Below, piece by piece: positions 1 through 52,532 of a stretch of DNA of 52,532 nt. The notes beneath the pieces were generated by a model. It ran no database searches and was not told the DNA's origin. It was given only the letters and a program-made list of their open reading frames with translations. The translations under genes and the position numbers were made by a program. The stretch's first letter is position 1, and each line of letters opens with the position of its first letter. The DNA is taken from NCBI GenBank assembly GCA_014860115.1, contig JACZKK010000032.1, positions 1 through 52,532 of the forward strand. Direction: 5' to 3'. The DNA is from Ignavibacteriaceae bacterium. GTDB lineage: Bacteria; Bacteroidota; Ignavibacteria; Ignavibacteriales; Ignavibacteriaceae.

Positions 1-55
1 CTATTAATTTCTACCTAATAGTGTAATCATTTAAAATTTTGATTTGGTATCCCAT

Positions 56-186
56 CCTTTCCTTCCCTGTTAATCGGTTAACATTTTTCCCCAAAGGACA
101 GTTGCGGTAAGTGAGGTTAAGCAAATAAAGTCAAAACAAACTTATGCAGGGTTTAATTTAATTTCAATTAAAAACTTTCAAAATTT
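56..186. repeat. Dispersed ~130-bp repeat A, copy 1
   Basis: This stretch matches 1591-1850 almost throughout once a 121-bp insertion is removed from the second copy. Shared blocks include CGGTTAACATTTTTCCCCAA and GCAAATAAAGTCAAA. It begins in the last codons of the minus-strand lipoprotein gene and extends past its stop, so it sits at that gene's 3' end. Copy 2 likewise sits just beyond the stop of its minus-strand neighbour at 1867. Function is unknown. Confidence 0.75.
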
Positions 187-1001
187 ATTTTACCGCCCAA
201 GGCTTCATAAGCTAACAAAACATTTTTTAATGCTTTTTTCTCCGTGCTAGTAATAACTCTATCATCATAATATTGACTCCCGTTAAATCTAATTTTTGCT
301 GTTTTTGAATTGATAATTGCCGAAACTATTGAATAAGTATCTTGAGTGAGGGATGTCCTAGTCCATTCCCATATTTTACCACCATCGTTGTCCCTTTCAA
401 CTTTTGATGGGAAATATTTGTAAGGAGAATCATCAATAGTAAAACTCATATATTCAACGAACAACCAATCTTCAGCATAATATTGGATGTTAAGATATAA
501 ATCTGTTAATGAACCGGATTTAGATCGTCCGAATTCTAAGAAGAAACCATTTCGGTTTACATATCTTGGCGACGAAGCATCTTGATACCAATATGTTTCT
601 GTAAACTCATTGTATTTTTTAAACATATTTTTAGTTGCTCTGGCGACTTCGAGTTCTTTTTCTCTTTTAGCTTTTTCTTCAGTCAGTCTTTGTTCGTTTT
701 CAATTCTTTTAATTTCTAAATTGATTTTTTCTAGTAGGGATTTTGAAAGTGTTGCTTCTTGAGACGAGGGATGTTTTTGAATTAATTTATCAACAGCATC
801 CTTAGCTGATTTAAAGTCGTTATTTTTGAAGTATTGATTCGCAGACTCATATAATTTGGCTGCACCATACTTGCAATCTTCTAATTCAGCTTTTAGTGCT
901 TCATTTTCTGATTTTAATTTTTCAAATTCAGTTTTTGATGGGCCATCCGAGCAGGAGAAAACAAATAAGAATAATAACAGGACAATTAAATATGATTTCA
1001 T
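168..1001 (-). CDS. Coiled-coil/TPR-like lipoprotein of unknown function
   Basis: The protein of 277 residues starts with a lipoprotein signal peptide: Lys-2, a hydrophobic core and the lipobox FSC at about residue 17, so it is probably lipidated and envelope-anchored. Residues ~25-50 are a predicted coiled coil, and ~50-95 resemble a tetratricopeptide pair (ANQYFKNNDFKSAKDAVDKL). A charged, Glu/Lys-rich helix follows to ~130. The C-terminal half is a predicted beta-rich domain with many aromatic residues that I do not recognise. I chose the ATG at 1001 over the upstream TTG at 1010 because it gives a standard signal peptide. The gene lies 27 bp beyond the end of the 1029-1550 gene on the same strand and may be co-transcribed with it. 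Repeat A overlaps its last codons. Confidence 0.75.
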   Translation of the reverse strand: MKSYLIVLLLFLFVFSCSDGPSKTEFEKLKSENEALKAELEDCKYGAAKLYESANQYFKNNDFKSAKDAVDKLIQKHPSSQEATLSKSLLEKINLEIKRIENEQRLTEEKAKREKELEVARATKNMFKKYNEFTETYWYQDASSPRYVNRNGFFLEFGRSKSGSLTDLYLNIQYYAEDWLFVEYMSFTIDDSPYKYFPSKVERDNDGGKIWEWTRTSLTQDTYSIVSAIINSKTAKIRFNGSQYYDDRVITSTEKKALKNVLLAYEALGGKINFESF

Positions 1002-1028
1002 GTCTTTCAATTATTTTGTTTTAACATA

Positions 1029-1550
1029 TTAATAATCATTGATATACCATCTCTTATGAAAATTGTTAAAATCTTCCAATTGTTCGTTAACTACACCCAA
1101 TAAGCCACCTGTCCAATTAGAGTAGGCTTGTGTACCATCAGGATTTTTTAAATTAGATGGAAATGTTCGCATTGTATAAACTGGATTCTGAAAAGAATAT
1201 TCTCTTCCAAGTTCATTAAAATAACTACCATCAATTATAAATTTCAATTTCCCATTATGCTCAAGCATTATAGCAGTAAACTCTTTTTCTTTGATTTGTT
1301 CAGCAAACTGTAATAAAACTCTGAACACATCTGAAGGACTTTTAGAACCAGTTACGTTTGTTAAGTTATACACTAGTTCGTTTGGATTTACGTAACTGCC
1401 ATAATGAACAGACACATCTATACCGGAATTTCTATAATCTTTGTTAATCACAGAGTCCATTTCTTGTTGCAAAGTCAAATAATTCCAAAGCCAAATCGCT
1501 CCGCAGATGATAATAACGGCGATAGGTAAAATGACAAATAGTTTTTTCAT
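1029..1550 (-). CDS. Hypothetical protein with one N-terminal membrane segment
   Basis: The protein has 173 residues. Residues 3-24 form one hydrophobic segment (FVILPIAVIIICGAIWLW), most likely a membrane anchor; there is no lipobox. The remaining ~150 residues look like a soluble extracytoplasmic domain (YGSYVNPNELVYNLTNVTG) and contain two GREYSF/RTFPSNL-like stretches, but I recognise no family. A GGGAG ribosome-binding site lies 8 bases before the ATG. It is the upstream gene of a probable two-gene unit with the lipoprotein at 168-1001. The pair is flanked by the two copies of repeat A. Confidence 0.7.
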   Translation of the reverse strand: MKKLFVILPIAVIIICGAIWLWNYLTLQQEMDSVINKDYRNSGIDVSVHYGSYVNPNELVYNLTNVTGSKSPSDVFRVLLQFAEQIKEKEFTAIMLEHNGKLKFIIDGSYFNELGREYSFQNPVYTMRTFPSNLKNPDGTQAYSNWTGGLLGVVNEQLEDFNNFHKRWYINDY

Positions 1551-1590
1551 TATAATTTCTCCCTCTTTTATTATGCTTTAGTCTTTTAAT

Positions 1591-1850
1591 CCTCTCCTTC
1601 CCGGCTAAGCGGTTAACATTTTTCCCCAAAGGACAGTTGCAGCAAGCGGGGTAAGCAAATAAAGTCAAAGCAAACTTAAAAATGTTTGGTGGGTTTTTCA
1701 ATTGGGGTTTCAGGGCTGACACGGACGCTCCGTGGCAGTATCTAACCTTAACGTCACGGTACGACCCCCGCAAACGGGGCAGGCGTGACGTCCCTTGAGA
1801 AACTTATGCAGGGTTTGTTTTAATATCAATTAAGAACATTTAAAATTATG
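1591..1850. repeat. Dispersed repeat A, copy 2, interrupted by an insertion
   Basis: Positions 1591-1678 and 1800-1850 together reproduce copy 1 (56-186). The two halves are separated by 121 bp absent from copy 1. The heptamer AAACTTA occurs once in copy 1 but on both sides of the insertion here, at 1672-1678 and 1800-1806. The repeat follows the stop codon of the minus-strand gene at 1867-2097, so both copies have the same position relative to a gene. Confidence 0.75.
1679..1799. mobile_element. 121-bp palindromic insertion with 7-bp target duplication
   Basis: The element carries two hairpins. The first is CACGGA-CGC-TCCGTG at 1720-1734. The second, at 1751-1791, has outer arms ACGTCAC/GTGACGT and an inner CCCCG-CAAA-CGGGG stem at 1766-1779. 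It is too short to encode a protein. Direct AAACTTA duplications flank it, and the uninterrupted target is visible in copy 1 of repeat A. Related hairpins lie at 2598-2638 and 37519-37574. It behaves like a non-autonomous REP/MITE-type element; the enzyme that moved it is not in the window. Confidence 0.65.
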
Positions 1851-1866
1851 TTTTACTCAACAATTG

Positions 1867-2097
1867 TTATTCTTTTTCTTCCGTTGAATCGGTTTTATCC
1901 GGATTGCCAAACAACTGTACAATCTTCTTCCCGAAAACTAAAGCTATAGTTACTCCAACTATAACGCCAATGGAAACTCCATACGCTATGTTTATACCAT
2001 TAAATATAGCACCAAAGGCGGCTCCAAATGCAGCACCAAAACCGGCACCATATACTAATATCGTTTCACTTTTTTTTGTTGATTTATTATTTGCCAT
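1867..2097 (-). CDS. Small glycine-zipper membrane protein
   Basis: The protein has 76 residues. It has a basic N-terminus (NNKSTKK), then two hydrophobic segments at about 17-34 and 38-57. The first carries the small-residue repeat GAGFGAAFGAAFGA, a glycine-zipper pattern that lets helices pack tightly in a membrane. The tail is acidic (DKTDSTEEKE). TAAGGAGA lies 11 bases before the ATG. A comparable 60-residue protein lies at 39356-39538 in the other repeat-rich region. Function is unknown; pore-forming, stress-related or structural roles are all possible. Confidence 0.65.
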   Translation of the reverse strand: MANNKSTKKSETILVYGAGFGAAFGAAFGAIFNGINIAYGVSIGVIVGVTIALVFGKKIVQLFGNPDKTDSTEEKE

Positions 2098-2109
2098 CTG
2101 TAATCTTCT

Positions 2110-2174
2110 CCTTAATAAATTAAAATTCTGGATGCCCGCGTAACGGCGTCCGGTTAATTTGCTTGTTAGGTAAC
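2110..2174 (-). repeat. attC-like integron recombination site (degenerate)
   Basis: Read on the minus strand, ACCTAAC (2171-2165) lies 7 bases after the stop codon of the DUF4180 gene and matches the R'' box RYYYAAC. It is followed by AAGCAAATTAACCGGACGCC, which resembles the first arm of many attC sites, then an imperfect hairpin (GGACGCCG pairing with GGATGCCCG). The far arm toward 2110 is only partly complementary and lacks a clean GTTRRRY box, so the site looks decayed. An inverted copy of the box, GTTACCTAAC at 2565-2574, lies on the other side of the gene. No integrase is in the window. Confidence 0.45.
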
Positions 2175-2178
2175 ACTT

Positions 2179-2541
2179 TTAAGTTTTAATTAACATTTCT
2201 TTTGCTTTTGAAACATTTGTAACAAAGAAAAATTGATTTCCTCTATTACTTTCAATAATAAATGCTTTTAAACTTTCACTTTCGTACTTTTCAAAGTTTC
2301 CTACAATTGCAATTTTAATTCCATAGTTAACACACTTTTGTAATATCTCACCAGCTAATCCACTTCTTAATTTATAAAAGTCAGATGTAACATTATTTTC
2401 TTTGATTATAATCTTATTTATTTCTTGATATGAGATATTTGCAATTAAATCAAGAGCATCTTGCAAATTGTTGATAACTATATCATTTGAAATTATTTCT
2501 GCAATCCTATTATTATTTACATTATGTTCAACAATATCCAT
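2179..2541 (-). CDS. DUF4180 family protein
   Basis: The protein of 120 residues matches the DUF4180 family by its central block (FYKLRSGLAGEILQKCVNYG), followed by KIAIVGNFE and SLKAFIIESNRGNQFFFV. The fold should be a small alpha/beta domain; no biochemical role is known for the family. There is no clear ribosome-binding site. The gene is bounded by the 10-bp inverted boxes GTTAGGTAAC (2165) and GTTACCTAAC (2565), with very short gaps to stop and start. That is the geometry of a promoterless integron gene cassette. Confidence 0.8.
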   Translation of the reverse strand: MDIVEHNVNNNRIAEIISNDIVINNLQDALDLIANISYQEINKIIIKENNVTSDFYKLRSGLAGEILQKCVNYGIKIAIVGNFEKYESESLKAFIIESNRGNQFFFVTNVSKAKEMLIKT

Positions 2542-2597
2542 ATACTATGCACTATATTTAATTTGTTACCTAACTATTAATGATACTGCAAAACTTA

Positions 2598-2638
2598 ACG
2601 TTATGGTACGACCCCCGCAAACGGGGCAGGTGTGACGT
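2598..2638. repeat. REP-like hairpin, copy 2 (expanded apex)
   Basis: This is a near copy of 1751-1791. The outer arms are ACGTTAT and GTGACGT, so the left arm has decayed, and the inner stem CCCCG-CAAA-CGGGG is identical. It stands between the stop of the DUF1801 gene and the boundary box at 2565-2574, where a cassette model would place an attC site. The first hairpin of the two-hairpin element is absent here. Confidence 0.7.
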
Positions 2639-2646
2639 CTATCTGG

Positions 2647-3060
2647 TTATTTTATTTTCGCAGCCGTATTAATTAATTTTTCCAAAACCTTCGCATCAAT
2701 ATCATTCAGCTTATTAATGTACAGGCATCCGACCCCGATTTTGTGCTTGCCCAGTTTTTTCAGTTGAGCGGCGTGCTTTTTAATATCCAGTACAAGATGC
2801 AATGAAATGTTCGCCTTCCGCGGTGAGAATCCTATCTTGAACCATTCAACTTCTCTTCCTGTTGCAGGACTTTTATATATTTTATTCCCAAAACCGATCA
2901 TCGAGCTGCCCCACATTTTGGGTTTTTCCTTTGAAGCCTTCTGCATCATCTTTAGGATGGTGAAGCTGTCTTTGCGCATCGCTTCATTCTTAACTGAATT
3001 GATAAAGTCCTCAACGCTCGAATCGGTTTCTTTTGTTTTTATTACTGCCAGTTTACCCAT
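2647..3060 (-). CDS. DUF1801 domain protein (YdhG-like)
   Basis: The protein of 137 residues fits the DUF1801 family. Features are the N-terminal SVEDFINSV helix, the block PKMWGSSMIGFGNKIYKS, then WFKIGFSPRKANISLHL and a C-terminal GVGCLYINKLNDID segment. Members are small cytoplasmic alpha/beta proteins related to the YjbR/YdhG group and have no established reaction. The start is the ATG at 3060. It is a single gene between the repeat-bounded DUF4180 gene and a membrane protein on the same strand, and may be another accessory cassette. Confidence 0.85.
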   Translation of the reverse strand: MGKLAVIKTKETDSSVEDFINSVKNEAMRKDSFTILKMMQKASKEKPKMWGSSMIGFGNKIYKSPATGREVEWFKIGFSPRKANISLHLVLDIKKHAAQLKKLGKHKIGVGCLYINKLNDIDAKVLEKLINTAAKIK

Positions 3061-3144
3061 TGTGAAATTATTTTTGTTTGTGATAAATTATTTTCTCAAC
3101 AGATTACTAAAATTTTTTTATTGCCGTTATTGTTCTTCATAATA

Positions 3145-3522
3145 TTATTTAGCCTCCTTTGAATTTTTAACAGTTAGTAGTTTATCCAATACTAAAGCTG
3201 AGATGACACCAATAAGATTAACAAATAAATCAAAAATATCGAACACATTTTTCATTATCCCAAAGCCATTAGTAATCTCGAATAATTCTACAATTGTTAA
3301 AGAGATAATGGCTGTAATGAACTTATTCTGTTTCCAATGATCAGAAGAAAAGTAGATTAAAAAGTACACGGCGAACGAGATTGATAAATTTCCGGAATAA
3401 CTTTTTACTATTTCCAGTCCTGGTCCGTTGTAAATCTGTTTTAATAAAAGAACCGAAACACAGAGAAGAATAAATAAAACATTACGAGCTTTTTGGTTAT
3501 TACTTATGGTTGAAGTGCTCAT
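3145..3522 (-). CDS. Small integral membrane protein, VanZ-like features
   Basis: The protein of 125 residues has about four hydrophobic segments (near 12-28, 44-58, 67-82 and 98-115). The final part, FDIFDLFVNLIGVISALVLD, resembles the end of VanZ-like proteins, where a D-x-x-x-N pattern precedes the last helix. The family is loosely defined and its molecular role is mostly unknown. The downstream stretch 3565-3610 contains a short REP-like remnant ending in CCGGAATGACAAG. Confidence 0.6.
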   Translation of the reverse strand: MSTSTISNNQKARNVLFILLCVSVLLLKQIYNGPGLEIVKSYSGNLSISFAVYFLIYFSSDHWKQNKFITAIISLTIVELFEITNGFGIMKNVFDIFDLFVNLIGVISALVLDKLLTVKNSKEAK

Positions 3523-3627
3523 AAAACAGTAATGAATATTTTATTTATGAAGCAAGTTTTTGGTCGTCAAATCCCGGATGATTCGCTTCCAGCGTATCTC
3601 CGGAATGACAAGCGGATGAACAATTTT

Positions 3628-4788
3628 TCAAAACCATTTCTTCCTTCTGAAATAAAAGACCATAAAAATGACCACACCTATCATCACACCCCATAAGGCA
3701 AAATAAGCCCACGGCCATTTCATCTCCGGCATATTAGGGAAGTTCATTCCGTAGATGCCGACGATAAAAGTAAGCGGAATAAAAATGGTGGCAATAACCG
3801 TAAGCACCTTCATCACCTCGTTCATCTTGTTGCTCATCATAGAAAGATAAATTTCCATCAGTCCGTTTGTTATTTCTCTTTGCTGTTCAATTGATTCGGT
3901 TATATGAATAGTGTGGTCGTAAATGTCGCGCAGGTACGGTTCAATGCTGTCATCCAAGAGATCGGAGTCATCTTTTATTAATTGGTTCACAATCTCTCTT
4001 AAAGGCCATATTGATCTACGCATCATCAGCAATAGATTTCGCAGGTTGTAAATACTTTCTATCTGGGATTTTTCGGGATTATTAATGACTTCGTCATCAA
4101 GTGTTTCAATTCTTTCTTCTACCTTTTCGAGTGCAAGAAAATAATGATCGATAACAATATCCATTAATGCATAAAGCAGATAATCGGATCCCCTTTTGCG
4201 GAATTTACCAAGCTGAATTGTAATCCTCTCCTTTACCGGATTAAATATCTCATCACTCTTTTCAGAAAAACTGAACAAAAATGTTCTGCCAAGTATAAAA
4301 CTCACCTGTTCCGTTTCCAGGATTTTCTGCTCAGGATTAAACGTCATAAGTTTCATAACGATGAAAAGATAATCGTCGGTTATTTCAATTTTGGGTCGTG
4401 TATCGGTGTTAAGAATATCTTCAAGCACCAAAGGATGGACTTTAAACTTTTCACCAACCTGTTTCAGAAATTCAGTTTCGTGAAGTCCGCAAACGCTTAC
4501 CCACGTTACCTGCGGTGTGTCGGTAAATGGATCGATCTCTTTAACAGATTTTATTTCGTAGGTCTCTGCGTTATTCTCATCGTATTCTGTTAGAGTAATC
4601 GTAACCTTTTCAACTTTTTTCTCTCCGAGATAGACAATTGACCCGGGCGGCAGTCCGATTTTTGAAGAAGTTTTTTTCTTTTTTTTCGGGGCAAGCTGCT
4701 TGAGAAGGTTTATCTGTGCCTCGATTATGGTTTTGGGCACTTCAATTATTTTGTTTATTACGTCGTTGGTATTATTTGAGTTTTTCAT
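3628..4788 (-). CDS. corA: Magnesium/cobalt transporter CorA
   Basis: This 386-residue protein belongs to the CorA/MIT channel family, which imports Mg2+ and some Co2+ or Ni2+ down the membrane potential as a homopentamer. The long N-terminal cytoplasmic alpha/beta domain and stalk helices cover residues ~50-310. Two transmembrane segments follow at the C-terminus. The first ends in the ion-selective signature YGMNFPNMPEMKWPW near residue 345, and the last segment is followed by the basic tail YFRRKKWF. Length is within the family's usual range, with an extra ~40-residue Lys-rich N-terminus. The gene stands alone, divergent from the esterase gene at 4869 with 80 bp between. Confidence 0.95.
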   Translation of the reverse strand: MKNSNNTNDVINKIIEVPKTIIEAQINLLKQLAPKKKKKTSSKIGLPPGSIVYLGEKKVEKVTITLTEYDENNAETYEIKSVKEIDPFTDTPQVTWVSVCGLHETEFLKQVGEKFKVHPLVLEDILNTDTRPKIEITDDYLFIVMKLMTFNPEQKILETEQVSFILGRTFLFSFSEKSDEIFNPVKERITIQLGKFRKRGSDYLLYALMDIVIDHYFLALEKVEERIETLDDEVINNPEKSQIESIYNLRNLLLMMRRSIWPLREIVNQLIKDDSDLLDDSIEPYLRDIYDHTIHITESIEQQREITNGLMEIYLSMMSNKMNEVMKVLTVIATIFIPLTFIVGIYGMNFPNMPEMKWPWAYFALWGVMIGVVIFMVFYFRRKKWF

Positions 4789-4868
4789 AGTGTCCTAAAT
4801 ATAAAATTTTCTAACGATAAATGTTCTGTCGTTTGTTATTTTGATGACAATAAAAAATTTCTTTCTGA

Positions 4869-6023
4869 ATGCCACGAACCAGACCGCCGTCAGGCAAGTT
4901 TCACAAATTACTGATTGCGCTTTTAGCAATTTCTTTTCTTATAAATTCTTGCGAATTATTTGAAGGTTCATCACATATTGATGCTGATGATGAAAATATT
5001 GAGTACATAGGAAGATTCGATTCTTCAAATCCCAAAAGTGTAAGATTTGACTGGTCCGGAGTTCAAATCAGGACACGTTTTGAAGGAACTTCCTGTTCAA
5101 TAAAATTAAAAGATGGAAACAATGACTATAATGTTTTTATAGATGGAAGACTGCACAAAGTAATTAGAACATCTTCCGACACGATTTATGTGCTTGCAAA
5201 CGGACTTCCAAATAAAGTTCATACATTATTAATTACAAAACGAACCGAAGCACTTTTCGGCATTGCAACATTCGAGGGATTTATTCTTGATGGCGGCAAA
5301 GATCTTGTTAAATCGATTGAAATAATTAAGAGGAGAAAAATAGAATTTGTCGGCGATTCATACTTTACCGGTTTTGGAAGTGAAGGCGACTCTCCGGATT
5401 GTGTTTTCAGCCGCGAAACGGAAAACAGTTATTTATCTTTTGGAGCCCAGCTTGCGAGAAAGTTAAATGCGGATTATTCAATTGTTGCAATTTCTGGTTC
5501 GGGTGTAGTGAAAAATTATGGTGATTCACTCCGTACATCAGAACTTCCTCTGCCGCATTATTATAATCAGGCATGTTTTAACGGTTCATTAAAATGGGAT
5601 TTTAATCGCTGGCAGCCGGATGCGGTTGTTGTTCGTCTTGGTAGAAATGATTACTGGCAGAAACCACACCCTAAAAGAGAAATGTTCCGAACAGCATATC
5701 TGAGGCTCATTAAAAATATCAGAAAACATTACCCCAACACTCACATCTTTGCTCTATGCAGCTCGCTGCGAAAAGATCCTCATTGCGATTATATCAGTAG
5801 TGTTGTTAATGAACTGAATGGAAAGAATAAAGACAAGAAAATTCATTTCATCAAACTGGATGTTAAATTCAACCAGCAGAGAGATTTCGGCTGTGAAAAA
5901 CATCCCAACCGCTTCGGGCATAAAAAGATTGCGGATTTCCTTGAACCGATAATAAGGAAGGAACTCGGATGGGAGTCATTGTTGAAACGAATCATCCCAT
6001 CCCATCCGTTTTCGAGAAAATAA
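4869..6023 (+). CDS. CE2-like SGNH esterase lipoprotein
   Basis: This 384-residue protein is probably an exported carbohydrate esterase. Residues 1-28 are a signal sequence with the lipobox-like FLINSC. Residues ~40-150 form the N-terminal beta-sandwich seen in carbohydrate esterase family 2, and ~155-365 the SGNH hydrolase domain. Block I is IEFVGDSYFTGFG, with the catalytic Ser in GDS. The oxyanion Gly is in ISGSGVVKNYGD, and VVRLGRNDYW takes the place of the usual GTND block. The catalytic His is in GCEKHPNRFGH. CE2 enzymes deacetylate plant or microbial polysaccharides; the substrate here is unknown. No clear ribosome-binding site precedes the ATG. It converges with the mscS-like gene, with stops 2 bp apart. 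Confidence 0.8.
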   Translation: MPRTRPPSGKFHKLLIALLAISFLINSCELFEGSSHIDADDENIEYIGRFDSSNPKSVRFDWSGVQIRTRFEGTSCSIKLKDGNNDYNVFIDGRLHKVIRTSSDTIYVLANGLPNKVHTLLITKRTEALFGIATFEGFILDGGKDLVKSIEIIKRRKIEFVGDSYFTGFGSEGDSPDCVFSRETENSYLSFGAQLARKLNADYSIVAISGSGVVKNYGDSLRTSELPLPHYYNQACFNGSLKWDFNRWQPDAVVVRLGRNDYWQKPHPKREMFRTAYLRLIKNIRKHYPNTHIFALCSSLRKDPHCDYISSVVNELNGKNKDKKIHFIKLDVKFNQQRDFGCEKHPNRFGHKKIADFLEPIIRKELGWESLLKRIIPSHPFSRK

Positions 6024-6025
6024 TT

Positions 6026-7087
6026 TTAACTATTCTTTTCTTCTTTGTTCACAAATAAAGTTTGAGTCGGATAAGCAAACTCAATTCCTTTGTTTTCGAA
6101 TTCTTTATAGATTTGAAGATTGATAGATTGCTGAGTGTCCATATATTTCACATATTCTGAACCGGATACAAAATAAACAAACTCAAAGTTAAGACTGAAG
6201 TCGCCGTACGAAGCAAAATGTCCGCGGTCAAAACGAACATCGCTGTGCGCTTCAATTATCTGTCTTACAATTTTCGGAATCTCTTCAAGCTGTGCCGCCG
6301 TTGTTTGATAAACCACACCAAGCTTAAAAACCACTCTTCTTTCCTGCATCTTCTTAAAATTGTGAATTCTTGAATTGGTCAGGTCAGTGTTTGAAAATAC
6401 TAATTGCTCACCCGTGAGTGCACGGACTCTTGTAGTTTTTATTCCTGTGTATTCAACTGTGCCGACTTTATCCTGCACGGTAATAAAATCTCCGACTTCA
6501 AAAGGACGATCAAAGAAAATTACAAAATAGCTGAAGAGGTCCCCGAGTATTGTTTGTGCGGCGAGAGCAATTGCAATTCCACCGATTCCGAGTCCTGCAA
6601 TTACCGCAGAAATATCAAAACCGAGATTATCCATCAGGAACACAATACCGATTACCCAAACGAAAATATTTATTAGCACCGTCATTCCGCGAAGCTGTCT
6701 TGCTTTTTCCTCTCCCCTTTCCTGCTTTTTAATAAAGTAGGATATCATGAACATAATAGTTGAACTTATAAAGCGAATAATGAAGAAGGTTACTACAAAA
6801 AGTGATGCTACTTCGACAATTCTCGATGCACGATCATGTAGTGTCAGGCTGGTTAATGAAGAATAAAAAACACCATAAAAGAGCAAAGGTATTATAGATT
6901 TTTCGATACTTTTTATCAGCAGATCATCCAAAGTCGTTTCTGTTTTCTCAGCCCATTTCTTCAACCGGCGCAGAACAATCTTTTGCAGAATTTTAACGAT
7001 GATTAAACCGATAATAAATATTCCGGCTGCGATTATATAAGATTGAACGGTGTTTCCCCAGAATGTTTGGTTTAGATAATCTTGCAT
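6026..7087 (-). CDS. MscS family mechanosensitive ion channel
   Basis: The 353-residue protein has about five N-terminal hydrophobic segments. These end in the pore helix and beta domain hallmark GLGIGGIAIALAAQTILGDL, then FFDRPFEVGDFITV and the arginine-rich TRVRALTGEQLVFSNTDL. A C-terminal alpha/beta domain follows. Channels of this family open under membrane tension and release solutes after hypo-osmotic shock. It is longer than minimal E. coli MscS (about 286 residues) because of extra membrane helices. I start it at ATG 7087, with AAGGAG about 10 bases upstream, rather than at the TTG nine bases earlier. It is divergent from the ACS-like gene. Confidence 0.92.
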   Translation of the reverse strand: MQDYLNQTFWGNTVQSYIIAAGIFIIGLIIVKILQKIVLRRLKKWAEKTETTLDDLLIKSIEKSIIPLLFYGVFYSSLTSLTLHDRASRIVEVASLFVVTFFIIRFISSTIMFMISYFIKKQERGEEKARQLRGMTVLINIFVWVIGIVFLMDNLGFDISAVIAGLGIGGIAIALAAQTILGDLFSYFVIFFDRPFEVGDFITVQDKVGTVEYTGIKTTRVRALTGEQLVFSNTDLTNSRIHNFKKMQERRVVFKLGVVYQTTAAQLEEIPKIVRQIIEAHSDVRFDRGHFASYGDFSLNFEFVYFVSGSEYVKYMDTQQSINLQIYKEFENKGIEFAYPTQTLFVNKEEKNS

Positions 7088-7248
7088 TGTTCTCAAACTC
7101 CTTTAAATCTTAATTCTATTGTTCAGAAAAAATTCTATTTCGATTACAATTTAATAATTTTTTCAGGTTTGATTTTTGCTCAATTGCTTTTACGTATTAC
7201 AATCTCTAATTTTTCATTGTAATAAATTGAATCCACTTAATCAGAACA

Positions 7249-9231
7249 ATGGCAAACCAGACCGAAATAGATAAAGGAGAATCCCTCCGGAAACAAAATA
7301 CTGAAGAAGAATTTTTCGGAGCCTCAAATGAATTTAAAGAAGACGCACATTTTTCTTCTTTCAGCCAATATAAAAATGTTTATGATTTTTCAATGGCTGA
7401 TAAGGAAAGATTCTGGAGCGGTGAAGCAAGAGAACTCCATTGGTTCAACTTATGGAAGGAAGTAAAGCAGGGAAAAGCATTCAATTCAAAATGGTTTGTT
7501 GGCGGCAAAACCAACCTGAGCTACAACTGCCTTGACAGACATTTACCAACAGAAAAAAGAAACAAAGCCGCCATCATCTGGAAAAGTGAATCGGGCGAAA
7601 GCAAAATTTTAACCTATCAGTTACTCTTCACTCAGGTTTGTAAATTCGCCAACGTTCTGAAGAAGATCGGTGTGCAGAAAGGCGATTACGTAATTATATA
7701 TATGGGAATTATTCCCGAAGCGGTTATCGCAATGCTTGCCTGCAGCAGGATTGGCGCAGTTCATTCTGTTGTTTTTAGTGATTTCAGCAGTCACGCTCTT
7801 GCAGAAAGGATTAACAATCTATCCTGCAAATATTTGATCACTCAGGATTATGTTCTTAAAAAGGGGAATCAGGTTAATCTTAAAAGTAAAGTTGACAATG
7901 CATTACAGAATTCGACATCTGTTGAAAAAGTAGTTCTCTTTAAAAGGTCAAAAGAGGAGCTGAAAATAGTTTCCGAAAAAGAGATTATCTGGCAAAATGA
8001 AATTGATAAAGTTTCGGATGACTGTCAAGCCGTTCCCCTCCTGTCCCAACATCCTCTCTTCAGCATGTTCACAAATGGTCCGAATGGAGACCTTGTAAAC
8101 ATACTTCACCTGACTGGTGGATATATGGTTCAGTCTTATCTCACCGCAAAATGGATTTTTGATCTTAAGGGAAACGATATCATCTGGTCTGTTTCTGATA
8201 TTAGCTGGATATCAGGACACACATACAGTATCTATGGCCCTCTTCTTAATGGAGTGACTACATTTCTTTATGAGGGAGTTCCAATCTATCCCGAGCCCGA
8301 CAGGTACTGGCAGCTAATTTCAAAGTATAGAATTAATATTCTCTATATCAATCCAACAACTATCCGTGCATTATTGAAGCTTGGCAGCGAATGGGTATTC
8401 AGGCATGATATTTCAAGTTTGAGGTTATTAGGAATAAAGAGCGAAACAATTAAAAAAGATACCTGGCTATGGCTGTATGAAAATGTTGGAAAACGAAAAT
8501 GTCCGATCGTTGACACCTGGCTGCAAGCAGAAACCGGTTCAATAATAATTTCGCCATTACCCGGTGCTTCTGAATTTAAGCCGGGTCATACTGGCTGTCC
8601 TTTTCCCGGAATTGAAATTGACATTGTTGATCTGAATGGAGATCCTGTTAAAGAAGGTGAAGGTGGTTATTTAATTATAAAAGATAGCTGGCCTTCAATG
8701 TTTACGACAGCCAAAGAAGAAAAGGTGGAAACAAACCTAAATTGCTGGAAACAATTCAAGGGAAATTATTTTACGGGCGACGCAGCAGTAAGAGAGAAAT
8801 ATAATCTTATTAAAATACTCGGCAGAGTTGATGATGTTATTAAGTCTGCAGGAAACAGAGTTGGTGGATCTGAAATAGAGAAGGTTTTAGCAGCACATCC
8901 CTCAGTTAAAGAAGCGGCAGTTGTGAAAAGATCTGACGAGATTATAGAAAATGCAATCGTTGCCTTTGTTGTGCTCAACAATTTAGATGGTACACCTCTC
9001 CTCAAAGAAGAATTGAGAAATTATATTTCTGAAAAGATAGGTTCAATGGCAAAACCAGACGATTTGATATTTCTCACTGAGATGCCCAGGTTAATGGACG
9101 GCAAAACAGATCGGGGCTTATTAAGAGAAAAGGCAAAAGAAGGTTTAAAGGAACTTTCAGGCGAAGAAGCCGAACATCAATCAATCCTTGAAAAACTCAG
9201 AGAGGATTACCAGAAATTATATCTTGAGTAG
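7249..9231 (+). CDS. Divergent acetyl-CoA synthetase homologue, degenerate ATP loop
   Basis: At 660 residues the gene is colinear with acetyl-CoA synthetase, which makes acetyl-CoA from acetate, ATP and CoA. Retained blocks are GAVHSVVFSDFSSHAL, SWISGHTYSIYGPL, FLYEGVPIYPEPDRYWQ, ISPLPGASEFKPGHTGCPF, YFTGDAA and the hinge region GRVDDVIKSAGNRVGGSEIE. Key sites have changed. The phosphate loop, normally TSGSTGKPKG, reads TNGPNGDLVN. The GEPIN block reads SETIK. The second Trp of DTWWQTETG is Leu, which alters the acyl pocket. The C-terminal catalytic Lys region keeps only GK (MDGKTDRG). The frame is intact. It may be a pseudoenzyme, a regulatory paralogue or an acyl-activating enzyme with new specificity. 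Confidence 0.85.
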   Translation: MANQTEIDKGESLRKQNTEEEFFGASNEFKEDAHFSSFSQYKNVYDFSMADKERFWSGEARELHWFNLWKEVKQGKAFNSKWFVGGKTNLSYNCLDRHLPTEKRNKAAIIWKSESGESKILTYQLLFTQVCKFANVLKKIGVQKGDYVIIYMGIIPEAVIAMLACSRIGAVHSVVFSDFSSHALAERINNLSCKYLITQDYVLKKGNQVNLKSKVDNALQNSTSVEKVVLFKRSKEELKIVSEKEIIWQNEIDKVSDDCQAVPLLSQHPLFSMFTNGPNGDLVNILHLTGGYMVQSYLTAKWIFDLKGNDIIWSVSDISWISGHTYSIYGPLLNGVTTFLYEGVPIYPEPDRYWQLISKYRINILYINPTTIRALLKLGSEWVFRHDISSLRLLGIKSETIKKDTWLWLYENVGKRKCPIVDTWLQAETGSIIISPLPGASEFKPGHTGCPFPGIEIDIVDLNGDPVKEGEGGYLIIKDSWPSMFTTAKEEKVETNLNCWKQFKGNYFTGDAAVREKYNLIKILGRVDDVIKSAGNRVGGSEIEKVLAAHPSVKEAAVVKRSDEIIENAIVAFVVLNNLDGTPLLKEELRNYISEKIGSMAKPDDLIFLTEMPRLMDGKTDRGLLREKAKEGLKELSGEEAEHQSILEKLREDYQKLYLE

Positions 9232-9401
9232 CTGATACATTAATATCGGCCGCAACAAATGTTAGTTACAACAATTCTTAACCCCGTTCGATAAATCCCG
9301 TTTAAAAAATTGATTGCTATTTGTTTATTAATTAATCTTTCACAATTTTACACCAGGCTAAGTTCAATTTATTAACAATTAAAACCTATAAGGAGACTAT
9401 C

Positions 9402-9869
9402 TTGAAAAATTTATTTAGCATTTCTATATCTACTCTTTTACTTTTTCTTTTTGTCGCTAATGTTTCGGCTCAACAATGGTCAGATGAGCAGAAGGCTGTC
9501 TGGGCCGGAGTCGATGCATATTGGAAAGTGAGTATGACTGATAAACCGATGGATTTTCTGTCATACTTTGACGATTCTTACTTTGGTTGGTCTTATGACA
9601 ATGAAGCGCCAAGTACCAAAGCAGATGCGCAGAAATCGTTAGGTTACTGGACAGCAAAAGGTAAAGTCGTTTATTATATAATCACCCCGTCGAAGATTTG
9701 GGTGAATGGTAACTTTGCATATGTCCATTACTATTACACACAGGTTACTGAAAGTGCCGATGGTAAACCAAATACTGAAAAAGGTCGCTGGACAGATATT
9801 CTTATGAAGAAAGGCGAAAAGTGGATGCTTGTTGGTGATCATGGCGGGGAAATTAAAAACGACGATTAG
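9402..9869 (+). CDS. Exported NTF2-like (SnoaL/DUF4440-type) protein
   Basis: The 155-residue protein starts with a signal peptide ending near NVSAQQ (residue ~24). The mature part has the NTF2-like cone pattern. A first helix with a conserved Trp (WAGVDAYWKV) is followed by FLSYFDDSYFGW, a strand PSKIWVNGNFAYVHYYYTQV, then GRWTDILMKKGEKWMLVGDHGG. Family members bind small molecules or act as isomerases, often without known activity. The start is a TTG at 9402 with a strong AAGGAGA 9 bases upstream; there is no better ATG. A GC-rich hairpin closes the transcript at 9889. Confidence 0.75.
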   Translation: MKNLFSISISTLLLFLFVANVSAQQWSDEQKAVWAGVDAYWKVSMTDKPMDFLSYFDDSYFGWSYDNEAPSTKADAQKSLGYWTAKGKVVYYIITPSKIWVNGNFAYVHYYYTQVTESADGKPNTEKGRWTDILMKKGEKWMLVGDHGGEIKNDD

Positions 9870-9888
9870 TAATTATATTAATAATAAC

Positions 9889-9915
9889 TGTGGGGCGAAA
9901 TTCTCCTGCCCCACA
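9889..9915 (+). terminator. Hairpin terminator after the NTF2-like gene
   Basis: Arms TGTGGGGC (9889-9896) and GCCCCACA (9908-9915) form a perfect 8-bp stem with an 11-base loop, 20 bases after the stop codon. The following TAATTTAAG is only weakly U-rich. Confidence 0.6.
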
Positions 9916-10063
9916 TAATTTAAGAATCGGAATCCTGTCATATCTCATTACTGATTCTGTTAGTCTTAAAAATCCTCAAGCACTTCCGTTTATTACTTAA
10001 AAAGTTTTACCCTGCTTGACTTTAGTAATAAAAAAATAACTATCAAAAATAAAAAGGTACAAA

Positions 10064-10696
10064 ATGAAAAAACTAAAAGTTTCCATATTCTCTTTATTAT
10101 TCATCCTATTCCTGTCAGGAATTAATTTTTCTCAAACCACACATGATGTGACAGTTACCAATTTTTCGTTTTCCCCGGGAGAGTTAACAATTACAGTTGG
10201 TGATGCTGTAAGATGGACAAATGTTCTTGGTACTCACAATGTTAAAGCGGATGATAACAGCTTCACAAGCGGTCCGGCAGCACCGGCACCGTGGGAATTT
10301 ACACATACCTTTACTACTGTCGGTCTTCATCCTTACTATTGTGAACCACATGGTGGGCCGGGTGGAACAGGAATGGCGGCCGTAGTCATTGTACAAAGTC
10401 CGGTTAGTGTTGATGATGAAAAAATAATAGCAGATAAGTTTGAGCTCCTGCAGAACTATCCAAATCCATTTAACCCGAGCACCAATATCGGATATCGGAT
10501 TTCGGATCGCGGGTTTGTTTCTTTAAAAGTTTACAACATTCTTGGTGATGAAATTGCCACATTGGTAAACGAAGAGAAGGAACAAGGAGTTTACAATATA
10601 ACTTTTGATGCATCGGGTTTATCCAGCGGTATGTATTTGTATAAACTCCAGGCTGGTTCATTTGTGGAGATGAAGAAGATGATCATCATCAAATAA
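10064..10696 (+). CDS. Secreted cupredoxin with type IX sorting domain
   Basis: The protein has 210 residues. Residues 1-24 are a signal peptide. Residues ~25-115 are a plastocyanin-like domain that begins VTNFSFSPGELTITVGDAVRWTN. The four type 1 copper ligands are visible: His in LGTHNV, Cys and His in YYCEPHGG, and Met in GTGMAA. Residues ~125-210 are a type IX secretion C-terminal sorting domain (LQNYPNPFNPSTNIGYRI, ending KMIIIK). This targets the protein through the T9SS to the cell surface or medium. It is probably an extracellular electron carrier or copper-binding protein. It is followed 21 bp later by the DUF4412 gene, so the two may be co-expressed. Confidence 0.9.
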   Translation: MKKLKVSIFSLLFILFLSGINFSQTTHDVTVTNFSFSPGELTITVGDAVRWTNVLGTHNVKADDNSFTSGPAAPAPWEFTHTFTTVGLHPYYCEPHGGPGGTGMAAVVIVQSPVSVDDEKIIADKFELLQNYPNPFNPSTNIGYRISDRGFVSLKVYNILGDEIATLVNEEKEQGVYNITFDASGLSSGMYLYKLQAGSFVEMKKMIIIK

Positions 10697-10717
10697 TAAA
10701 TCAAATAGGAGGATATA

Positions 10718-11356
10718 ATGCAGACATCAAAATCGCTGTTCGCCTTAATATTTTTTCTTCTGGCAGAAATAAGTTTTGCACAGGGAACATTCGAGGGTAA
10801 GATTACGATAGAAGTTGAAGCAGATGGAGAAAAACAGGTAATTAACTATCTGGTAAAAGATTTAAGATTTAGGATGGAAACCCCGGATGCAGATGGAGCA
10901 ATGGTATATGACAGCCATGTAAATAAAATGTATATAATTATGGATGAGCAGCAAGCCTATATGGAAAACTTCATGCTTCCGGAAACGGATAAAAGTACCG
11001 GCAGCTATACTAATACCGGGGAGACAAAAAATTTACTAGGATATAGCTGTGAGAAATTCCTGTTTCAGCAGGATGACACAAAGGGAGAAGCATGGATGAC
11101 AAAAGAATTAGGTGGATTCATTTTATTTGGCGATCTTCGTCAGCAGCAGTTGAATATACCGAGCTGGAAAAGCGAACTTCTTGAAGCAGGATATTTTCCT
11201 TTGCAGGTAGCCGAAACGGATGATGACGCTAATATTTTGAGCACGTTCAAGGTTACGGTGGTGGTTCCCCAGAAATTAGATGCGGGGTTGTTTGTACCCC
11301 CATCTTCTTATAAGAAATTTGAAATGCCATCAATGAATTTTGACAGCGTAAAGTAA
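10718..11356 (+). CDS. Exported DUF4412 family protein
   Basis: The 212-residue protein has an N-terminal signal peptide cut near EISFAQG (residue ~22). The mature beta-rich domain fits DUF4412: FEGKITIEVEADGEKQVINY, then KDLRFRMETPDADG, a MVYDSHVNKMYIIMDEQQAY segment, and a YSCEKFLFQ-like Cys strand followed by AWMTKELG. Proteins of this family are periplasmic or surface-associated and uncharacterised. GGAGG lies 6 bases before the ATG, and the gene starts 21 bp after the cupredoxin gene. The transcript probably ends at the hairpin at 11387. Confidence 0.75.
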   Translation: MQTSKSLFALIFFLLAEISFAQGTFEGKITIEVEADGEKQVINYLVKDLRFRMETPDADGAMVYDSHVNKMYIIMDEQQAYMENFMLPETDKSTGSYTNTGETKNLLGYSCEKFLFQQDDTKGEAWMTKELGGFILFGDLRQQQLNIPSWKSELLEAGYFPLQVAETDDDANILSTFKVTVVVPQKLDAGLFVPPSSYKKFEMPSMNFDSVK

Positions 11357-11386
11357 ATTGAATTTGATAAAATAAAGAGTGCAGTT

Positions 11387-11413
11387 TTCCCTCCTCTTGG
11401 TGTGAGGAGGGAA
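11387..11413. terminator. Bidirectional hairpin terminator between convergent genes
   Basis: A perfect 10-bp stem, TTCCCTCCTC (11387-11396) with GAGGAGGGAA (11404-11413), lies between the convergent DUF4412 and GIY-YIG genes. The 7-base loop and position fit a shared terminator; the flanking T-run is short. Confidence 0.65.
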
Positions 11414-11446
11414 TAAACTATTTTCTACCCGACCTTCATATTTCAA

Positions 11447-11797
11447 TCATTTCTTGTTATAAAAAGTTACCCCCTCACTCTTCAGTTTTTCAATCCACAT
11501 TGCTTCAAGAGTCTCAAGCTCAGCTCGTAATTCCCTGTCGGTTTCGTCCTTAACTTCAATTTGGTCAAGAATAAAAATTTCAAAATTCTCTTTACCAAGT
11601 TGCTTATAATTATTTGCCAATTTGTCGTATGTATGACTACCCATCTCCAGCTCAAAAGTGATGCCCCTAATTTTTGCAGGCAGATTAATCGATGTACCGA
11701 TAAACATTTTGTTATCAAGTTTGTTCTTAACTGCATACAGGCCGGCAGGATGTTTTTGATTTTTATACTCTTTTTTGATTTCCTTTTTATTAATCAT
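11447..11797 (-). CDS. GIY-YIG-like protein, paralogue of 23912-24262
   Basis: The 116-residue protein has the two short motifs of the GIY-YIG nuclease fold, GLY (in HPAGLYAVKN) and FIG (in KMFIG) 9 residues later. A basic stretch LPAKIRGITFELEMGSH carries the likely catalytic Arg, and Glu-rich helices follow. Canonical members cut DNA with a Tyr-Arg-Glu active site, but small stand-alone proteins of this type are uncharacterised. A close paralogue of equal length lies at 23912-24262; the C-termini EKLKSEGVTFYNKK are identical. The gene converges with the DUF4412 gene across a hairpin terminator. Confidence 0.8.
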   Translation of the reverse strand: MINKKEIKKEYKNQKHPAGLYAVKNKLDNKMFIGTSINLPAKIRGITFELEMGSHTYDKLANNYKQLGKENFEIFILDQIEVKDETDRELRAELETLEAMWIEKLKSEGVTFYNKK

Positions 11798-11979
11798 AAT
11801 GATTCATATTATTTTTTTCAATTGATTACCGAAAACTTATCCATCCCAATGGCTAATATCAAACTTCTCATTTTTTTAAAGGTTAACAGATCGGCAGCCA
11901 TTATCCTTCTCATTTATCATACTTGGCTCCCCTTCCAGTATTATCTATTTTTGCTCAACAAAAAAAGAACTATTACTAA

Positions 11980-13665
11980 ATGAGCAACGAACCAAACAAA
12001 ATTATTTACTCTATGGTTGGGGTAAGTAAATTCTACAACAACAAACCAATTCTTAAAGATATTTATCTGTCATATTTCTACGGAGCTAAAATTGGTGTAA
12101 TCGGCTTAAACGGTTCCGGTAAATCATCGCTCCTAAAAATTCTTGCGGGAGTTGATAAAAACATAAACGGTGAGACGGTTATTTCTCCCGGTTTTACAAT
12201 AGGCTATCTTGAACAGGAACCGCAGCTTAATGATATAAAAACTGTAAGAGAAATTGTTCAGGAAGGCGTTCAAGCCATTGTTGACATTCTAAGGGAGTTT
12301 GATGAAATAAATGCAAAATTTGCCGAACCAATGGATGATGATGAAATGACCAGGCTTCTTGAAAGACAGGGTGAAGTTCAGGAAAAAATTGATGCACTGG
12401 GCGGATGGGATCTGGATGCACGACTTGAAATGGCAATGGATGCTTTACGATGTCCCCCTCCGGATACTTTGTGTAAAGTTCTTTCCGGCGGAGAACGGCG
12501 AAGAGTTGCGCTTTGCAGATTACTTCTTCAAAAACCTGATATACTTTTGCTCGATGAACCAACGAATCATCTGGATGCAGAAACAGTTGCCTGGCTTGAA
12601 CATCATCTGCAAAAGTATGAAGGGACAGTAATTGCAGTAACGCACGATAGATATTTTCTAGATAATGTTGCCGGATGGATACTTGAACTTGATCGTGGTG
12701 AAGGAATTCCGTGGAAAGGAAATTATTCATCATGGCTTGAACAGAAACAAGAGCGATTGCGTGTTGAAGAAAAACGTGAAAGCGAAAGACAAAAAACTTT
12801 GCAGCGTGAACTTGAGTGGATTAGAATGAGTCCGAAAGCCCGTCATGCAAAATCAAAATCAAGGATCACTTCTTATGAAAATCTTCTTAGAGAAGAAAAA
12901 GAGAAAGGTCAGAAAGAACTTGAGCTTTACATTCCGGTTGCAGATCGGCTTGGAGATATTGTAATCGAAACCGAAAATCTTAGCAAAGCATACGGCGACA
13001 ATATTTTGATAGAGGGTTTAAACTTCTCAATTCCTCCTGGTGCTGTTGTTGGTATTATCGGACCCAACGGTGCAGGTAAAACAACATTATTCAGAATGAT
13101 AACAGGTTCAGAAAAACCAGATTCCGGAAATTTAAAAATTGGCGCTACGGTTAAGATGTCTTATGTTGATCAATCGAGAGATACGTTAAATGCTGAGAAA
13201 AGTATCTGGGAATTAATTTCCGGAGGCGAAGACACAATAATGCTGGGCAACAGGCAGGTTAATTCGCGTGCATATGTTGCGCAGTTTAATTTTTCTGGGG
13301 CAGATCAACAAAAAAAAGTCAACTTGCTTTCCGGTGGAGAAAGAAATCGTGTTCATCTTGCAATGATGCTGAAACAAGGCGCTAATGTTCTTCTGCTTGA
13401 TGAACCCACAAACGATCTCGATGTTAATACGCTGCGTGCACTTGAAGAAGGGATTGAAAAATTTGCCGGATGTGTTCTTGTGATTAGTCACGACAGGTGG
13501 TTTTTGGATAGAATAGCAACACACATTTTAGCTTTTGAAGGAGATAGCAAGGTTGTATGGTTTGATGGCAATTATACAGAGTATGAAGAAAAGCGAAAAG
13601 AACGATTGGGTGTTGAGGCTGACCAACCTCATAGAATTAAATACAGACATTTAACGAGAAGTTAG
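11980..13665 (+). CDS. ettA: Energy-dependent translational throttle protein EttA (ABC-F)
   Basis: The 561-residue ABC-F protein has two nucleotide-binding domains and no membrane segments. Walker A motifs are GLNGSGKSS and GPNGAGKTT, signatures LSGGERRR and LSGGERNR, and Walker B LLLDEPTNHLD and LLLDEPTNDLD. The arm insertion is in domain 1, and the charged inter-domain linker ARHAKSKSRITSYE binds the ribosome. EttA binds the ribosomal E site and gates entry into elongation according to the ATP/ADP ratio. Length and the GGWDLDARLEMAMDALRCP region fit EttA rather than Uup or an antibiotic-resistance ABC-F. It appears to be a single gene; no clear Shine-Dalgarno precedes the ATG. Confidence 0.95.
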   Translation: MSNEPNKIIYSMVGVSKFYNNKPILKDIYLSYFYGAKIGVIGLNGSGKSSLLKILAGVDKNINGETVISPGFTIGYLEQEPQLNDIKTVREIVQEGVQAIVDILREFDEINAKFAEPMDDDEMTRLLERQGEVQEKIDALGGWDLDARLEMAMDALRCPPPDTLCKVLSGGERRRVALCRLLLQKPDILLLDEPTNHLDAETVAWLEHHLQKYEGTVIAVTHDRYFLDNVAGWILELDRGEGIPWKGNYSSWLEQKQERLRVEEKRESERQKTLQRELEWIRMSPKARHAKSKSRITSYENLLREEKEKGQKELELYIPVADRLGDIVIETENLSKAYGDNILIEGLNFSIPPGAVVGIIGPNGAGKTTLFRMITGSEKPDSGNLKIGATVKMSYVDQSRDTLNAEKSIWELISGGEDTIMLGNRQVNSRAYVAQFNFSGADQQKKVNLLSGGERNRVHLAMMLKQGANVLLLDEPTNDLDVNTLRALEEGIEKFAGCVLVISHDRWFLDRIATHILAFEGDSKVVWFDGNYTEYEEKRKERLGVEADQPHRIKYRHLTRS

Positions 13666-13842
13666 GAGGATTGAAAACCGATTTTACCTTAACTTAATTT
13701 GTAGAAATTTATGCTGATTTTGTGATGAGGGTTGTAAATTTAGGTTTTAATAAAACGCATTAATTTTATACCTTGTTGGGGAAAATTAATAGAATTGAAC
13801 TAATTAATATTGATGCAAAACTAATTATAAGGAGAAACATAC

Positions 13843-14250
13843 ATGCTCAAAAGCAATTCATATGACGGGGGAAGAACAGAGGAGGCTACTGTAATCAGCA
13901 GAGGCGTTAAGATTGAAGGAAAGCTGAGCTGCAGCGGAAGTATCAGATTAGACGGTGAGGTACAGGGGGATATTACCTCACAAAGCACGGTAATTGTTGG
14001 AGAAAATGGAAAAGTGAACGGACAAATTAATGCAGAGAGCATTACTATCGGCGGTAAGGTTATCGGAACAGTAAAAGCAAAAGAAAAGGTTATGCTGGAG
14101 TCAAAGGGAAATCTAAAAGGCGATATTATCACAAAAATACTTTCCGTTGATGCCGGAGCCGTTTTTAACGGTAATACTAAAATGGGAGATTCGGGAAATA
14201 TTGGAGCACCCATTGAAACTTCCAAACCAGCGGACACTTCAGCGAAATAG
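13843..14250 (+). CDS. Bactofilin (polymer-forming cytoskeletal protein)
   Basis: The 135-residue protein has the bactofilin right-handed beta-helix core at about 15-115, seen as short repeats (SRGVKIEGKLSCSGSIRLDG, then GDITSQSTVIVGENGKVNG). Disordered polar tails flank it. Bactofilins self-assemble without nucleotide into filaments at the membrane and organise cell shape, wall synthesis or polar structures. No M23 peptidase gene, its frequent partner, is adjacent. AAGGAG lies 9 bases before the ATG. The gene is followed by a GGCGAG hairpin terminator at 14307. Confidence 0.93.
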   Translation: MLKSNSYDGGRTEEATVISRGVKIEGKLSCSGSIRLDGEVQGDITSQSTVIVGENGKVNGQINAESITIGGKVIGTVKAKEKVMLESKGNLKGDIITKILSVDAGAVFNGNTKMGDSGNIGAPIETSKPADTSAK

Positions 14251-14306
14251 GTGATGCAGAACTGCTTTGCTTAAAGAAAGTTGTTAAGCCAGGACCACAA
14301 CAGTTA

Positions 14307-14331
14307 AAAGGCGAGTCCTCAGCTCGCCTTT
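14307..14331 (+). terminator. GGCGAG-type hairpin terminator after bactofilin gene
   Basis: AAAGGCGAG (14307-14315) pairs perfectly with CTCGCCTTT (14323-14331) around a 7-base loop. It belongs to a set of similar hairpins at 16135, 16833 and 19021, each 3' of a plus-strand gene. Confidence 0.7.
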
Positions 14332-14785
14332 GCTAACAGCTACAATACTATTTTCCTAGAATTAATTTAATACTTTAGCGCATCATCTTACCCAGAACTG
14401 CCCCTTTCAGTTTGTAAACAAGCAAAAAAAACATTTGATTAATCATGAGCAATAATCCCCAATCAGCAAGAATAGTTGCTTATATCAATTAAGTTTACAA
14501 TATTATTAATAGAAATATATACTTTACTCCGAAAGAACGCGGGGGGCATTTACTAGTTGCATTCTGAAAATTGTTTCTCCCACACTCTTCCGAAGTAAAA
14601 TTTCCAGAAACTAATACTTTTTCGATAGGGGCTATTGTGCAAGTTTTAGGAAAATTTATACTACATGGATATATACTTTTCATAAGTTCAGTCTATTCAA
14701 AGAACGAAGCCGGTTCAAAGTTCAACAGAAAAATATTTTATCGAATTCCTATTAAATAATTTCCATCAATAAACACGGAGGTAAT
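14332..14785. other. Intergenic stretch with no supported gene
   Basis: These 454 bases have two overlapping opposite reading frames of 62 codons (14495-14683 minus and 14571-14759 plus). Neither has a convincing ribosome-binding site or protein resemblance. A GGAGG site at 14777-14781 serves the next gene. The stretch probably contains that gene's promoter, but I cannot place it. Confidence 0.4.
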
Positions 14786-16090
14786 ATGTTCATTTTATAC
14801 TTAAGGCGATTCACAATTCTGCTAACCGCCTTTCTTTTTTTATTTATCGTAGTTAGCTGCGAGGAAGACTCACCGAGTGAACCAAACGGTAACGGCCAGA
14901 CCATCACCGTAAGCGGATTTGTAAAAGATTTTGACGGTGAACTTGTTGCGGGAGTTCCGGTAATAATAAAAGGGAAAGCACCTGTAACTACAGATGCGAA
15001 TGGAGGTTTTACGGTTTCCAACGTTAGTAAACCATACGAGGCCAGGGTTATCTTCAGTACAGATCAAACTGCAATAGTTTATCAAGGATTGACACGATCA
15101 GATCCAACCTTGATTTATTTGGGTGCTACTTCTAACTGGAAGACAGCGACAATTAGCGGATCTGTACCTCCTGCGGTAGGAAAAGTTACGAGAGTATTTT
15201 TTACTAGCGGCACAATGTCCTGGTCTACAGATGCAAATCAGGCAACTGGATCATACACTTTATCCGTTGACTGGAAGGGAGTAGCGAATTCTATTTCAGG
15301 CAAACTTCAGGTATTGCGTTGGACACAAAATGCAAGCGGAATGCCGACACAATATGATGCCTATGATTTTGAAGACAACCTTACAGTCAGTGCCGGCGGA
15401 AACTTTCCTAATAATAATTTCTCTACTAATCTTACGGATCCCCCGGAACAAAATATCAGTGGTTCAATTGTACGCCCCTCATCAAGTTATAATTTATATA
15501 ACAAATCCCTCTACTTGTTTTTTGGAAATGCAGAAATCTACTTGGGTGAAGAGTGGGGAGCGGGTCTTTCGGAAAATTTTAGTTATACTGTTCCATCGAT
15601 AACTGGCGCCACATTTGGAATTAATGCTAGTGCGTCATTAAATGCCACACCAAATGATAGATATACATATTATGGTAAAAGAGGAATTACTGCTGGATCT
15701 AGTGGTATTACAATAAACCTTGCAAGTTCGCCACAACTCAATATTCCCGCACACAATGGTTCCGGTATCGACACAACAACTCAGTTCCTCTGGACGAAGG
15801 GAAGCGGAGGGGGTATTTGCGTGCTTTACGTTACACCTACTATGTGGGGAACCGGGCCATCATTTTATATTTTTACATCAAATAATTCATCTTCAATTCC
15901 GAATCTAGCTCCACAAGGATTGGGACTGCCCTCAAACATATCTTATACCTGGCGGGTATCACAGGTATTCCCCGTTTCGTCAATTGATGATGCAGCAAGC
16001 TCTAATTTTTTGCAGCAGACAAGTGGAAATACTGAAGGAGGACAAGCTAATTCTGAATATTTTAATTTTACAACTAAAAATAATCCGTAG
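14786..16090 (+). CDS. Lipoprotein with carboxypeptidase-regulatory-like domain
   Basis: The 434-residue protein has a lipoprotein signal ending in the lipobox VVSC (residue ~25) and a Ser/Pro/Asn-rich linker. Next is a carboxypeptidase-regulatory-like beta-sandwich (TVSGFVKDFDGELVAGVPVI, then TDANGGFTVSNV) at about 38-100. The remainder is Thr/Ser/Asn-rich and beta-strand-rich, like many surface lipoproteins; I recognise no catalytic domain. It is probably exposed at the outer membrane. CGGAGG precedes the ATG. It resembles in plan the minus-strand lipoprotein at 16881-18182. It ends before a GGGCGAG hairpin at 16135. Confidence 0.75.
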   Translation: MFILYLRRFTILLTAFLFLFIVVSCEEDSPSEPNGNGQTITVSGFVKDFDGELVAGVPVIIKGKAPVTTDANGGFTVSNVSKPYEARVIFSTDQTAIVYQGLTRSDPTLIYLGATSNWKTATISGSVPPAVGKVTRVFFTSGTMSWSTDANQATGSYTLSVDWKGVANSISGKLQVLRWTQNASGMPTQYDAYDFEDNLTVSAGGNFPNNNFSTNLTDPPEQNISGSIVRPSSSYNLYNKSLYLFFGNAEIYLGEEWGAGLSENFSYTVPSITGATFGINASASLNATPNDRYTYYGKRGITAGSSGITINLASSPQLNIPAHNGSGIDTTTQFLWTKGSGGGICVLYVTPTMWGTGPSFYIFTSNNSSSIPNLAPQGLGLPSNISYTWRVSQVFPVSSIDDAASSNFLQQTSGNTEGGQANSEYFNFTTKNNP

Positions 16091-16134
16091 ATAAACGTTA
16101 TTATATTACGATAAATACCACGGATAAATTCAAA

Positions 16135-16155
16135 GGGCGAGCCACCAACTCGCCC
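16135..16155 (+). terminator. GGGCGAG hairpin 3' of the lipoprotein gene
   Basis: GGGCGAG (16135-16141) pairs with CTCGCCC (16149-16155). It is the same palindrome as at 19021-19041, which differs only in the loop, so it may be a REP-like repeat as well as a terminator. The downstream U-run is weak. Confidence 0.55.
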
Positions 16156-16322
16156 AACGATTTATTAATATTTAATCTTCATAATAATCCCAACTTCCCA
16201 ACAGTTGCCAATTAGAAACCAATTGCTTAGTTTATTAAGTAAGATGTGCGAATCTTGCTATTCTTCTTCTTTGTCGCACACTAATAATCAAATTAATTTT
16301 TTCAACTAACAAGGAGGCCGTT

Positions 16323-16799
16323 ATGAAAAAAGTTGGAGGACAGTATTTAACTACTGTAACTTTATTAATTCTTCTGTTTTGTCTTCCGAACTTTGCACAG
16401 GAAACAGATCAGGTAAAAGAGGAATCGTTATATAACAGACTTGGAGGCGTGCATGCAATATCTCAGGTTGTTGATGATTTCGTTGATCGTCTTTGGGTAA
16501 ACGAGGTGTTGAATGCTAATCCCAAGAACAAAGAGGCAATGGGAATAAGTAAACCCGCATTGAAATATCTCGCAACAGAACTTACATGCATGGCAACCGG
16601 CGGACCGCAGAAATATTCCGGCCGTGGTATGAAAGAAGTTCATTCGGGACTTAACATTTCCGAAAAAGAATGGGATGCTATGGTTGTAGATTTTAAAGCA
16701 ACATTAAATAAATTTAATGTGCCTGCAAAAGAGCAAACTGAATTACTTGAAGTTGTCGGTGGCGTAAAAGGTGATATTGTAATGTCTTCTGCCAGGTAA
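16323..16799 (+). CDS. Exported group I truncated hemoglobin
   Basis: The 158-residue protein starts with a signal peptide (cut near NFAQ, residue ~26) followed by a 2-on-2 globin. Family marks are SLYNRLGGVHAISQVVDDF, ATGGPQKYSGRGM and the proximal His in MKEVHSGLNI. At the usual B10 Tyr position (VVDDFY in many members) there is Val, and the usual distal-pocket Gln region reads LATELTCM, so the distal heme side looks non-polar. Truncated globins bind O2 or NO or pass electrons; export to the periplasm is less usual. AAGGAGG lies 4 bases before the ATG. It is a single gene with its own hairpin terminator at 16833. Confidence 0.88.
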   Translation: MKKVGGQYLTTVTLLILLFCLPNFAQETDQVKEESLYNRLGGVHAISQVVDDFVDRLWVNEVLNANPKNKEAMGISKPALKYLATELTCMATGGPQKYSGRGMKEVHSGLNISEKEWDAMVVDFKATLNKFNVPAKEQTELLEVVGGVKGDIVMSSAR

Positions 16800-16832
16800 A
16801 TTAAGTCAAATGCAAATTTGTTTGTAATATAG

Positions 16833-16859
16833 AAGGGCGACTTTGCAGGTCGCCTTTTT
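16833..16859 (+). terminator. Rho-independent terminator of the globin gene
   Basis: GGCGAC (16836-16841) pairs with GTCGCC (16849-16854) and is followed directly by TTTTTG. It also faces the end of the minus-strand gene at 16881. Confidence 0.75.
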
Positions 16860-16880
16860 GATTATAGTTAAGTTACAGAG

Positions 16881-18182
16881 TTAAGGTGCTATAAATAATC
16901 CCATCAAATCTTCGCTTGCAGAAAGCAGCGTTTGAACACCGGCTGCAGCATCATCATCGGAATACAATCTCCATTGATAAATACTTCCCGATTGAAGCGG
17001 AGATAATGCAGATCCATCAAAATTAAATTCAACGCTGGTCCATTCTTTTGGAATCTGTGTATGTCGGATTTCACCATTCGGTTTAAAGCCTCCCCATACA
17101 AGATTACCATTTATGTCTCGTACTTCAATTATGTATTCCTTTGTTTGCGGATAAGCATTCCAACTGAATGTTGGGATTGAAGAATCTGCAAGTGCAGGTA
17201 TTATTTCGGCTGGTGGATTAGTTGGTGAAATAATTGTAATCGCATCGGTTACACTGAAGTCTCGTACTTTTGATGAGTCTCCTGCAAAAGAAACAAACAG
17301 TGCCCCGGGGTTTTTATATATCCAATCAGGATCCATAACATATCCATCATTCTCATAAGAAGCCCAGGCAACATATTCACCTGCAGGTATGTTATTTATC
17401 GAATAATTCCTGCTGGTGTCGATTACGGTTGTTAATCCATTTACTACTGAATAAGAAATTTTATCTAAAAGCGAAATATCAACTATAGCATTTTGTGAAG
17501 CGAGGAATGTCACTTTTCCTGTTAATGTAGATCCTGTTATCTGGTTAACATTTATCTCGACCGTGGCAGAAGCAGAACCAGAAGCAAGAGTAACCTGTGG
17601 CTGATTAGTTGATTGATAACCAGATTTGATTGCATCTAGGTTATATGTGTTGAAAGGGACATTGAACAAAACAAAATATCCATCGGGGCCTGAATAGGTA
17701 TGATATTCTGTATTCAAGCCGGATGATGTGGCAACTATTAAAAATCCGGATAGATGCGGATTAACAGTGCCATCAATTTTCCCGAATGTACCCGGTAATG
17801 CATTCATATAATAAGTCTGTGTAGTAGTTCCCCCGGATGAAACTGAAAACGGAACCGGGCTAACGCTTCCTTCCGGTAATTCTTTAAAACTTTGTGCGGA
17901 TATTCGTACATAAAAGTTTCCAGAAAGAGATGCCTGAAATGTTGCAATGCCATCGCTCGCAGAAAATTCACGGGAGATTGATTCACCCGAATTAGCATTA
18001 TACAAAACAACATTTGCACCCGAAATTGCTGAAGAGTCTGCTGCGGACTTTACCACTATTCTTATTGTCGTCGGTGGGGTTGGTTCAGTGCTGTTATCAT
18101 CGCTGCATTGGAAAGAAATCATTGATACTAATATTACCAATGCAAAAAAAGCATTCAGTTTAATGTATTTAAAGTGCTTCAT
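16881..18182 (-). CDS. Lipoprotein with repeated beta-sandwich domains
   Basis: The 433-residue protein has a lipobox at ISFQCSDD (Cys ~26) and a Thr/Pro-rich linker. A carboxypeptidase-regulatory-like module follows (IRIVVKSAADSSAISGANVV, then ASDGIATF). Further modules cover ~135-210 and ~215-310 (GSTLTGKVTFLASQNAIVDI). The C-terminal ~110 residues resemble a fibronectin type III-like module (IPTFSWNAYPQTKEYIIEVR). It is probably a surface lipoprotein for binding or matrix contact; no catalytic residues are visible. It converges with the globin gene and is divergent from the lipoprotein at 18483. Confidence 0.75.
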   Translation of the reverse strand: MKHFKYIKLNAFFALVILVSMISFQCSDDNSTEPTPPTTIRIVVKSAADSSAISGANVVLYNANSGESISREFSASDGIATFQASLSGNFYVRISAQSFKELPEGSVSPVPFSVSSGGTTTQTYYMNALPGTFGKIDGTVNPHLSGFLIVATSSGLNTEYHTYSGPDGYFVLFNVPFNTYNLDAIKSGYQSTNQPQVTLASGSASATVEINVNQITGSTLTGKVTFLASQNAIVDISLLDKISYSVVNGLTTVIDTSRNYSINNIPAGEYVAWASYENDGYVMDPDWIYKNPGALFVSFAGDSSKVRDFSVTDAITIISPTNPPAEIIPALADSSIPTFSWNAYPQTKEYIIEVRDINGNLVWGGFKPNGEIRHTQIPKEWTSVEFNFDGSALSPLQSGSIYQWRLYSDDDAAAGVQTLLSASEDLMGLFIAP

Positions 18183-18482
18183 AGTTTTTCCTTAATAAAA
18201 CGATTGATAAGTCAAAAATCAAACCAGCGAAATGTTGCATCAATTCAACTATTCCGGGAAGGAAACACCGTTTCAATTAAAATAAATACACCGCATCGGA
18301 TAAATATTACTTGCCAACCGTCAAGTTTATTTTACTTGTAGTTATGGTGTGAAGTTGAAAATTTTATTCTTCAACCTCAATTATTTGTTAACTATAAATT
18401 ATTCCATCCGGCACTACAGTTGTATGCCTTATGTTTTTATTAACTGTAAAACAATCGCAATTTCCTGGGAAAGGTATATACT
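18183..18482. other. Divergent intergenic region
   Basis: This 300-bp region separates two divergent lipoprotein genes and should hold both promoters. The only structure I see is a short inverted repeat, GTTGAA/TTCAAC, near 18354-18375. No coding frame is supported. Confidence 0.4.
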
Positions 18483-19001
18483 ATGAAATCCATCCGTTCT
18501 TTATTCTTCTGTTTAATAATATTAATCATTACTGCTTTTTTAGGCTGTAATTCTGAGGAGGAAAACAACCCGCTTACACCTGCCAATAAATTTGTAGGTA
18601 AATGGAAATCAGAAAATCCAATCCTTGTAAAAGTAAAAACTGATTTCTGTACGAACACATTAGAAGATGTGGCCACAATGGAATGGTTGGTAAACTGGAC
18701 CGTAACGGAGACTGACAACCCGAATATCGTAGATATCGTGATGAATTACACCAGCAGCAGCTTTACAATAACAAATCCGAACTGCACATTTGGTGCCGGC
18801 TACGTTCCCGAACCACAGCCATTATATATCAAAGGTTATATCACCGATAATTCGATAACAATAGAATATGATAACCAGGAAATATTAACTATGGATTATG
18901 TTAATAGTGAGATTACCGGCGAGCTTTCTTACTCTTATTGTATGATTTACTGCCAGGAAATTTATACTGAAGAAAACGATTTTAGTGTGGCGGCGTATTA
19001 G
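18483..19001 (+). CDS. Lipoprotein of unknown function
   Basis: The 172-residue protein has a clear lipobox (FLGCNSEEE, Cys ~22) and an acidic, Asn-rich linker before residue 35. The mature domain begins FVGKWKSENPILV, a pattern seen in lipocalin-like or other small beta-barrel lipoproteins. It has Cys residues at about 57, 98, 157 and 161 that could form disulfides. I do not recognise a family. The gene stands alone between a divergent promoter region and a GGGCGAG hairpin at 19021. Confidence 0.65.
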   Translation: MKSIRSLFFCLIILIITAFLGCNSEEENNPLTPANKFVGKWKSENPILVKVKTDFCTNTLEDVATMEWLVNWTVTETDNPNIVDIVMNYTSSSFTITNPNCTFGAGYVPEPQPLYIKGYITDNSITIEYDNQEILTMDYVNSEITGELSYSYCMIYCQEIYTEENDFSVAAY

Positions 19002-19020
19002 AAATAATTATTAAGGTCAA

Positions 19021-19041
19021 GGGCGAGTCATCAACTCGCCC
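19021..19041 (+). terminator. GGGCGAG hairpin between convergent genes
   Basis: GGGCGAG (19021-19027) pairs with CTCGCCC (19035-19041) around a 7-base loop. It lies between the lipoprotein gene and the convergent DUF6064 gene. Stem and flanks (TCAAGGGCGAG, CTCGCCC) closely match 16135-16155. Confidence 0.55.
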
Positions 19042-19172
19042 CTACTACCCACTGCAAACCAACTACTGCTTACGAATCAACAATTCAACGCATCTTGCTA
19101 CTAATTCGAGATCTTTCCAAATTGAGCGGCAAGTGCAAGCCTAACTTTCCTCACTCTGTCAACAAAAGGTTA

Positions 19173-19823
19173 CTAATCTCCCACAGATTTAAACTTTCTA
19201 TTACTGATAATCAGCAAAACAAATGCAGTTACTCCGGCAAGAAGCAAACCAATATCTTCATAAATTGTTAAGTTAAGAGCGGCGGTAAAACCAATAACAC
19301 TCCAGAGCAGAGGGATAATTAATAAATGCACCGGCATCTTCTGGTTTGCAAAAAGTAAAATACCAAAAGTAAAAATTGTTGTTGGGCAAGGCAGCCCGAA
19401 TGTCGGTGAGTAAGGATATGCGTGCCCTAAAAAAGTTCCCAGCACAGGGTAGATAATTAAAGCATAAGCAATAAGTACTATTCCAACATTGTTTGCCGCA
19501 CTCTTCGTGTATTCAAATGAAAGTTTTTTTCTTATCAGTCCGCAGCCAGCGAACATTACACCCTGCAGGATGAATAATCCGCCGAAGATGTAAGCTGCTT
19601 TATTAATTTCAGAAAAGAAAATGATATGATAGACTACTCCCATCCAGAGCCAGAGGAAAGCTAGTGTTATGCTTATTATCCTGGTTGCATTATTATTACC
19701 GGTAAATAGAAAGTATATACATAGAAAAGCTGCGAAGTAAAAAACAATCTGCAGGGGAAAGATAGAATGATTGTAGTCTTTAAATACATTTAAGAAATCA
19801 GCAAGCGAAAACAGTAAATCCAT
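19173..19823 (-). CDS. DUF6064 family membrane protein
   Basis: The 216-residue protein has about seven hydrophobic segments and little soluble sequence. The start DLLFSLADFLNVFKDYNHSI, the middle IIFFSEINKAAYIFGGLFIL and the block HAYPYSPTFGLPCPTTIFTF match what I know of the DUF6064 family. The conserved GLPCPTTIF block sits between helices. The family's function is unknown. GGGAGG precedes the ATG by about 4 bases. It is the downstream member of a pair with the TPR lipoprotein 36 bp upstream on the same strand. Confidence 0.8.
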   Translation of the reverse strand: MDLLFSLADFLNVFKDYNHSIFPLQIVFYFAAFLCIYFLFTGNNNATRIISITLAFLWLWMGVVYHIIFFSEINKAAYIFGGLFILQGVMFAGCGLIRKKLSFEYTKSAANNVGIVLIAYALIIYPVLGTFLGHAYPYSPTFGLPCPTTIFTFGILLFANQKMPVHLLIIPLLWSVIGFTAALNLTIYEDIGLLLAGVTAFVLLIISNRKFKSVGD

Positions 19824-19859
19824 TTTAACCTCCCAAAGGTATTTTGTCTGAAGATATAA

Positions 19860-21107
19860 TTACAAATACTTGCTGCGCAGCCTTTCAGCCTCTTTATTTA
19901 TTTCCTCATTTGCGTATGGCAGCAGAGCCTCCGGAAACTTTTCATCCATCAGAGTTAATATCTCAATTACTTTTTCTTTTTCTCCTGCATCTTCGTACTG
20001 CCTGGCAAGGTTAATAAAAATGTGACGGTAATTTTGATACAGGCTCGCAACTTCCTCAACATCGCTGATATGTTTGTCCTTCATGCCATCGTAAGTATAA
20101 ACTTTCGTTAGGTTGCTGTAAATTTTTTCTGCAGAGACTTTTCTTTCGTGCGAGCATAACCTTTCAACCAAGCCTTCCGGGGCAAGAAAATTATCCAGAC
20201 CAATTTTGTTTCCTTCATAAACTGTCGTGGAAAAATAAATTGGTCTGTTCCAGTCGTTAGCTCTTATTATATCCATCAGCAATATATCCTGCACACGAAT
20301 CGCTTTGTCTTCAACTGTTGGCTTAACGCGCCATTCTATTTTGCCTGCTTTGTTCAGAGGGTCGTGCTTTACCGGGATGGTCACTTTCCCGTCTTCCCAG
20401 TATATTGGTCTGAGGCTGTCAATATCAGCATCGGTCAGGTTCACAAATAAATTGTTTTCACCAAATGGATAAGAATTTTTGAGCTGCTGGATGTACCAGC
20501 TTACATTGAGCAAGCTGAGATTAATTACGGTTATATCTGTTCTGTATTTTTCTACGAGCTGAAGAAACCACATCGGGAAAGTATCGTTATCACCGTTGGT
20601 AAAAAGTATTGCATTCTTTTCACAGGATGCCATTATGTTTTTGTTGTACTCCATCATTGCGGGATAAAATCCGCCTTCTGATTGACCGTAATCAAAAGCC
20701 CATCTGGCGGAATCGGGATTGTTGTTGTATAGGAAAGTCATTGCCAAAGCACCCCATATAGATTGTATTTTTGAATAAGGATCCACGACAAACTTCTTCC
20801 CTGTGTATTTGGGCGTTATCTCTGTTGCCGTACGAAAATGTTCTGAAGATTTTAGTGTCAGTGGTGTTGTGACTTTATTAAGCATAGAACCATCTTTGAA
20901 AACCATAAGCCTGTATGTCTGGCCAAGGTAGTAATGTGCTTCAGCATTTTGAGGTTCGTTGGAAATAGCTTTTTCAAGGCATTCAATTGCCTGCGCATAG
21001 TTACCATTGTTAAAAGCTTCCTCGGTATTTGTTCTGAGAGATTCCCAGTTTTCAGTGCTGCAGGAAATCAGAATAGGAAGCAGGATAAGAAAAGTTAAGT
21101 TTTTCAT
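19860..21107 (-). CDS. TPR lipoprotein fused to a DUF2723-type C-terminal domain
   Basis: The 415-residue protein has a lipobox at LISCSTE (Cys 16). Two TPR-like helices follow (NNGNYAQAIECLEKAISNEP, then AEAHYYLGQTYRL). From about residue 165 the sequence resembles the soluble C-terminal region of the large DUF2723 membrane proteins of Bacteroidota. Marker blocks are LFTNGDNDTFPMWFLQLVEK, ITVINLSLLNVSWYIQQLK and NDWNRPIYFSTTV. The multi-pass membrane half of those proteins is absent. The reaction is unknown. AAGGAGGA lies 6 bases before the ATG. It is probably co-transcribed with the DUF6064 gene. Confidence 0.75.
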   Translation of the reverse strand: MKNLTFLILLPILISCSTENWESLRTNTEEAFNNGNYAQAIECLEKAISNEPQNAEAHYYLGQTYRLMVFKDGSMLNKVTTPLTLKSSEHFRTATEITPKYTGKKFVVDPYSKIQSIWGALAMTFLYNNNPDSARWAFDYGQSEGGFYPAMMEYNKNIMASCEKNAILFTNGDNDTFPMWFLQLVEKYRTDITVINLSLLNVSWYIQQLKNSYPFGENNLFVNLTDADIDSLRPIYWEDGKVTIPVKHDPLNKAGKIEWRVKPTVEDKAIRVQDILLMDIIRANDWNRPIYFSTTVYEGNKIGLDNFLAPEGLVERLCSHERKVSAEKIYSNLTKVYTYDGMKDKHISDVEEVASLYQNYRHIFINLARQYEDAGEKEKVIEILTLMDEKFPEALLPYANEEINKEAERLRSKYL

Positions 21108-21216
21108 AATATCTCCTCCTTAAATTGTAATAGAAAATTCCCTGTTCAACTTAGCAGAAGTATTTATCAAGGTCAATTAACAATTAGCAAACAACGATCT
21201 TCAACCTCAGCAGCGA

Positions 21217-21870
21217 CTACTTCAAAACTTTCTTCCCAATTGCAAAAATTCTTTCGCTGCTTATTTCAAAATCATATGGATTACGTTTCTCAATAAACTC
21301 AAGCGTGAAGTTCGCCTCCTTAAAATAATCAACTATTTCTTCCACTGAAAAAAGTGTAAAATAATTTTTAGCTTTTATTCCTAATAGATCATCGTTATAT
21401 CCTTCAGTTGTTCCCGCCTTAGCTACAACCAGTAAATATCCTTTCGGTTTCAATACTCTGTGGAACTCAGTAAAAAATCTTTGAACATAAATTTTAGGAG
21501 TGTTAATTAGTGAGTAATAAGATATCAGCCCATCAAACGTATTGTTATCGAATGACATATTACTGATATCTGCACATTCAAATTTCATTTCAGGATTATA
21601 CTGCTGTGCAAGCTCAATACATTTTTCTGATATATCTACACCTACAATGTTAATCCCCTTTTCAAACAAATATCTTCCAATGTGTGCAGAAGGTCCGCAG
21701 CCCGCATCGCAGATGAGTGAATCTTTGTGGAATCTGGCAGCGAATGAATCAAGAAGTTTTCGATCATATTCTTTTTTATACATCTCGTTGTGGAAGAGTT
21801 CGTGGTATTTTTGTGCGGCAAGGTTGTATGCCTGGCGTGTAAGGAGGTTTATAGATTTAAGAGTATCCAT
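21217..21870 (-). CDS. Class I SAM-dependent methyltransferase
   Basis: The 217-residue protein has the Rossmann-type methyltransferase core. Motif I is CDAGCGPSAHIGRYL, the acidic ribose-binding residue is in IVGVDISEKC, then FECADISNMSF and HRVLKPKGYLLVVAKAG (post-motif). A helical N-terminal cap, YNLAAQKYHELFHNEMYKK, fits the Methyltransf_11/25 group. The substrate cannot be read from sequence; small-molecule or tRNA targets are possible. It is a single minus-strand gene, 109 bp from the end of the TPR lipoprotein gene's start. Confidence 0.88.
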   Translation of the reverse strand: MDTLKSINLLTRQAYNLAAQKYHELFHNEMYKKEYDRKLLDSFAARFHKDSLICDAGCGPSAHIGRYLFEKGINIVGVDISEKCIELAQQYNPEMKFECADISNMSFDNNTFDGLISYYSLINTPKIYVQRFFTEFHRVLKPKGYLLVVAKAGTTEGYNDDLLGIKAKNYFTLFSVEEIVDYFKEANFTLEFIEKRNPYDFEISSERIFAIGKKVLK

Positions 21871-21983
21871 TGTTCTTGGATTTCTCTACTCTTTCTGTTG
21901 TTTTGTATAAAAAGTCAAATCAGTAATATATCCTCAGAAAACTTAAATCGTTTACATGCAAACTTTCTTCAAAGGGAAAAATA

Positions 21984-22451
21984 TCAATCACTTGTATTTT
22001 TTTTCTGAGGACCTTCAATATAAATCTTTAAGTTGTTAAGCGTCTTCTTAAGCATTCGTTGCCAATTCGGTTTCAATATAAAAAAGTTTAGCAATGGTCC
22101 GATTAAAAACCAGGGCGGGCTATACTCAACGATATAAGTAACAAAGGTCTTACTTGCTTTATTTTCAAACGTCCACTGCATCTTATGTGGAAACCCCTTG
22201 TTTACTATCCCCTGCCATCCTGAATTTTCTTTATAATAATGTATCTCAGTTTCAAGATGGAATTTCAAACCACCAACACGTACAGTATAGGCATATCGCG
22301 CATCATTACCCTTGTCAATTTCTGAAGTTGGTTTGAGGTCAATTAATCCTTCCCGCCAGTCTACCCAATGTTTCCAATCGGAGGCATAGGCAAAAACATC
22401 CTTAACGGGTTTGTTAATTTCTATACTTGCTTCGACTTTAGTCATTTTCAT
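21984..22451 (-). CDS. SRPBCC (START-like) family protein
   Basis: The 155-residue protein starts with the SRPBCC pattern, an amphipathic strand and helix VEASIEINKPVKDVFAYASD followed by WKHWVDW. It continues with curved strands (YAYTVRVGGLKFHLETEIH) and a long C-terminal helix. The fold encloses a cavity for a hydrophobic ligand. The C-terminal IEGPQKKNTSD is polar. CGGAGA lies 8 bases before the ATG; the ATG two codons later is an alternative start. A second SRPBCC protein lies at 23458-23910 but is only distantly similar. Confidence 0.8.
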   Translation of the reverse strand: MKMTKVEASIEINKPVKDVFAYASDWKHWVDWREGLIDLKPTSEIDKGNDARYAYTVRVGGLKFHLETEIHYYKENSGWQGIVNKGFPHKMQWTFENKASKTFVTYIVEYSPPWFLIGPLLNFFILKPNWQRMLKKTLNNLKIYIEGPQKKNTSD

Positions 22452-22747
22452 TATCGATTCTCCGTCCTATATAGTAGAATTAATATTTATTTTCATTGTC
22501 TCTAATCGGAGGATCAAATACTGGGGAACAGTTAAGAAACAAATCACTTATAACTTAACTTTTATTTACGAAATACTCAACTGATAATCATCAAGTATTT
22601 GAAATTTTATTTGAATTGACTCGAAATGATTCAATATTTAGATGATCATCATCAGAAAATTTTTAACATCAGGCAATCAAGCAGCAGATGAATAAATCAA
22701 GGAATAAACTTAGTTGAAGTTTTGATCAGCGATTTTTCCAACTCTCA

Positions 22748-22849
22748 TTAGCAGATATCAGAAAGATATTTAAAAAGTTTTGATGGATAATTTGGTCTGC
22801 ATTTAGAATACGTTTCTGCAAGCTCTGGAAAATGATCTTCGGAATTCAT
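22748..22849 (-). pseudogene. N-terminal remnant of a SAM-dependent methyltransferase
   Basis: An open frame of 33 codons starts at ATG 22849 and stops at TAA 22748. It encodes SEDHFPELAETYSKCRPNYP followed by SKLFKYLSDIC. The F-x-x-x-A-x-x-Y-x-x-x-R-P-x-Y-P pattern is the typical start of a class I methyltransferase subfamily, in which motif I (DxGxGxG) would follow within ~15 residues. Here the frame stops instead. The next 250 bp toward 22452 show no further homology that I can see. I read it as a truncated gene. Confidence 0.55.
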
Positions 22850-22873
22850 AAGGAAAGCAATTTCCTTTGTTGG

Positions 22874-23446
22874 TTAAGGTGTTAGATCTTTTTCAAGCAA
22901 TGAGTAAATCACACTGTCAAGAAACTTACCATCGAATAAATAATTCTCACGAAAGTATGCTTCTCTCGTAAAACCGACTCGTTCTAAAACTTTCTGAGAT
23001 TTTTCGTTTAATGGATTTACATTTGCTTCGATGCTGTGAAGGTTCATCACTTCGAATCCCCATTTTACGAGTCTGCTTATAGTCTCATACATAAATCCCT
23101 TGCCCCAGAATTCCGGTTTAAGTGCATACCCGATTTCTGCCCGGCAATGTTCCGGAGTCATTCTTATAAACCCTATGTAACCGATAAATGTTTTCGACCG
23201 TTTTTCAATCATTGCCCAGCATATTCCAGTTTCCCCTGTATAGCTTTCCTCCATTGAATCAATAAGCTTTTCCGAATCGCTTACAGAATGATGTTTTGAC
23301 ACGTCCATAAATCTCATAACATCATCATCAGATCTGATGAGAAAAATATCCTTTGCATCGCTCAATAAAATTTTACGGAACAGAAGTCTTTCGCTCTCAA
23401 ATTCAGGAAATGCCTTAAAAATATTTTTATTTATTTCTGTAATCAT
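22874..23446 (-). CDS. GNAT N-acetyltransferase, RimJ/RimL type
   Basis: The 190-residue protein matches the RimJ/RimL branch of the GNAT superfamily. It opens with FESERLLFRKILLSDAKDIF and has the strand CWAMIEKRSKTFIGYIGFI. The acetyl-CoA-binding loop is EIGYALKPEFWGKGFMYETI, followed by LHSIEANVNPLNEKSQKVLE and RVGFTREAYFRE. These enzymes acetylate protein N-termini, amino acids or antibiotics; the substrate is unknown. It begins 12 bp after the end of the SRPBCC gene and is probably in the same minus-strand transcript. Confidence 0.92.
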   Translation of the reverse strand: MITEINKNIFKAFPEFESERLLFRKILLSDAKDIFLIRSDDDVMRFMDVSKHHSVSDSEKLIDSMEESYTGETGICWAMIEKRSKTFIGYIGFIRMTPEHCRAEIGYALKPEFWGKGFMYETISRLVKWGFEVMNLHSIEANVNPLNEKSQKVLERVGFTREAYFRENYLFDGKFLDSVIYSLLEKDLTP

Positions 23447-23457
23447 TTTTTAAAAAT

Positions 23458-23910
23458 TTAACTCCGTTCAGATGCAAAATCAGCCAGGTTTTCTAATTCT
23501 TTTTTATAAACCGGGATAAGTAACAGTTTTGATAACCGGAATTCAAGTTTTTTGATAATGGTTGAATCATCCGGAATTTCAGTTGTGAAAGTGACGAAAG
23601 AATTTTTATCATCATCACGAGGCTCAATGGTAAATGTAGTAATGTAACCCGTATCGTTGGTTTCAACAAGAACTCTTCCCTGTTCGGGTTCAGAAACGAT
23701 GGTACGAAAAGCTTGAATTTTCCCCATCACCTTCATTAGAACGGTGGCAACTGTTCCGGCACCATAACCTCCTTGCTCAACAACAAGCGAAATGAAAGGT
23801 GGCCGTGGCAATATTTTGGGATGAGCGTCTTTATAATCAGCGATGATTGAATAAACAACCTTTGGAGTTGTATTAATTAATTTTGAAACAGAAAATTGAT
23901 AACCGCTCAT
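23458..23910 (-). CDS. SRPBCC family protein
   Basis: The 150-residue protein has the SRPBCC layout: FSVSKLINTTPKVVYSIIAD at the start, then the loop HPKILPRPPFISLVVEQGGY, antiparallel strands (GAGTVATVLMKVMG; TTFTIEPRD) and a C-terminal helix (KLEFRLSKLLLIPVYKKELE). It likely binds a hydrophobic ligand or acts as a polyketide-cyclase-like protein. Its start lies 1 bp after the stop of the GIY-YIG gene, so translation is probably coupled. Confidence 0.8.
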   Translation of the reverse strand: MSGYQFSVSKLINTTPKVVYSIIADYKDAHPKILPRPPFISLVVEQGGYGAGTVATVLMKVMGKIQAFRTIVSEPEQGRVLVETNDTGYITTFTIEPRDDDKNSFVTFTTEIPDDSTIIKKLEFRLSKLLLIPVYKKELENLADFASERS

Positions 23911-23911
23911 T

Positions 23912-24262
23912 CTATTTTTTATTGTAAAAAGTTACTCCTTCAGATTTTAACTTTTCCACCCACATTTCTTCAATTGTTTCAAGTTCTGATCTGAGCTCTT
24001 TTTCAGTTTCATCTTTTACTTCAATCTGATCGAGAATTGAAATTTCAAACTGATCTTTGCCGAGTCTCTTGTAATCCTCAGCAAGTTTGCTGTATGCATG
24101 ACTTCCCATTTCAAGCTCAAAAGTAATTCCTCTTATTTTAGCCGGAAGATTCAGTGATTTTCCTATGAACATTTTATTTTCCGGCTTGTTCTTAACGGCA
24201 AATATTCCCGCAGGATGTTTTTGATTTTTATATTCTTTGATTAATTCTTTTCTATTGAACAT
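23912..24262 (-). CDS. GIY-YIG-like protein, paralogue of 11447-11797
   Basis: The 116-residue protein is largely identical to that at 11447-11797, with most changes conservative. The first motif reads GIF (HPAGIFAVKN), so the usual catalytic Tyr of GIY is Phe here, while the second motif is FIG. The Arg block LPAKIRGITFELEMGSH is unchanged. If the family acts as a nuclease this copy may be weakened. It is followed 1 bp later by an SRPBCC gene, unlike the first copy, which is alone. Confidence 0.8.
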   Translation of the reverse strand: MFNRKELIKEYKNQKHPAGIFAVKNKPENKMFIGKSLNLPAKIRGITFELEMGSHAYSKLAEDYKRLGKDQFEISILDQIEVKDETEKELRSELETIEEMWVEKLKSEGVTFYNKK

Positions 24263-24292
24263 ATTAATATTGTAATAATGGAGAAATTAAAT

Positions 24293-24580
24293 TCATTTAA
24301 ACAACCTTTGAAATCCGGGATAAGGTCTGAGAGGGATTAACTCAAACTCAATAAGTTTTTTGCTTACGTACGGAAGACTGCCCAATGCTTTTTTCGCAGT
24401 CTGTTTATTTTTCACTTCAAGAATTAGCACGGCTAATTTTTTTTCTTTCCTGAAATAAAACTCACGCACAATTCCATCAATATATAATTGCCATAATGCT
24501 TTTGCTTCAGCTTTTGCATACTTCCTGAAGGAAAGAACTCTCGCGTTTGTCATTTCTTTTTCTAAAGCTATAATTTTCAT
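24293..24580 (-). CDS. Small dimeric alpha/beta-barrel protein (muconolactone isomerase-like)
   Basis: The 95-residue protein resembles the muconolactone-isomerase-like/YCII-type ferredoxin-like fold. It has KAEAKALWQLYIDGIVREFY, then KLAVLILEVKNKQTAKKALG, LPYVSKKLIEFELIPLRPYP and an aromatic C-terminus GFQRLF. Family members occur in many bacteria and are uncharacterised; I make no claim of isomerase activity. It lies in a tight run with the 2-TM protein (18 bp) and the cyclase upstream. Confidence 0.75.
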   Translation of the reverse strand: MKIIALEKEMTNARVLSFRKYAKAEAKALWQLYIDGIVREFYFRKEKKLAVLILEVKNKQTAKKALGSLPYVSKKLIEFELIPLRPYPGFQRLFK

Positions 24581-24598
24581 ATATACTTTCTGCGCAAG

Positions 24599-24835
24599 TT
24601 AATTTGAAAGATTATTCTTTTCTTTGTGTCTGAACCGATGAAATGTTTTACGTCCAAACCATACAGGAATTCCAATAATTAATACCAGCAGAATAATTCC
24701 AACGGGAATATGAAGCCAATCAGGTAAAACATCCGAGTGCGGACCAATTAAAAATATTGCGGTATAAAAACCAACGAACGCCGTAACGGCCAATGTCAGA
24801 ATAAAAACCAATAATATAATTATCCATTTTATCAT
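24599..24835 (-). CDS. Small two-helix membrane protein
   Basis: The 78-residue protein has two hydrophobic segments (IIILLVFILTLAVTAFVGFY at ~4-24 and LHIPVGIILLVLIIGIPVWF at ~41-60). A short Asp/His loop, SDVLPDW, joins them, and the tail is basic (RKTFHRFRHKEKN). I recognise no family. It sits 15 bp after the class III cyclase gene on the same strand and may be an accessory of that membrane enzyme; that is only positional inference. Confidence 0.6.
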   Translation of the reverse strand: MIKWIIILLVFILTLAVTAFVGFYTAIFLIGPHSDVLPDWLHIPVGIILLVLIIGIPVWFGRKTFHRFRHKEKNNLSN

Positions 24836-24850
24836 AGTGATAAACCGGAG

Positions 24851-25903
24851 CTAAATTTCCGCTATACTCTTCAGTCCGAAAATTTTGACCTTCTTCTCTT
24901 TACCCTTTAACTGCAATTCGCCAACAAACTCAGAACGGAGATATTCCGGAAGCTCAACATTTTGCAGCATATACTCGCTTATTAAAAACTTCTGATTATA
25001 CTTGTTGCATTCTTCCTGTATTCGTGCTGTAGTATTAAGAACATCGCCATGGTAAACAATTTCTTTTTTAATAGTTCCAATCCAGGTTACCGAAACTCTT
25101 CCGGCATGAAGAGCAGCTTTAAATTCCGGATGAACACCATACTTTTTAAGATACTTTTCTCTATTCCATTCAATTGAAGTGAGGATATCAAAAAAACTAT
25201 TAATACAGCGGGCATCCCTAATCCCACTCTTGAAATTCCACGTTAGAATTATTTCATCGCCGATGTATTGATAAATTTCAGCTTTTGACATGAGTATTGC
25301 GCCGGTCATATCGTGGAAGTAGTCAATCAGAAATGAACTGTATTTTGTATTGCCAAGTTTTTCAGCCATCGCAGTTGAAGATTTAAGATCAATGAAAAGA
25401 AATATCTTATTTACTTCTTCTGGAAGATGATACCTGCCCGTAACATATTTAATCAGGTCTCCCGGTCTGTGCAGTCTTCTTATTTGAAGAATTGCAATTG
25501 ATAACACAGAAACGATAGCAATAATGCTCAGGTCGCGAGGAAAATTTTGTCTATAAACTGCAGCATAAATGGACTCGCCGATTGATAAATCCTGTGTTAA
25601 GAAATTGCTTGCAGAATTAATTAGCAGTTCATGAAATGCAATAACTGAAGAATAAACTATTGTTCTGAACAAGAGAAGAAAGAAATAAGATTTGCGCCTG
25701 AATCTCTCTAAAAACAAAAACTCTTCACAAAGTCCGATTGAAGTTCCAACAAGAAACCCGATAAATAAACCTCTAAAAGTTGGTCCGGCAACATCAATCT
25801 TATCAATGTAATGAAGAAAGTAACCGATCACCGTGCCGGCGATGGTTCCCATAATGGTATAAATAAAAACGTGTTGTAGTTTATAGTTTCTTGTTAAGAA
25901 CAT
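24851..25903 (-). CDS. Membrane-anchored class III adenylate/guanylate cyclase
   Basis: The 350-residue protein has about four to five N-terminal hydrophobic segments up to residue ~155, then a single class III cyclase domain. The first metal-binding Asp is in FLFIDLKSSTAMAE, and the second is in YQYIGDEIILTW. The transition-state Asn and Arg are in VLNTTARIQEEC. The domain looks catalytically complete. It should make cAMP (cGMP cannot be excluded) as a homodimer at the inner membrane, with the membrane part as a possible sensor. No cNMP-binding protein is encoded nearby. It is the first gene of a compact minus-strand run. Confidence 0.88.
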   Translation of the reverse strand: MFLTRNYKLQHVFIYTIMGTIAGTVIGYFLHYIDKIDVAGPTFRGLFIGFLVGTSIGLCEEFLFLERFRRKSYFFLLLFRTIVYSSVIAFHELLINSASNFLTQDLSIGESIYAAVYRQNFPRDLSIIAIVSVLSIAILQIRRLHRPGDLIKYVTGRYHLPEEVNKIFLFIDLKSSTAMAEKLGNTKYSSFLIDYFHDMTGAILMSKAEIYQYIGDEIILTWNFKSGIRDARCINSFFDILTSIEWNREKYLKKYGVHPEFKAALHAGRVSVTWIGTIKKEIVYHGDVLNTTARIQEECNKYNQKFLISEYMLQNVELPEYLRSEFVGELQLKGKEKKVKIFGLKSIAEI

Positions 25904-26032
25904 TTCTAATTAAATATGCAGATGATTGAAGACAGTACAGATTAAAACAGATTATATGTAGTCAACTTAATGAAAAGTATGGATTAGTTGAATAACTAAA
26001 TGATAAGCGGAATTATTTAAGAGTAATCTGAA

Positions 26033-26422
26033 TTATTTAATTATTTTCCCGCTGATGAGTGGCGCAAAAATGTTGTTAAGAAGAACAAGCACCCAGAGCC
26101 TTCCATTAAACAAATTATAATCAGCAAATAGTTTCTGCCACGAATGACCCATCACATAATGACCGAAAACAAATTCGAAAATTATAGTGATAACAACCCA
26201 GAAAAATCCAATTCCTAAAAGAGTCGTAACATTTTTTATTCTCATCTTCCGGATGAACAAGTAGATGATGATGAGTTGAACAATCAAATAAAGCAAGGTC
26301 CCAAGCTGGTGTGCCGTCGGCTCTCCAAATTGTGGGAGCAAAACACCAACCCTGAAAGCTGCCACCATAATTGCACTAACTGCAAGTATTAACCAGATGC
26401 CAAGTGACTTTAGATATAACAT
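26033..26422 (-). CDS. Four-helix membrane protein downstream of SulP
   Basis: The 129-residue protein has four hydrophobic segments, with the motif FEFVFGHYVMGHSW between the third and fourth helices. Some glycerophosphotransferase- or EamA-independent small membrane families have a similar look, but I cannot assign it. It starts 7 bp after the stop of the sulP gene on the same strand, so it is probably co-transcribed with it. Confidence 0.6.
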   Translation of the reverse strand: MLYLKSLGIWLILAVSAIMVAAFRVGVLLPQFGEPTAHQLGTLLYLIVQLIIIYLFIRKMRIKNVTTLLGIGFFWVVITIIFEFVFGHYVMGHSWQKLFADYNLFNGRLWVLVLLNNIFAPLISGKIIK

Positions 26423-26429
26423 CGTTATA

Positions 26430-28139
26430 TTATTTTTTTCTTTCTCTTGCCACTACCGGAATAAAATCAGCCGGTCTCCCAAGTTTTGGCAAATCAAGAA
26501 TTTCTCTTGCCCTATCAAGCGCATCGTCAATATTTCCGTGAATGTTTTCTTCACCGAATAAATCAAATACTCCAGCTTGAGTCATTGCATACAAAGGCTG
26601 TGTATGAACACCGGAGAGGATCATGTGCGTTTTATGTTTTTTTGCATCATTGAAAAAATCTTTTAGTGTCTGCAAACCCGTTGCATCTATTGCGGGAACA
26701 TTTCTCATACGAATAATTCTTACTTTAGGCGGTTTTTCTATAACTGCCATTTCGTCTTTAAACTTTTTCGCAGCACCAAAGAAGAAAGGTCCGTTAATTT
26801 CAAACACTTCAACTCCTTCAGGAATTTGTTTCTTATCAATTGAATTTGGATCAATCTGATCTTCTGAATCTTCAAGTTCACGGGTTATAACACTTACATT
26901 AGAAACTTCTGACATACGTTTCATAAATAATAAAACAGCGAGTACCATTCCAATTTCAATTGCGATAGTTAAATCAAAAATTACAGTCAGGAAGAAAGTT
27001 GTGAGCAAAACCGCAATATCGCTTTTGGGACTTTTTAGTAAAGATATGAATGCACGCCACTCACTCATATTATAAGCAACGATAACGAGTATCGCAGATA
27101 ATGTGGCCATCGGGATAATCTTGGCATAACTTCCAAAGAAAAGCATTATCAATAAAAGAGTTATTGCGTGAATGATCCCGGCGACAGGGGTTCTCCCGCC
27201 ATTCTTGATATTAGTTGCGGTTCTTGCAATTGCACCTGTTGCTGGAATTCCACCGAATATTGGCGTGATGATGTTAGCTAAACCTTGTGCAACCAATTCC
27301 ATGTTGCTTCTGTGTTTGCCGCCAATCATACCATCTGCAACAACCGCAGATAAAAGTGATTCGATAGCTGCAAGAATTGCAATTACAGTGGCCGGACCAA
27401 TAAGATTACGAATTACACTTAAATTAATTTCATATAAATTTGGTGAGGGAAGCTCTGAAGGAATTTCACCAAACCTGCTGCCAATCGTATCAACAGGAAG
27501 TTTAAATACAATCACAATAACCGTTGTAACAATAATCGCAATTAATGAGCCAGGAATTCTATGCGTAAGCCTCGGCCAGAAAATCATTATCAACAATGCC
27601 AGCACAGCAATGCCAAGCACATTAAAATTCACAGAGGAGAAGGACCAAAAGTAAGAAATCCATTTTTCGTGAAACTCTGAAGGCACTTTTACTAATTGTA
27701 ATCCAAAAAAATCTTTTATCTGTGTAGAAAAAATCAACAGAGCGATGCCACTTGTAAATCCAACAACAACTGGATAAGGGATGAATTTTATAAGTGAACC
27801 GAACTTAATTAGTCCCATTATTACTAGAATAATACCAGCCATAATCGTAGCAATTGCAAGTCCGGTTGTTCCGTACTGCTGGACAATTCCATAAACAATA
27901 ATTATAAAAGCACCGGTAGGTCCGCCGATTTGAACACGGCTTCCGCCAAAAAAAGAAATTACAAAGCCCGCAATGATCGCAGTGATAATTCCTTTTTCAG
28001 GAGTAACACCGCTTGCAATACCAAATGCTATTGCGAGAGGAAGAGCAACTATACCAACAATTACTCCCGCTGTTAGATCTGCTGTGAATTGTTTTTTTGA
28101 GTAGTCTTTGAGAGTGGTGAAAAGTTTGGGTTTTAACAT
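26430..28139 (-). CDS. SulP family anion transporter with STAS domain
   Basis: The 569-residue protein has the SLC26/SulP transport core of many hydrophobic helices to about residue 400. Marker segments are [20 protein letters not shown] near the start and [20 protein letters not shown] in the middle. A cytoplasmic C-terminal STAS domain follows ([38 protein letters not shown]). Members carry sulfate, bicarbonate, dicarboxylates or other anions; the substrate is not decidable from sequence, and no carbonic anhydrase is adjacent. A possible promoter, TTGCGC-N16-TATAAG, lies upstream on the minus strand. The gene leads a two-gene unit. Confidence 0.93.
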
Positions 28140-28270
28140 TTACGAGGAATATTTGTCCTTATATTTTAAACAAAAAGTTGCGCAAAGATAAGTTGAATTT
28201 GTATCTTCATCAAAAAGATGTTTGTGATTGATTTAGCGATTTGAAAATTTATCTTGTATGCAAGTGTAAG

Positions 28271-28714
28271 TTAAATCCATCGTCCAACTTTTTTCTTATA
28301 AGCAAGATACTCTTGGCCAAATTGTTCCTGCATAGATTTTTCTTCCTGAGTTATAAACGCAATCTCCATTGCAATGATAAATAATATGAATCCAACAAAA
28401 GAAATAATTGATCCAAGAACGAACCCAAGGCCGATTAATAATATTGTCATTCCCAGATACATTGGATTGCGGGAAATTTTGAATGGTCCTGTCTGAATAA
28501 AAGCAGAGGGCTTTTCCAGTGGCTTTACAGTTGTTTTGTTTTTTTTGAATAGCTGGTCGGTCCAAATGTTTAAAATTCCCCCAATCACAAAGAATAAAAA
28601 TCCCATGAAATTATATGGATAATTAATACATTGCTTTATCGGTAAAAGAAAGTGCATTATCGCCGCAATTATCAAGCAGATGGCAAAATAAGTTGGGGGA
28701 AGTATTTTTTTCAA
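28271..28714 (-). CDS. Isoprenylcysteine methyltransferase-family membrane protein
   Basis: The 147-residue protein has about four hydrophobic segments. The C-terminal ICMT/PEMT signature includes GPFKISRNPMYLGMTILLIG and EIAFITQEEKSMQEQFGQEY followed by KKKVGRW. Enzymes of this superfamily methylate isoprenylated or lipid substrates with SAM; bacterial members are mostly untested. The start is a TTG at 28714 with AAGGA 7 bases upstream. Its neighbour at 28757 is on the same strand, 42 bp upstream. Confidence 0.85.
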   Translation of the reverse strand: MKKILPPTYFAICLIIAAIMHFLLPIKQCINYPYNFMGFLFFVIGGILNIWTDQLFKKNKTTVKPLEKPSAFIQTGPFKISRNPMYLGMTILLIGLGFVLGSIISFVGFILFIIAMEIAFITQEEKSMQEQFGQEYLAYKKKVGRWI

Positions 28715-28756
28715 ATTAATTCCTTCAGAAAATTGAGTTTACTGTAAGTTCTCCTA

Positions 28757-29434
28757 TTATTTAACGGCCGTAAAATCAACAATCCACTTGCCTGATTCTG
28801 ACTCACCATTAAATGGAACTTCGATTTCAAAATCCTCCCCCTTACCAGCCTTGAATAAAGGTACATCAAAAATAAACGAATAATTTTCAATGTAACCCTT
28901 TGCAATATGAGATTCGAATTCCAGGGTGTGAAAGCCAAAGTTAGTATTGAATCTTATAAATGCGGTTTCTACTAAAGGAACAATTCCTGATGTATCCATA
29001 GCCGTGGATTCGAGCTGCATCTCTAAGTAAGGAGAAAATTCATTAGGCCCGGCAGTTACCTTGTTATCCCACTTATCCTTTTCTGTCTCCCAGTCGGGAC
29101 AGATATTAAACTCCATTAGTTTACCAACACCATGAACTTGACGTCCACCAATTTTATAGTTACTATCTTTTACTCCGAACATAGCAGCATAACCCTTTGC
29201 GTAAGAACCAATAAATTTAAAATCCGAAAACTGAGCAGTGAAAGAAAGACTTCTGAAAGTAGCCCCGGTGTACGGATTGCAGTCCCCGGTAGATTGAAAA
29301 TAAATATTGATGATATACTCTGGTGAAGAAACGAATACGGATTTCTTCTGTGGAAAGGAAATAGATGAAAGAAGAATTAAGGTAGATAAAAGCAAGATTG
29401 AGTTTGGCTTTTGAATGAGATTTGTTATTGACAT
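28757..29434 (-). CDS. Exported protein of unknown function
   Basis: The 225-residue protein has a signal peptide (LLLSTLILLSSISFPQKKS; cut near residue 29) and no lipobox. The mature part is predicted to be beta-rich (FRSLSFTAQFSDFKFIGSYA; FHTLEFESHIAKGYIENYSF). I do not recognise the family. A GGGGG stretch lies just before the ATG. It is divergent from the DUF4136 lipoprotein at 29582 and is followed by the ICMT-like gene. Confidence 0.65.
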   Translation of the reverse strand: MSITNLIQKPNSILLLSTLILLSSISFPQKKSVFVSSPEYIINIYFQSTGDCNPYTGATFRSLSFTAQFSDFKFIGSYAKGYAAMFGVKDSNYKIGGRQVHGVGKLMEFNICPDWETEKDKWDNKVTAGPNEFSPYLEMQLESTAMDTSGIVPLVETAFIRFNTNFGFHTLEFESHIAKGYIENYSFIFDVPLFKAGKGEDFEIEVPFNGESESGKWIVDFTAVK

Positions 29435-29581
29435 TATGCCCCCCGGAATTAATAAATTAATAAATAGTTGTTCACATATTGCTTAACATAATTGAATATA
29501 GGTAAAAGTTCAATTAACAATTAGCAAGGTTTATGCTTTTTTCTGTAAGTTCTCTTACACAATAAAAGGAATTTATACTCT

Positions 29582-30196
29582 ATGAAAACTAATCTTATAA
29601 TTTTATTGATTGCAGTTTTGTTAGCTAGTTGCAGCAGTTCAAACAGAATTTCAAATAGCTGGAAAAACCCGGAAGCGACTCAGGAATCAGCGAAGTTTCA
29701 AACAGTTGCTGTATTTGCGATGGTAAAAAATCCTGATATGCGAATGGATGTTGAAGAATCAATCGCGAGCCAGATGCCGAATACTATTGCTGTTCCTTCT
29801 TATAAAATGATTACTAATGAAGAGCTTGCAGATATTAATGCTGTAAAACAAAAGTTGAATGAAAGAGGAATGGAAGGGGCGCTTGTTTTATCGGTCAGAA
29901 AAGTTGACGAGAAAACATCTTACTATTCTTCGGGAATGTACCCTTCGGCTTATTACAGTTTTGGTGGATATTATAATTATGCCTGGAATTATATGTACGA
30001 TCCATACATGTATTCAACCACAAATGTTTATGTTGACCTGGAAATTCTTATCTATTCAATAAAGAATGACCAGCTTATATGGTATGGTGAAAGCACGTCC
30101 GTAAATCCCGAAGGAATTCAGCAGACTATTTCAGAACTCGCAGTATCCGTGAAGAATCAGTTAGTTGAAGATGGATTATTAGACCCGGCAAGATAA
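29582..30196 (+). CDS. DUF4136-like lipoprotein
   Basis: The 204-residue protein has a lipobox at LLASCSSS (Cys 17), then ISNSWKNPEATQESAKFQTV, which fits the start of DUF4136-like lipoproteins. A helix follows (RMDVEESIASQM). A low-complexity Tyr/Ser-rich segment lies at ~113-150 (YPSAYYSFGGYYNYAWNY), followed by VYVDLEILIYSIKNDQLIWY and a C-terminal helix. These proteins are periplasmic or outer-membrane associated and uncharacterised. AAGGAA lies upstream of the ATG. It is followed 32 bp later by a methyltransferase gene on the same strand. Confidence 0.7.
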   Translation: MKTNLIILLIAVLLASCSSSNRISNSWKNPEATQESAKFQTVAVFAMVKNPDMRMDVEESIASQMPNTIAVPSYKMITNEELADINAVKQKLNERGMEGALVLSVRKVDEKTSYYSSGMYPSAYYSFGGYYNYAWNYMYDPYMYSTTNVYVDLEILIYSIKNDQLIWYGESTSVNPEGIQQTISELAVSVKNQLVEDGLLDPAR

Positions 30197-30228
30197 GCTT
30201 TAATTATTTGTTCAGAGGAGCTATTAAA

Positions 30229-31215
30229 ATGAATGAAATTAAATCTGCTGAGGATTTTCGCGAACTTGCAAATTTATTTCGTGAAAGCCGCACATTATTA
30301 ACCGCCATTGAATTAAAAATATTTACCGTTCTCAGTACTCATATGATGGCCTCCGATGAAGTATCACAAAAAATTAATGCGGATGGCAGAGCGACAGATC
30401 GATTAATGAATGCTTTGTGTGCAATGGGCATTCTGAAAAAAGTTCACGGGAAATTTTATAACTCTGATTTGTCCTCAAAATATCTCGTCGAAAGCAAACC
30501 TGATTTTATGGGCAATCTTTATCATACAAATAATCTTTGGAATAACTGGAGTCATCTGACTGACTCGGTAATTAAAGGCAGCTCAGCAATTGATGACGAA
30601 GATAAAACTAATGGAGAAAGCTGGGTTGAAGCATTCATTGGAGCAATGCATTACCGTGGAGTTAAACAGGGCAAAATACTTGCAATGATGATCGATCTTT
30701 CAAATGTTAAAACAATGCTCGATGTTGGTGGGGGTTCTGCAGCGTTTTCAATGGAGATTGTTAAGAAAAATTCTGCTATAAATGCTGTTGTGCTTGATTT
30801 GCCTTACGTTATTCCTTTAACAAAAAGATATGTGAACGAAGCCGGGCTCACAAGTAAATTTAGTTTTATACAGGGTGATTATTTAACAAAAGAATTTGAA
30901 GGCAGTTACGATTTGATTCTTCTTTCTTCCATTGTTCATATAAATAACTACCAGCAAAATAAAATACTGATTAAAAAATGTGCTGATGCATTAAATAAAA
31001 ATGGTATGATTGTAATAAGCGATTTCATAATGAATGATGACAGAACAAAACCTTTTCACGGAGCTTTGTTTTCTCTAAATATGCTTGTAGGGACTGCCAA
31101 CGGCGATACTTATACGGAAGGCGAAATGAGAGAATGGTTTCAATCAGCGGGTCTTTCCAAAATTGGAAGAAAAAATACTTCTTTCGGTTCTGATCTGATG
31201 ATAGCAGTAAAATAA
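30229..31215 (+). CDS. O-methyltransferase family 2-like enzyme
   Basis: The 328-residue protein has a two-part layout. An N-terminal winged-helix dimerisation domain covers ~1-105 (LTAIELKIFTVLSTHMMASD). A SAM-binding Rossmann domain follows: TMLDVGGGSAAFSMEIVKKN, then FIQGDYLTKEFEGSYDLILL, VHINNYQQN and NKNGMIVISDF. This is the plan of plant-type and CrtF/HIOMT-like O-methyltransferases that act on small hydroxylated molecules. I start at ATG 30229 with GAGGAG 9 bases upstream; a TTG at 30208 would add seven residues without a ribosome-binding site. Confidence 0.88.
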   Translation: MNEIKSAEDFRELANLFRESRTLLTAIELKIFTVLSTHMMASDEVSQKINADGRATDRLMNALCAMGILKKVHGKFYNSDLSSKYLVESKPDFMGNLYHTNNLWNNWSHLTDSVIKGSSAIDDEDKTNGESWVEAFIGAMHYRGVKQGKILAMMIDLSNVKTMLDVGGGSAAFSMEIVKKNSAINAVVLDLPYVIPLTKRYVNEAGLTSKFSFIQGDYLTKEFEGSYDLILLSSIVHINNYQQNKILIKKCADALNKNGMIVISDFIMNDDRTKPFHGALFSLNMLVGTANGDTYTEGEMREWFQSAGLSKIGRKNTSFGSDLMIAVK

Positions 31216-31228
31216 ATTTTTGACGGAA

Positions 31229-31654
31229 CTATCGAAGCTGCTCTCCTTCAAATCTTCCCCAGTTTATTACTCCAGGAAATCCAACATAACTCCATTGCCC
31301 ATCAATCCTGTAGGGAAGACTCATCGAACATTCAAGCAATACATTATTGTCAATCATTGCAGGATTGAGGTTTAATGATAAAGTTCCGAGCATATTTGTG
31401 ATTCCTTCAAAACCGCCATGACCAATTTGAGGTCCGATGTTTTCACAATTAGAAACAAGACTAAAACGCCACCTGCCTTTTACATCAATTGAATCGATAG
31501 AGTCAATACATAAATATCCTTCAATAATTTTATTCCGGGAACTGTCGTAACCGGCGTACTTGTAGGATTTTGGAAAAGAATTTGGATCAGAATCCTCACA
31601 GGAAAAAAGAAAGGAAACGACTGTTATTACTGTGATTAGAATTAATGCTTTCAT
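31229..31654 (-). CDS. Small lipoprotein of unknown function
   Basis: The 141-residue protein has a lipobox in SFLFSCEDSD (Cys ~19) and a predicted beta-sandwich mature part (YAGYDSSRNKIIEGYLCIDS; GRWRFSLVSNCENIGPQIG). I recognise no family. I prefer the ATG at 31654, preceded by GAGGAA, to the TTG at 31681. It converges with the methyltransferase gene (13 bp between stops) and is divergent from creD. Confidence 0.65.
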   Translation of the reverse strand: MKALILITVITVVSFLFSCEDSDPNSFPKSYKYAGYDSSRNKIIEGYLCIDSIDSIDVKGRWRFSLVSNCENIGPQIGHGGFEGITNMLGTLSLNLNPAMIDNNVLLECSMSLPYRIDGQWSYVGFPGVINWGRFEGEQLR

Positions 31655-31813
31655 AAAATTCCTCAAAGTTGTTCGGGTCAAAGGGAAGAAAAATCCTTCA
31701 TTTAATCAAGACATATTTAAAGTGCACTATTATTTGCATCTTGTCTAAATGAACAATTCTTTGAAGTTACTTATCTAAAGACCAAACATCATCAACCACT
31801 TTGGGGTAAAAAA

Positions 31814-33115
31814 ATGAAGAAAGAATCCGTAGCTCTCCGCATCATTCTTATTGCATCAATAATAATTCTACTTATCATTCCCCTGCTTATGGTTCAATCG
31901 CTGATTACTGACAGACAAAACTACAGGCAGGAAGCAGTAAATGAAATAAGTAAAGGCTGGGCAGGTGTACAAACAATCGCAGGTCCAATAATCACTGTTT
32001 CGCGAAAAGTTGAAAAAGCAGATAAAAAGGGGAACAAATATTTTGTCATAAATAATGACTACTACCTTCCAGAAACTTTGAAAATTGACGTTGAAGTTGT
32101 TCCCGAAAAAAGATACAGGGGCATTTATGAAGTGATGCTTTATAAATCTAAAGTAAAAATGAGCGGAACCCTAAACCTATCTGGACTGAAAGAAAAATAT
32201 GCGAATGAAAATCTTGATGAAAGTTACATCTCCTTCAACATAAGCGATTTAAGGGGAATTCAAAAAGATGCCGAGTTAAATTTAAATGGCAAAAAGTATA
32301 AGCTGACTCCGGGATTAAAAGATAAAGTTTTCCAAAACGGATTTTATTCTGATCTGGATTTAAGCAAAGAAGACCTGCAGAAGAATTTTGAAATTGAGCT
32401 TGAGCTTAACGGAATGGAAAATCTTGACTTTGTTCCATTGGGAAAATTTACAGAGGTGAATATGAAGTCATCCTGGAACAACCCAAGCTTTGAGGGTGCT
32501 TTTCTTCCATTATCAAGAGAGATAACTGAAGATGGATTTACTGCGCAGTGGAAAGTGAATTATTTTAACAGATCTTTTCCGCAGGAATGGGAAAACCAGA
32601 CCTACGATACTTTCGCCAGCGCTTTTGGCGTTAAGCTTTTAGTCCCTGTTGACGAATACCAGAAAACTATGCGCACTTCCAAATACGGGTTGATGATAAT
32701 TGTTCTCACATTTCTTAGCTTTTTTATGATTGAACTATTCAGCAAAAAAGTTATTCACCCGATTCAATATTTACTAGTTGGTTTGGCGCTTATAATTTTT
32801 TATTCAATCCTTCTGGCAATTTCAGAATACATTCTGTTCCAGTATTCATATTTAATTTCAAGCCTGCTGATAATTGCTTTGATTGGATTTTACGCTAAGA
32901 GCATTTATCAAAGCACACAAATTTCATTTATAATTTCAGGAATGCTGATGATGTTTTATGGATTTATGTATGTAATCCTGCAGCTTCAGGATTATTCTTT
33001 GCTGATCGGGACAATAGCTTTGTTTATTATACTGGCGGCGATAATGTTCTTCACCAGAAAAATAAACTGGTTTGATGTACTGAGTAATAAAACGAATGTT
33101 ACCCGAGTTGAGTAA
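31814..33115 (+). CDS. creD: Cell envelope integrity protein CreD
   Basis: The 433-residue protein matches CreD (CreD/Cet family). It has an N-terminal transmembrane helix (LRIILIASIIILLIIPLLMV), then YRQEAVNEISKGWAGVQTIA and a large periplasmic domain to ~290. At least five helices lie at the C-terminus, including the conserved FAVKLLVPVD-type stretch (here SAFGVKLLVPVDEYQKTMRT). In enteric bacteria creD is under CreBC control and affects beta-lactam and colicin tolerance; no creBC genes are in the window. It ends at a strong terminator at 33130. Confidence 0.93.
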   Translation: MKKESVALRIILIASIIILLIIPLLMVQSLITDRQNYRQEAVNEISKGWAGVQTIAGPIITVSRKVEKADKKGNKYFVINNDYYLPETLKIDVEVVPEKRYRGIYEVMLYKSKVKMSGTLNLSGLKEKYANENLDESYISFNISDLRGIQKDAELNLNGKKYKLTPGLKDKVFQNGFYSDLDLSKEDLQKNFEIELELNGMENLDFVPLGKFTEVNMKSSWNNPSFEGAFLPLSREITEDGFTAQWKVNYFNRSFPQEWENQTYDTFASAFGVKLLVPVDEYQKTMRTSKYGLMIIVLTFLSFFMIELFSKKVIHPIQYLLVGLALIIFYSILLAISEYILFQYSYLISSLLIIALIGFYAKSIYQSTQISFIISGMLMMFYGFMYVILQLQDYSLLIGTIALFIILAAIMFFTRKINWFDVLSNKTNVTRVE

Positions 33116-33129
33116 ATAATGGAAAGTTA

Positions 33130-33157
33130 AAACCGCAGAATTAATGTTCTGCGGTTT
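33130..33157 (+). terminator. Rho-independent terminator of creD
   Basis: AAACCGCAGAA (33130-33140) pairs perfectly with TTCTGCGGTTT (33147-33157), an 11-bp stem with a 6-base loop, 14 bases after the creD stop codon. Confidence 0.75.
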
Positions 33158-33219
33158 ATAAAAAGAGTATTTTTAATCAACAGACTCAAGCAGTTTTAAA
33201 CCAAGCGGGATATTGATTA

Positions 33220-33414
33220 ATGAATGAATTTAAACGTGCTGATGTGAAAATCGGAATGCATGTAAAAGTAATTATGAAAGAAGACCAACGGACTGGCAAA
33301 CTTACCGAAGGTATTATTAAAGACATTCTGACAAAATCCACAAATCACCCTCACGGAATAAAGGTACGACTTGAAACTGGCGAAGTGGGACGAGTTAAGG
33401 AAATTTTGGAGTAA
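33220..33414 (+). CDS. YwbE family protein (DUF2196)
   Basis: The 64-residue protein matches the YwbE family almost along its whole length: FKRADVKIGMHVKVIMKEDQ, then TGKLTEGIIKDILTKSTNHP, HGIKVRLETGEVGRVKEI. The family is a small beta-barrel, KOW-like protein of unknown role and is usually about 65 residues. It is a single gene between creD and the first rsgA remnant. Confidence 0.88.
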   Translation: MNEFKRADVKIGMHVKVIMKEDQRTGKLTEGIIKDILTKSTNHPHGIKVRLETGEVGRVKEILE

Positions 33415-33500
33415 AATTATTTTTAAGCAGGCTTAACCCAAACGGCACAGACCAAAGCCATAAGCTGATAAATCTGACTGACTAGCCTGGATTAAAACAA

Positions 33501-33596
33501 CTACTCTCTTCCCTTCATTTTCTTAACATCTTTCATTGTGGAATGAAAGAATTTGCCAAACTTTTTATTACGCTGCTGCGTTTTTTCGTAAATCAA
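33501..33596 (-). pseudogene. C-terminal remnant of a second rsgA
   Basis: Read on the minus strand, codons ending at TAG 33501 encode KKFGKFFHSTMKDVKKMKG followed by RE. This is the exact C-terminus of the intact RsgA at 35840-36916 with one conservative change. The seven residues before it (EKTQQRN) are weakly similar. DNA identity over the shared 60 bases is roughly 85%, so it is not a fresh duplication. No upstream part of rsgA precedes it; the DUF5700 gene's stop lies 13 bases away. The matching N-terminal remnant is at 37432-37503. Confidence 0.8.
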
Positions 33597-33608
33597 AGTT
33601 TGATTTTT

Positions 33609-34628
33609 TTAAAGCTCAATAAGGACAAGTTTGTAATCATTAGGCGCGAGCAAGTTATATTCCTTTACAAAATTGATGCTTCCCTCCTTCACCAATGCAG
33701 CCAGGAATTCGGTTCCGTGTTTTTCTTCAATTATTCTAGCCATATAACTTCCAGCCACATAATAGGCTCTTTCTTCCACTCCTAATTTCCAGCATTCTTG
33801 CAATAATGTATCTATTGGCATAGTCGTAGCCATTTCAGTAAGTGAATTTACTTGATCAATTGCCTTTTTTACAGTACTATCGTTTTCTAGTAGTTCATAA
33901 TCAGGGTGTCTATAGTCTGAAGGGAAAAGATTCAGTGCTTTATAAGCTACAAAAGTAGCCATACCTTCGCTTTGCATAATAGCATAATTAAAACGAATAA
34001 ATGTTTCTTGATTTGTTGGATCTATTGCGATGTACTTATCGTAATCGGGAGAGCTTAATTTAAAACCAACATGATAAATTTCATGAATGGTAGTATTCAA
34101 AATACAGTCAGTATCGAAATTCCACTCGTCACCAGTTATATCAATACCAATTTTATTTGTATCAACACAAAAAGCATAAGGATATGTAAACGCTACAAAA
34201 TAGATAAATGCATTTATTTTAGTTTTTTCATATGAATATGAAGATATATGTTGTACGATGGTGTTTTGCTCTCTGTTAACTTTAGATTTTAAACTGTCGG
34301 CCAAAGTCAATGATTTTTTTATCAGCGAAGTATCTTGGTAAAGAAATTTATTTAAACCTCTTTCCCAAACTTCCCAGGTAACCGGAACCGAAGATTTTTC
34401 ATGCCAGACAAGAGTAATTCTATATCCTTCAAATGAATGCCAGATGGAATCCCTTTCTATATTCAAAGCCTTTTCCGGGTTTTCCAAAACATATCTTGCT
34501 GCAGAATCATCAAAAAATATTTTTATATCTTTATTCTGTTGCTCTAAATTTTGTGCAAGGATTATATTCGTTAAGCTTGTTATGAATGCAATGGTTAAAA
34601 ATTTCTGAATTGTTTTTGCTTTTTCCAT
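33609..34628 (-). CDS. Exported zinc metallopeptidase-like protein (DUF5700)
   Basis: The 339-residue protein has a signal peptide (FLTIAFITSLTNIILAQ). A likely zinc site is TTIHEIYHVGF, an HExxH motif at about residue 185. The downstream MQSEGMATFVAYKAL contains a candidate third ligand Glu, as in gluzincin-like peptidases. It resembles the DUF5700 family of putative zinc-dependent peptidases. It is expected in the periplasm or outside the cell; the substrate is unknown. The gene lies immediately upstream of the RsgA C-terminal remnant on the same strand. Confidence 0.75.
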   Translation of the reverse strand: MEKAKTIQKFLTIAFITSLTNIILAQNLEQQNKDIKIFFDDSAARYVLENPEKALNIERDSIWHSFEGYRITLVWHEKSSVPVTWEVWERGLNKFLYQDTSLIKKSLTLADSLKSKVNREQNTIVQHISSYSYEKTKINAFIYFVAFTYPYAFCVDTNKIGIDITGDEWNFDTDCILNTTIHEIYHVGFKLSSPDYDKYIAIDPTNQETFIRFNYAIMQSEGMATFVAYKALNLFPSDYRHPDYELLENDSTVKKAIDQVNSLTEMATTMPIDTLLQECWKLGVEERAYYVAGSYMARIIEEKHGTEFLAALVKEGSINFVKEYNLLAPNDYKLVLIEL

Positions 34629-34798
34629 TGATGTGTCTCCCTGTTTTTAAATAGTAGTTATTTATTGTGAAAGTTTGATGCAGTGATTAAGCATCAACTC
34701 CATATTAATAAAAATTGTCTAACCAAATATTTGAGGAGAAATTTTAAAATGAGAATAATAAAGGACAGGTGGACAATTAGTGTTTTTGGCGGCAGAAG

Positions 34799-35284
34799 TT
34801 AAAATATTTCATTCAACAGAATAGCACTCACATATAATCCAAGTCCGTAAATTAAGTGTGTGCCCAAGCTTTTGAGTCTTAGCAAGTTTGGATTAGGAAG
34901 TTTAGATGATGCAATTCCGAATCCAAAAGCAGGCTGCATTATAAAAAATGGTCCGGCTGCCGTAATTAATCCTATGATGATTGCTGGAAGGAAACTTGGT
35001 TTATCCAGCCAGCCAATTCCGCAAACAGCAACAAGTATAAAAGCGAATGTAATACCAATTAAATAATGAACAGTCCACCCGATTATTAACTCGTGAGGTA
35101 TTGTCGGTGCGTCTTGAATTTTATTGTGGAAAAATTTTCCTTTAGGAATATTTCCTATCCAGCGGCCAAGGTATCGATAGTCTAATGATTTTATTTTAAA
35201 TAATTTGAGAAATGAAACCCACAAGTCGATAGCTATTGTGGCGCCAATTCCTATTGCTAAAATTTTTAAGATTATAATTATCAT
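34799..35284 (-). CDS. DUF2938 family membrane protein
   Basis: The 161-residue protein has four hydrophobic segments and the DUF2938 pattern ATIAIDLWVSFLKLF near the start, GRWIGNIPKGKF in the first loop, GWTVHYLIGITFAFILV and LITAAGPFFIMQPAFGFGIA. The role is unknown. I start at ATG 35284, which overlaps the HAD gene's TGA in an ATGA junction. This points to translational coupling and makes the TTG three codons earlier less likely. Confidence 0.82.
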   Translation of the reverse strand: MIIIILKILAIGIGATIAIDLWVSFLKLFKIKSLDYRYLGRWIGNIPKGKFFHNKIQDAPTIPHELIIGWTVHYLIGITFAFILVAVCGIGWLDKPSFLPAIIIGLITAAGPFFIMQPAFGFGIASSKLPNPNLLRLKSLGTHLIYGLGLYVSAILLNEIF

Positions 35285-35811
35285 ATTCTCCAATTACGTT
35301 TTTCAATTGATCGAACAGAATCAAGATTTTTTATCTTTTCAAGAAAATTTATAAGTCTTTGCAGCTCATCATCCTTGGGGTCGCCCAAAAATGGAATCAC
35401 AGGAATATGATTTCCATAGTTTCTTTCAAGTTTTTCCGGGCTATCGTCAATTACTAAAACTTTTTCCAAATCAAGTCCGAGTTTTTTTACTTTTTTCAAA
35501 TCCTTAACCCAGTACTGCTCTCGTGATTCAATATCTATTTTAGAAACACATCTTTCTCGCGCCCAGACAAATTTCAGAATAGATTGATCAGGAAAAAGTT
35601 GTTTTGCAATACCCTCAGCATAGTCCGAAGTTGATGAAGTCCAGACTGCAAGGTTGAAATTTTCATTTGTGAATTTAAGAAATTCATCAAGCCCCGGTCT
35701 TTTGTAAACAAAATAATCGCCAACTAAAAAGTCTTCTTTGATAGAAAGCTTTCCTAAGCTCGAAAATATTATTGTTTCATCCAGATCAAGTATTAGAAGT
35801 TTATTCTTCAT
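35281..35811 (-). CDS. HAD-family phosphatase, FCP1/NLI-interacting factor-like
   Basis: The 176-residue protein has HAD motif I LDLDETI (nucleophile Asp in DxDxT), motif II Thr/Ser in LAVWTSSTSDYA and motif III Asp pair in VLVIDDSPEKL. The intervening FVYKRPGLDEFL resembles FCP1/SCP-type phosphatase domains, which in eukaryotes act on phosphoserine of RNA polymerase II. Bacterial members are uncharacterised and may act on proteins or small phosphates. Its stop overlaps the start of the DUF2938 gene. It lies 28 bp downstream of rsgA's stop. Confidence 0.85.
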   Translation of the reverse strand: MKNKLLILDLDETIIFSSLGKLSIKEDFLVGDYFVYKRPGLDEFLKFTNENFNLAVWTSSTSDYAEGIAKQLFPDQSILKFVWARERCVSKIDIESREQYWVKDLKKVKKLGLDLEKVLVIDDSPEKLERNYGNHIPVIPFLGDPKDDELQRLINFLEKIKNLDSVRSIEKRNWRI

Positions 35812-35839
35812 CGAGATTGTATAAGTTAGGTTATTTAGT

Positions 35840-36916
35840 TTACTCTCTCCCCTTCATCCTTTTTACATCTTTCATAGTTGAATGAAAGAACTTGCCAAAC
35901 TTTTTATCTTTCTGGCGCTTTTCAACGTAAGACATTTCATTATATAGCGACTCTTTATAAATTTTTAGGTAGTTGTTGTATCTCTCTTCTGAAATTTCTT
36001 TGCGGTACAGAGCATCCAGCACTGCACAACCGATTTCAACTGTATGTGTGCAGTCTTTGTATTTGCACTGATCTGAAAGCTCATCAATTTCATTGAAGGT
36101 ATCGCCAAGTCCGGACTCATTTGAGATTACTCCAAGCTCACGCATTCCCGGGTTATCTATTATGATCACACCGTTCTCCAGAACGATAAGTTCTCGTCGT
36201 GTTGTGGTGTGTTTTCCTCTTCCATCCTTTTCTCTTATCGGCTGAGTTTTGTAAAGCTCCTGGTGAATTAAATTATTCAGCAAGGTTGTTTTGCCAACTC
36301 CCGACGAACCAAGCAGACAGTAAGTTTTAAATGGCTCAAAAAAAGTTTTAATGTTTTCTATATCGCTTTGGCTGTTATTGCTGAAAGATGCAATAGTAAC
36401 CTCGGGCATAATTTTGCGGATATCATTTGTCTTCTTTTCAATTTCTTCTTTGCTGATAAGATCGCTTTTACTTAAGAATATTGCCGGAGTTATTTTGCCT
36501 TCGTTTATCATTACGAGGTAACGCTCGAGTCTTCGCAAGTTGAAATTAATATCGAGCGATTGCATAATGATTGCAGTATCAATATTCGCAGCGATAAGCT
36601 GATAATCAACTTTTTTGCCGGATGCTTTTCTTTTTAGTAATGATTTACGCGGAAGGATGTCGTGAATAATTGCCAGCTCATCATCATCAAACAATTGAGC
36701 ATAAACCCAATCGCCGATAGCAGGCAGATCAAGCGAGTCTTCTGAGTTGAACAAAAACTTTCCTGTCAGCTCTGCATAAATATCTTTTACACCGTTGGAG
36801 ATAACAAAGCTGTTTTTATTTACGCTAATTACTCTAACGATGTTAAAATCAGTTTTTGATAAATCAACTTTATCCTGAAACCAATTATCGATGCCGAGTT
36901 TTTGTAGGTTGTTCAT
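35840..36916 (-). CDS. rsgA: Ribosome small subunit-dependent GTPase RsgA
   Basis: The 358-residue protein is a circularly permuted GTPase that helps late maturation of the 30S subunit. The order seen is an N-terminal OB-fold (~20-85), G4 SKSD, G1 LLGSSGVGKTTLLNNL, a GKHTTTR switch, G3 IDNPGMRELG and the C-terminal zinc region with CKYKDCTH and the Cys in GCAVLDAL. Length is typical. The intact gene is flanked by partial copies of its own two ends: a C-terminal piece 2.2 kb downstream and an N-terminal piece 0.5 kb upstream. It precedes the HAD and DUF2938 genes, possibly as one unit. Confidence 0.95.
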   Translation of the reverse strand: MNNLQKLGIDNWFQDKVDLSKTDFNIVRVISVNKNSFVISNGVKDIYAELTGKFLFNSEDSLDLPAIGDWVYAQLFDDDELAIIHDILPRKSLLKRKASGKKVDYQLIAANIDTAIIMQSLDINFNLRRLERYLVMINEGKITPAIFLSKSDLISKEEIEKKTNDIRKIMPEVTIASFSNNSQSDIENIKTFFEPFKTYCLLGSSGVGKTTLLNNLIHQELYKTQPIREKDGRGKHTTTRRELIVLENGVIIIDNPGMRELGVISNESGLGDTFNEIDELSDQCKYKDCTHTVEIGCAVLDALYRKEISEERYNNYLKIYKESLYNEMSYVEKRQKDKKFGKFFHSTMKDVKRMKGRE

Positions 36917-36974
36917 TTATTTTTTTACTTGATTAATTTTCAAATATTATTACTTGAGTCAATGGATGATGCAG

Positions 36975-37385
36975 TTAAGCAAGTTCTCGACTACCGGAAT
37001 CTTGGGCTGCGTATTCACGACCGAATGCATTGATGTAGCTGAGACACTCAAAACTAAAGTCTGTCGATTTCCATAAACCATGCCCTAACAACCAATGCGG
37101 TATCTTCTGAATATTAGTTACGTCTACAATAAGTACCGCCTTCCGAATTTCCTCAAGGGAAATTTTTTCTTTTCCAACTTGAGTAAAAAACCATTGTTGA
37201 AGTTTTCCAGCAACAAGGAATGAATCTATCTCCATTCCTTCTTTCTTACACATCGTTGTTAAAATATCAATCTCGTATCTACCTTTACCTAACCGCTCAA
37301 TCTCAGGAAGATCTTGATAACTTTGATATCCTAAAAAGATCTGACATAAATTCATTGCTAGTCCCTGAAGTAATTTTCGTCCCAT
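36975..37385 (-). CDS. Hypothetical protein
   Basis: The 136-residue frame has no signal peptide or membrane segment and I recognise no domain. It has a plausible globular composition (LGKGRYEIDILTTMCKKEGM; ISLEEIRKAVLIVDVTNIQK). The ATG at 37385 lacks a ribosome-binding site; an in-frame ATG nine codons later has CAGGGA upstream and is a likely alternative. It lies between the RsgA N-terminal remnant and intact rsgA on the same strand, so it could itself be a leftover of a rearrangement. Confidence 0.5.
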   Translation of the reverse strand: MGRKLLQGLAMNLCQIFLGYQSYQDLPEIERLGKGRYEIDILTTMCKKEGMEIDSFLVAGKLQQWFFTQVGKEKISLEEIRKAVLIVDVTNIQKIPHWLLGHGLWKSTDFSFECLSYINAFGREYAAQDSGSRELA

Positions 37386-37431
37386 TAGTTTGTTCAGACT
37401 ATTATTTTAAAAAATTCCATTGCTGACGTAA

Positions 37432-37503
37432 TCATACCTTGGCAGAGATTGCTACTTTATCTTTAAACCAATTATCGAAGCCCAGTTTTTGTATGTTGCT
37501 CAT
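37432..37503 (-). pseudogene. N-terminal remnant of a second rsgA
   Basis: From ATG 37503, 23 codons encode SNIQKLGFDNWFKDKV and then ISAKV before a TGA. This aligns with the start of RsgA (NNLQKLGIDNWFQDKV) at 13 of the first 17 positions including the start Met. GAGGAA lies at the expected distance before the ATG, so translation signals survive. The rest of the gene is missing here; only its C-terminal piece is found, 3.9 kb away at 33501-33596. A two-hairpin REP element stands 16 bp upstream. Confidence 0.78.
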
Positions 37504-37518
37504 ATTTTCCTCTGGGTT

Positions 37519-37574
37519 GCCACGGACGTTCCGTGGCAGCGACTACTACTTACGTCACGGTACGACCGTGACGT
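37519..37574. repeat. REP-like two-hairpin element, compact form
   Basis: Hairpin 1 is GCCACGGA-CGT-TCCGTGGC (37519-37537). Hairpin 2 has arms ACGTCACGGT and ACCGTGACGT around a 3-base loop (37552-37574). Both match the element inserted at 1679-1799, but here the second hairpin lacks the extra apical CCCCG/CGGGG stem. It lies between the rsgA remnant and the SWIM-like gene. Confidence 0.8.
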
Positions 37575-37589
37575 CCATAAAAAACTCTT

Positions 37590-38207
37590 TTATTCTAAAC
37601 AAATAATTTTCGATATTTCTGATACCAAACTTTGTGCTTTATCGGGTATGCCTTTTGAAGACCATCTTTTTTCAATGATATTGTAAGCATACTCAATATC
37701 AGGTTTGTTTTCTGCAATTACATTAACCCAATAAGATTCGCCTGCGAAATAAAGCACATGCTTTTCCTCAAAATCGAGATAATAAAAATTGTGTTCGGGT
37801 TTATTGTAAAAACGGATGATTACTTTTCTTAAAAATGGATTCTTTTCACGTAAAGGTTTATCAATAGCATCCTTTAAGTGTTGACAAATTCTCCTCAAAT
37901 GATTTGGCGTATAAAATATATGCTTTTCTTGAAATTCTGGGCAGTTACAACTCATTTGAAACAGATTTACTGTAAAATTACGCCTGAGATCTTTCAAATC
38001 TTGAATTTTGATGTTTTTATCAAATTCATCTGAAAAAGGAGGTATGCTAATGTTTTCGATTAAGTTTGGTTCACGAAGAATTTTTCTTGAATGAGGTATT
38101 TCGATTTTTTTTCCGTTAACATATGTTTTTACAGATGCAGTTATTTGCAAATTCTCTTGTGTTATCTGCTTGTTCGAGCCAAATATTTTTTTGAAGATGC
38201 TAGTCAT
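37590..38207 (-). CDS. Protein with a SWIM-like zinc motif
   Basis: The 205-residue protein carries CNCPEF near residue 85 and RICQHLKDAI about 28 residues later. That is a CxC...CxH arrangement typical of SWIM zinc-binding domains, which contact nucleic acid or protein. Upstream, NFTVNLFQMS provides the expected preceding strand. The rest of the sequence is unfamiliar, with a C-terminal alpha/beta half (VIIRFYNKPEHNFYYLDFEE). No SNF2 helicase or Mu-type transposase, frequent SWIM partners, is adjacent. It is a single gene in the repeat-rich region. Confidence 0.65.
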   Translation of the reverse strand: MTSIFKKIFGSNKQITQENLQITASVKTYVNGKKIEIPHSRKILREPNLIENISIPPFSDEFDKNIKIQDLKDLRRNFTVNLFQMSCNCPEFQEKHIFYTPNHLRRICQHLKDAIDKPLREKNPFLRKVIIRFYNKPEHNFYYLDFEEKHVLYFAGESYWVNVIAENKPDIEYAYNIIEKRWSSKGIPDKAQSLVSEISKIICLE

Positions 38208-38227
38208 ATCAGTTTATTTTTTTATCT

Positions 38228-38514
38228 CAAACTTCCCCATTCTTTCCAAAGGAAACAATGGAAGAAATAATTTTTAACCCACGACTTCAGTCGTGGGGAA
38301 CAAACGCGGAACGAATTCCTGCAGAAACCGATTCATCGGTTTTCAATACTCAATCCATACTTCTCGGTAAATCTTGAAAACGGTTAAAACCGTTTAAGTA
38401 TAATTATTATATCATTTTATACCCACGGACCTGCCTTTGCCGGCCGGCAGGTAAATCCGTGGGCTAATATTTTATTTCAAACTTCGCTATTCTTTTCCGA
38501 GAAAGCAACGGGAG
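38228..38514. repeat. Composite palindromic repeat S-Q-S, copy 1
   Basis: A short repeat S (38228-38264) and its second copy (38478-38514) flank four hairpins in order. These are CCCACGACTTCAGTCGTGGG at 38278-38297, AAACCGAT/ATCGGTTT at 38325-38342, AAACGGTT/AACCGTTT at 38378-38395, and CCCACGGA/TCCGTGGG at 38422-38463. The loop of the last hairpin holds an extra palindrome, CCTGCC/GGCAGG at 38430-38451, absent from copy 2 (41810-42074). No coding frame lies in this gap. Confidence 0.85.
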
Positions 38515-38555
38515 AGATTTATACAACGCCTCACTTTACTTTATTTGGATTTTAA

Positions 38556-39098
38556 TTAGACTGCTTTAGTATAAGCTTCTTTCAGCCATTCTTTTAGTTC
38601 TTTATTTATTTCCTGAACTTCAGATATTTGTACACGATGAGTGCACATAGTTCCAAACGGACCGGAGTTTTCAAGTCTTTTAGTAATAGGCTTATCTTTT
38701 AGTTTTAGTCCCAAATCAATTCTGGTTTTAGATGCCGGTTTTATTAAAGCAAACTGTCTTTTTCTTATTATGCTAACACTACCCTTCTTCGGTTCGATTT
38801 TTACATCTTTCCCAAAGGCTTTTACCACAGAAATTAATTCATTATAAATTGGCAATAAGTTTTCTTTACCTCTGTATTGATTGCTGACTAGATCTTCAGT
38901 ATTGTCATTCTCTGTTTTAAATAGCTGAACGATTGTATTTGCAAATCCGTGTGTTACACCGAATTCCTTCTTTAAAAAATTAACCCATTCCGAATGTTTT
39001 GAAAAAGATTTTTTAGCTAATAGCGCTTTCCATTGTTCCAATGATTTCCCGGTTTTTTCCGGCATGTTGTCAATCATTGTTTGAAGTGCTTTATCCAT
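38556..39098 (-). CDS. DUF4287/DUF5655 protein
   Basis: The 180-residue protein matches two small domains often found together. DUF4287 is at the N-terminus (MIDNMPEKTGKSLEQWKALL; KEFGVTHGFANTIVQLF). DUF5655 is at the C-terminus (IYNELISVVKAFGKDVKIEP; VSIIRKRQFALIKPASKTRI; GTMCTHRVQISE). Neither has a known reaction. I start at ATG 39098, with AAGGAG 6 bases upstream and the family's usual N-terminus. The ATG 17 codons earlier would add a Ser/Thr/Asn-rich tail. Confidence 0.85.
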   Translation of the reverse strand: MDKALQTMIDNMPEKTGKSLEQWKALLAKKSFSKHSEWVNFLKKEFGVTHGFANTIVQLFKTENDNTEDLVSNQYRGKENLLPIYNELISVVKAFGKDVKIEPKKGSVSIIRKRQFALIKPASKTRIDLGLKLKDKPITKRLENSGPFGTMCTHRVQISEVQEINKELKEWLKEAYTKAV

Positions 39099-39173
39099 CT
39101 TCAACTCCTTTTTTAAATTAGTACTGGATGATTTTTGGAATTCATTCATTTTAATTCTTTAAACTAAAAATTA

Positions 39174-39199
39174 GAATTCTTTTCAAAGAAAACAACCGG
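39174..39199 (+). repeat. Short palindromic repeat S, partial copy
   Basis: GAATTCTTTTCAAAGAAAAC matches the core of the S repeat (TTCTTT-CC-AAAGAA plus AACAAC). It has the same orientation as all other copies and lies just upstream of the DUF4287 gene. Confidence 0.65.
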
Positions 39200-39355
39200 C
39201 TCTTTTGGATTCTAAACATTTATGGTTATCTATATGATTAATTATTGAATACTTTGTGAATGTTCAATAATGATTTTCTGTTCATAGTAATTGTTGGCTT
39301 TGTCTTTTCAGTTGCAGAAGCACCTAATAAGTTTAATAACATACAGGGATAAAAA

Positions 39356-39538
39356 GTGAAAAATGAAAAAAAATTAGTACTCGGAATGGCAATTGGAGTC
39401 GCAATTGGAACTGCCATAGGAGTCTCAACAGATAATCTGGGTCTTTGGATTAGTCTTGGCATAGCTATAGGTGCTGCACTCGGTTTTACGTTTAGTGAAA
39501 AGAAGAAAAAAGATAAAAGCGATAATCCGGATACTTAA
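39356..39538 (+). CDS. Small glycine-zipper membrane protein
   Basis: The 60-residue protein has two hydrophobic segments with regular Gly/Ala spacing (LGMAIGVAIGTAIGV and WISLGIAIGAALGFTF), joined by a short STDNLG turn. The tail is Lys/Asp-rich (SEKKKKDKSDNPDT). The start is GTG 39356, with CAGGGA about 8 bases upstream; the nearby ATG is out of frame. It parallels the 76-residue protein at 1867-2097 in size and design. Function is unknown. Confidence 0.65.
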   Translation: MKNEKKLVLGMAIGVAIGTAIGVSTDNLGLWISLGIAIGAALGFTFSEKKKKDKSDNPDT

Positions 39539-39626
39539 AAGATTAAAAGCAGTACATGGCAGAACTACAGATAGTATTCAATCAATCACTTAACGCAGAC
39601 AAAATTCGATTCGATAATAAAAATCA

Positions 39627-39650
39627 GAATTCTTTCCAAAGAAAACAACA
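39627..39650 (+). repeat. Short palindromic repeat S, partial copy
   Basis: GAATTCTTTCCAAAGAAAAC contains the S core TTCTTT-CC-AAAGAA. It lies between the glycine-zipper gene and the terminator of the NmrA-like gene. Confidence 0.65.
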
Positions 39651-39666
39651 AATGGTTTAAAAAAAT

Positions 39667-39688
39667 GGGACACAATAAACTATGTCCC
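39667..39688 (-). terminator. Rho-independent terminator of the NmrA-like gene
   Basis: GGGACA (39667-39672) pairs with TGTCCC (39683-39688). On the minus strand the stem is followed by ATTTTTTTAAA, a good U-run, 22 bases after the stop at 39710. Confidence 0.75.
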
Positions 39689-39709
39689 TGCGAATAAAGA
39701 AATCGGAGC

Positions 39710-40537
39710 TTAAAAAGAGTCCCAGACTCCTGTCTCTGCTGTTTCTTTTACATATTCTGAAAAATCTTTGGCTTCCCTGCCAAGAACTTTTTCTATATCG
39801 TTTGTTATTACTGAATTCTCCTCAACCAGAACTTTTGTAAAGAGATAATCGATCAGCCAGATATAATCATCCGGGACATTGTTTTCAGAAAGTAATCTTT
39901 TGTATTCGTTCATTGTGATCGAATCGAATTTTATATTTCTGCCTGTAGATTCTGAGATTTCTTCTATCACTTTTTTAAATGTAAGTTGCCGCGGTCCCGT
40001 AAGTTCATAAGTTTTGCCATTGTGCTTTTCATTCGTCAAAACTTCAACAGCAACATCAGCAATATCATCTGTATCGACAAACGGAATGCGAGTCTCTGCT
40101 TTCGGTAAAGCAACCTGACCGGCTTTTATCGGATCCAGGAAAAAACTTTCACTGAAATTCTGATTGAACCAGCTTGCACGAATAATTGTCCAATCCGCAC
40201 CAGATTTTTTAACTACATCTTCGCATAGCTCTGCTTCTTTTTCTCCTTTACCGGATAGGAGGACTAGTTTCTTCACTCTGCTTTTAACTGCTAGAGAAGT
40301 AAACTCTTCAATAGCTTTGCGTGCACCGGGAACAGCCAAATCGGGTTGAAAAGTTATGTAGACAGAATCAATTCCTTCTAAGGCATCTTTCCAGGTTTTG
40401 GGATTTTCCCAATCGAATGAAGGATTTTCATTCCGTGAACCTATGCGCACAGATCTGCCAAGTTCTGTCAACCCTTCAACAACCTTACGACCCGTTTTTC
40501 CGTTTCCGCCAATCACTAAAATCTTTTTCTTTTCCAT
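39710..40537 (-). CDS. NmrA-like NAD(P)-binding protein
   Basis: The 275-residue atypical short-chain dehydrogenase has the nucleotide loop ILVIGGNGKTGRKVVEGL. It also has SRVKKLVLLSGKGEKEAELC, WTIIRASWFNQNFSESF and IPFVDTDDIADVAVEVL, a pattern shared by NmrA-type and NAD(P)H-quinone/azoreductase-like proteins. It may act as a redox-sensing regulator or a reductase. It follows the DUF1772 gene by 32 bp on the same strand. Such pairs often sit next to an AraC or TetR regulator gene; here only an AraC remnant is left upstream. Confidence 0.88.
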   Translation of the reverse strand: MEKKKILVIGGNGKTGRKVVEGLTELGRSVRIGSRNENPSFDWENPKTWKDALEGIDSVYITFQPDLAVPGARKAIEEFTSLAVKSRVKKLVLLSGKGEKEAELCEDVVKKSGADWTIIRASWFNQNFSESFFLDPIKAGQVALPKAETRIPFVDTDDIADVAVEVLTNEKHNGKTYELTGPRQLTFKKVIEEISESTGRNIKFDSITMNEYKRLLSENNVPDDYIWLIDYLFTKVLVEENSVITNDIEKVLGREAKDFSEYVKETAETGVWDSF

Positions 40538-40569
40538 GATTTATTCTCCTTTATATTTATTATTATTTA

Positions 40570-41061
40570 TTATATGCTGCCATTATAAGTACAAGCTATC
40601 ACGAGTGAAAGAAATGAAAGTGAAGAACAGATTGTTCTGATAGTATTGAAAGTGTTCCATTTACTTTCAAATGCTAACCGGAATGAAGCCATTTGCTCTG
40701 CACTCATTGTTTCGATCTTCAATGCTTCCAATGTATTATTCAAAGGAATATTTCCTAAAAAAGTAACGAGCATAACTCCAGCTAAATACAGAACGGTTGC
40801 AGAAAGAACATACCAGAACTGCACCGGGGTTGGGGAATTATAGCTAAAGTAAGAAAGAAGAATCAGCAAAATCACCAATCCCATAAACACGATAAGAAAT
40901 GAAGGATTAATAATTGCCCTGTTCATCGATTGGAAAGCACTCAAGTATTTCTCATCGCCGAGTTTTGCTAATCCTGGTGTAACAGAGATAGACCAGGAGT
41001 AGAACAATCCAGCCATCAAACCAGTAAATAGGGTTGTTATAACCAGTAATATTGAATTCAT
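40570..41061 (-). CDS. DUF1772 (anthrone oxygenase-like) membrane protein
   Basis: The 163-residue protein has four hydrophobic segments. The DUF1772 marks are FTGLMAGLFYSWSISVTPGL near the start, FQSMNRAIINPSFLIVFMG, and the conserved GNIPLNNTLE loop. Some fungal homologues support anthrone oxidation; bacterial members are uncharacterised. It is the upstream gene of a probable operon with the NmrA-like gene, and lies 88 bp after the AraC-type remnant. Confidence 0.85.
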   Translation of the reverse strand: MNSILLVITTLFTGLMAGLFYSWSISVTPGLAKLGDEKYLSAFQSMNRAIINPSFLIVFMGLVILLILLSYFSYNSPTPVQFWYVLSATVLYLAGVMLVTFLGNIPLNNTLEALKIETMSAEQMASFRLAFESKWNTFNTIRTICSSLSFLSLVIACTYNGSI

Positions 41062-41149
41062 TTTTATTTCTCCTTTCTTTTAAGACAAGACTTATAACAG
41101 ATCAATAGTTAAAATTGAACTAATCCGTCAAAGTGATTAAAAGCAGAGA

Positions 41150-41323
41150 TCACGCCGAAAGCTGCTGCTGGAATTCTTTAGGAGTATAGATCGAAGAGAT
41201 AATACCGGGACAACCATCCGCATAAAATGGATATTCATTTGCTTTATCTTTTTCATTATTCTTGAGTAAAAAAATATCCTTTACAAAAGGCTCAATGCTT
41301 TTAGGGACTAGCAAAAGTTTCAT
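41150..41323 (-). pseudogene. AraC-type regulator reduced to its N- and C-terminal ends
   Basis: The 57-codon frame begins like DUF6597-type AraC regulators (PKSIEPFVKDIFLLKN, then YPFYADGCPGII). After SSI it continues directly with YTPKEFQQQLSA, which resembles the last residues of the helix-turn-helix domain of such proteins (GYTPKEF is a common ending). About 200 residues, including the whole DNA-binding domain, would be missing, with the frame kept across the junction. It lies upstream of, and on the same strand as, the DUF1772-NmrA pair, where an intact regulator would be expected. Confidence 0.6.
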
Positions 41324-41425
41324 CGCTCTCACTGCATATTAATATCTCATTTATTTACAAGATAAAAATAATTTTAAAGAAATGATATGAAATTGAAGTG
41401 CCAACTTTTATCAATTTTACTTGTC

Positions 41426-41453
41426 GATTCTTTCAAAAGAAGACAACGGGGAG
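41426..41453 (+). repeat. Short palindromic repeat S, partial copy
   Basis: GATTCTTTCAAAAGAAGACA plus ACGGGGAG matches S with a few changes. It lies 18 bp from the stop of the minus-strand gene at 41471. Confidence 0.6.
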
Positions 41454-41470
41454 TAGAAAGAATTTGTTCT

Positions 41471-41752
41471 TTAACTTACTTCTGGTGAGTCAATAACTTT
41501 CCATTTGAACATTTCTTTGAAATCTTCAAAACAAGTTTGACAGATCCAACGATAATCATCAGTTGTAGCATAACCTGACCGTAATGCATCTTCAATTCTC
41601 GTATCTAAACTGAATTTTGCCCAACAGAACTCACAGTGATCGTGATCCCATTCAGGATTATATGGATTCTGTCTATATAGTCTTCGAACTAAAGTGAGAC
41701 CCATCAAATATTTTTCTTGACCTTGAAGTCTCCAATCATCATTTTCTATCAT
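41471..41752 (-). CDS. Small protein with two CxxC zinc-ribbon-like knuckles
   Basis: The 93-residue protein has HCEFC at about residue 41 and ICQTC at about residue 71, a four-Cys arrangement suited to one zinc ion. The opening NDDWRLQGQEKYLMGLTLV and the closing FEDFKEMFKWKVI belong to a small uncharacterised family I have seen in varied bacteria. It has no signal or membrane segment. It is a single gene flanked on both sides by S repeats, which suggests an accessory unit. Confidence 0.7.
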   Translation of the reverse strand: MIENDDWRLQGQEKYLMGLTLVRRLYRQNPYNPEWDHDHCEFCWAKFSLDTRIEDALRSGYATTDDYRWICQTCFEDFKEMFKWKVIDSPEVS

Positions 41753-41809
41753 ACTATTATTCCACTAACTTTGTTATGAAATCAAATCCCCCAAAAATGT
41801 CATACTTCT

Positions 41810-42074
41810 CAAACTTCCCAATTCTCCCTAAAGAAAACAACGGGAGGGATAATTATTAACCCACGACTTCAGTCGTGGGAAACAAACGCAGAACGAATTC
41901 CCTCAGAAACCGATTCATCGGTTTGTTACACTTAGTCCACACTTCTTTGTAAATCTTGAAAACGGTTAAAACCGTTGGGATATAATTAATATTTCATTTT
42001 ATACCCACGGATGAATCCGTGGGCTAATATTCTACCTCAAACTTCCCCATTCTTTTCAAAGAAAAAAACGGGAA
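41810..42074. repeat. Composite palindromic repeat S-Q-S, copy 2
   Basis: S copies at 41810-41846 and 42038-42074 flank the same four hairpins as at 38228-38514. They are CCCACGACTTCAGTCGTGGG (41860-41879), AAACCGAT/ATCGGTTT (41907-41924), AACGGTT/AACCGTT (41961-41976) and CCCACGGAT/ATCCGTGGG (42004-42023). Here the last hairpin has only a 2-base loop. The spacer sequences are also conserved, so the unit moved or was copied as a whole. Confidence 0.85.
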
Positions 42075-42099
42075 AGGATTAATTAAAACACACATTCGC

Positions 42100-42582
42100 T
42101 TATAATCCAAAATCACGATACAGTTTCCAAACACCGTCTTCTTTTTTCCAGACGACCAGATACCGGAATGTGTATTTTAATTCCCCCGCATCACTTCTGG
42201 CTTCAGCTGTACCCGTTTCAATTAGTAAATCACCATCAGCATTAAGTGTTATTGTTTTAAAAGTAAGATGCCGTGAATCATTTTCTATATCACTGCGGAT
42301 CCATTCTCCTGCTTTGGAAATTATTTTCTCTCCTTGGGTACACCCCATCATCCCATCACTGGCATACATCCCAGCGATCGACACCGAATCACCTTCCAAA
42401 AGGTATTTGGCATACAGAGCAATCCTGCTGTCAATTATCGGTCTTAATTCAATTATATCTGCAGAGGACAGATTAGAATCTGTTTTTGTAGTTTGAGCGA
42501 TAACAATTGAATTACAATAAAGAACTAAAATGCTTATTAGAATTAAACTAATTGTTGAGTGTGGTTTTTTCATATTATTCAT
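42100..42582 (-). CDS. Exported NTF2-like (SnoaL/DUF4440) protein
   Basis: The 160-residue protein has a signal peptide (LILISILVLYCNSIVIAQ). The NTF2-like domain follows: ELRPIIDSRIALYAKYLLEG, DSVSIAGMYASDGMMGCTQG, the strand LLIETGTAEARSDAG and KYTFRYLVVWKKEDGVWKLY. The function is unknown. The ATG at 42573 is an alternative start three codons in. S repeats lie at both ends of the gene (42038-42074 and 42634-42669). Confidence 0.75.
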   Translation of the reverse strand: MNNMKKPHSTISLILISILVLYCNSIVIAQTTKTDSNLSSADIIELRPIIDSRIALYAKYLLEGDSVSIAGMYASDGMMGCTQGEKIISKAGEWIRSDIENDSRHLTFKTITLNADGDLLIETGTAEARSDAGELKYTFRYLVVWKKEDGVWKLYRDFGL

Positions 42583-42633
42583 TTTTTAATGATTAAATAT
42601 TAACTATGTACTTACCAGGTGAAATGGTTGTTT

Positions 42634-42669
42634 AAACTTCCCAATTCTTTCCAAAGAAAACAACAGAAG
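42634..42669 (+). repeat. Short palindromic repeat S
   Basis: AAACTTCCCAATTCTTTCCA followed by AAGAAAACAACAGAAG is one of the best S copies. It lies 52 bp upstream of the NTF2-like gene. Confidence 0.75.
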
Positions 42670-42824
42670 TCTTAAATAATCTTTTTCCCATCTGTATATA
42701 ACCAGTTAAAATTCATTATTACACTTTATCATTTTCATTCTAATTATTTGGTTTACAATTACAATATTTTCGTAGTGTCATTTTTTCAGTAGTTAGATTT
42801 GTTTTTAATTTTAATGGGGGTAAA

Positions 42825-43880
42825 ATGAAACAAACAGTTATTTCGTTAAGAACAAATTTTTTCTTAACATTTCTTGCAATAGTATTTGCAATAGCACTTA
42901 CTTATGCTTCGGTTGAGCTGCCTATAATATTAAATTCATTTTTAAATCGTATTATTAATTTTCCCGGGTACGATTCGGCACACCCGATTCATTTACACAA
43001 GACAGCATCATTTTTAGATTCACATTACATCCGGATAATTGGATATGCTTGTCTTGCCATTATTGTTTTATTAATTGCTGCCGGTTTTATAACAAAAAAA
43101 AGCGGTCTTGTTTCAGCCGGTGCGATTGCAATTTTTCTTCCGGTGTTTGGTCACTTTTCGTTTAACATGTTTTTCCTTGCCGGATTAGGTGCAATGCGTA
43201 TTGTCTGGATGCCGATACTCGATATTTCATATGATGTTTTAAGACTGGGAGACATAGCATACTTACCATATATGATAATCGTCTACCTGCCTGCATTACT
43301 TAGAATAGATATCTCTACAGTTATCCCGTATATCATTATGACAAGCGGAATATTGATTTTTATACTTGGCACCCAGGCCTGGATGTTTACGAGGTTCAAT
43401 AAAAAGGGTGTAGCAACTTTCTGGATTTACAGGTTTTCGCGTCACCCCCAATATTTAGGATGGATCATCTGGAGTTATGGCTTATTAATTTACTTAATTC
43501 GGAATTCTTCTTTAGTACATTTTAAACTGACCTACGAAATGCCCAGCAGCCTTCCGTGGTTAATAACTTCTCTGGTGATCATTTGCGTTGCGTTACTTGA
43601 AGAAATAAAAATGAAACAAAAATTTCCCAAAGAGTATGAAAATTACAGGCGACAGGCTCCATTCCTTTTTCCGTTTCCGAAGTTTTTCTCCAGACTAATT
43701 ACCTTTCCTGTTAGATTAATCTTTAAAAAAGAACAGCCAGGAAGCGTAAAAGAAATTGTAATTATATTTTTTGTTTATCTGGGCTTATTAATTCTTCTTT
43801 CACTATTATTTAATGCTATCGACTTTTTACCACGTTCCGGCATATATGGTTTTCCTAGAAATGTTTTCCCGTTCGTGTAA
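42825..43880 (+). CDS. Polytopic membrane protein with ICMT/PEMT-like C-terminal part
   Basis: The 351-residue protein has about eight hydrophobic segments. Residues ~195-285 carry the isoprenylcysteine/phosphatidylethanolamine methyltransferase-like signature: FWIYRFSRHPQYLGWIIWSY, then LEEIKMKQKFPKEYENYRRQ and PFLFPFPKF. The N-terminal half adds membrane helices not found in the short member at 28271-28714. It probably methylates a membrane-embedded substrate with SAM, which is unproven. A GGGGG stretch lies 6 bases before the ATG. It is the only sizeable plus-strand gene of the repeat region. Confidence 0.8.
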   Translation: MKQTVISLRTNFFLTFLAIVFAIALTYASVELPIILNSFLNRIINFPGYDSAHPIHLHKTASFLDSHYIRIIGYACLAIIVLLIAAGFITKKSGLVSAGAIAIFLPVFGHFSFNMFFLAGLGAMRIVWMPILDISYDVLRLGDIAYLPYMIIVYLPALLRIDISTVIPYIIMTSGILIFILGTQAWMFTRFNKKGVATFWIYRFSRHPQYLGWIIWSYGLLIYLIRNSSLVHFKLTYEMPSSLPWLITSLVIICVALLEEIKMKQKFPKEYENYRRQAPFLFPFPKFFSRLITFPVRLIFKKEQPGSVKEIVIIFFVYLGLLILLSLLFNAIDFLPRSGIYGFPRNVFPFV

Positions 43881-43929
43881 ATCGTGGATTGTTTCAGAGT
43901 TAGTTAGGATAGTTCTTATATACTTTTTG

Positions 43930-43950
43930 CATTCCAAAGAAAACAACGAT
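43930..43950 (+). repeat. Short palindromic repeat S, partial copy
   Basis: GCATTCCAAAGAAAACAACG matches the right half of S. The left arm has decayed. It lies between the convergent ICMT-like and clpB genes. Confidence 0.5.
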
Positions 43951-43960
43951 TCTGAAATAA

Positions 43961-43989
43961 AAAACCGCAGAAGTTTTCTCCTGCGGGTT
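43961..43989 (-). terminator. Rho-independent terminator of clpB
   Basis: AACCGCAG (43963-43970) pairs with CTGCGGGTT (43981-43989), allowing one bulge. On the minus strand the stem runs into TTTTTTATTTC. It lies 77 bases after the clpB stop and can also act on the plus-strand gene. Confidence 0.7.
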
Positions 43990-44065
43990 GGATTAATTTG
44001 TTGACACTTTGTGTTCCCAAAACTAATGGAGATCTTGAAACAAGTTCAGGATGACAGAGTGATAG

Positions 44066-46681
44066 TTATTTGCTGAACACCAGCTTTGCGCTGTCACCAA
44101 CAGATACTTTAATCGTATCACCGTTTACAAAGTTTCCTGCGAGCAATTCCTGCGATAACGGATTCACAAGATACTTTTGAATCGTTCGTTTTAAAGGTCT
44201 TGCACCGTAAGTTACATCATAACCAAGATTTGCAAGCCAGTCTTTTGCTTCATCGGAAACTTCTAAAGTCATTTCATTTTGCTTCAACGACTTTTGAACA
44301 TGGCCAAGCTGTATATCAACAATCTTTCTTATCTCTGTTCTCGAAAGAGGCTTGAAAAGAACAATCTCATCAATCCTGTTTAAAAACTCAGGACGGATTG
44401 TTTGTCTCAGCAAGTTCTGCATTTGCTGACGCAGTTCACCCATCAGCTCTTCAACATTATCTTCTTTGAAGAACTCAAGTTTCTCCTGTATGTAATGTGA
44501 GCCGATGTTCGACGTCATAATAATTATTGTATTCTTAAAGTTTACAGTACGTCCTTGGTTGTCGGTTAACCTGCCGTCATCAAGAACTTGCAGCAAAACG
44601 TTGAATACATCCGGATGAGCTTTTTCAATTTCATCAAGAAGAACAACTGAATACGGTCTTCTACGCACGGATTCGGTAAGCTGTCCGCCCTCTTCATATC
44701 CAACATATCCGGGAGGTGCGCCAATCAATCTGGAAACAGAAAACTTTTCCATATACTCGCTCATATCAATTCTTATCATTGCGTGTTCATCATCAAACAA
44801 AACTTCTGCAAGTGAACGCGCCAGCTCGGTTTTACCAACACCGGTTGTTCCAAGAAATATGAACGAACCAATAGGTTTGTTCATATCCTGCAGTCCAGAT
44901 CGCGAACGTCGAATTGCATTTGAAACTGCGGTAACAGCTTCGTCCTGTCCGATAACTCGTTTGTGTAGTTCATCTTCAAGTCGTAAAAGTTTGCTTCTCT
45001 CACTTTCAAGCATCTTGCTTACCGGAATGCCTGTCCATTTGGAAACTATCTCTGCAATATCTTCTGCATCGACTTCTTCCTTTAACATCTTCTTATCTTT
45101 TTGTGCATCGGCAAGTTTCTTAGTTTCTTGAGTCAGTTGCTTTTCGAGGTTTGTAATTTTTCCGTAACGGATTTCAGCTACCTTGCCAAGATTGCCTTCG
45201 CGCTCATAACGTTCAGCTTCAAGTTTAAGATTTTCAATTTCACTTTTCATCGATCGTATCTTCTGGATTTTTTCTTTCTCAAGATCCCAATGCATTTTAA
45301 GCTTTGTTCTTTCTTCATTCAGTTCACTCAATTCCTGTTGAAGCTCTTCTAATCTTTTAGCAGATGCTTCATCTTTTTCTCTTTTCAGAGCTTCTTTTTC
45401 AATCTCAAGCTGTTTTACTTTTCTTTCAAGCGTATCTAATTCTTCGGGCATTGAGTCAATCTCAATTCTCAATTTTGAAGCGGCTTCATCAATCAGATCA
45501 ATTGCTTTATCTGGAAGAAAACGATCAGTGATATATCTTTCTGAAAGCTGAGTTGCGGCAACGATTGCGCCATCGGTTATGCGAACACCGTGATGAACTT
45601 CGTATCTTTCTTTTAATCCACGCAGAATTGAAATTGTATCTTCCTCAGATGGTTCGCCAACAAGCACAGGTTGAAAACGTCTTTCGAGGGCAGCATCTTT
45701 TTCAATATGCTTTTTATATTCATCAAGTGTAGTTGCGCCGATAGCGTGTAATTCACCACGTGCAAGCGCAGGTTTTAAAATGTTTGCGGCATCCATTGCT
45801 CCTTGTGTTGCACCCGCACCGACAAGTGTATGAAGTTCATCTATAAAAAGAATAATCTCTCCGTTTGATTCCTGTACTTCTTTAATAACGGCTTTTAATC
45901 TTTCCTCAAACTGTCCTCGGAATTGTGAACCGGCAATAAGCGCTCCCATATCAAGCGCAACGATTCTTTTTGTTTTCAGATTTTCGGGGACATCACCGGA
46001 AACAATTCTGTGTGCTATTCCTTCTGCGATAGCTGTCTTCCCTACCCCGGGCTCACCGATTAACACCGGATTATTTTTTGTCCTTCTTGAAAGTACCTGA
46101 AGAACTCTTCTTATCTCTTCATCTCTTCCAATTACTGGATCGAGTTTTCCCTGCTTTACCAGATCGTTCAAATCTCTTCCATATTTTTCAAGAGATTGGT
46201 ATGTGTCTTCAGGATTTTGCGAAGTGACTCTTTGAGTTCCTCTTACAGTTTTGAGAGCTGAGAGAATATCATTGTAAGTTATTCCATTATCGCGAAGCAA
46301 TTGTCCTGTTTTACCTTTATCATTTGAAAGTGCAAGTAGAAGATGTTCTGTTGAAACATATTCATCTTTAAGATTGCGGGATTCTTCAGCAGCAGTATCG
46401 AAAAGTTTTGCGAGATTCTGACTCATCTGCTGATTACCCAAACCTGTTCCACTGACTTTTGGAAGAGTTTCGAGCAGTTCGTTAATTTTTAATTTTACTG
46501 CATTAAAATTTCCACCGGTTTTTTTGATTATTGATTCGGCAACGTTTCCGCTTTCCTGAACAATTGATGCGAGCAGATGTTCCGGTTCAACAATCTGGTT
46601 ATTATAGTTCTGTGCAATCTCAATTGCTGTTTGAACAATTTCCTGGGCTTTTACTGTTAGTCTATTAAAATTGAATGACAT
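44066..46681 (-). CDS. clpB: ATP-dependent disaggregase ClpB
   Basis: The 871-residue Hsp100 protein pulls aggregated proteins apart together with DnaK/DnaJ. The layout is an N-terminal Clp-N domain (~1-145) and AAA1 with Walker [14 protein letters not shown] and Walker [17 protein letters not shown]. The coiled-coil M-domain (~410-525, rich in Glu/Lys) distinguishes ClpB from ClpA/C. AAA2 follows with [14 protein letters not shown] and [15 protein letters not shown], then the small C-terminal domain [17 protein letters not shown]. No ClpP-binding loop is evident. It starts 20 bp after cbpA, so the two form an operon. Confidence 0.97.
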
Positions 46682-46701
46682 ATCCTTTCCCTGTTTCTTC
46701 C

Positions 46702-47643
46702 TTAATCTTTCCTGATCTTCGATAATTCTTTAAATAATTTTTTCTCTTTTTCAGATAATTTTTTAGGGATTGTAACGTGAACTTTTACGAATAAATCACC
46801 CCTTCCATTTAGATTTCGCAAACCCAAATTTTTTAATCTCAGTATTTTTTCAGATTCAGTTCCCTCTGGAATATTGATACTTATTATTTTTCCATCGAGA
46901 GTTTTGATTTCTTCTTTTCCACCAAGAACGGCAGAGTACAAATCAATATCGAGATTATAAAAAAGCTCTTCATCCTTTATTTCATAAAATGGATGCTGAA
47001 GAATATGAGTATTTAAATAAAGGTCTCCTTTAGTCCCTCCTTCTATTGAAGATCTTCCCAAATCTTTTAATCTGAGTTTCTGCCCGTCAGTTGTACCGGG
47101 ATTTATTTTTATTTTTAATTTCTTGCCATCAATACTTATCTGTCTTTCACTCCCATTAAATGCTTCTTCAAGGGTTATGTGAAGATCAGCTTCCACATCA
47201 ACACCAGTTGGCCGACTTTGAAATCCTTGCGAACCGAATCCAGATCTAGCTTGTCTTCCTCTTCCTCCAAAGAATGATTCAAAGAAATCAGAAAACCCTC
47301 CGCCCATTCCACCAAACAGATCGCCAAAGTCACCGGAGAATTCATATGTTGTTCCACCTCTTCTACCACCACCGTATTGAGAAAAGAAATCTTCGACCCC
47401 ACCACCACCGGATTGATGCTGTCTCCAGTTAGCGCCAAGCGCATCATACTTTTTTCTTTTTTCAGGATCGCTAAGTACCTCATTAGCCTCGGTTATTTCT
47501 TTAAACTTTTCTTCAGCAGCTTTGTTGTTAGGATTTTTATCCGGATGATACTTCACCGCCAGCTTTCTGAAAGCTTTGCTTATTTCATCTTTGGTTGCTG
47601 TCTTCTCAACACCGAGTATTTTATAATAATCTTTGAATTCCAT
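46702..47643 (-). CDS. cbpA: J-domain co-chaperone, CbpA type
   Basis: The 313-residue protein has an N-terminal J domain with the HPD tripeptide ([15 protein letters not shown]). A Gly/Phe-rich linker covers ~75-150 ([18 protein letters not shown]), and a two-part substrate-binding C-terminal region follows ([34 protein letters not shown]). The four CxxCxGxG zinc repeats of DnaJ are absent, which places it with CbpA/DnaJ class II. It stimulates DnaK ATPase; dnaK is not in the window. It is followed by clpB after 20 bp, and is separated from hsp20 by a terminator. Confidence 0.93.
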
Positions 47644-47687
47644 ATTCTAAACGTAAAAAATATTTTCTCTATTGTATATTAAAATAA

Positions 47688-47712
47688 AAAGGGTGACTGT
47701 AAATCACCCTTT
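47688..47712 (-). terminator. Rho-independent terminator of hsp20
   Basis: AAAGGGTGA (47688-47696) pairs with TCACCCTTT (47704-47712). On the minus strand it is followed by TTTATTTTAA, 23 bases after the hsp20 stop, so cbpA-clpB probably have their own promoter. Confidence 0.8.
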
Positions 47713-47735
47713 CAATCACAGAATATAACCTGCTC

Positions 47736-48200
47736 TTAGTTTACTTTTATTTCAATCTCTTTTGGTTTTACTTCATCTGCTTTTGGGATCGAGATTGTAA
47801 GTTGACCATCTTTGAATTCAGCTTTGATCTTATCTTCTTTAATTTCTTTTGGAAGATTGAATGACCTATAATACTTACCATAAGTTCTTTCAACGCGATG
47901 GCACTTAGTATCCTTCGATTCTTGTTCCTGAATTCTTTCACCACTTATGCTTAACTGACCATCTGTAAATGAAATTTTAACGTCATCTTTTTTCATTCCA
48001 GGCAAATCAGCTTTGATTATGTAATTATCCTTGTCTTCGAAAATATCTGTCAAAGGCATCCAGACAGCATTCTCGTAACCATTTTCTGAATCCTCTTTCT
48101 TTGATAGACTAAAACGCTCATCAAAAGTTCTGAACATTCTGTTGAATTCTCTTTCAACATTTAACAGGTCACGCACCGGGTTAAATCTGATTATAGCCAT
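47736..48200 (-). CDS. hsp20: Small heat shock protein (Hsp20/alpha-crystallin)
   Basis: The 154-residue protein has an N-terminal arm (VRDLLNVEREFNRMFRTF), an alpha-crystallin domain at about 43-140 (YIIKADLPGMKKDDVKISF; QLSISGERI; YRSFNLPKEIKEDKIKAEFK; GQLTISIPK) and a short C-terminal tail with IEIKV. It forms oligomers that hold unfolding proteins for refolding by ClpB/DnaK. AAGGAG lies upstream of the ATG. Its place beside cbpA-clpB fits a shared heat-shock role. I did not see a CIRCE element. Confidence 0.95.
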   Translation of the reverse strand: MAIIRFNPVRDLLNVEREFNRMFRTFDERFSLSKKEDSENGYENAVWMPLTDIFEDKDNYIIKADLPGMKKDDVKISFTDGQLSISGERIQEQESKDTKCHRVERTYGKYYRSFNLPKEIKEDKIKAEFKDGQLTISIPKADEVKPKEIEIKVN

Positions 48201-48517
48201 TTTATTACTCCTTAAATTTTTTTAACGGTTATTAATTTTTTTACTTTCATTAACTGAAAAACAATCAGCGTGCCGAACCCAACAAGCGCCGCAACTTCTT
48301 GTAATAAAAGGAGATAACAGATATTCTTGACATTAGAACCGATAGACTCATTATGGCATATGCTATGCTAAAAATGTAGAAACACTCACCTTATGATAGA
48401 TTTACTATGACATTTTTACAGACGACAAAAATTTGTAGTTTCTATAATTTTGATCTCTAAATTGTTAAAATACATAATAATAGCTATGTTTGCCGCCGAC
48501 TTTTAACTCTATGCGAA
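48201..48517. other. Divergent promoter region hsp20/mnmE
   Basis: The 317-bp gap separates divergent genes. A possible sigma-70 type promoter for mnmE begins with TTGACA near 48328. An 8-bp inverted repeat, AAAAATGT (48370-48377) and ACATTTTT (48410-48417), is the clearest structure. No coding frame is supported. Confidence 0.4.
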
Positions 48518-49879
48518 ATGAAATTTGAAATAAATGAAGATACAATAATAGCTCTTGCAACACCGCCAGGGGTAGGTGCTATCTCAGTAATTAGACTAAG
48601 TGGGCCCAGTTCTTTTACTGCAATTGATGAAGTATTTGCTGGAAAAGTTCAAATTTCAAGCGCAAAGACACATACAATTCATTATGGTCAAATAATAGAG
48701 AATGATGAAATTATTGATGATGTGTTAGTCTCAGTGTTTAGGGCTCCAAACTCCTATACTGCCGAAGACATTGTTGAGATTAGCTCACACGGAAGTCCTT
48801 TAATTGCTCAGAAAATTATTTCTTTGATACTAAAAAATTGTCAAATTCGCCTTGCAGAACCAGGTGAATTTACGAAAAGAGCTTTCCTCAATAACCGAAT
48901 TGATCTCGCTCAAGCTGAAGCTGTCGCGGATCTTATAAATTCAAGGACCTCAGTTTCATTAAGGGGTGCAAGAAATCAGATGGACGGGTTGTTGTCCTCC
49001 AATGTTTTATCATTGAGGACTAAATTAATTGAAGTTTCTGCATTCGTTGAGTTGGAATTAGACTTTGCTGAGGAAGATATTGAATTTGTAAAAAGAACCG
49101 AGCTCGTAGCTAAAATTAATTACATTTTGAGCGAGATTGAGGCTTTATTGGAGTCTTTCTCATTCGGCAAAATAGTTCGTGAAGGAATAAATGTCGCCTT
49201 AGTTGGCGAGCCCAATGTTGGGAAGTCATCTTTATTAAATTACTTGCTCAAAGAATCCCGAGCAATTGTGAGTAGCACTCCCGGTACAACTCGAGACATA
49301 ATACGGGAAGAAATTTCAATTGATGGCTATTTGTTTAGGTTACATGATACTGCTGGAATAAGAAGCTCAAAGGAGGAAGTGGAAAAAGAGGGAGTTGAAA
49401 GATCAAAAGAATTAATAAAAAACGCTGACCTTATAGTATTCATTGGAGATGTATACATTGGATTTTCTGATGAACTGTATGACGAGTTACGTAAATTGAA
49501 TCCTTCCATAAAGATTTTGAAAGTACTTAATAAAACTGATTTGGGAATTAAGAGACTATATTCGGAGGATTTTCAAATATCTGCTAAAACAGGAGATGGT
49601 ATACCCCATTTTCTTAATGGCTTAAAGGTGGAGGTGTTTCAAGATGGAATTTATTCCGAGAGGACTGCCATTGTTTCAAGTGTCAGGCATTATGATTGTC
49701 TAACCAAAGCAAAAAAAAATTTAATTAGAGCGTTAGAAGCGCTTTCTGAGAATATCAGTGGTGAATTTTTGGCTAGTGATCTTCGAGCTTCAGAAATATC
49801 TCTGGCTGAAATAATTGGCGAAGTTACGCCAGAGGAAATTTTAATCGACATCTTTTCAAAATTTTGTATTGGGAAATAG
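48518..49879 (+). CDS. mnmE: tRNA modification GTPase MnmE
   Basis: The 453-residue protein works with MnmG to modify the wobble uridine (position 34) of certain tRNAs, adding the aminomethyl or carboxymethylaminomethyl group at C5. The tetrahydrofolate-binding N-domain starts DTIIALATPPGVGAISVIRL. The GTPase domain has G1 GEPNVGKSS, G2 PGTTRD, G3 DTAGIR and G4 NKTD. The C-terminus is the catalytic FCIGK. Length is typical. It is separated from mnmG by 81 bp that contain two parS-like sites. Confidence 0.97.
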   Translation: MKFEINEDTIIALATPPGVGAISVIRLSGPSSFTAIDEVFAGKVQISSAKTHTIHYGQIIENDEIIDDVLVSVFRAPNSYTAEDIVEISSHGSPLIAQKIISLILKNCQIRLAEPGEFTKRAFLNNRIDLAQAEAVADLINSRTSVSLRGARNQMDGLLSSNVLSLRTKLIEVSAFVELELDFAEEDIEFVKRTELVAKINYILSEIEALLESFSFGKIVREGINVALVGEPNVGKSSLLNYLLKESRAIVSSTPGTTRDIIREEISIDGYLFRLHDTAGIRSSKEEVEKEGVERSKELIKNADLIVFIGDVYIGFSDELYDELRKLNPSIKILKVLNKTDLGIKRLYSEDFQISAKTGDGIPHFLNGLKVEVFQDGIYSERTAIVSSVRHYDCLTKAKKNLIRALEALSENISGEFLASDLRASEISLAEIIGEVTPEEILIDIFSKFCIGK

Positions 49880-49882
49880 TCG

Positions 49883-49894
49883 TTTCACGTGAAA
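49883..49894. promoter_or_regulatory. parS-like ParB-binding site 1
   Basis: TTTCACGTGAAA is the invariant core of the bacterial parS consensus TGTTTCACGTGAAACA; the outer bases here are CG and TT. It lies 3 bp after the mnmE stop codon. ParB binds such sites to load partition and condensin complexes near the origin. Confidence 0.75.
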
Positions 49895-49927
49895 TTTTAA
49901 GCGAATTCTTTCGCGACAAAACTCAAG

Positions 49928-49939
49928 TTTCACGTGAAA
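49928..49939. promoter_or_regulatory. parS-like ParB-binding site 2
   Basis: This is a second TTTCACGTGAAA palindrome, 45 bp after the first and 21 bp before the mnmG start. Two exact 12-bp copies this close, in a non-coding gap, are unlikely by chance. Confidence 0.75.
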
Positions 49940-49960
49940 GTATTTAAATTATAATAACTT

Positions 49961-51844
49961 ATGAGAAATAATTCGTTTGATATAATTGTGATTGGTGGAG
50001 GACATGCTGGTATTGAAGCAGCAGCCTCTGCTTCTAGAATGGGATGTACAGTTGTTTTAATGACTATGGATAGGAATGCACTTGCCAGAATGTCCTGTAA
50101 TCCAGCCATTGGTGGGACGGCCAAAGGTCATCTTGTAAGAGAAGTTGATGCCTTGGGTGGGTTGATGGGGAAGATAGCAGATGAAACTGGTATTCAATTC
50201 AGGATGCTTAATAAATCAAAAGGACCTGCTGTTTGGTCTCCGAGATGTCAATCAGATAGAAAGCTGTATTCAGAAGTTGCAGTTGAATTAATTTCATCTT
50301 TTGAAAATATCACAGTAATCGAGAATTCAATAGTTGAAATCCTGATCGAAAACAATGTAGTTGTTGGTGTTCGAACAGGGAGTGGAGAGGAAATAGTAGC
50401 AAGAGCAGCAATTCTCTCTGCAGGAACTTTTATGAATGCAATTATGCATACTGGTCTGAATGCAACAAATGGAGGAAGATTTGGAGAGAAACCATCGGTA
50501 GGCATTACAGAGAGCTTAGTCAATCTCGGATTCATTTCTGGCAGATTAAAAACGGGAACACCACCAAGACTGAAGAAGAGCAGCATCAATTTCAACACAT
50601 TGGAAGAGCAACCAGGAGATACAAACCCCAAACCTTTCTCACACTTTACTGACCCTGTTAACTTCCCCGCCCTTTCTCAGGTAAGTTGTCATATAACTTA
50701 TACTGATTCCAACGTTCACAAAGTTTTGGAAAAGGGATTTGACAGATCACCTATGTTTACAGGTTTGATTAATGGAGTTGGTCCAAGGTACTGTCCATCA
50801 ATAGAGGACAAAGTAGTAAGGTTTTCTGATAGGGAAAAACATCAACTCTTTCTCGAGCCCGAAGGTCTTGAAAGCGACCAGATATATGTAAATGGATTTT
50901 CTACTTCCCTTCCAGCAGAAATCCAATTAGAAGCTCTGCACAAAATTAAAGGTCTTGAGGAAGTTGAGATGGTTCGTCCTGGATATGCTGTTGAATATGA
51001 CTTCTTCCCACCACATCAGGTTGATTCAACTCTTGAAACTAAATTAATTAAAGGTTTGTATTTCGCGGGTCAGATTAATGGAACATCGGGTTATGAAGAG
51101 GCGGCAGCACAAGGGCTAATGGCTGGAATTAATGCTGCACTTAAAATTCAAGGAAGAAAAGAATTTGTCCTCAAAAGAAGTGAGGCATATATCGGTGTTC
51201 TGATTGACGATCTTGTGACAAAATCCACTGATGAACCCTACCGAATGTTTACATCCAGAGCTGAACACAGACTTCTTTTACGACAGGACAACGCAGACAG
51301 AAGACTAATGAATTATGGGCAAGAGCTTGGTCTAGTTAATTTTCAAGATGCCCAGATAGTTCAGGATCGCGAAGCTAAAATATTTAAAGGAATAACAGCG
51401 TGTAAAAGTCAAAAATTGAATGCAAAAAAAATAAACAATTTTTTAGAAAGTAAGGGATCTTCAATTATAGATTCAACTGAAACGATAGCTAATCTCTGCA
51501 GAAGACCCGAGTTATCATTATCAGAGATATTAAAACTGGATGGTCTTTCAGAGCATGTCGACATCAGTCCATTGATTGAGGACGAGTTAGCAATGCGACA
51601 AGTTGAAATCGATTTAAAGTATGAAGGTTACTTAAAGCGACAGGAAGAAATGATAGCGAAGATGGAAAAATATGAAGATCATTATATTCCTTTAACATTA
51701 AACTATCTTGAAGTAAAAGCTTTATCTACGGAGAGTAGAGAAAAACTTCAGAAGTTTAAACCAAGATCAATCGGTCAGGCATCCCGGCTACCCGGTGTGA
51801 CGCCTTCTGATATTTCTGTTTTATTGATATATTTAAAGAGATAA
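49961..51844 (+). CDS. mnmG: tRNA uridine-5-carboxymethylaminomethyl modification enzyme MnmG
   Basis: The 627-residue FAD protein is the partner of MnmE in wobble-uridine modification. The FAD loop is VIGGGHAGIEAAASASRMG. The family signatures are MSCNPAIGGTAKGHLVREVD and GRLKTGTPPRL. The substrate/FAD region includes GLYFAGQINGTSGYEEAAAQ, and the C-terminal helical domain binds tRNA and MnmE (LRPS-like end KFKPRSIGQASRLPGVTPSD). Full length. It is followed 12 bp later by rsmG, so the two are probably one transcript. Confidence 0.97.
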   Translation: MRNNSFDIIVIGGGHAGIEAAASASRMGCTVVLMTMDRNALARMSCNPAIGGTAKGHLVREVDALGGLMGKIADETGIQFRMLNKSKGPAVWSPRCQSDRKLYSEVAVELISSFENITVIENSIVEILIENNVVVGVRTGSGEEIVARAAILSAGTFMNAIMHTGLNATNGGRFGEKPSVGITESLVNLGFISGRLKTGTPPRLKKSSINFNTLEEQPGDTNPKPFSHFTDPVNFPALSQVSCHITYTDSNVHKVLEKGFDRSPMFTGLINGVGPRYCPSIEDKVVRFSDREKHQLFLEPEGLESDQIYVNGFSTSLPAEIQLEALHKIKGLEEVEMVRPGYAVEYDFFPPHQVDSTLETKLIKGLYFAGQINGTSGYEEAAAQGLMAGINAALKIQGRKEFVLKRSEAYIGVLIDDLVTKSTDEPYRMFTSRAEHRLLLRQDNADRRLMNYGQELGLVNFQDAQIVQDREAKIFKGITACKSQKLNAKKINNFLESKGSSIIDSTETIANLCRRPELSLSEILKLDGLSEHVDISPLIEDELAMRQVEIDLKYEGYLKRQEEMIAKMEKYEDHYIPLTLNYLEVKALSTESREKLQKFKPRSIGQASRLPGVTPSDISVLLIYLKR

Positions 51845-51856
51845 TTTTTAATTTTT

Positions 51857-52532
51857 ATGGCCGACAAACAGGACCGGTACCTCAAAGAACTAAACGCATT
51901 TTGCTGGGAAAATGGTTTTAATCCAGAACCTACCAGAACAGAACGACTCGCCTATTTCGCGCAGCTTGTCGTTGAAAAAAATAAAAAGATAAATCTTATC
52001 TCAAAGCGCGATATTGATGGAATAGTTGAGAAGCACGTTTTTATTTCCGCATATATTTCAAAATATCTTCCCGAAAAAGTGACAAAGTTTTTGGATATCG
52101 GAACAGGTGGTGGATTTCCAGGTATTCCTCTTGCGATTATGCGACCTGATATCAGAGGTGTATTAGTTGATTCCACGCTGAAAAAAGTTGAAGCTGTAAA
52201 AGGTTTTATTGACAAACTTAAATTAAGTAACGTCATTGCTGAGAATCATCGTGTTGAGAGTGAGGAATTTATTACGAGACATGGGAACTCGTTTGATTTA
52301 ATAGTTTGTAGAGCTACTGTTCCACTAATAATTCTTTTTAGGTATGCAATTCCTTTATTCAAAGAGAAAGCATTTCTTTTTGCTATGAAGGGTGGCGATT
52401 TAACAGAAGAATTTTCAAAAGCAGAACTCAAGTATAAATCGTATATAAAAAAATCGACCGTTTATGATTTACATTATAAACCATCGAATATCAGAAACCA
52501 GAAGGGGAAGAAATTAGTCCTGCTTGAGCTTC
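51857..52532 (+). CDS. rsmG: 16S rRNA (guanine(527)-N7)-methyltransferase RsmG, partial
   Basis: The frame opens at ATG 51857 and runs off the window end, giving 225 codons; the stop lies outside. It has the RsmG pattern VVEKNKKINLISKRDIDGIV, then motif I FLDIGTGGGFPGIPLAIMRP, VLVDSTLKKVEAV and FDLIVCRATVPL. The enzyme makes m7G527 in 16S rRNA, and its loss gives low-level streptomycin resistance. Length suggests only a few residues are missing. parA and parB often follow in this gene order. Confidence 0.95.
   Translation, partial: MADKQDRYLKELNAFCWENGFNPEPTRTERLAYFAQLVVEKNKKINLISKRDIDGIVEKHVFISAYISKYLPEKVTKFLDIGTGGGFPGIPLAIMRPDIRGVLVDSTLKKVEAVKGFIDKLKLSNVIAENHRVESEEFITRHGNSFDLIVCRATVPLIILFRYAIPLFKEKAFLFAMKGGDLTEEFSKAELKYKSYIKKSTVYDLHYKPSNIRNQKGKKLVLLEL

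Follow-up and report, generated by a model that had tools for sequence, protein, structure and literature searches.

Integrons are the textbook route for collecting single genes in a row, with attC sites that carry paired R''/R' boxes (RYYYAAC ... GTTRRRY), and CALINs are arrays of attC sites without an integrase. In the pdif modules of Acinetobacter, gene modules lie between short dyad sites and the host XerCD acts in trans; a dif-like site has an 11-6-11 layout with XerC and XerD half-sites. SCC-type elements and other islands grow by accretion, with serial insertion at one gene end and direct repeats between units. MITE- and REP-type repeats are usually scattered through genomes.

Here we analysed a window of 52,532 nucleotides, the whole stretch of DNA under study, from an Ignavibacteriaceae bacterium. 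One locus in it resembles integrons and CALINs: small, mostly single-gene units stand in a row with one site per unit and one orientation, most of each site belongs to one neighbour, the locus is chromosomal, and there are signs of horizontal exchange. The cassette gene types are akin to integron cargo, and genome comparison suggests that modular gene units are exchanged at the site, as in integrons. As in CALINs, any integrase is unlinked. Unlike in integrons, conservation of the site rests on its sequence rather than on a covarying hairpin, it has no RYYYAAC/GTTRRRY boxes, five of the seven window genes point opposite to the sites, and there is no adjacent IntI. The layout, with separate gene modules flanked by short dyad sites, recalls the pdif modules, but the array sites share one orientation and are chromosomal. 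A dif consensus (≤3 mismatches) matched no array site in four array genomes (G000, G035, G043 and G047), in a search that was overall not above its reversed-pattern control and in which two matches (G032 and G047) look dif-like by eye; no relation to dif was seen. Serial units at one gene end with direct repeats recall SCC-type accretion, whereas the units here measure ~0.2–4 kb, and in those searched no tyrosine or serine recombinase gene was found. REP-like hairpins and IS200-like (Y1) transposase genes inside some units recall REP/RAYT systems, but the joining site is a different sequence that also bounds REP-free units, so the REPs look like cargo. We consider it probable that the locus, next to the heat-shock gene clpB, is a chromosomal gene-cassette array in which recombination within a dyad site of conserved sequence adds and rearranges the units.

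A site family at one locus and in one orientation

The original prediction placed nine same-orientation copies of a ~37-bp palindromic repeat between genes. All nine were found, on the + strand only, within 5.7 kb of a 3.93-Mb genome (Table 1). In strong copies the site is ~33 bp, with the consensus AAACTTCCC-n-ATTCTTyCCAAAGAAAACAACGG. Mean column identity among copies is 79% over the 39 columns of the alignment (A2, which omits one further G043 site, in L051 near 10722). Scored with a 39-column weight matrix derived from every copy, the window copies reached 18.9 to 53.7, the lowest being copy 9 (43930 in the prediction). The best scores elsewhere in the window were 4.0 (+ strand) and 7.2 (− strand); the − strand match is simply a copy read through its own palindrome. 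With seven ORFs taken as genes, covering 68% of the span, all nine copies are intergenic (P ~3e-5). Over 37 copies, 85.6% of cells pair in the inner part of the palindrome but only 54.5% in the outer CTTCCC/GGGAG arms, which are missing from the copies at 39174, 39627 and 43930; covariation stays within shuffles.

Table 1. Sites, units and flanking features in the window
Feature	Position	Strand	Basis and remarks
RsgA-like GTPase, left flank	35840..36916	-	Pfam; left flank in 6/11 loci mapped
Site copy 1	38228..38266	+	A2 alignment row; matrix 50.3
Gene-less unit, REP-like hairpins (CCCACGACTTCAGTCGTGGG and others)	38267..38477		Homology with 41849-42037, with units of L053 and L054 and with a short one of L051
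Site copy 2	38478..38516	+	A2 alignment row; matrix 41.2
Cassette gene, DUF4287 + DUF5655, 197 aa	38556..39149	-	Pfam; DUF5655 cassette also in L048
Site copy 3 (39174 in the prediction), left arm of TAAAAATnAG type	39165..39203	+	A2 alignment row; matrix 33.2
Cassette gene, 60-aa glycine-rich membrane-like protein (our description)	39356..39538	+	No Pfam match; also in L054, different neighbours
Site copy 4 (39627 in the prediction)	39618..39656	+	A2 alignment row; matrix 41.6
Cassette gene, NmrA/NAD(P)H-binding, 275 aa	39710..40537	-	Pfam
Anthrone oxygenase family (PF08592), 163 aa; second gene of NmrA cassette	40570..41061	-	Pfam
Site copy 5	41416..41454	+	A2 alignment row; matrix 34.6
Cassette gene cl9, 93 aa	41471..41752	-	No Pfam match; cl9 cassette also in L050, different right neighbour
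Site copy 6	41810..41848	+	A2 alignment row; matrix 53.7
REP-hairpin unit, second copy	41849..42037		Homology to 38267..38477
Site copy 7	42038..42076	+	A2 alignment row; matrix 51.2
Cassette gene, DUF4440, 160 aa	42100..42582	-	Pfam
Site copy 8	42633..42671	+	A2 alignment row; matrix 49.0; best own-genome model match
Cassette gene, ICMT/DUF1295-like, 351 aa	42825..43880	+	Weak Pfam matches
Site copy 9, left half degenerate, adjoins clpB terminator-like hairpin	43916..43954	+	A2 alignment row; matrix 18.9; 21.3 bits
Terminator-like hairpin of clpB (CCGCAG..CTGCGG, then T run on - strand), abuts last site	43965..43986	-	Sequence reading
clpB, right flank	44066..46681	-	Pfam

A scattered, two-orientation pattern was not seen genome-wide. 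A 22-mer search of the whole genome (≤3 mismatches; it misses the copies at 38478 and 43930) gave eight matches, seven of them in the cluster, all on the + strand, and one stray elsewhere. The 39-column model at E≤0.01 returned the nine cluster copies and one partial stray. Strong copies occur in 10 of 80 family genomes, at one locus and in one orientation each, two with a single copy. The family-wide model was built from most of the 37 matches at E≤1e-4, 36 of which lie in clusters and one outside (G004). A class-wide draw of 391 genomes, family members included, with stricter filters and E≤1e-4, yielded six genomes with matches: five already known and one with a single partial match in another family. 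Exact-pattern searching of genome contigs gave nine stretches, namely two Ignavibacterium array contigs and seven single matches in other bacteria that we take as chance. Two exact patterns had no match in viral contigs, and phage carriage of the site was set aside on that result.

clpB lies on the array contig in seven of the ten array genomes and was not seen on the remaining three array contigs, each <10 kb. Single degenerate sites occur in three array-less relatives, at the clpB terminator in G045 and G079 and ~1.3 kb from it in G049, and a similar terminator-like hairpin abuts each. These are the only clear single sites among 23 array-less clpB loci examined; G042 shows a weak trace. Several genes separate the last site from clpB in G061, and variation extends to the left of the array, into sequence that carries no sites.

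Variable contents joined at the core

The genes between sites vary from genome to genome; the repeats and the locus stay. When a unit is found in two settings, sequence identity follows the neighbour on one side as far as the core and the neighbour on the other side beyond it. Site pairs were picked by hand. Nine share the left unit, and their identity is 0.77–0.88 at positions −40 to −9, before the core, and 0.28–0.41 past position 21. A further 24 share the right unit, with 0.32–0.45 upstream of the core and 0.48–0.76 beyond it, against an all-pair background of 0.29–0.41 and 0.29–0.50, respectively; a G043 duplicate pair was excluded, and REP pairs make up 6 of the 9 and 21 of the 24. The 60-aa unit, present in two genera, has 63 identical bases ending at AACAA and is followed by unrelated sequence. 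For cl9 the core centre is not alike in its two contexts, and the exact exchange base cannot be placed. The prediction had asked whether contents differ between relatives while the repeats remain; they do, and shared units join at the core. Its reading of the repeats as cassette boundaries is well supported by the single cluster, the changing contents and these joins, and "a new kind" of boundary stays a reading from genome comparison.

Two shared units are more alike than clpB from the same comparison. Third-position identity at unchanged residues is 0.894 for cl9 versus 0.636 for clpB, and 0.815 for the 60-aa gene versus 0.601, which suggests horizontal exchange of both. The DUF5655 unit shows a modest excess (0.702 versus 0.551). 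REP units are 79–81% identical between genomes, with no excess over clpB (78–81%).

Most window genes have a site on their 3′ side. In the related arrays, Pfam searches covered the majority of ORFs, though not all. IS200-like Y1 transposase genes are present inside two arrays, G043 carries a near-identical duplication of DUF559 plus REP, and one OLD/Gabija-like ATPase gene adjoins the G035 array. Among ten proteins scanned, the window DUF5655 protein gave a weak PDC-S18 match (21.5 bits). With no more than this ATPase and this match, a defence-island reading was set aside.

Recombinases of the array genomes

The prediction also proposed a search for a linked recombinase. The arrays of seven of the ten array genomes were searched for tyrosine recombinases (PF00589) and those of five for serine recombinases (PF00239); none was found. 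Genome-wide, PF00239 was present in G043 and G061 and not found in the other three of the five (G000, G035 and G047); all nine genomes searched for tyrosine recombinases had them. As the arrays searched encode none, the most likely enzyme is a tyrosine recombinase supplied in trans. No accessory recombinase is common to all array genomes, and two groups that we label Xer-like are near-universal, each in six of seven array genomes compared.

A XerA-like solo recombinase (query L192:1201-2019), chosen post hoc because it was seen in four array genomes, occurs in 6 of 10 array genomes versus 7 of 70 others (Fisher one-sided 0.0009, phylogeny ignored). Its G043 copy has stops, and leaving out this broken copy gives 0.005. 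Among genomes ≥90% complete the counts are 4/6 versus 6/46 (p 0.009, phylogeny ignored). It was not found in the window's own genome at E≤1e-45, a GTTAG-type boundary of its own lies upstream of it and differs from the array site, and matches of the site model in its vicinity were poor (best E 0.058). Because of the post-hoc choice, the disregard of phylogeny and its absence from the own genome, we treat it as a lead only.

The window's genome also encodes an IntI-like TIGR02249 protein (401 bits). IntI-like genes lie on a different contig or >1 Mb from the array, and G043, a single-contig array genome, has no IntI at E≤1e-60. They occur in 5 of 10 array genomes versus 21 of 70 others (Fisher one-sided p 0.18), or 5/6 versus 16/46 among genomes ≥90% complete (p 0.03), phylogeny being ignored in both. 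IntI was set aside as the enzyme: it is unlinked, absent in G043, and associated weakly overall. The XerA-like and IntI-like proteins are weak, post-hoc candidates.

Integron tests and alternative readings

Canonical RYYYAAC/GTTRRRY pairs were found at none of the sites, as predicted (window, L049, L051 and L054 scanned); pairs occur elsewhere, some inside cassettes. Relaxed rules gave 14 attC-type box pairs in the window and none in the array span. Near the array, at six IntI loci and at six solo-recombinase loci, canonical box pairs were at chance level and formed no array. RNAalifold returned 0 pairs for the sites, the named helices and their covariation fell within the shuffle range (37 copies) while the sequence is conserved, and Rfam at gathering scores had no match in the window; an RNA or hairpin role was rejected on these results. 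The array fails the integron tests made: it has no attC boxes, its sites show no covarying hairpin, and no integrase is linked to it. It is improbable to us that the array is a degenerate CALIN whose aberrant attC sites are served by the IntI-like protein elsewhere in the genome. The strong TIGR02249 match, the association in near-complete genomes and the integron-like cargo speak for it; the missing boxes and fold, the IntI-free G043, and a site model that finds nothing in 35 sources covering IntI loci (default filters) speak against it. We give least credence, and very little, to the idea that the site is a small transposable or regulatory repeat (a MITE, REP or terminator element) that has landed downstream of genes and plays no part in cassettes. 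Such a repeat would fit the position 3′ of most genes and the REP-like hairpins and IS200-like genes in some units, but not strong copies confined to one locus and orientation or site halves that track different neighbours.

A reading without a dedicated enzyme is unlikely but the most serious of these rivals: the repeats would be passive, and ordinary RecA or annealing-type recombination would have moved cassettes wherever short repeats are shared, at a place beside clpB that tolerates insertions. It is consistent with the lack of a linked enzyme in the arrays searched, the variable site-free region to the left, the intervening genes in G061, the REP units without excess similarity, and the G043 duplication, which could be unequal crossing over. 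It leaves unexplained why core sequence and orientation are conserved across genera; the copies are also short, 79% identical by column on average, and in their strong form were not found at other loci.

In the cassette-array reading that we favour, a unit would consist of one small gene, in some cases several, or of a gene-less piece, with the core ATTCTTyCCAAAGAAAACAA at one end. Recombination within the conserved site would insert and shuffle the units, beside an anchor site close to the clpB terminator. The recombination would be enzyme-driven and site-specific, with a tyrosine recombinase probably supplied in trans. Weighing against this are the lack of a tyrosine or serine recombinase in the arrays searched, the exchange base that cannot be placed, the dominance of REP pairs in the pair comparison, the modest DUF5655 and absent REP excess over clpB, and the clear single site at just 3 of 23 array-less clpB loci. 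A fuller version, in which double-stranded dyad sites, a clpB anchor and a solo XerA-like tyrosine recombinase in trans make up a second, integron-independent cassette system, is a tentative proposal that we rate as possible, somewhat short of probable.

If true, a cassette array built on ordinary sequence-conserved sites would be a second solution to the integron task, in a little-studied group of environmental bacteria. Programs that search for the attC fold would be expected to miss such arrays, and the site would serve as a marker for further arrays and allow a simple test for the recombinase that works on them.

The repeated site and its place beside clpB

Nine same-orientation intergenic copies of the repeat had been described, and all nine hold up. 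They lie at 38228-43954 of the window, on the + strand without exception, and each is between open reading frames taken as genes. Scored against a matrix derived from the full set, they range from 18.9 to 53.7; the next-best window position reaches 7.2 and is the palindrome of one copy read backwards. The window is one entire contig of a 3.93-Mb, 222-contig assembly (G000), for which the original prediction had proposed a genome-wide search. A 22-mer allowing up to 3 mismatches gave 8 matches, 7 of them in the window cluster and all of these +, while a 39-column model returned nine matches in the cluster and one partial stray. Given the window scores and the genome-wide searches, the initial observation stands.

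Strong sites occur in 10 of 80 genomes of the family (G000, G034, G035, G037, G038, G041, G043, G047, G055 and G061). At least two copies are present in 8 of these; G038 and G041 have a single copy each, on contigs shorter than 10 kb. In each of the 10, strong copies occupy one locus in one orientation, with weak strays at other places. A class-wide sample of 391 genomes, family members included, yielded matches in five genomes of the known set and a lone partial match from another family (E<=1e-4). Two exact site patterns had zero matches in viral contigs. We found no publication on such a site or clpB array in Ignavibacteria, which is weak evidence of novelty as subscription journals were poorly covered.

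The clpB gene is on the array contig in 7 of the 10 genomes, on a constant side relative to the sites, and was not seen on the remaining three array contigs (each <10 kb). It adjoins the last site in the window, G037, G043 and G055, is separated from it by a single cytochrome c-type gene in G035 and G047, and in G061 by ~7 kb holding several genes. The opposite flank is an RsgA-like GTPase gene in 6 of 11 mapped loci. The window's copy (35840-36916) looks like a second RsgA paralogue, with a more distant match on another contig, C12. Two array-less genomes, G045 and G079, have a single degenerate site directly abutting the clpB terminator-like hairpin; an empty anchor would be expected to look like this. 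In array-less G049 a single degenerate site with a similar hairpin lies ~1.3 kb away from clpB, and array-less G042 has a weak site trace near clpB. The remaining 19 array-less clpB loci, of 23 examined, showed no site within the <=1.5 kb of sequence available.

Units carried and shared by the arrays

Gene content between sites varies among genomes, the turnover that had been suspected. The window array carries DUF5655, NmrA, anthrone oxygenase, DUF4440 and ICMT-like genes; other arrays carry SnoaL, PIN, GNAT, AHSA1, glyoxalase-like, S41 peptidase, DUF559 and, in two arrays, IS200-like genes. The IS200-like units (see table) neighbour REP-like hairpins, which in other arrays form gene-less units. 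The REP unit may derive from a RAYT unit by decay.

Several units recur. The gene-less REP unit is found twice in the window and also in stretches L053 and L054, with a short form in L051 (G043). The window shares a DUF5655 unit with G034, the 93-aa cl9 unit with G037 and a unit encoding a 60-aa glycine-rich membrane-like protein with G061. We compared junctions in 9 site pairs with a common left unit (6 REP) and 24 with a common right unit (21 REP). Similarity tracks the left unit as far as the core and the right unit past the core. Between the window and G061, the 60-aa unit has 63 identical bases ending in TTCTTTCCAAAGAAAACAA, past which the sequences are unrelated. The cl9 unit of the window and G037 is near identical from GGGAGTAG inward, and the preceding core differs. 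From these shared-unit comparisons, the core is mostly part of the left unit, and exchange falls somewhere inside the core.

Third-position identity at unchanged residues was measured with clpB as yardstick. By this measure two shared units surpass clpB: cl9 (0.894 vs 0.636, the latter from 156 aligned residues; G000-G037) and the 60-aa gene (0.815 vs 0.601; G000-G061). The margin is smaller for the DUF5655 unit (0.702 vs 0.551), and REP units, at 79-81% identity between genomes, are not above clpB. In the 60-aa unit, identity is 96% over 110 bp for the right part, including the site core, and 77% over 161 for the left.

Comparison with attC and dif, and candidate recombinases

As had been noted from the sequence, no attC box pair is present at the sites. 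For the proposed helices, five measures all fall within shuffle range (106 to 242 of 500 shuffles reach the observed value), and RNAalifold predicted zero pairs from 37 copies. Of the palindrome, the inner part is kept as sequence, but the outer arms pair in just 54.5% of cells. PMC9024848 describes attC sites as conserved in secondary structure and variable in sequence; the array site shows the reverse. A search with a dif consensus matched no array site in four array genomes. Two of its matches (G032, G047) resemble dif by eye, and the search as a whole was no better than its control.

The linked recombinase that was to be looked for did not appear: the arrays of the seven array genomes examined for tyrosine recombinases hold no match, nor do those of the five examined for serine recombinases. 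No match to a serine recombinase turned up in G000, G035, G047 or the array-less genome G042, against three in G043 and one in G061. Passive exchange at the repeats is a less likely alternative. Enzyme-driven exchange has two leads. At E<=1e-60, 26 of the 80 genomes encode IntI-like proteins; IntI-like genes exceed the TIGR02249 cut-off in 24 of 80. They are present in 5/10 array vs 21/70 array-less genomes (p 0.18) and, among genomes >=90% complete, in 5/6 vs 16/46 (p 0.03; both Fisher one-sided, phylogeny ignored). The count restricted by completeness slightly raised our estimate for IntI. In G035 and G047, each assembled as a single contig, these genes are >1 Mb from the arrays; no attC array was found in six IntI-like loci examined. 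Upstream of such genes are tandem repeats (L117/L121), about three copies of 231 bp in G035 and a 21-bp repeat in G040.

The other candidate, a XerA-like solo recombinase selected post hoc, is closest to NCBIfam model NF040815, with a score below cut-off. It occurs in 6/10 array vs 7/70 other genomes, ~50-140 kb from the array in the four genomes with both on one contig, and was not found in G000. The search next to these genes showed no canonical attC array. An AT-rich dyad lies upstream of them, similar within L254/L255/L259 and within L257/L258, and stops at a boundary of GTTAG type; the sequence past it is unrelated. The boundary differs from the array site; together with the dyad, it resembles an attI next to its first cassette.

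Transposase and recombinase genes in the extracted stretches
Feature	Stretch	Coordinates	Setting
IS200-like (Y1) transposase gene	L052	10709-11152	unit between sites
IS200-like (Y1) transposase gene	L051	10097-10537	unit between sites
XerA-like solo recombinase	L254	9719-10537	
XerA-like solo recombinase	L255	9599-10414	
XerA-like solo recombinase	L259	near 9945-10688	
XerA-like solo recombinase	L257	9345-10145	
XerA-like solo recombinase	L258	246-1049	

The DUF559 unit is present twice in the G043 array, duplicated almost identically with the start of the next REP unit (L051, ~10680-12380). The near identity therefore indicates a recent rearrangement, despite a broken XerA-like gene and no IntI-like protein found in G043 (E<=1e-60). 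Judged by sequence comparison, the locus appears to be a real, conserved gene-cassette array that would work as integrons or dif modules do, with sites that match the tested definitions of neither.
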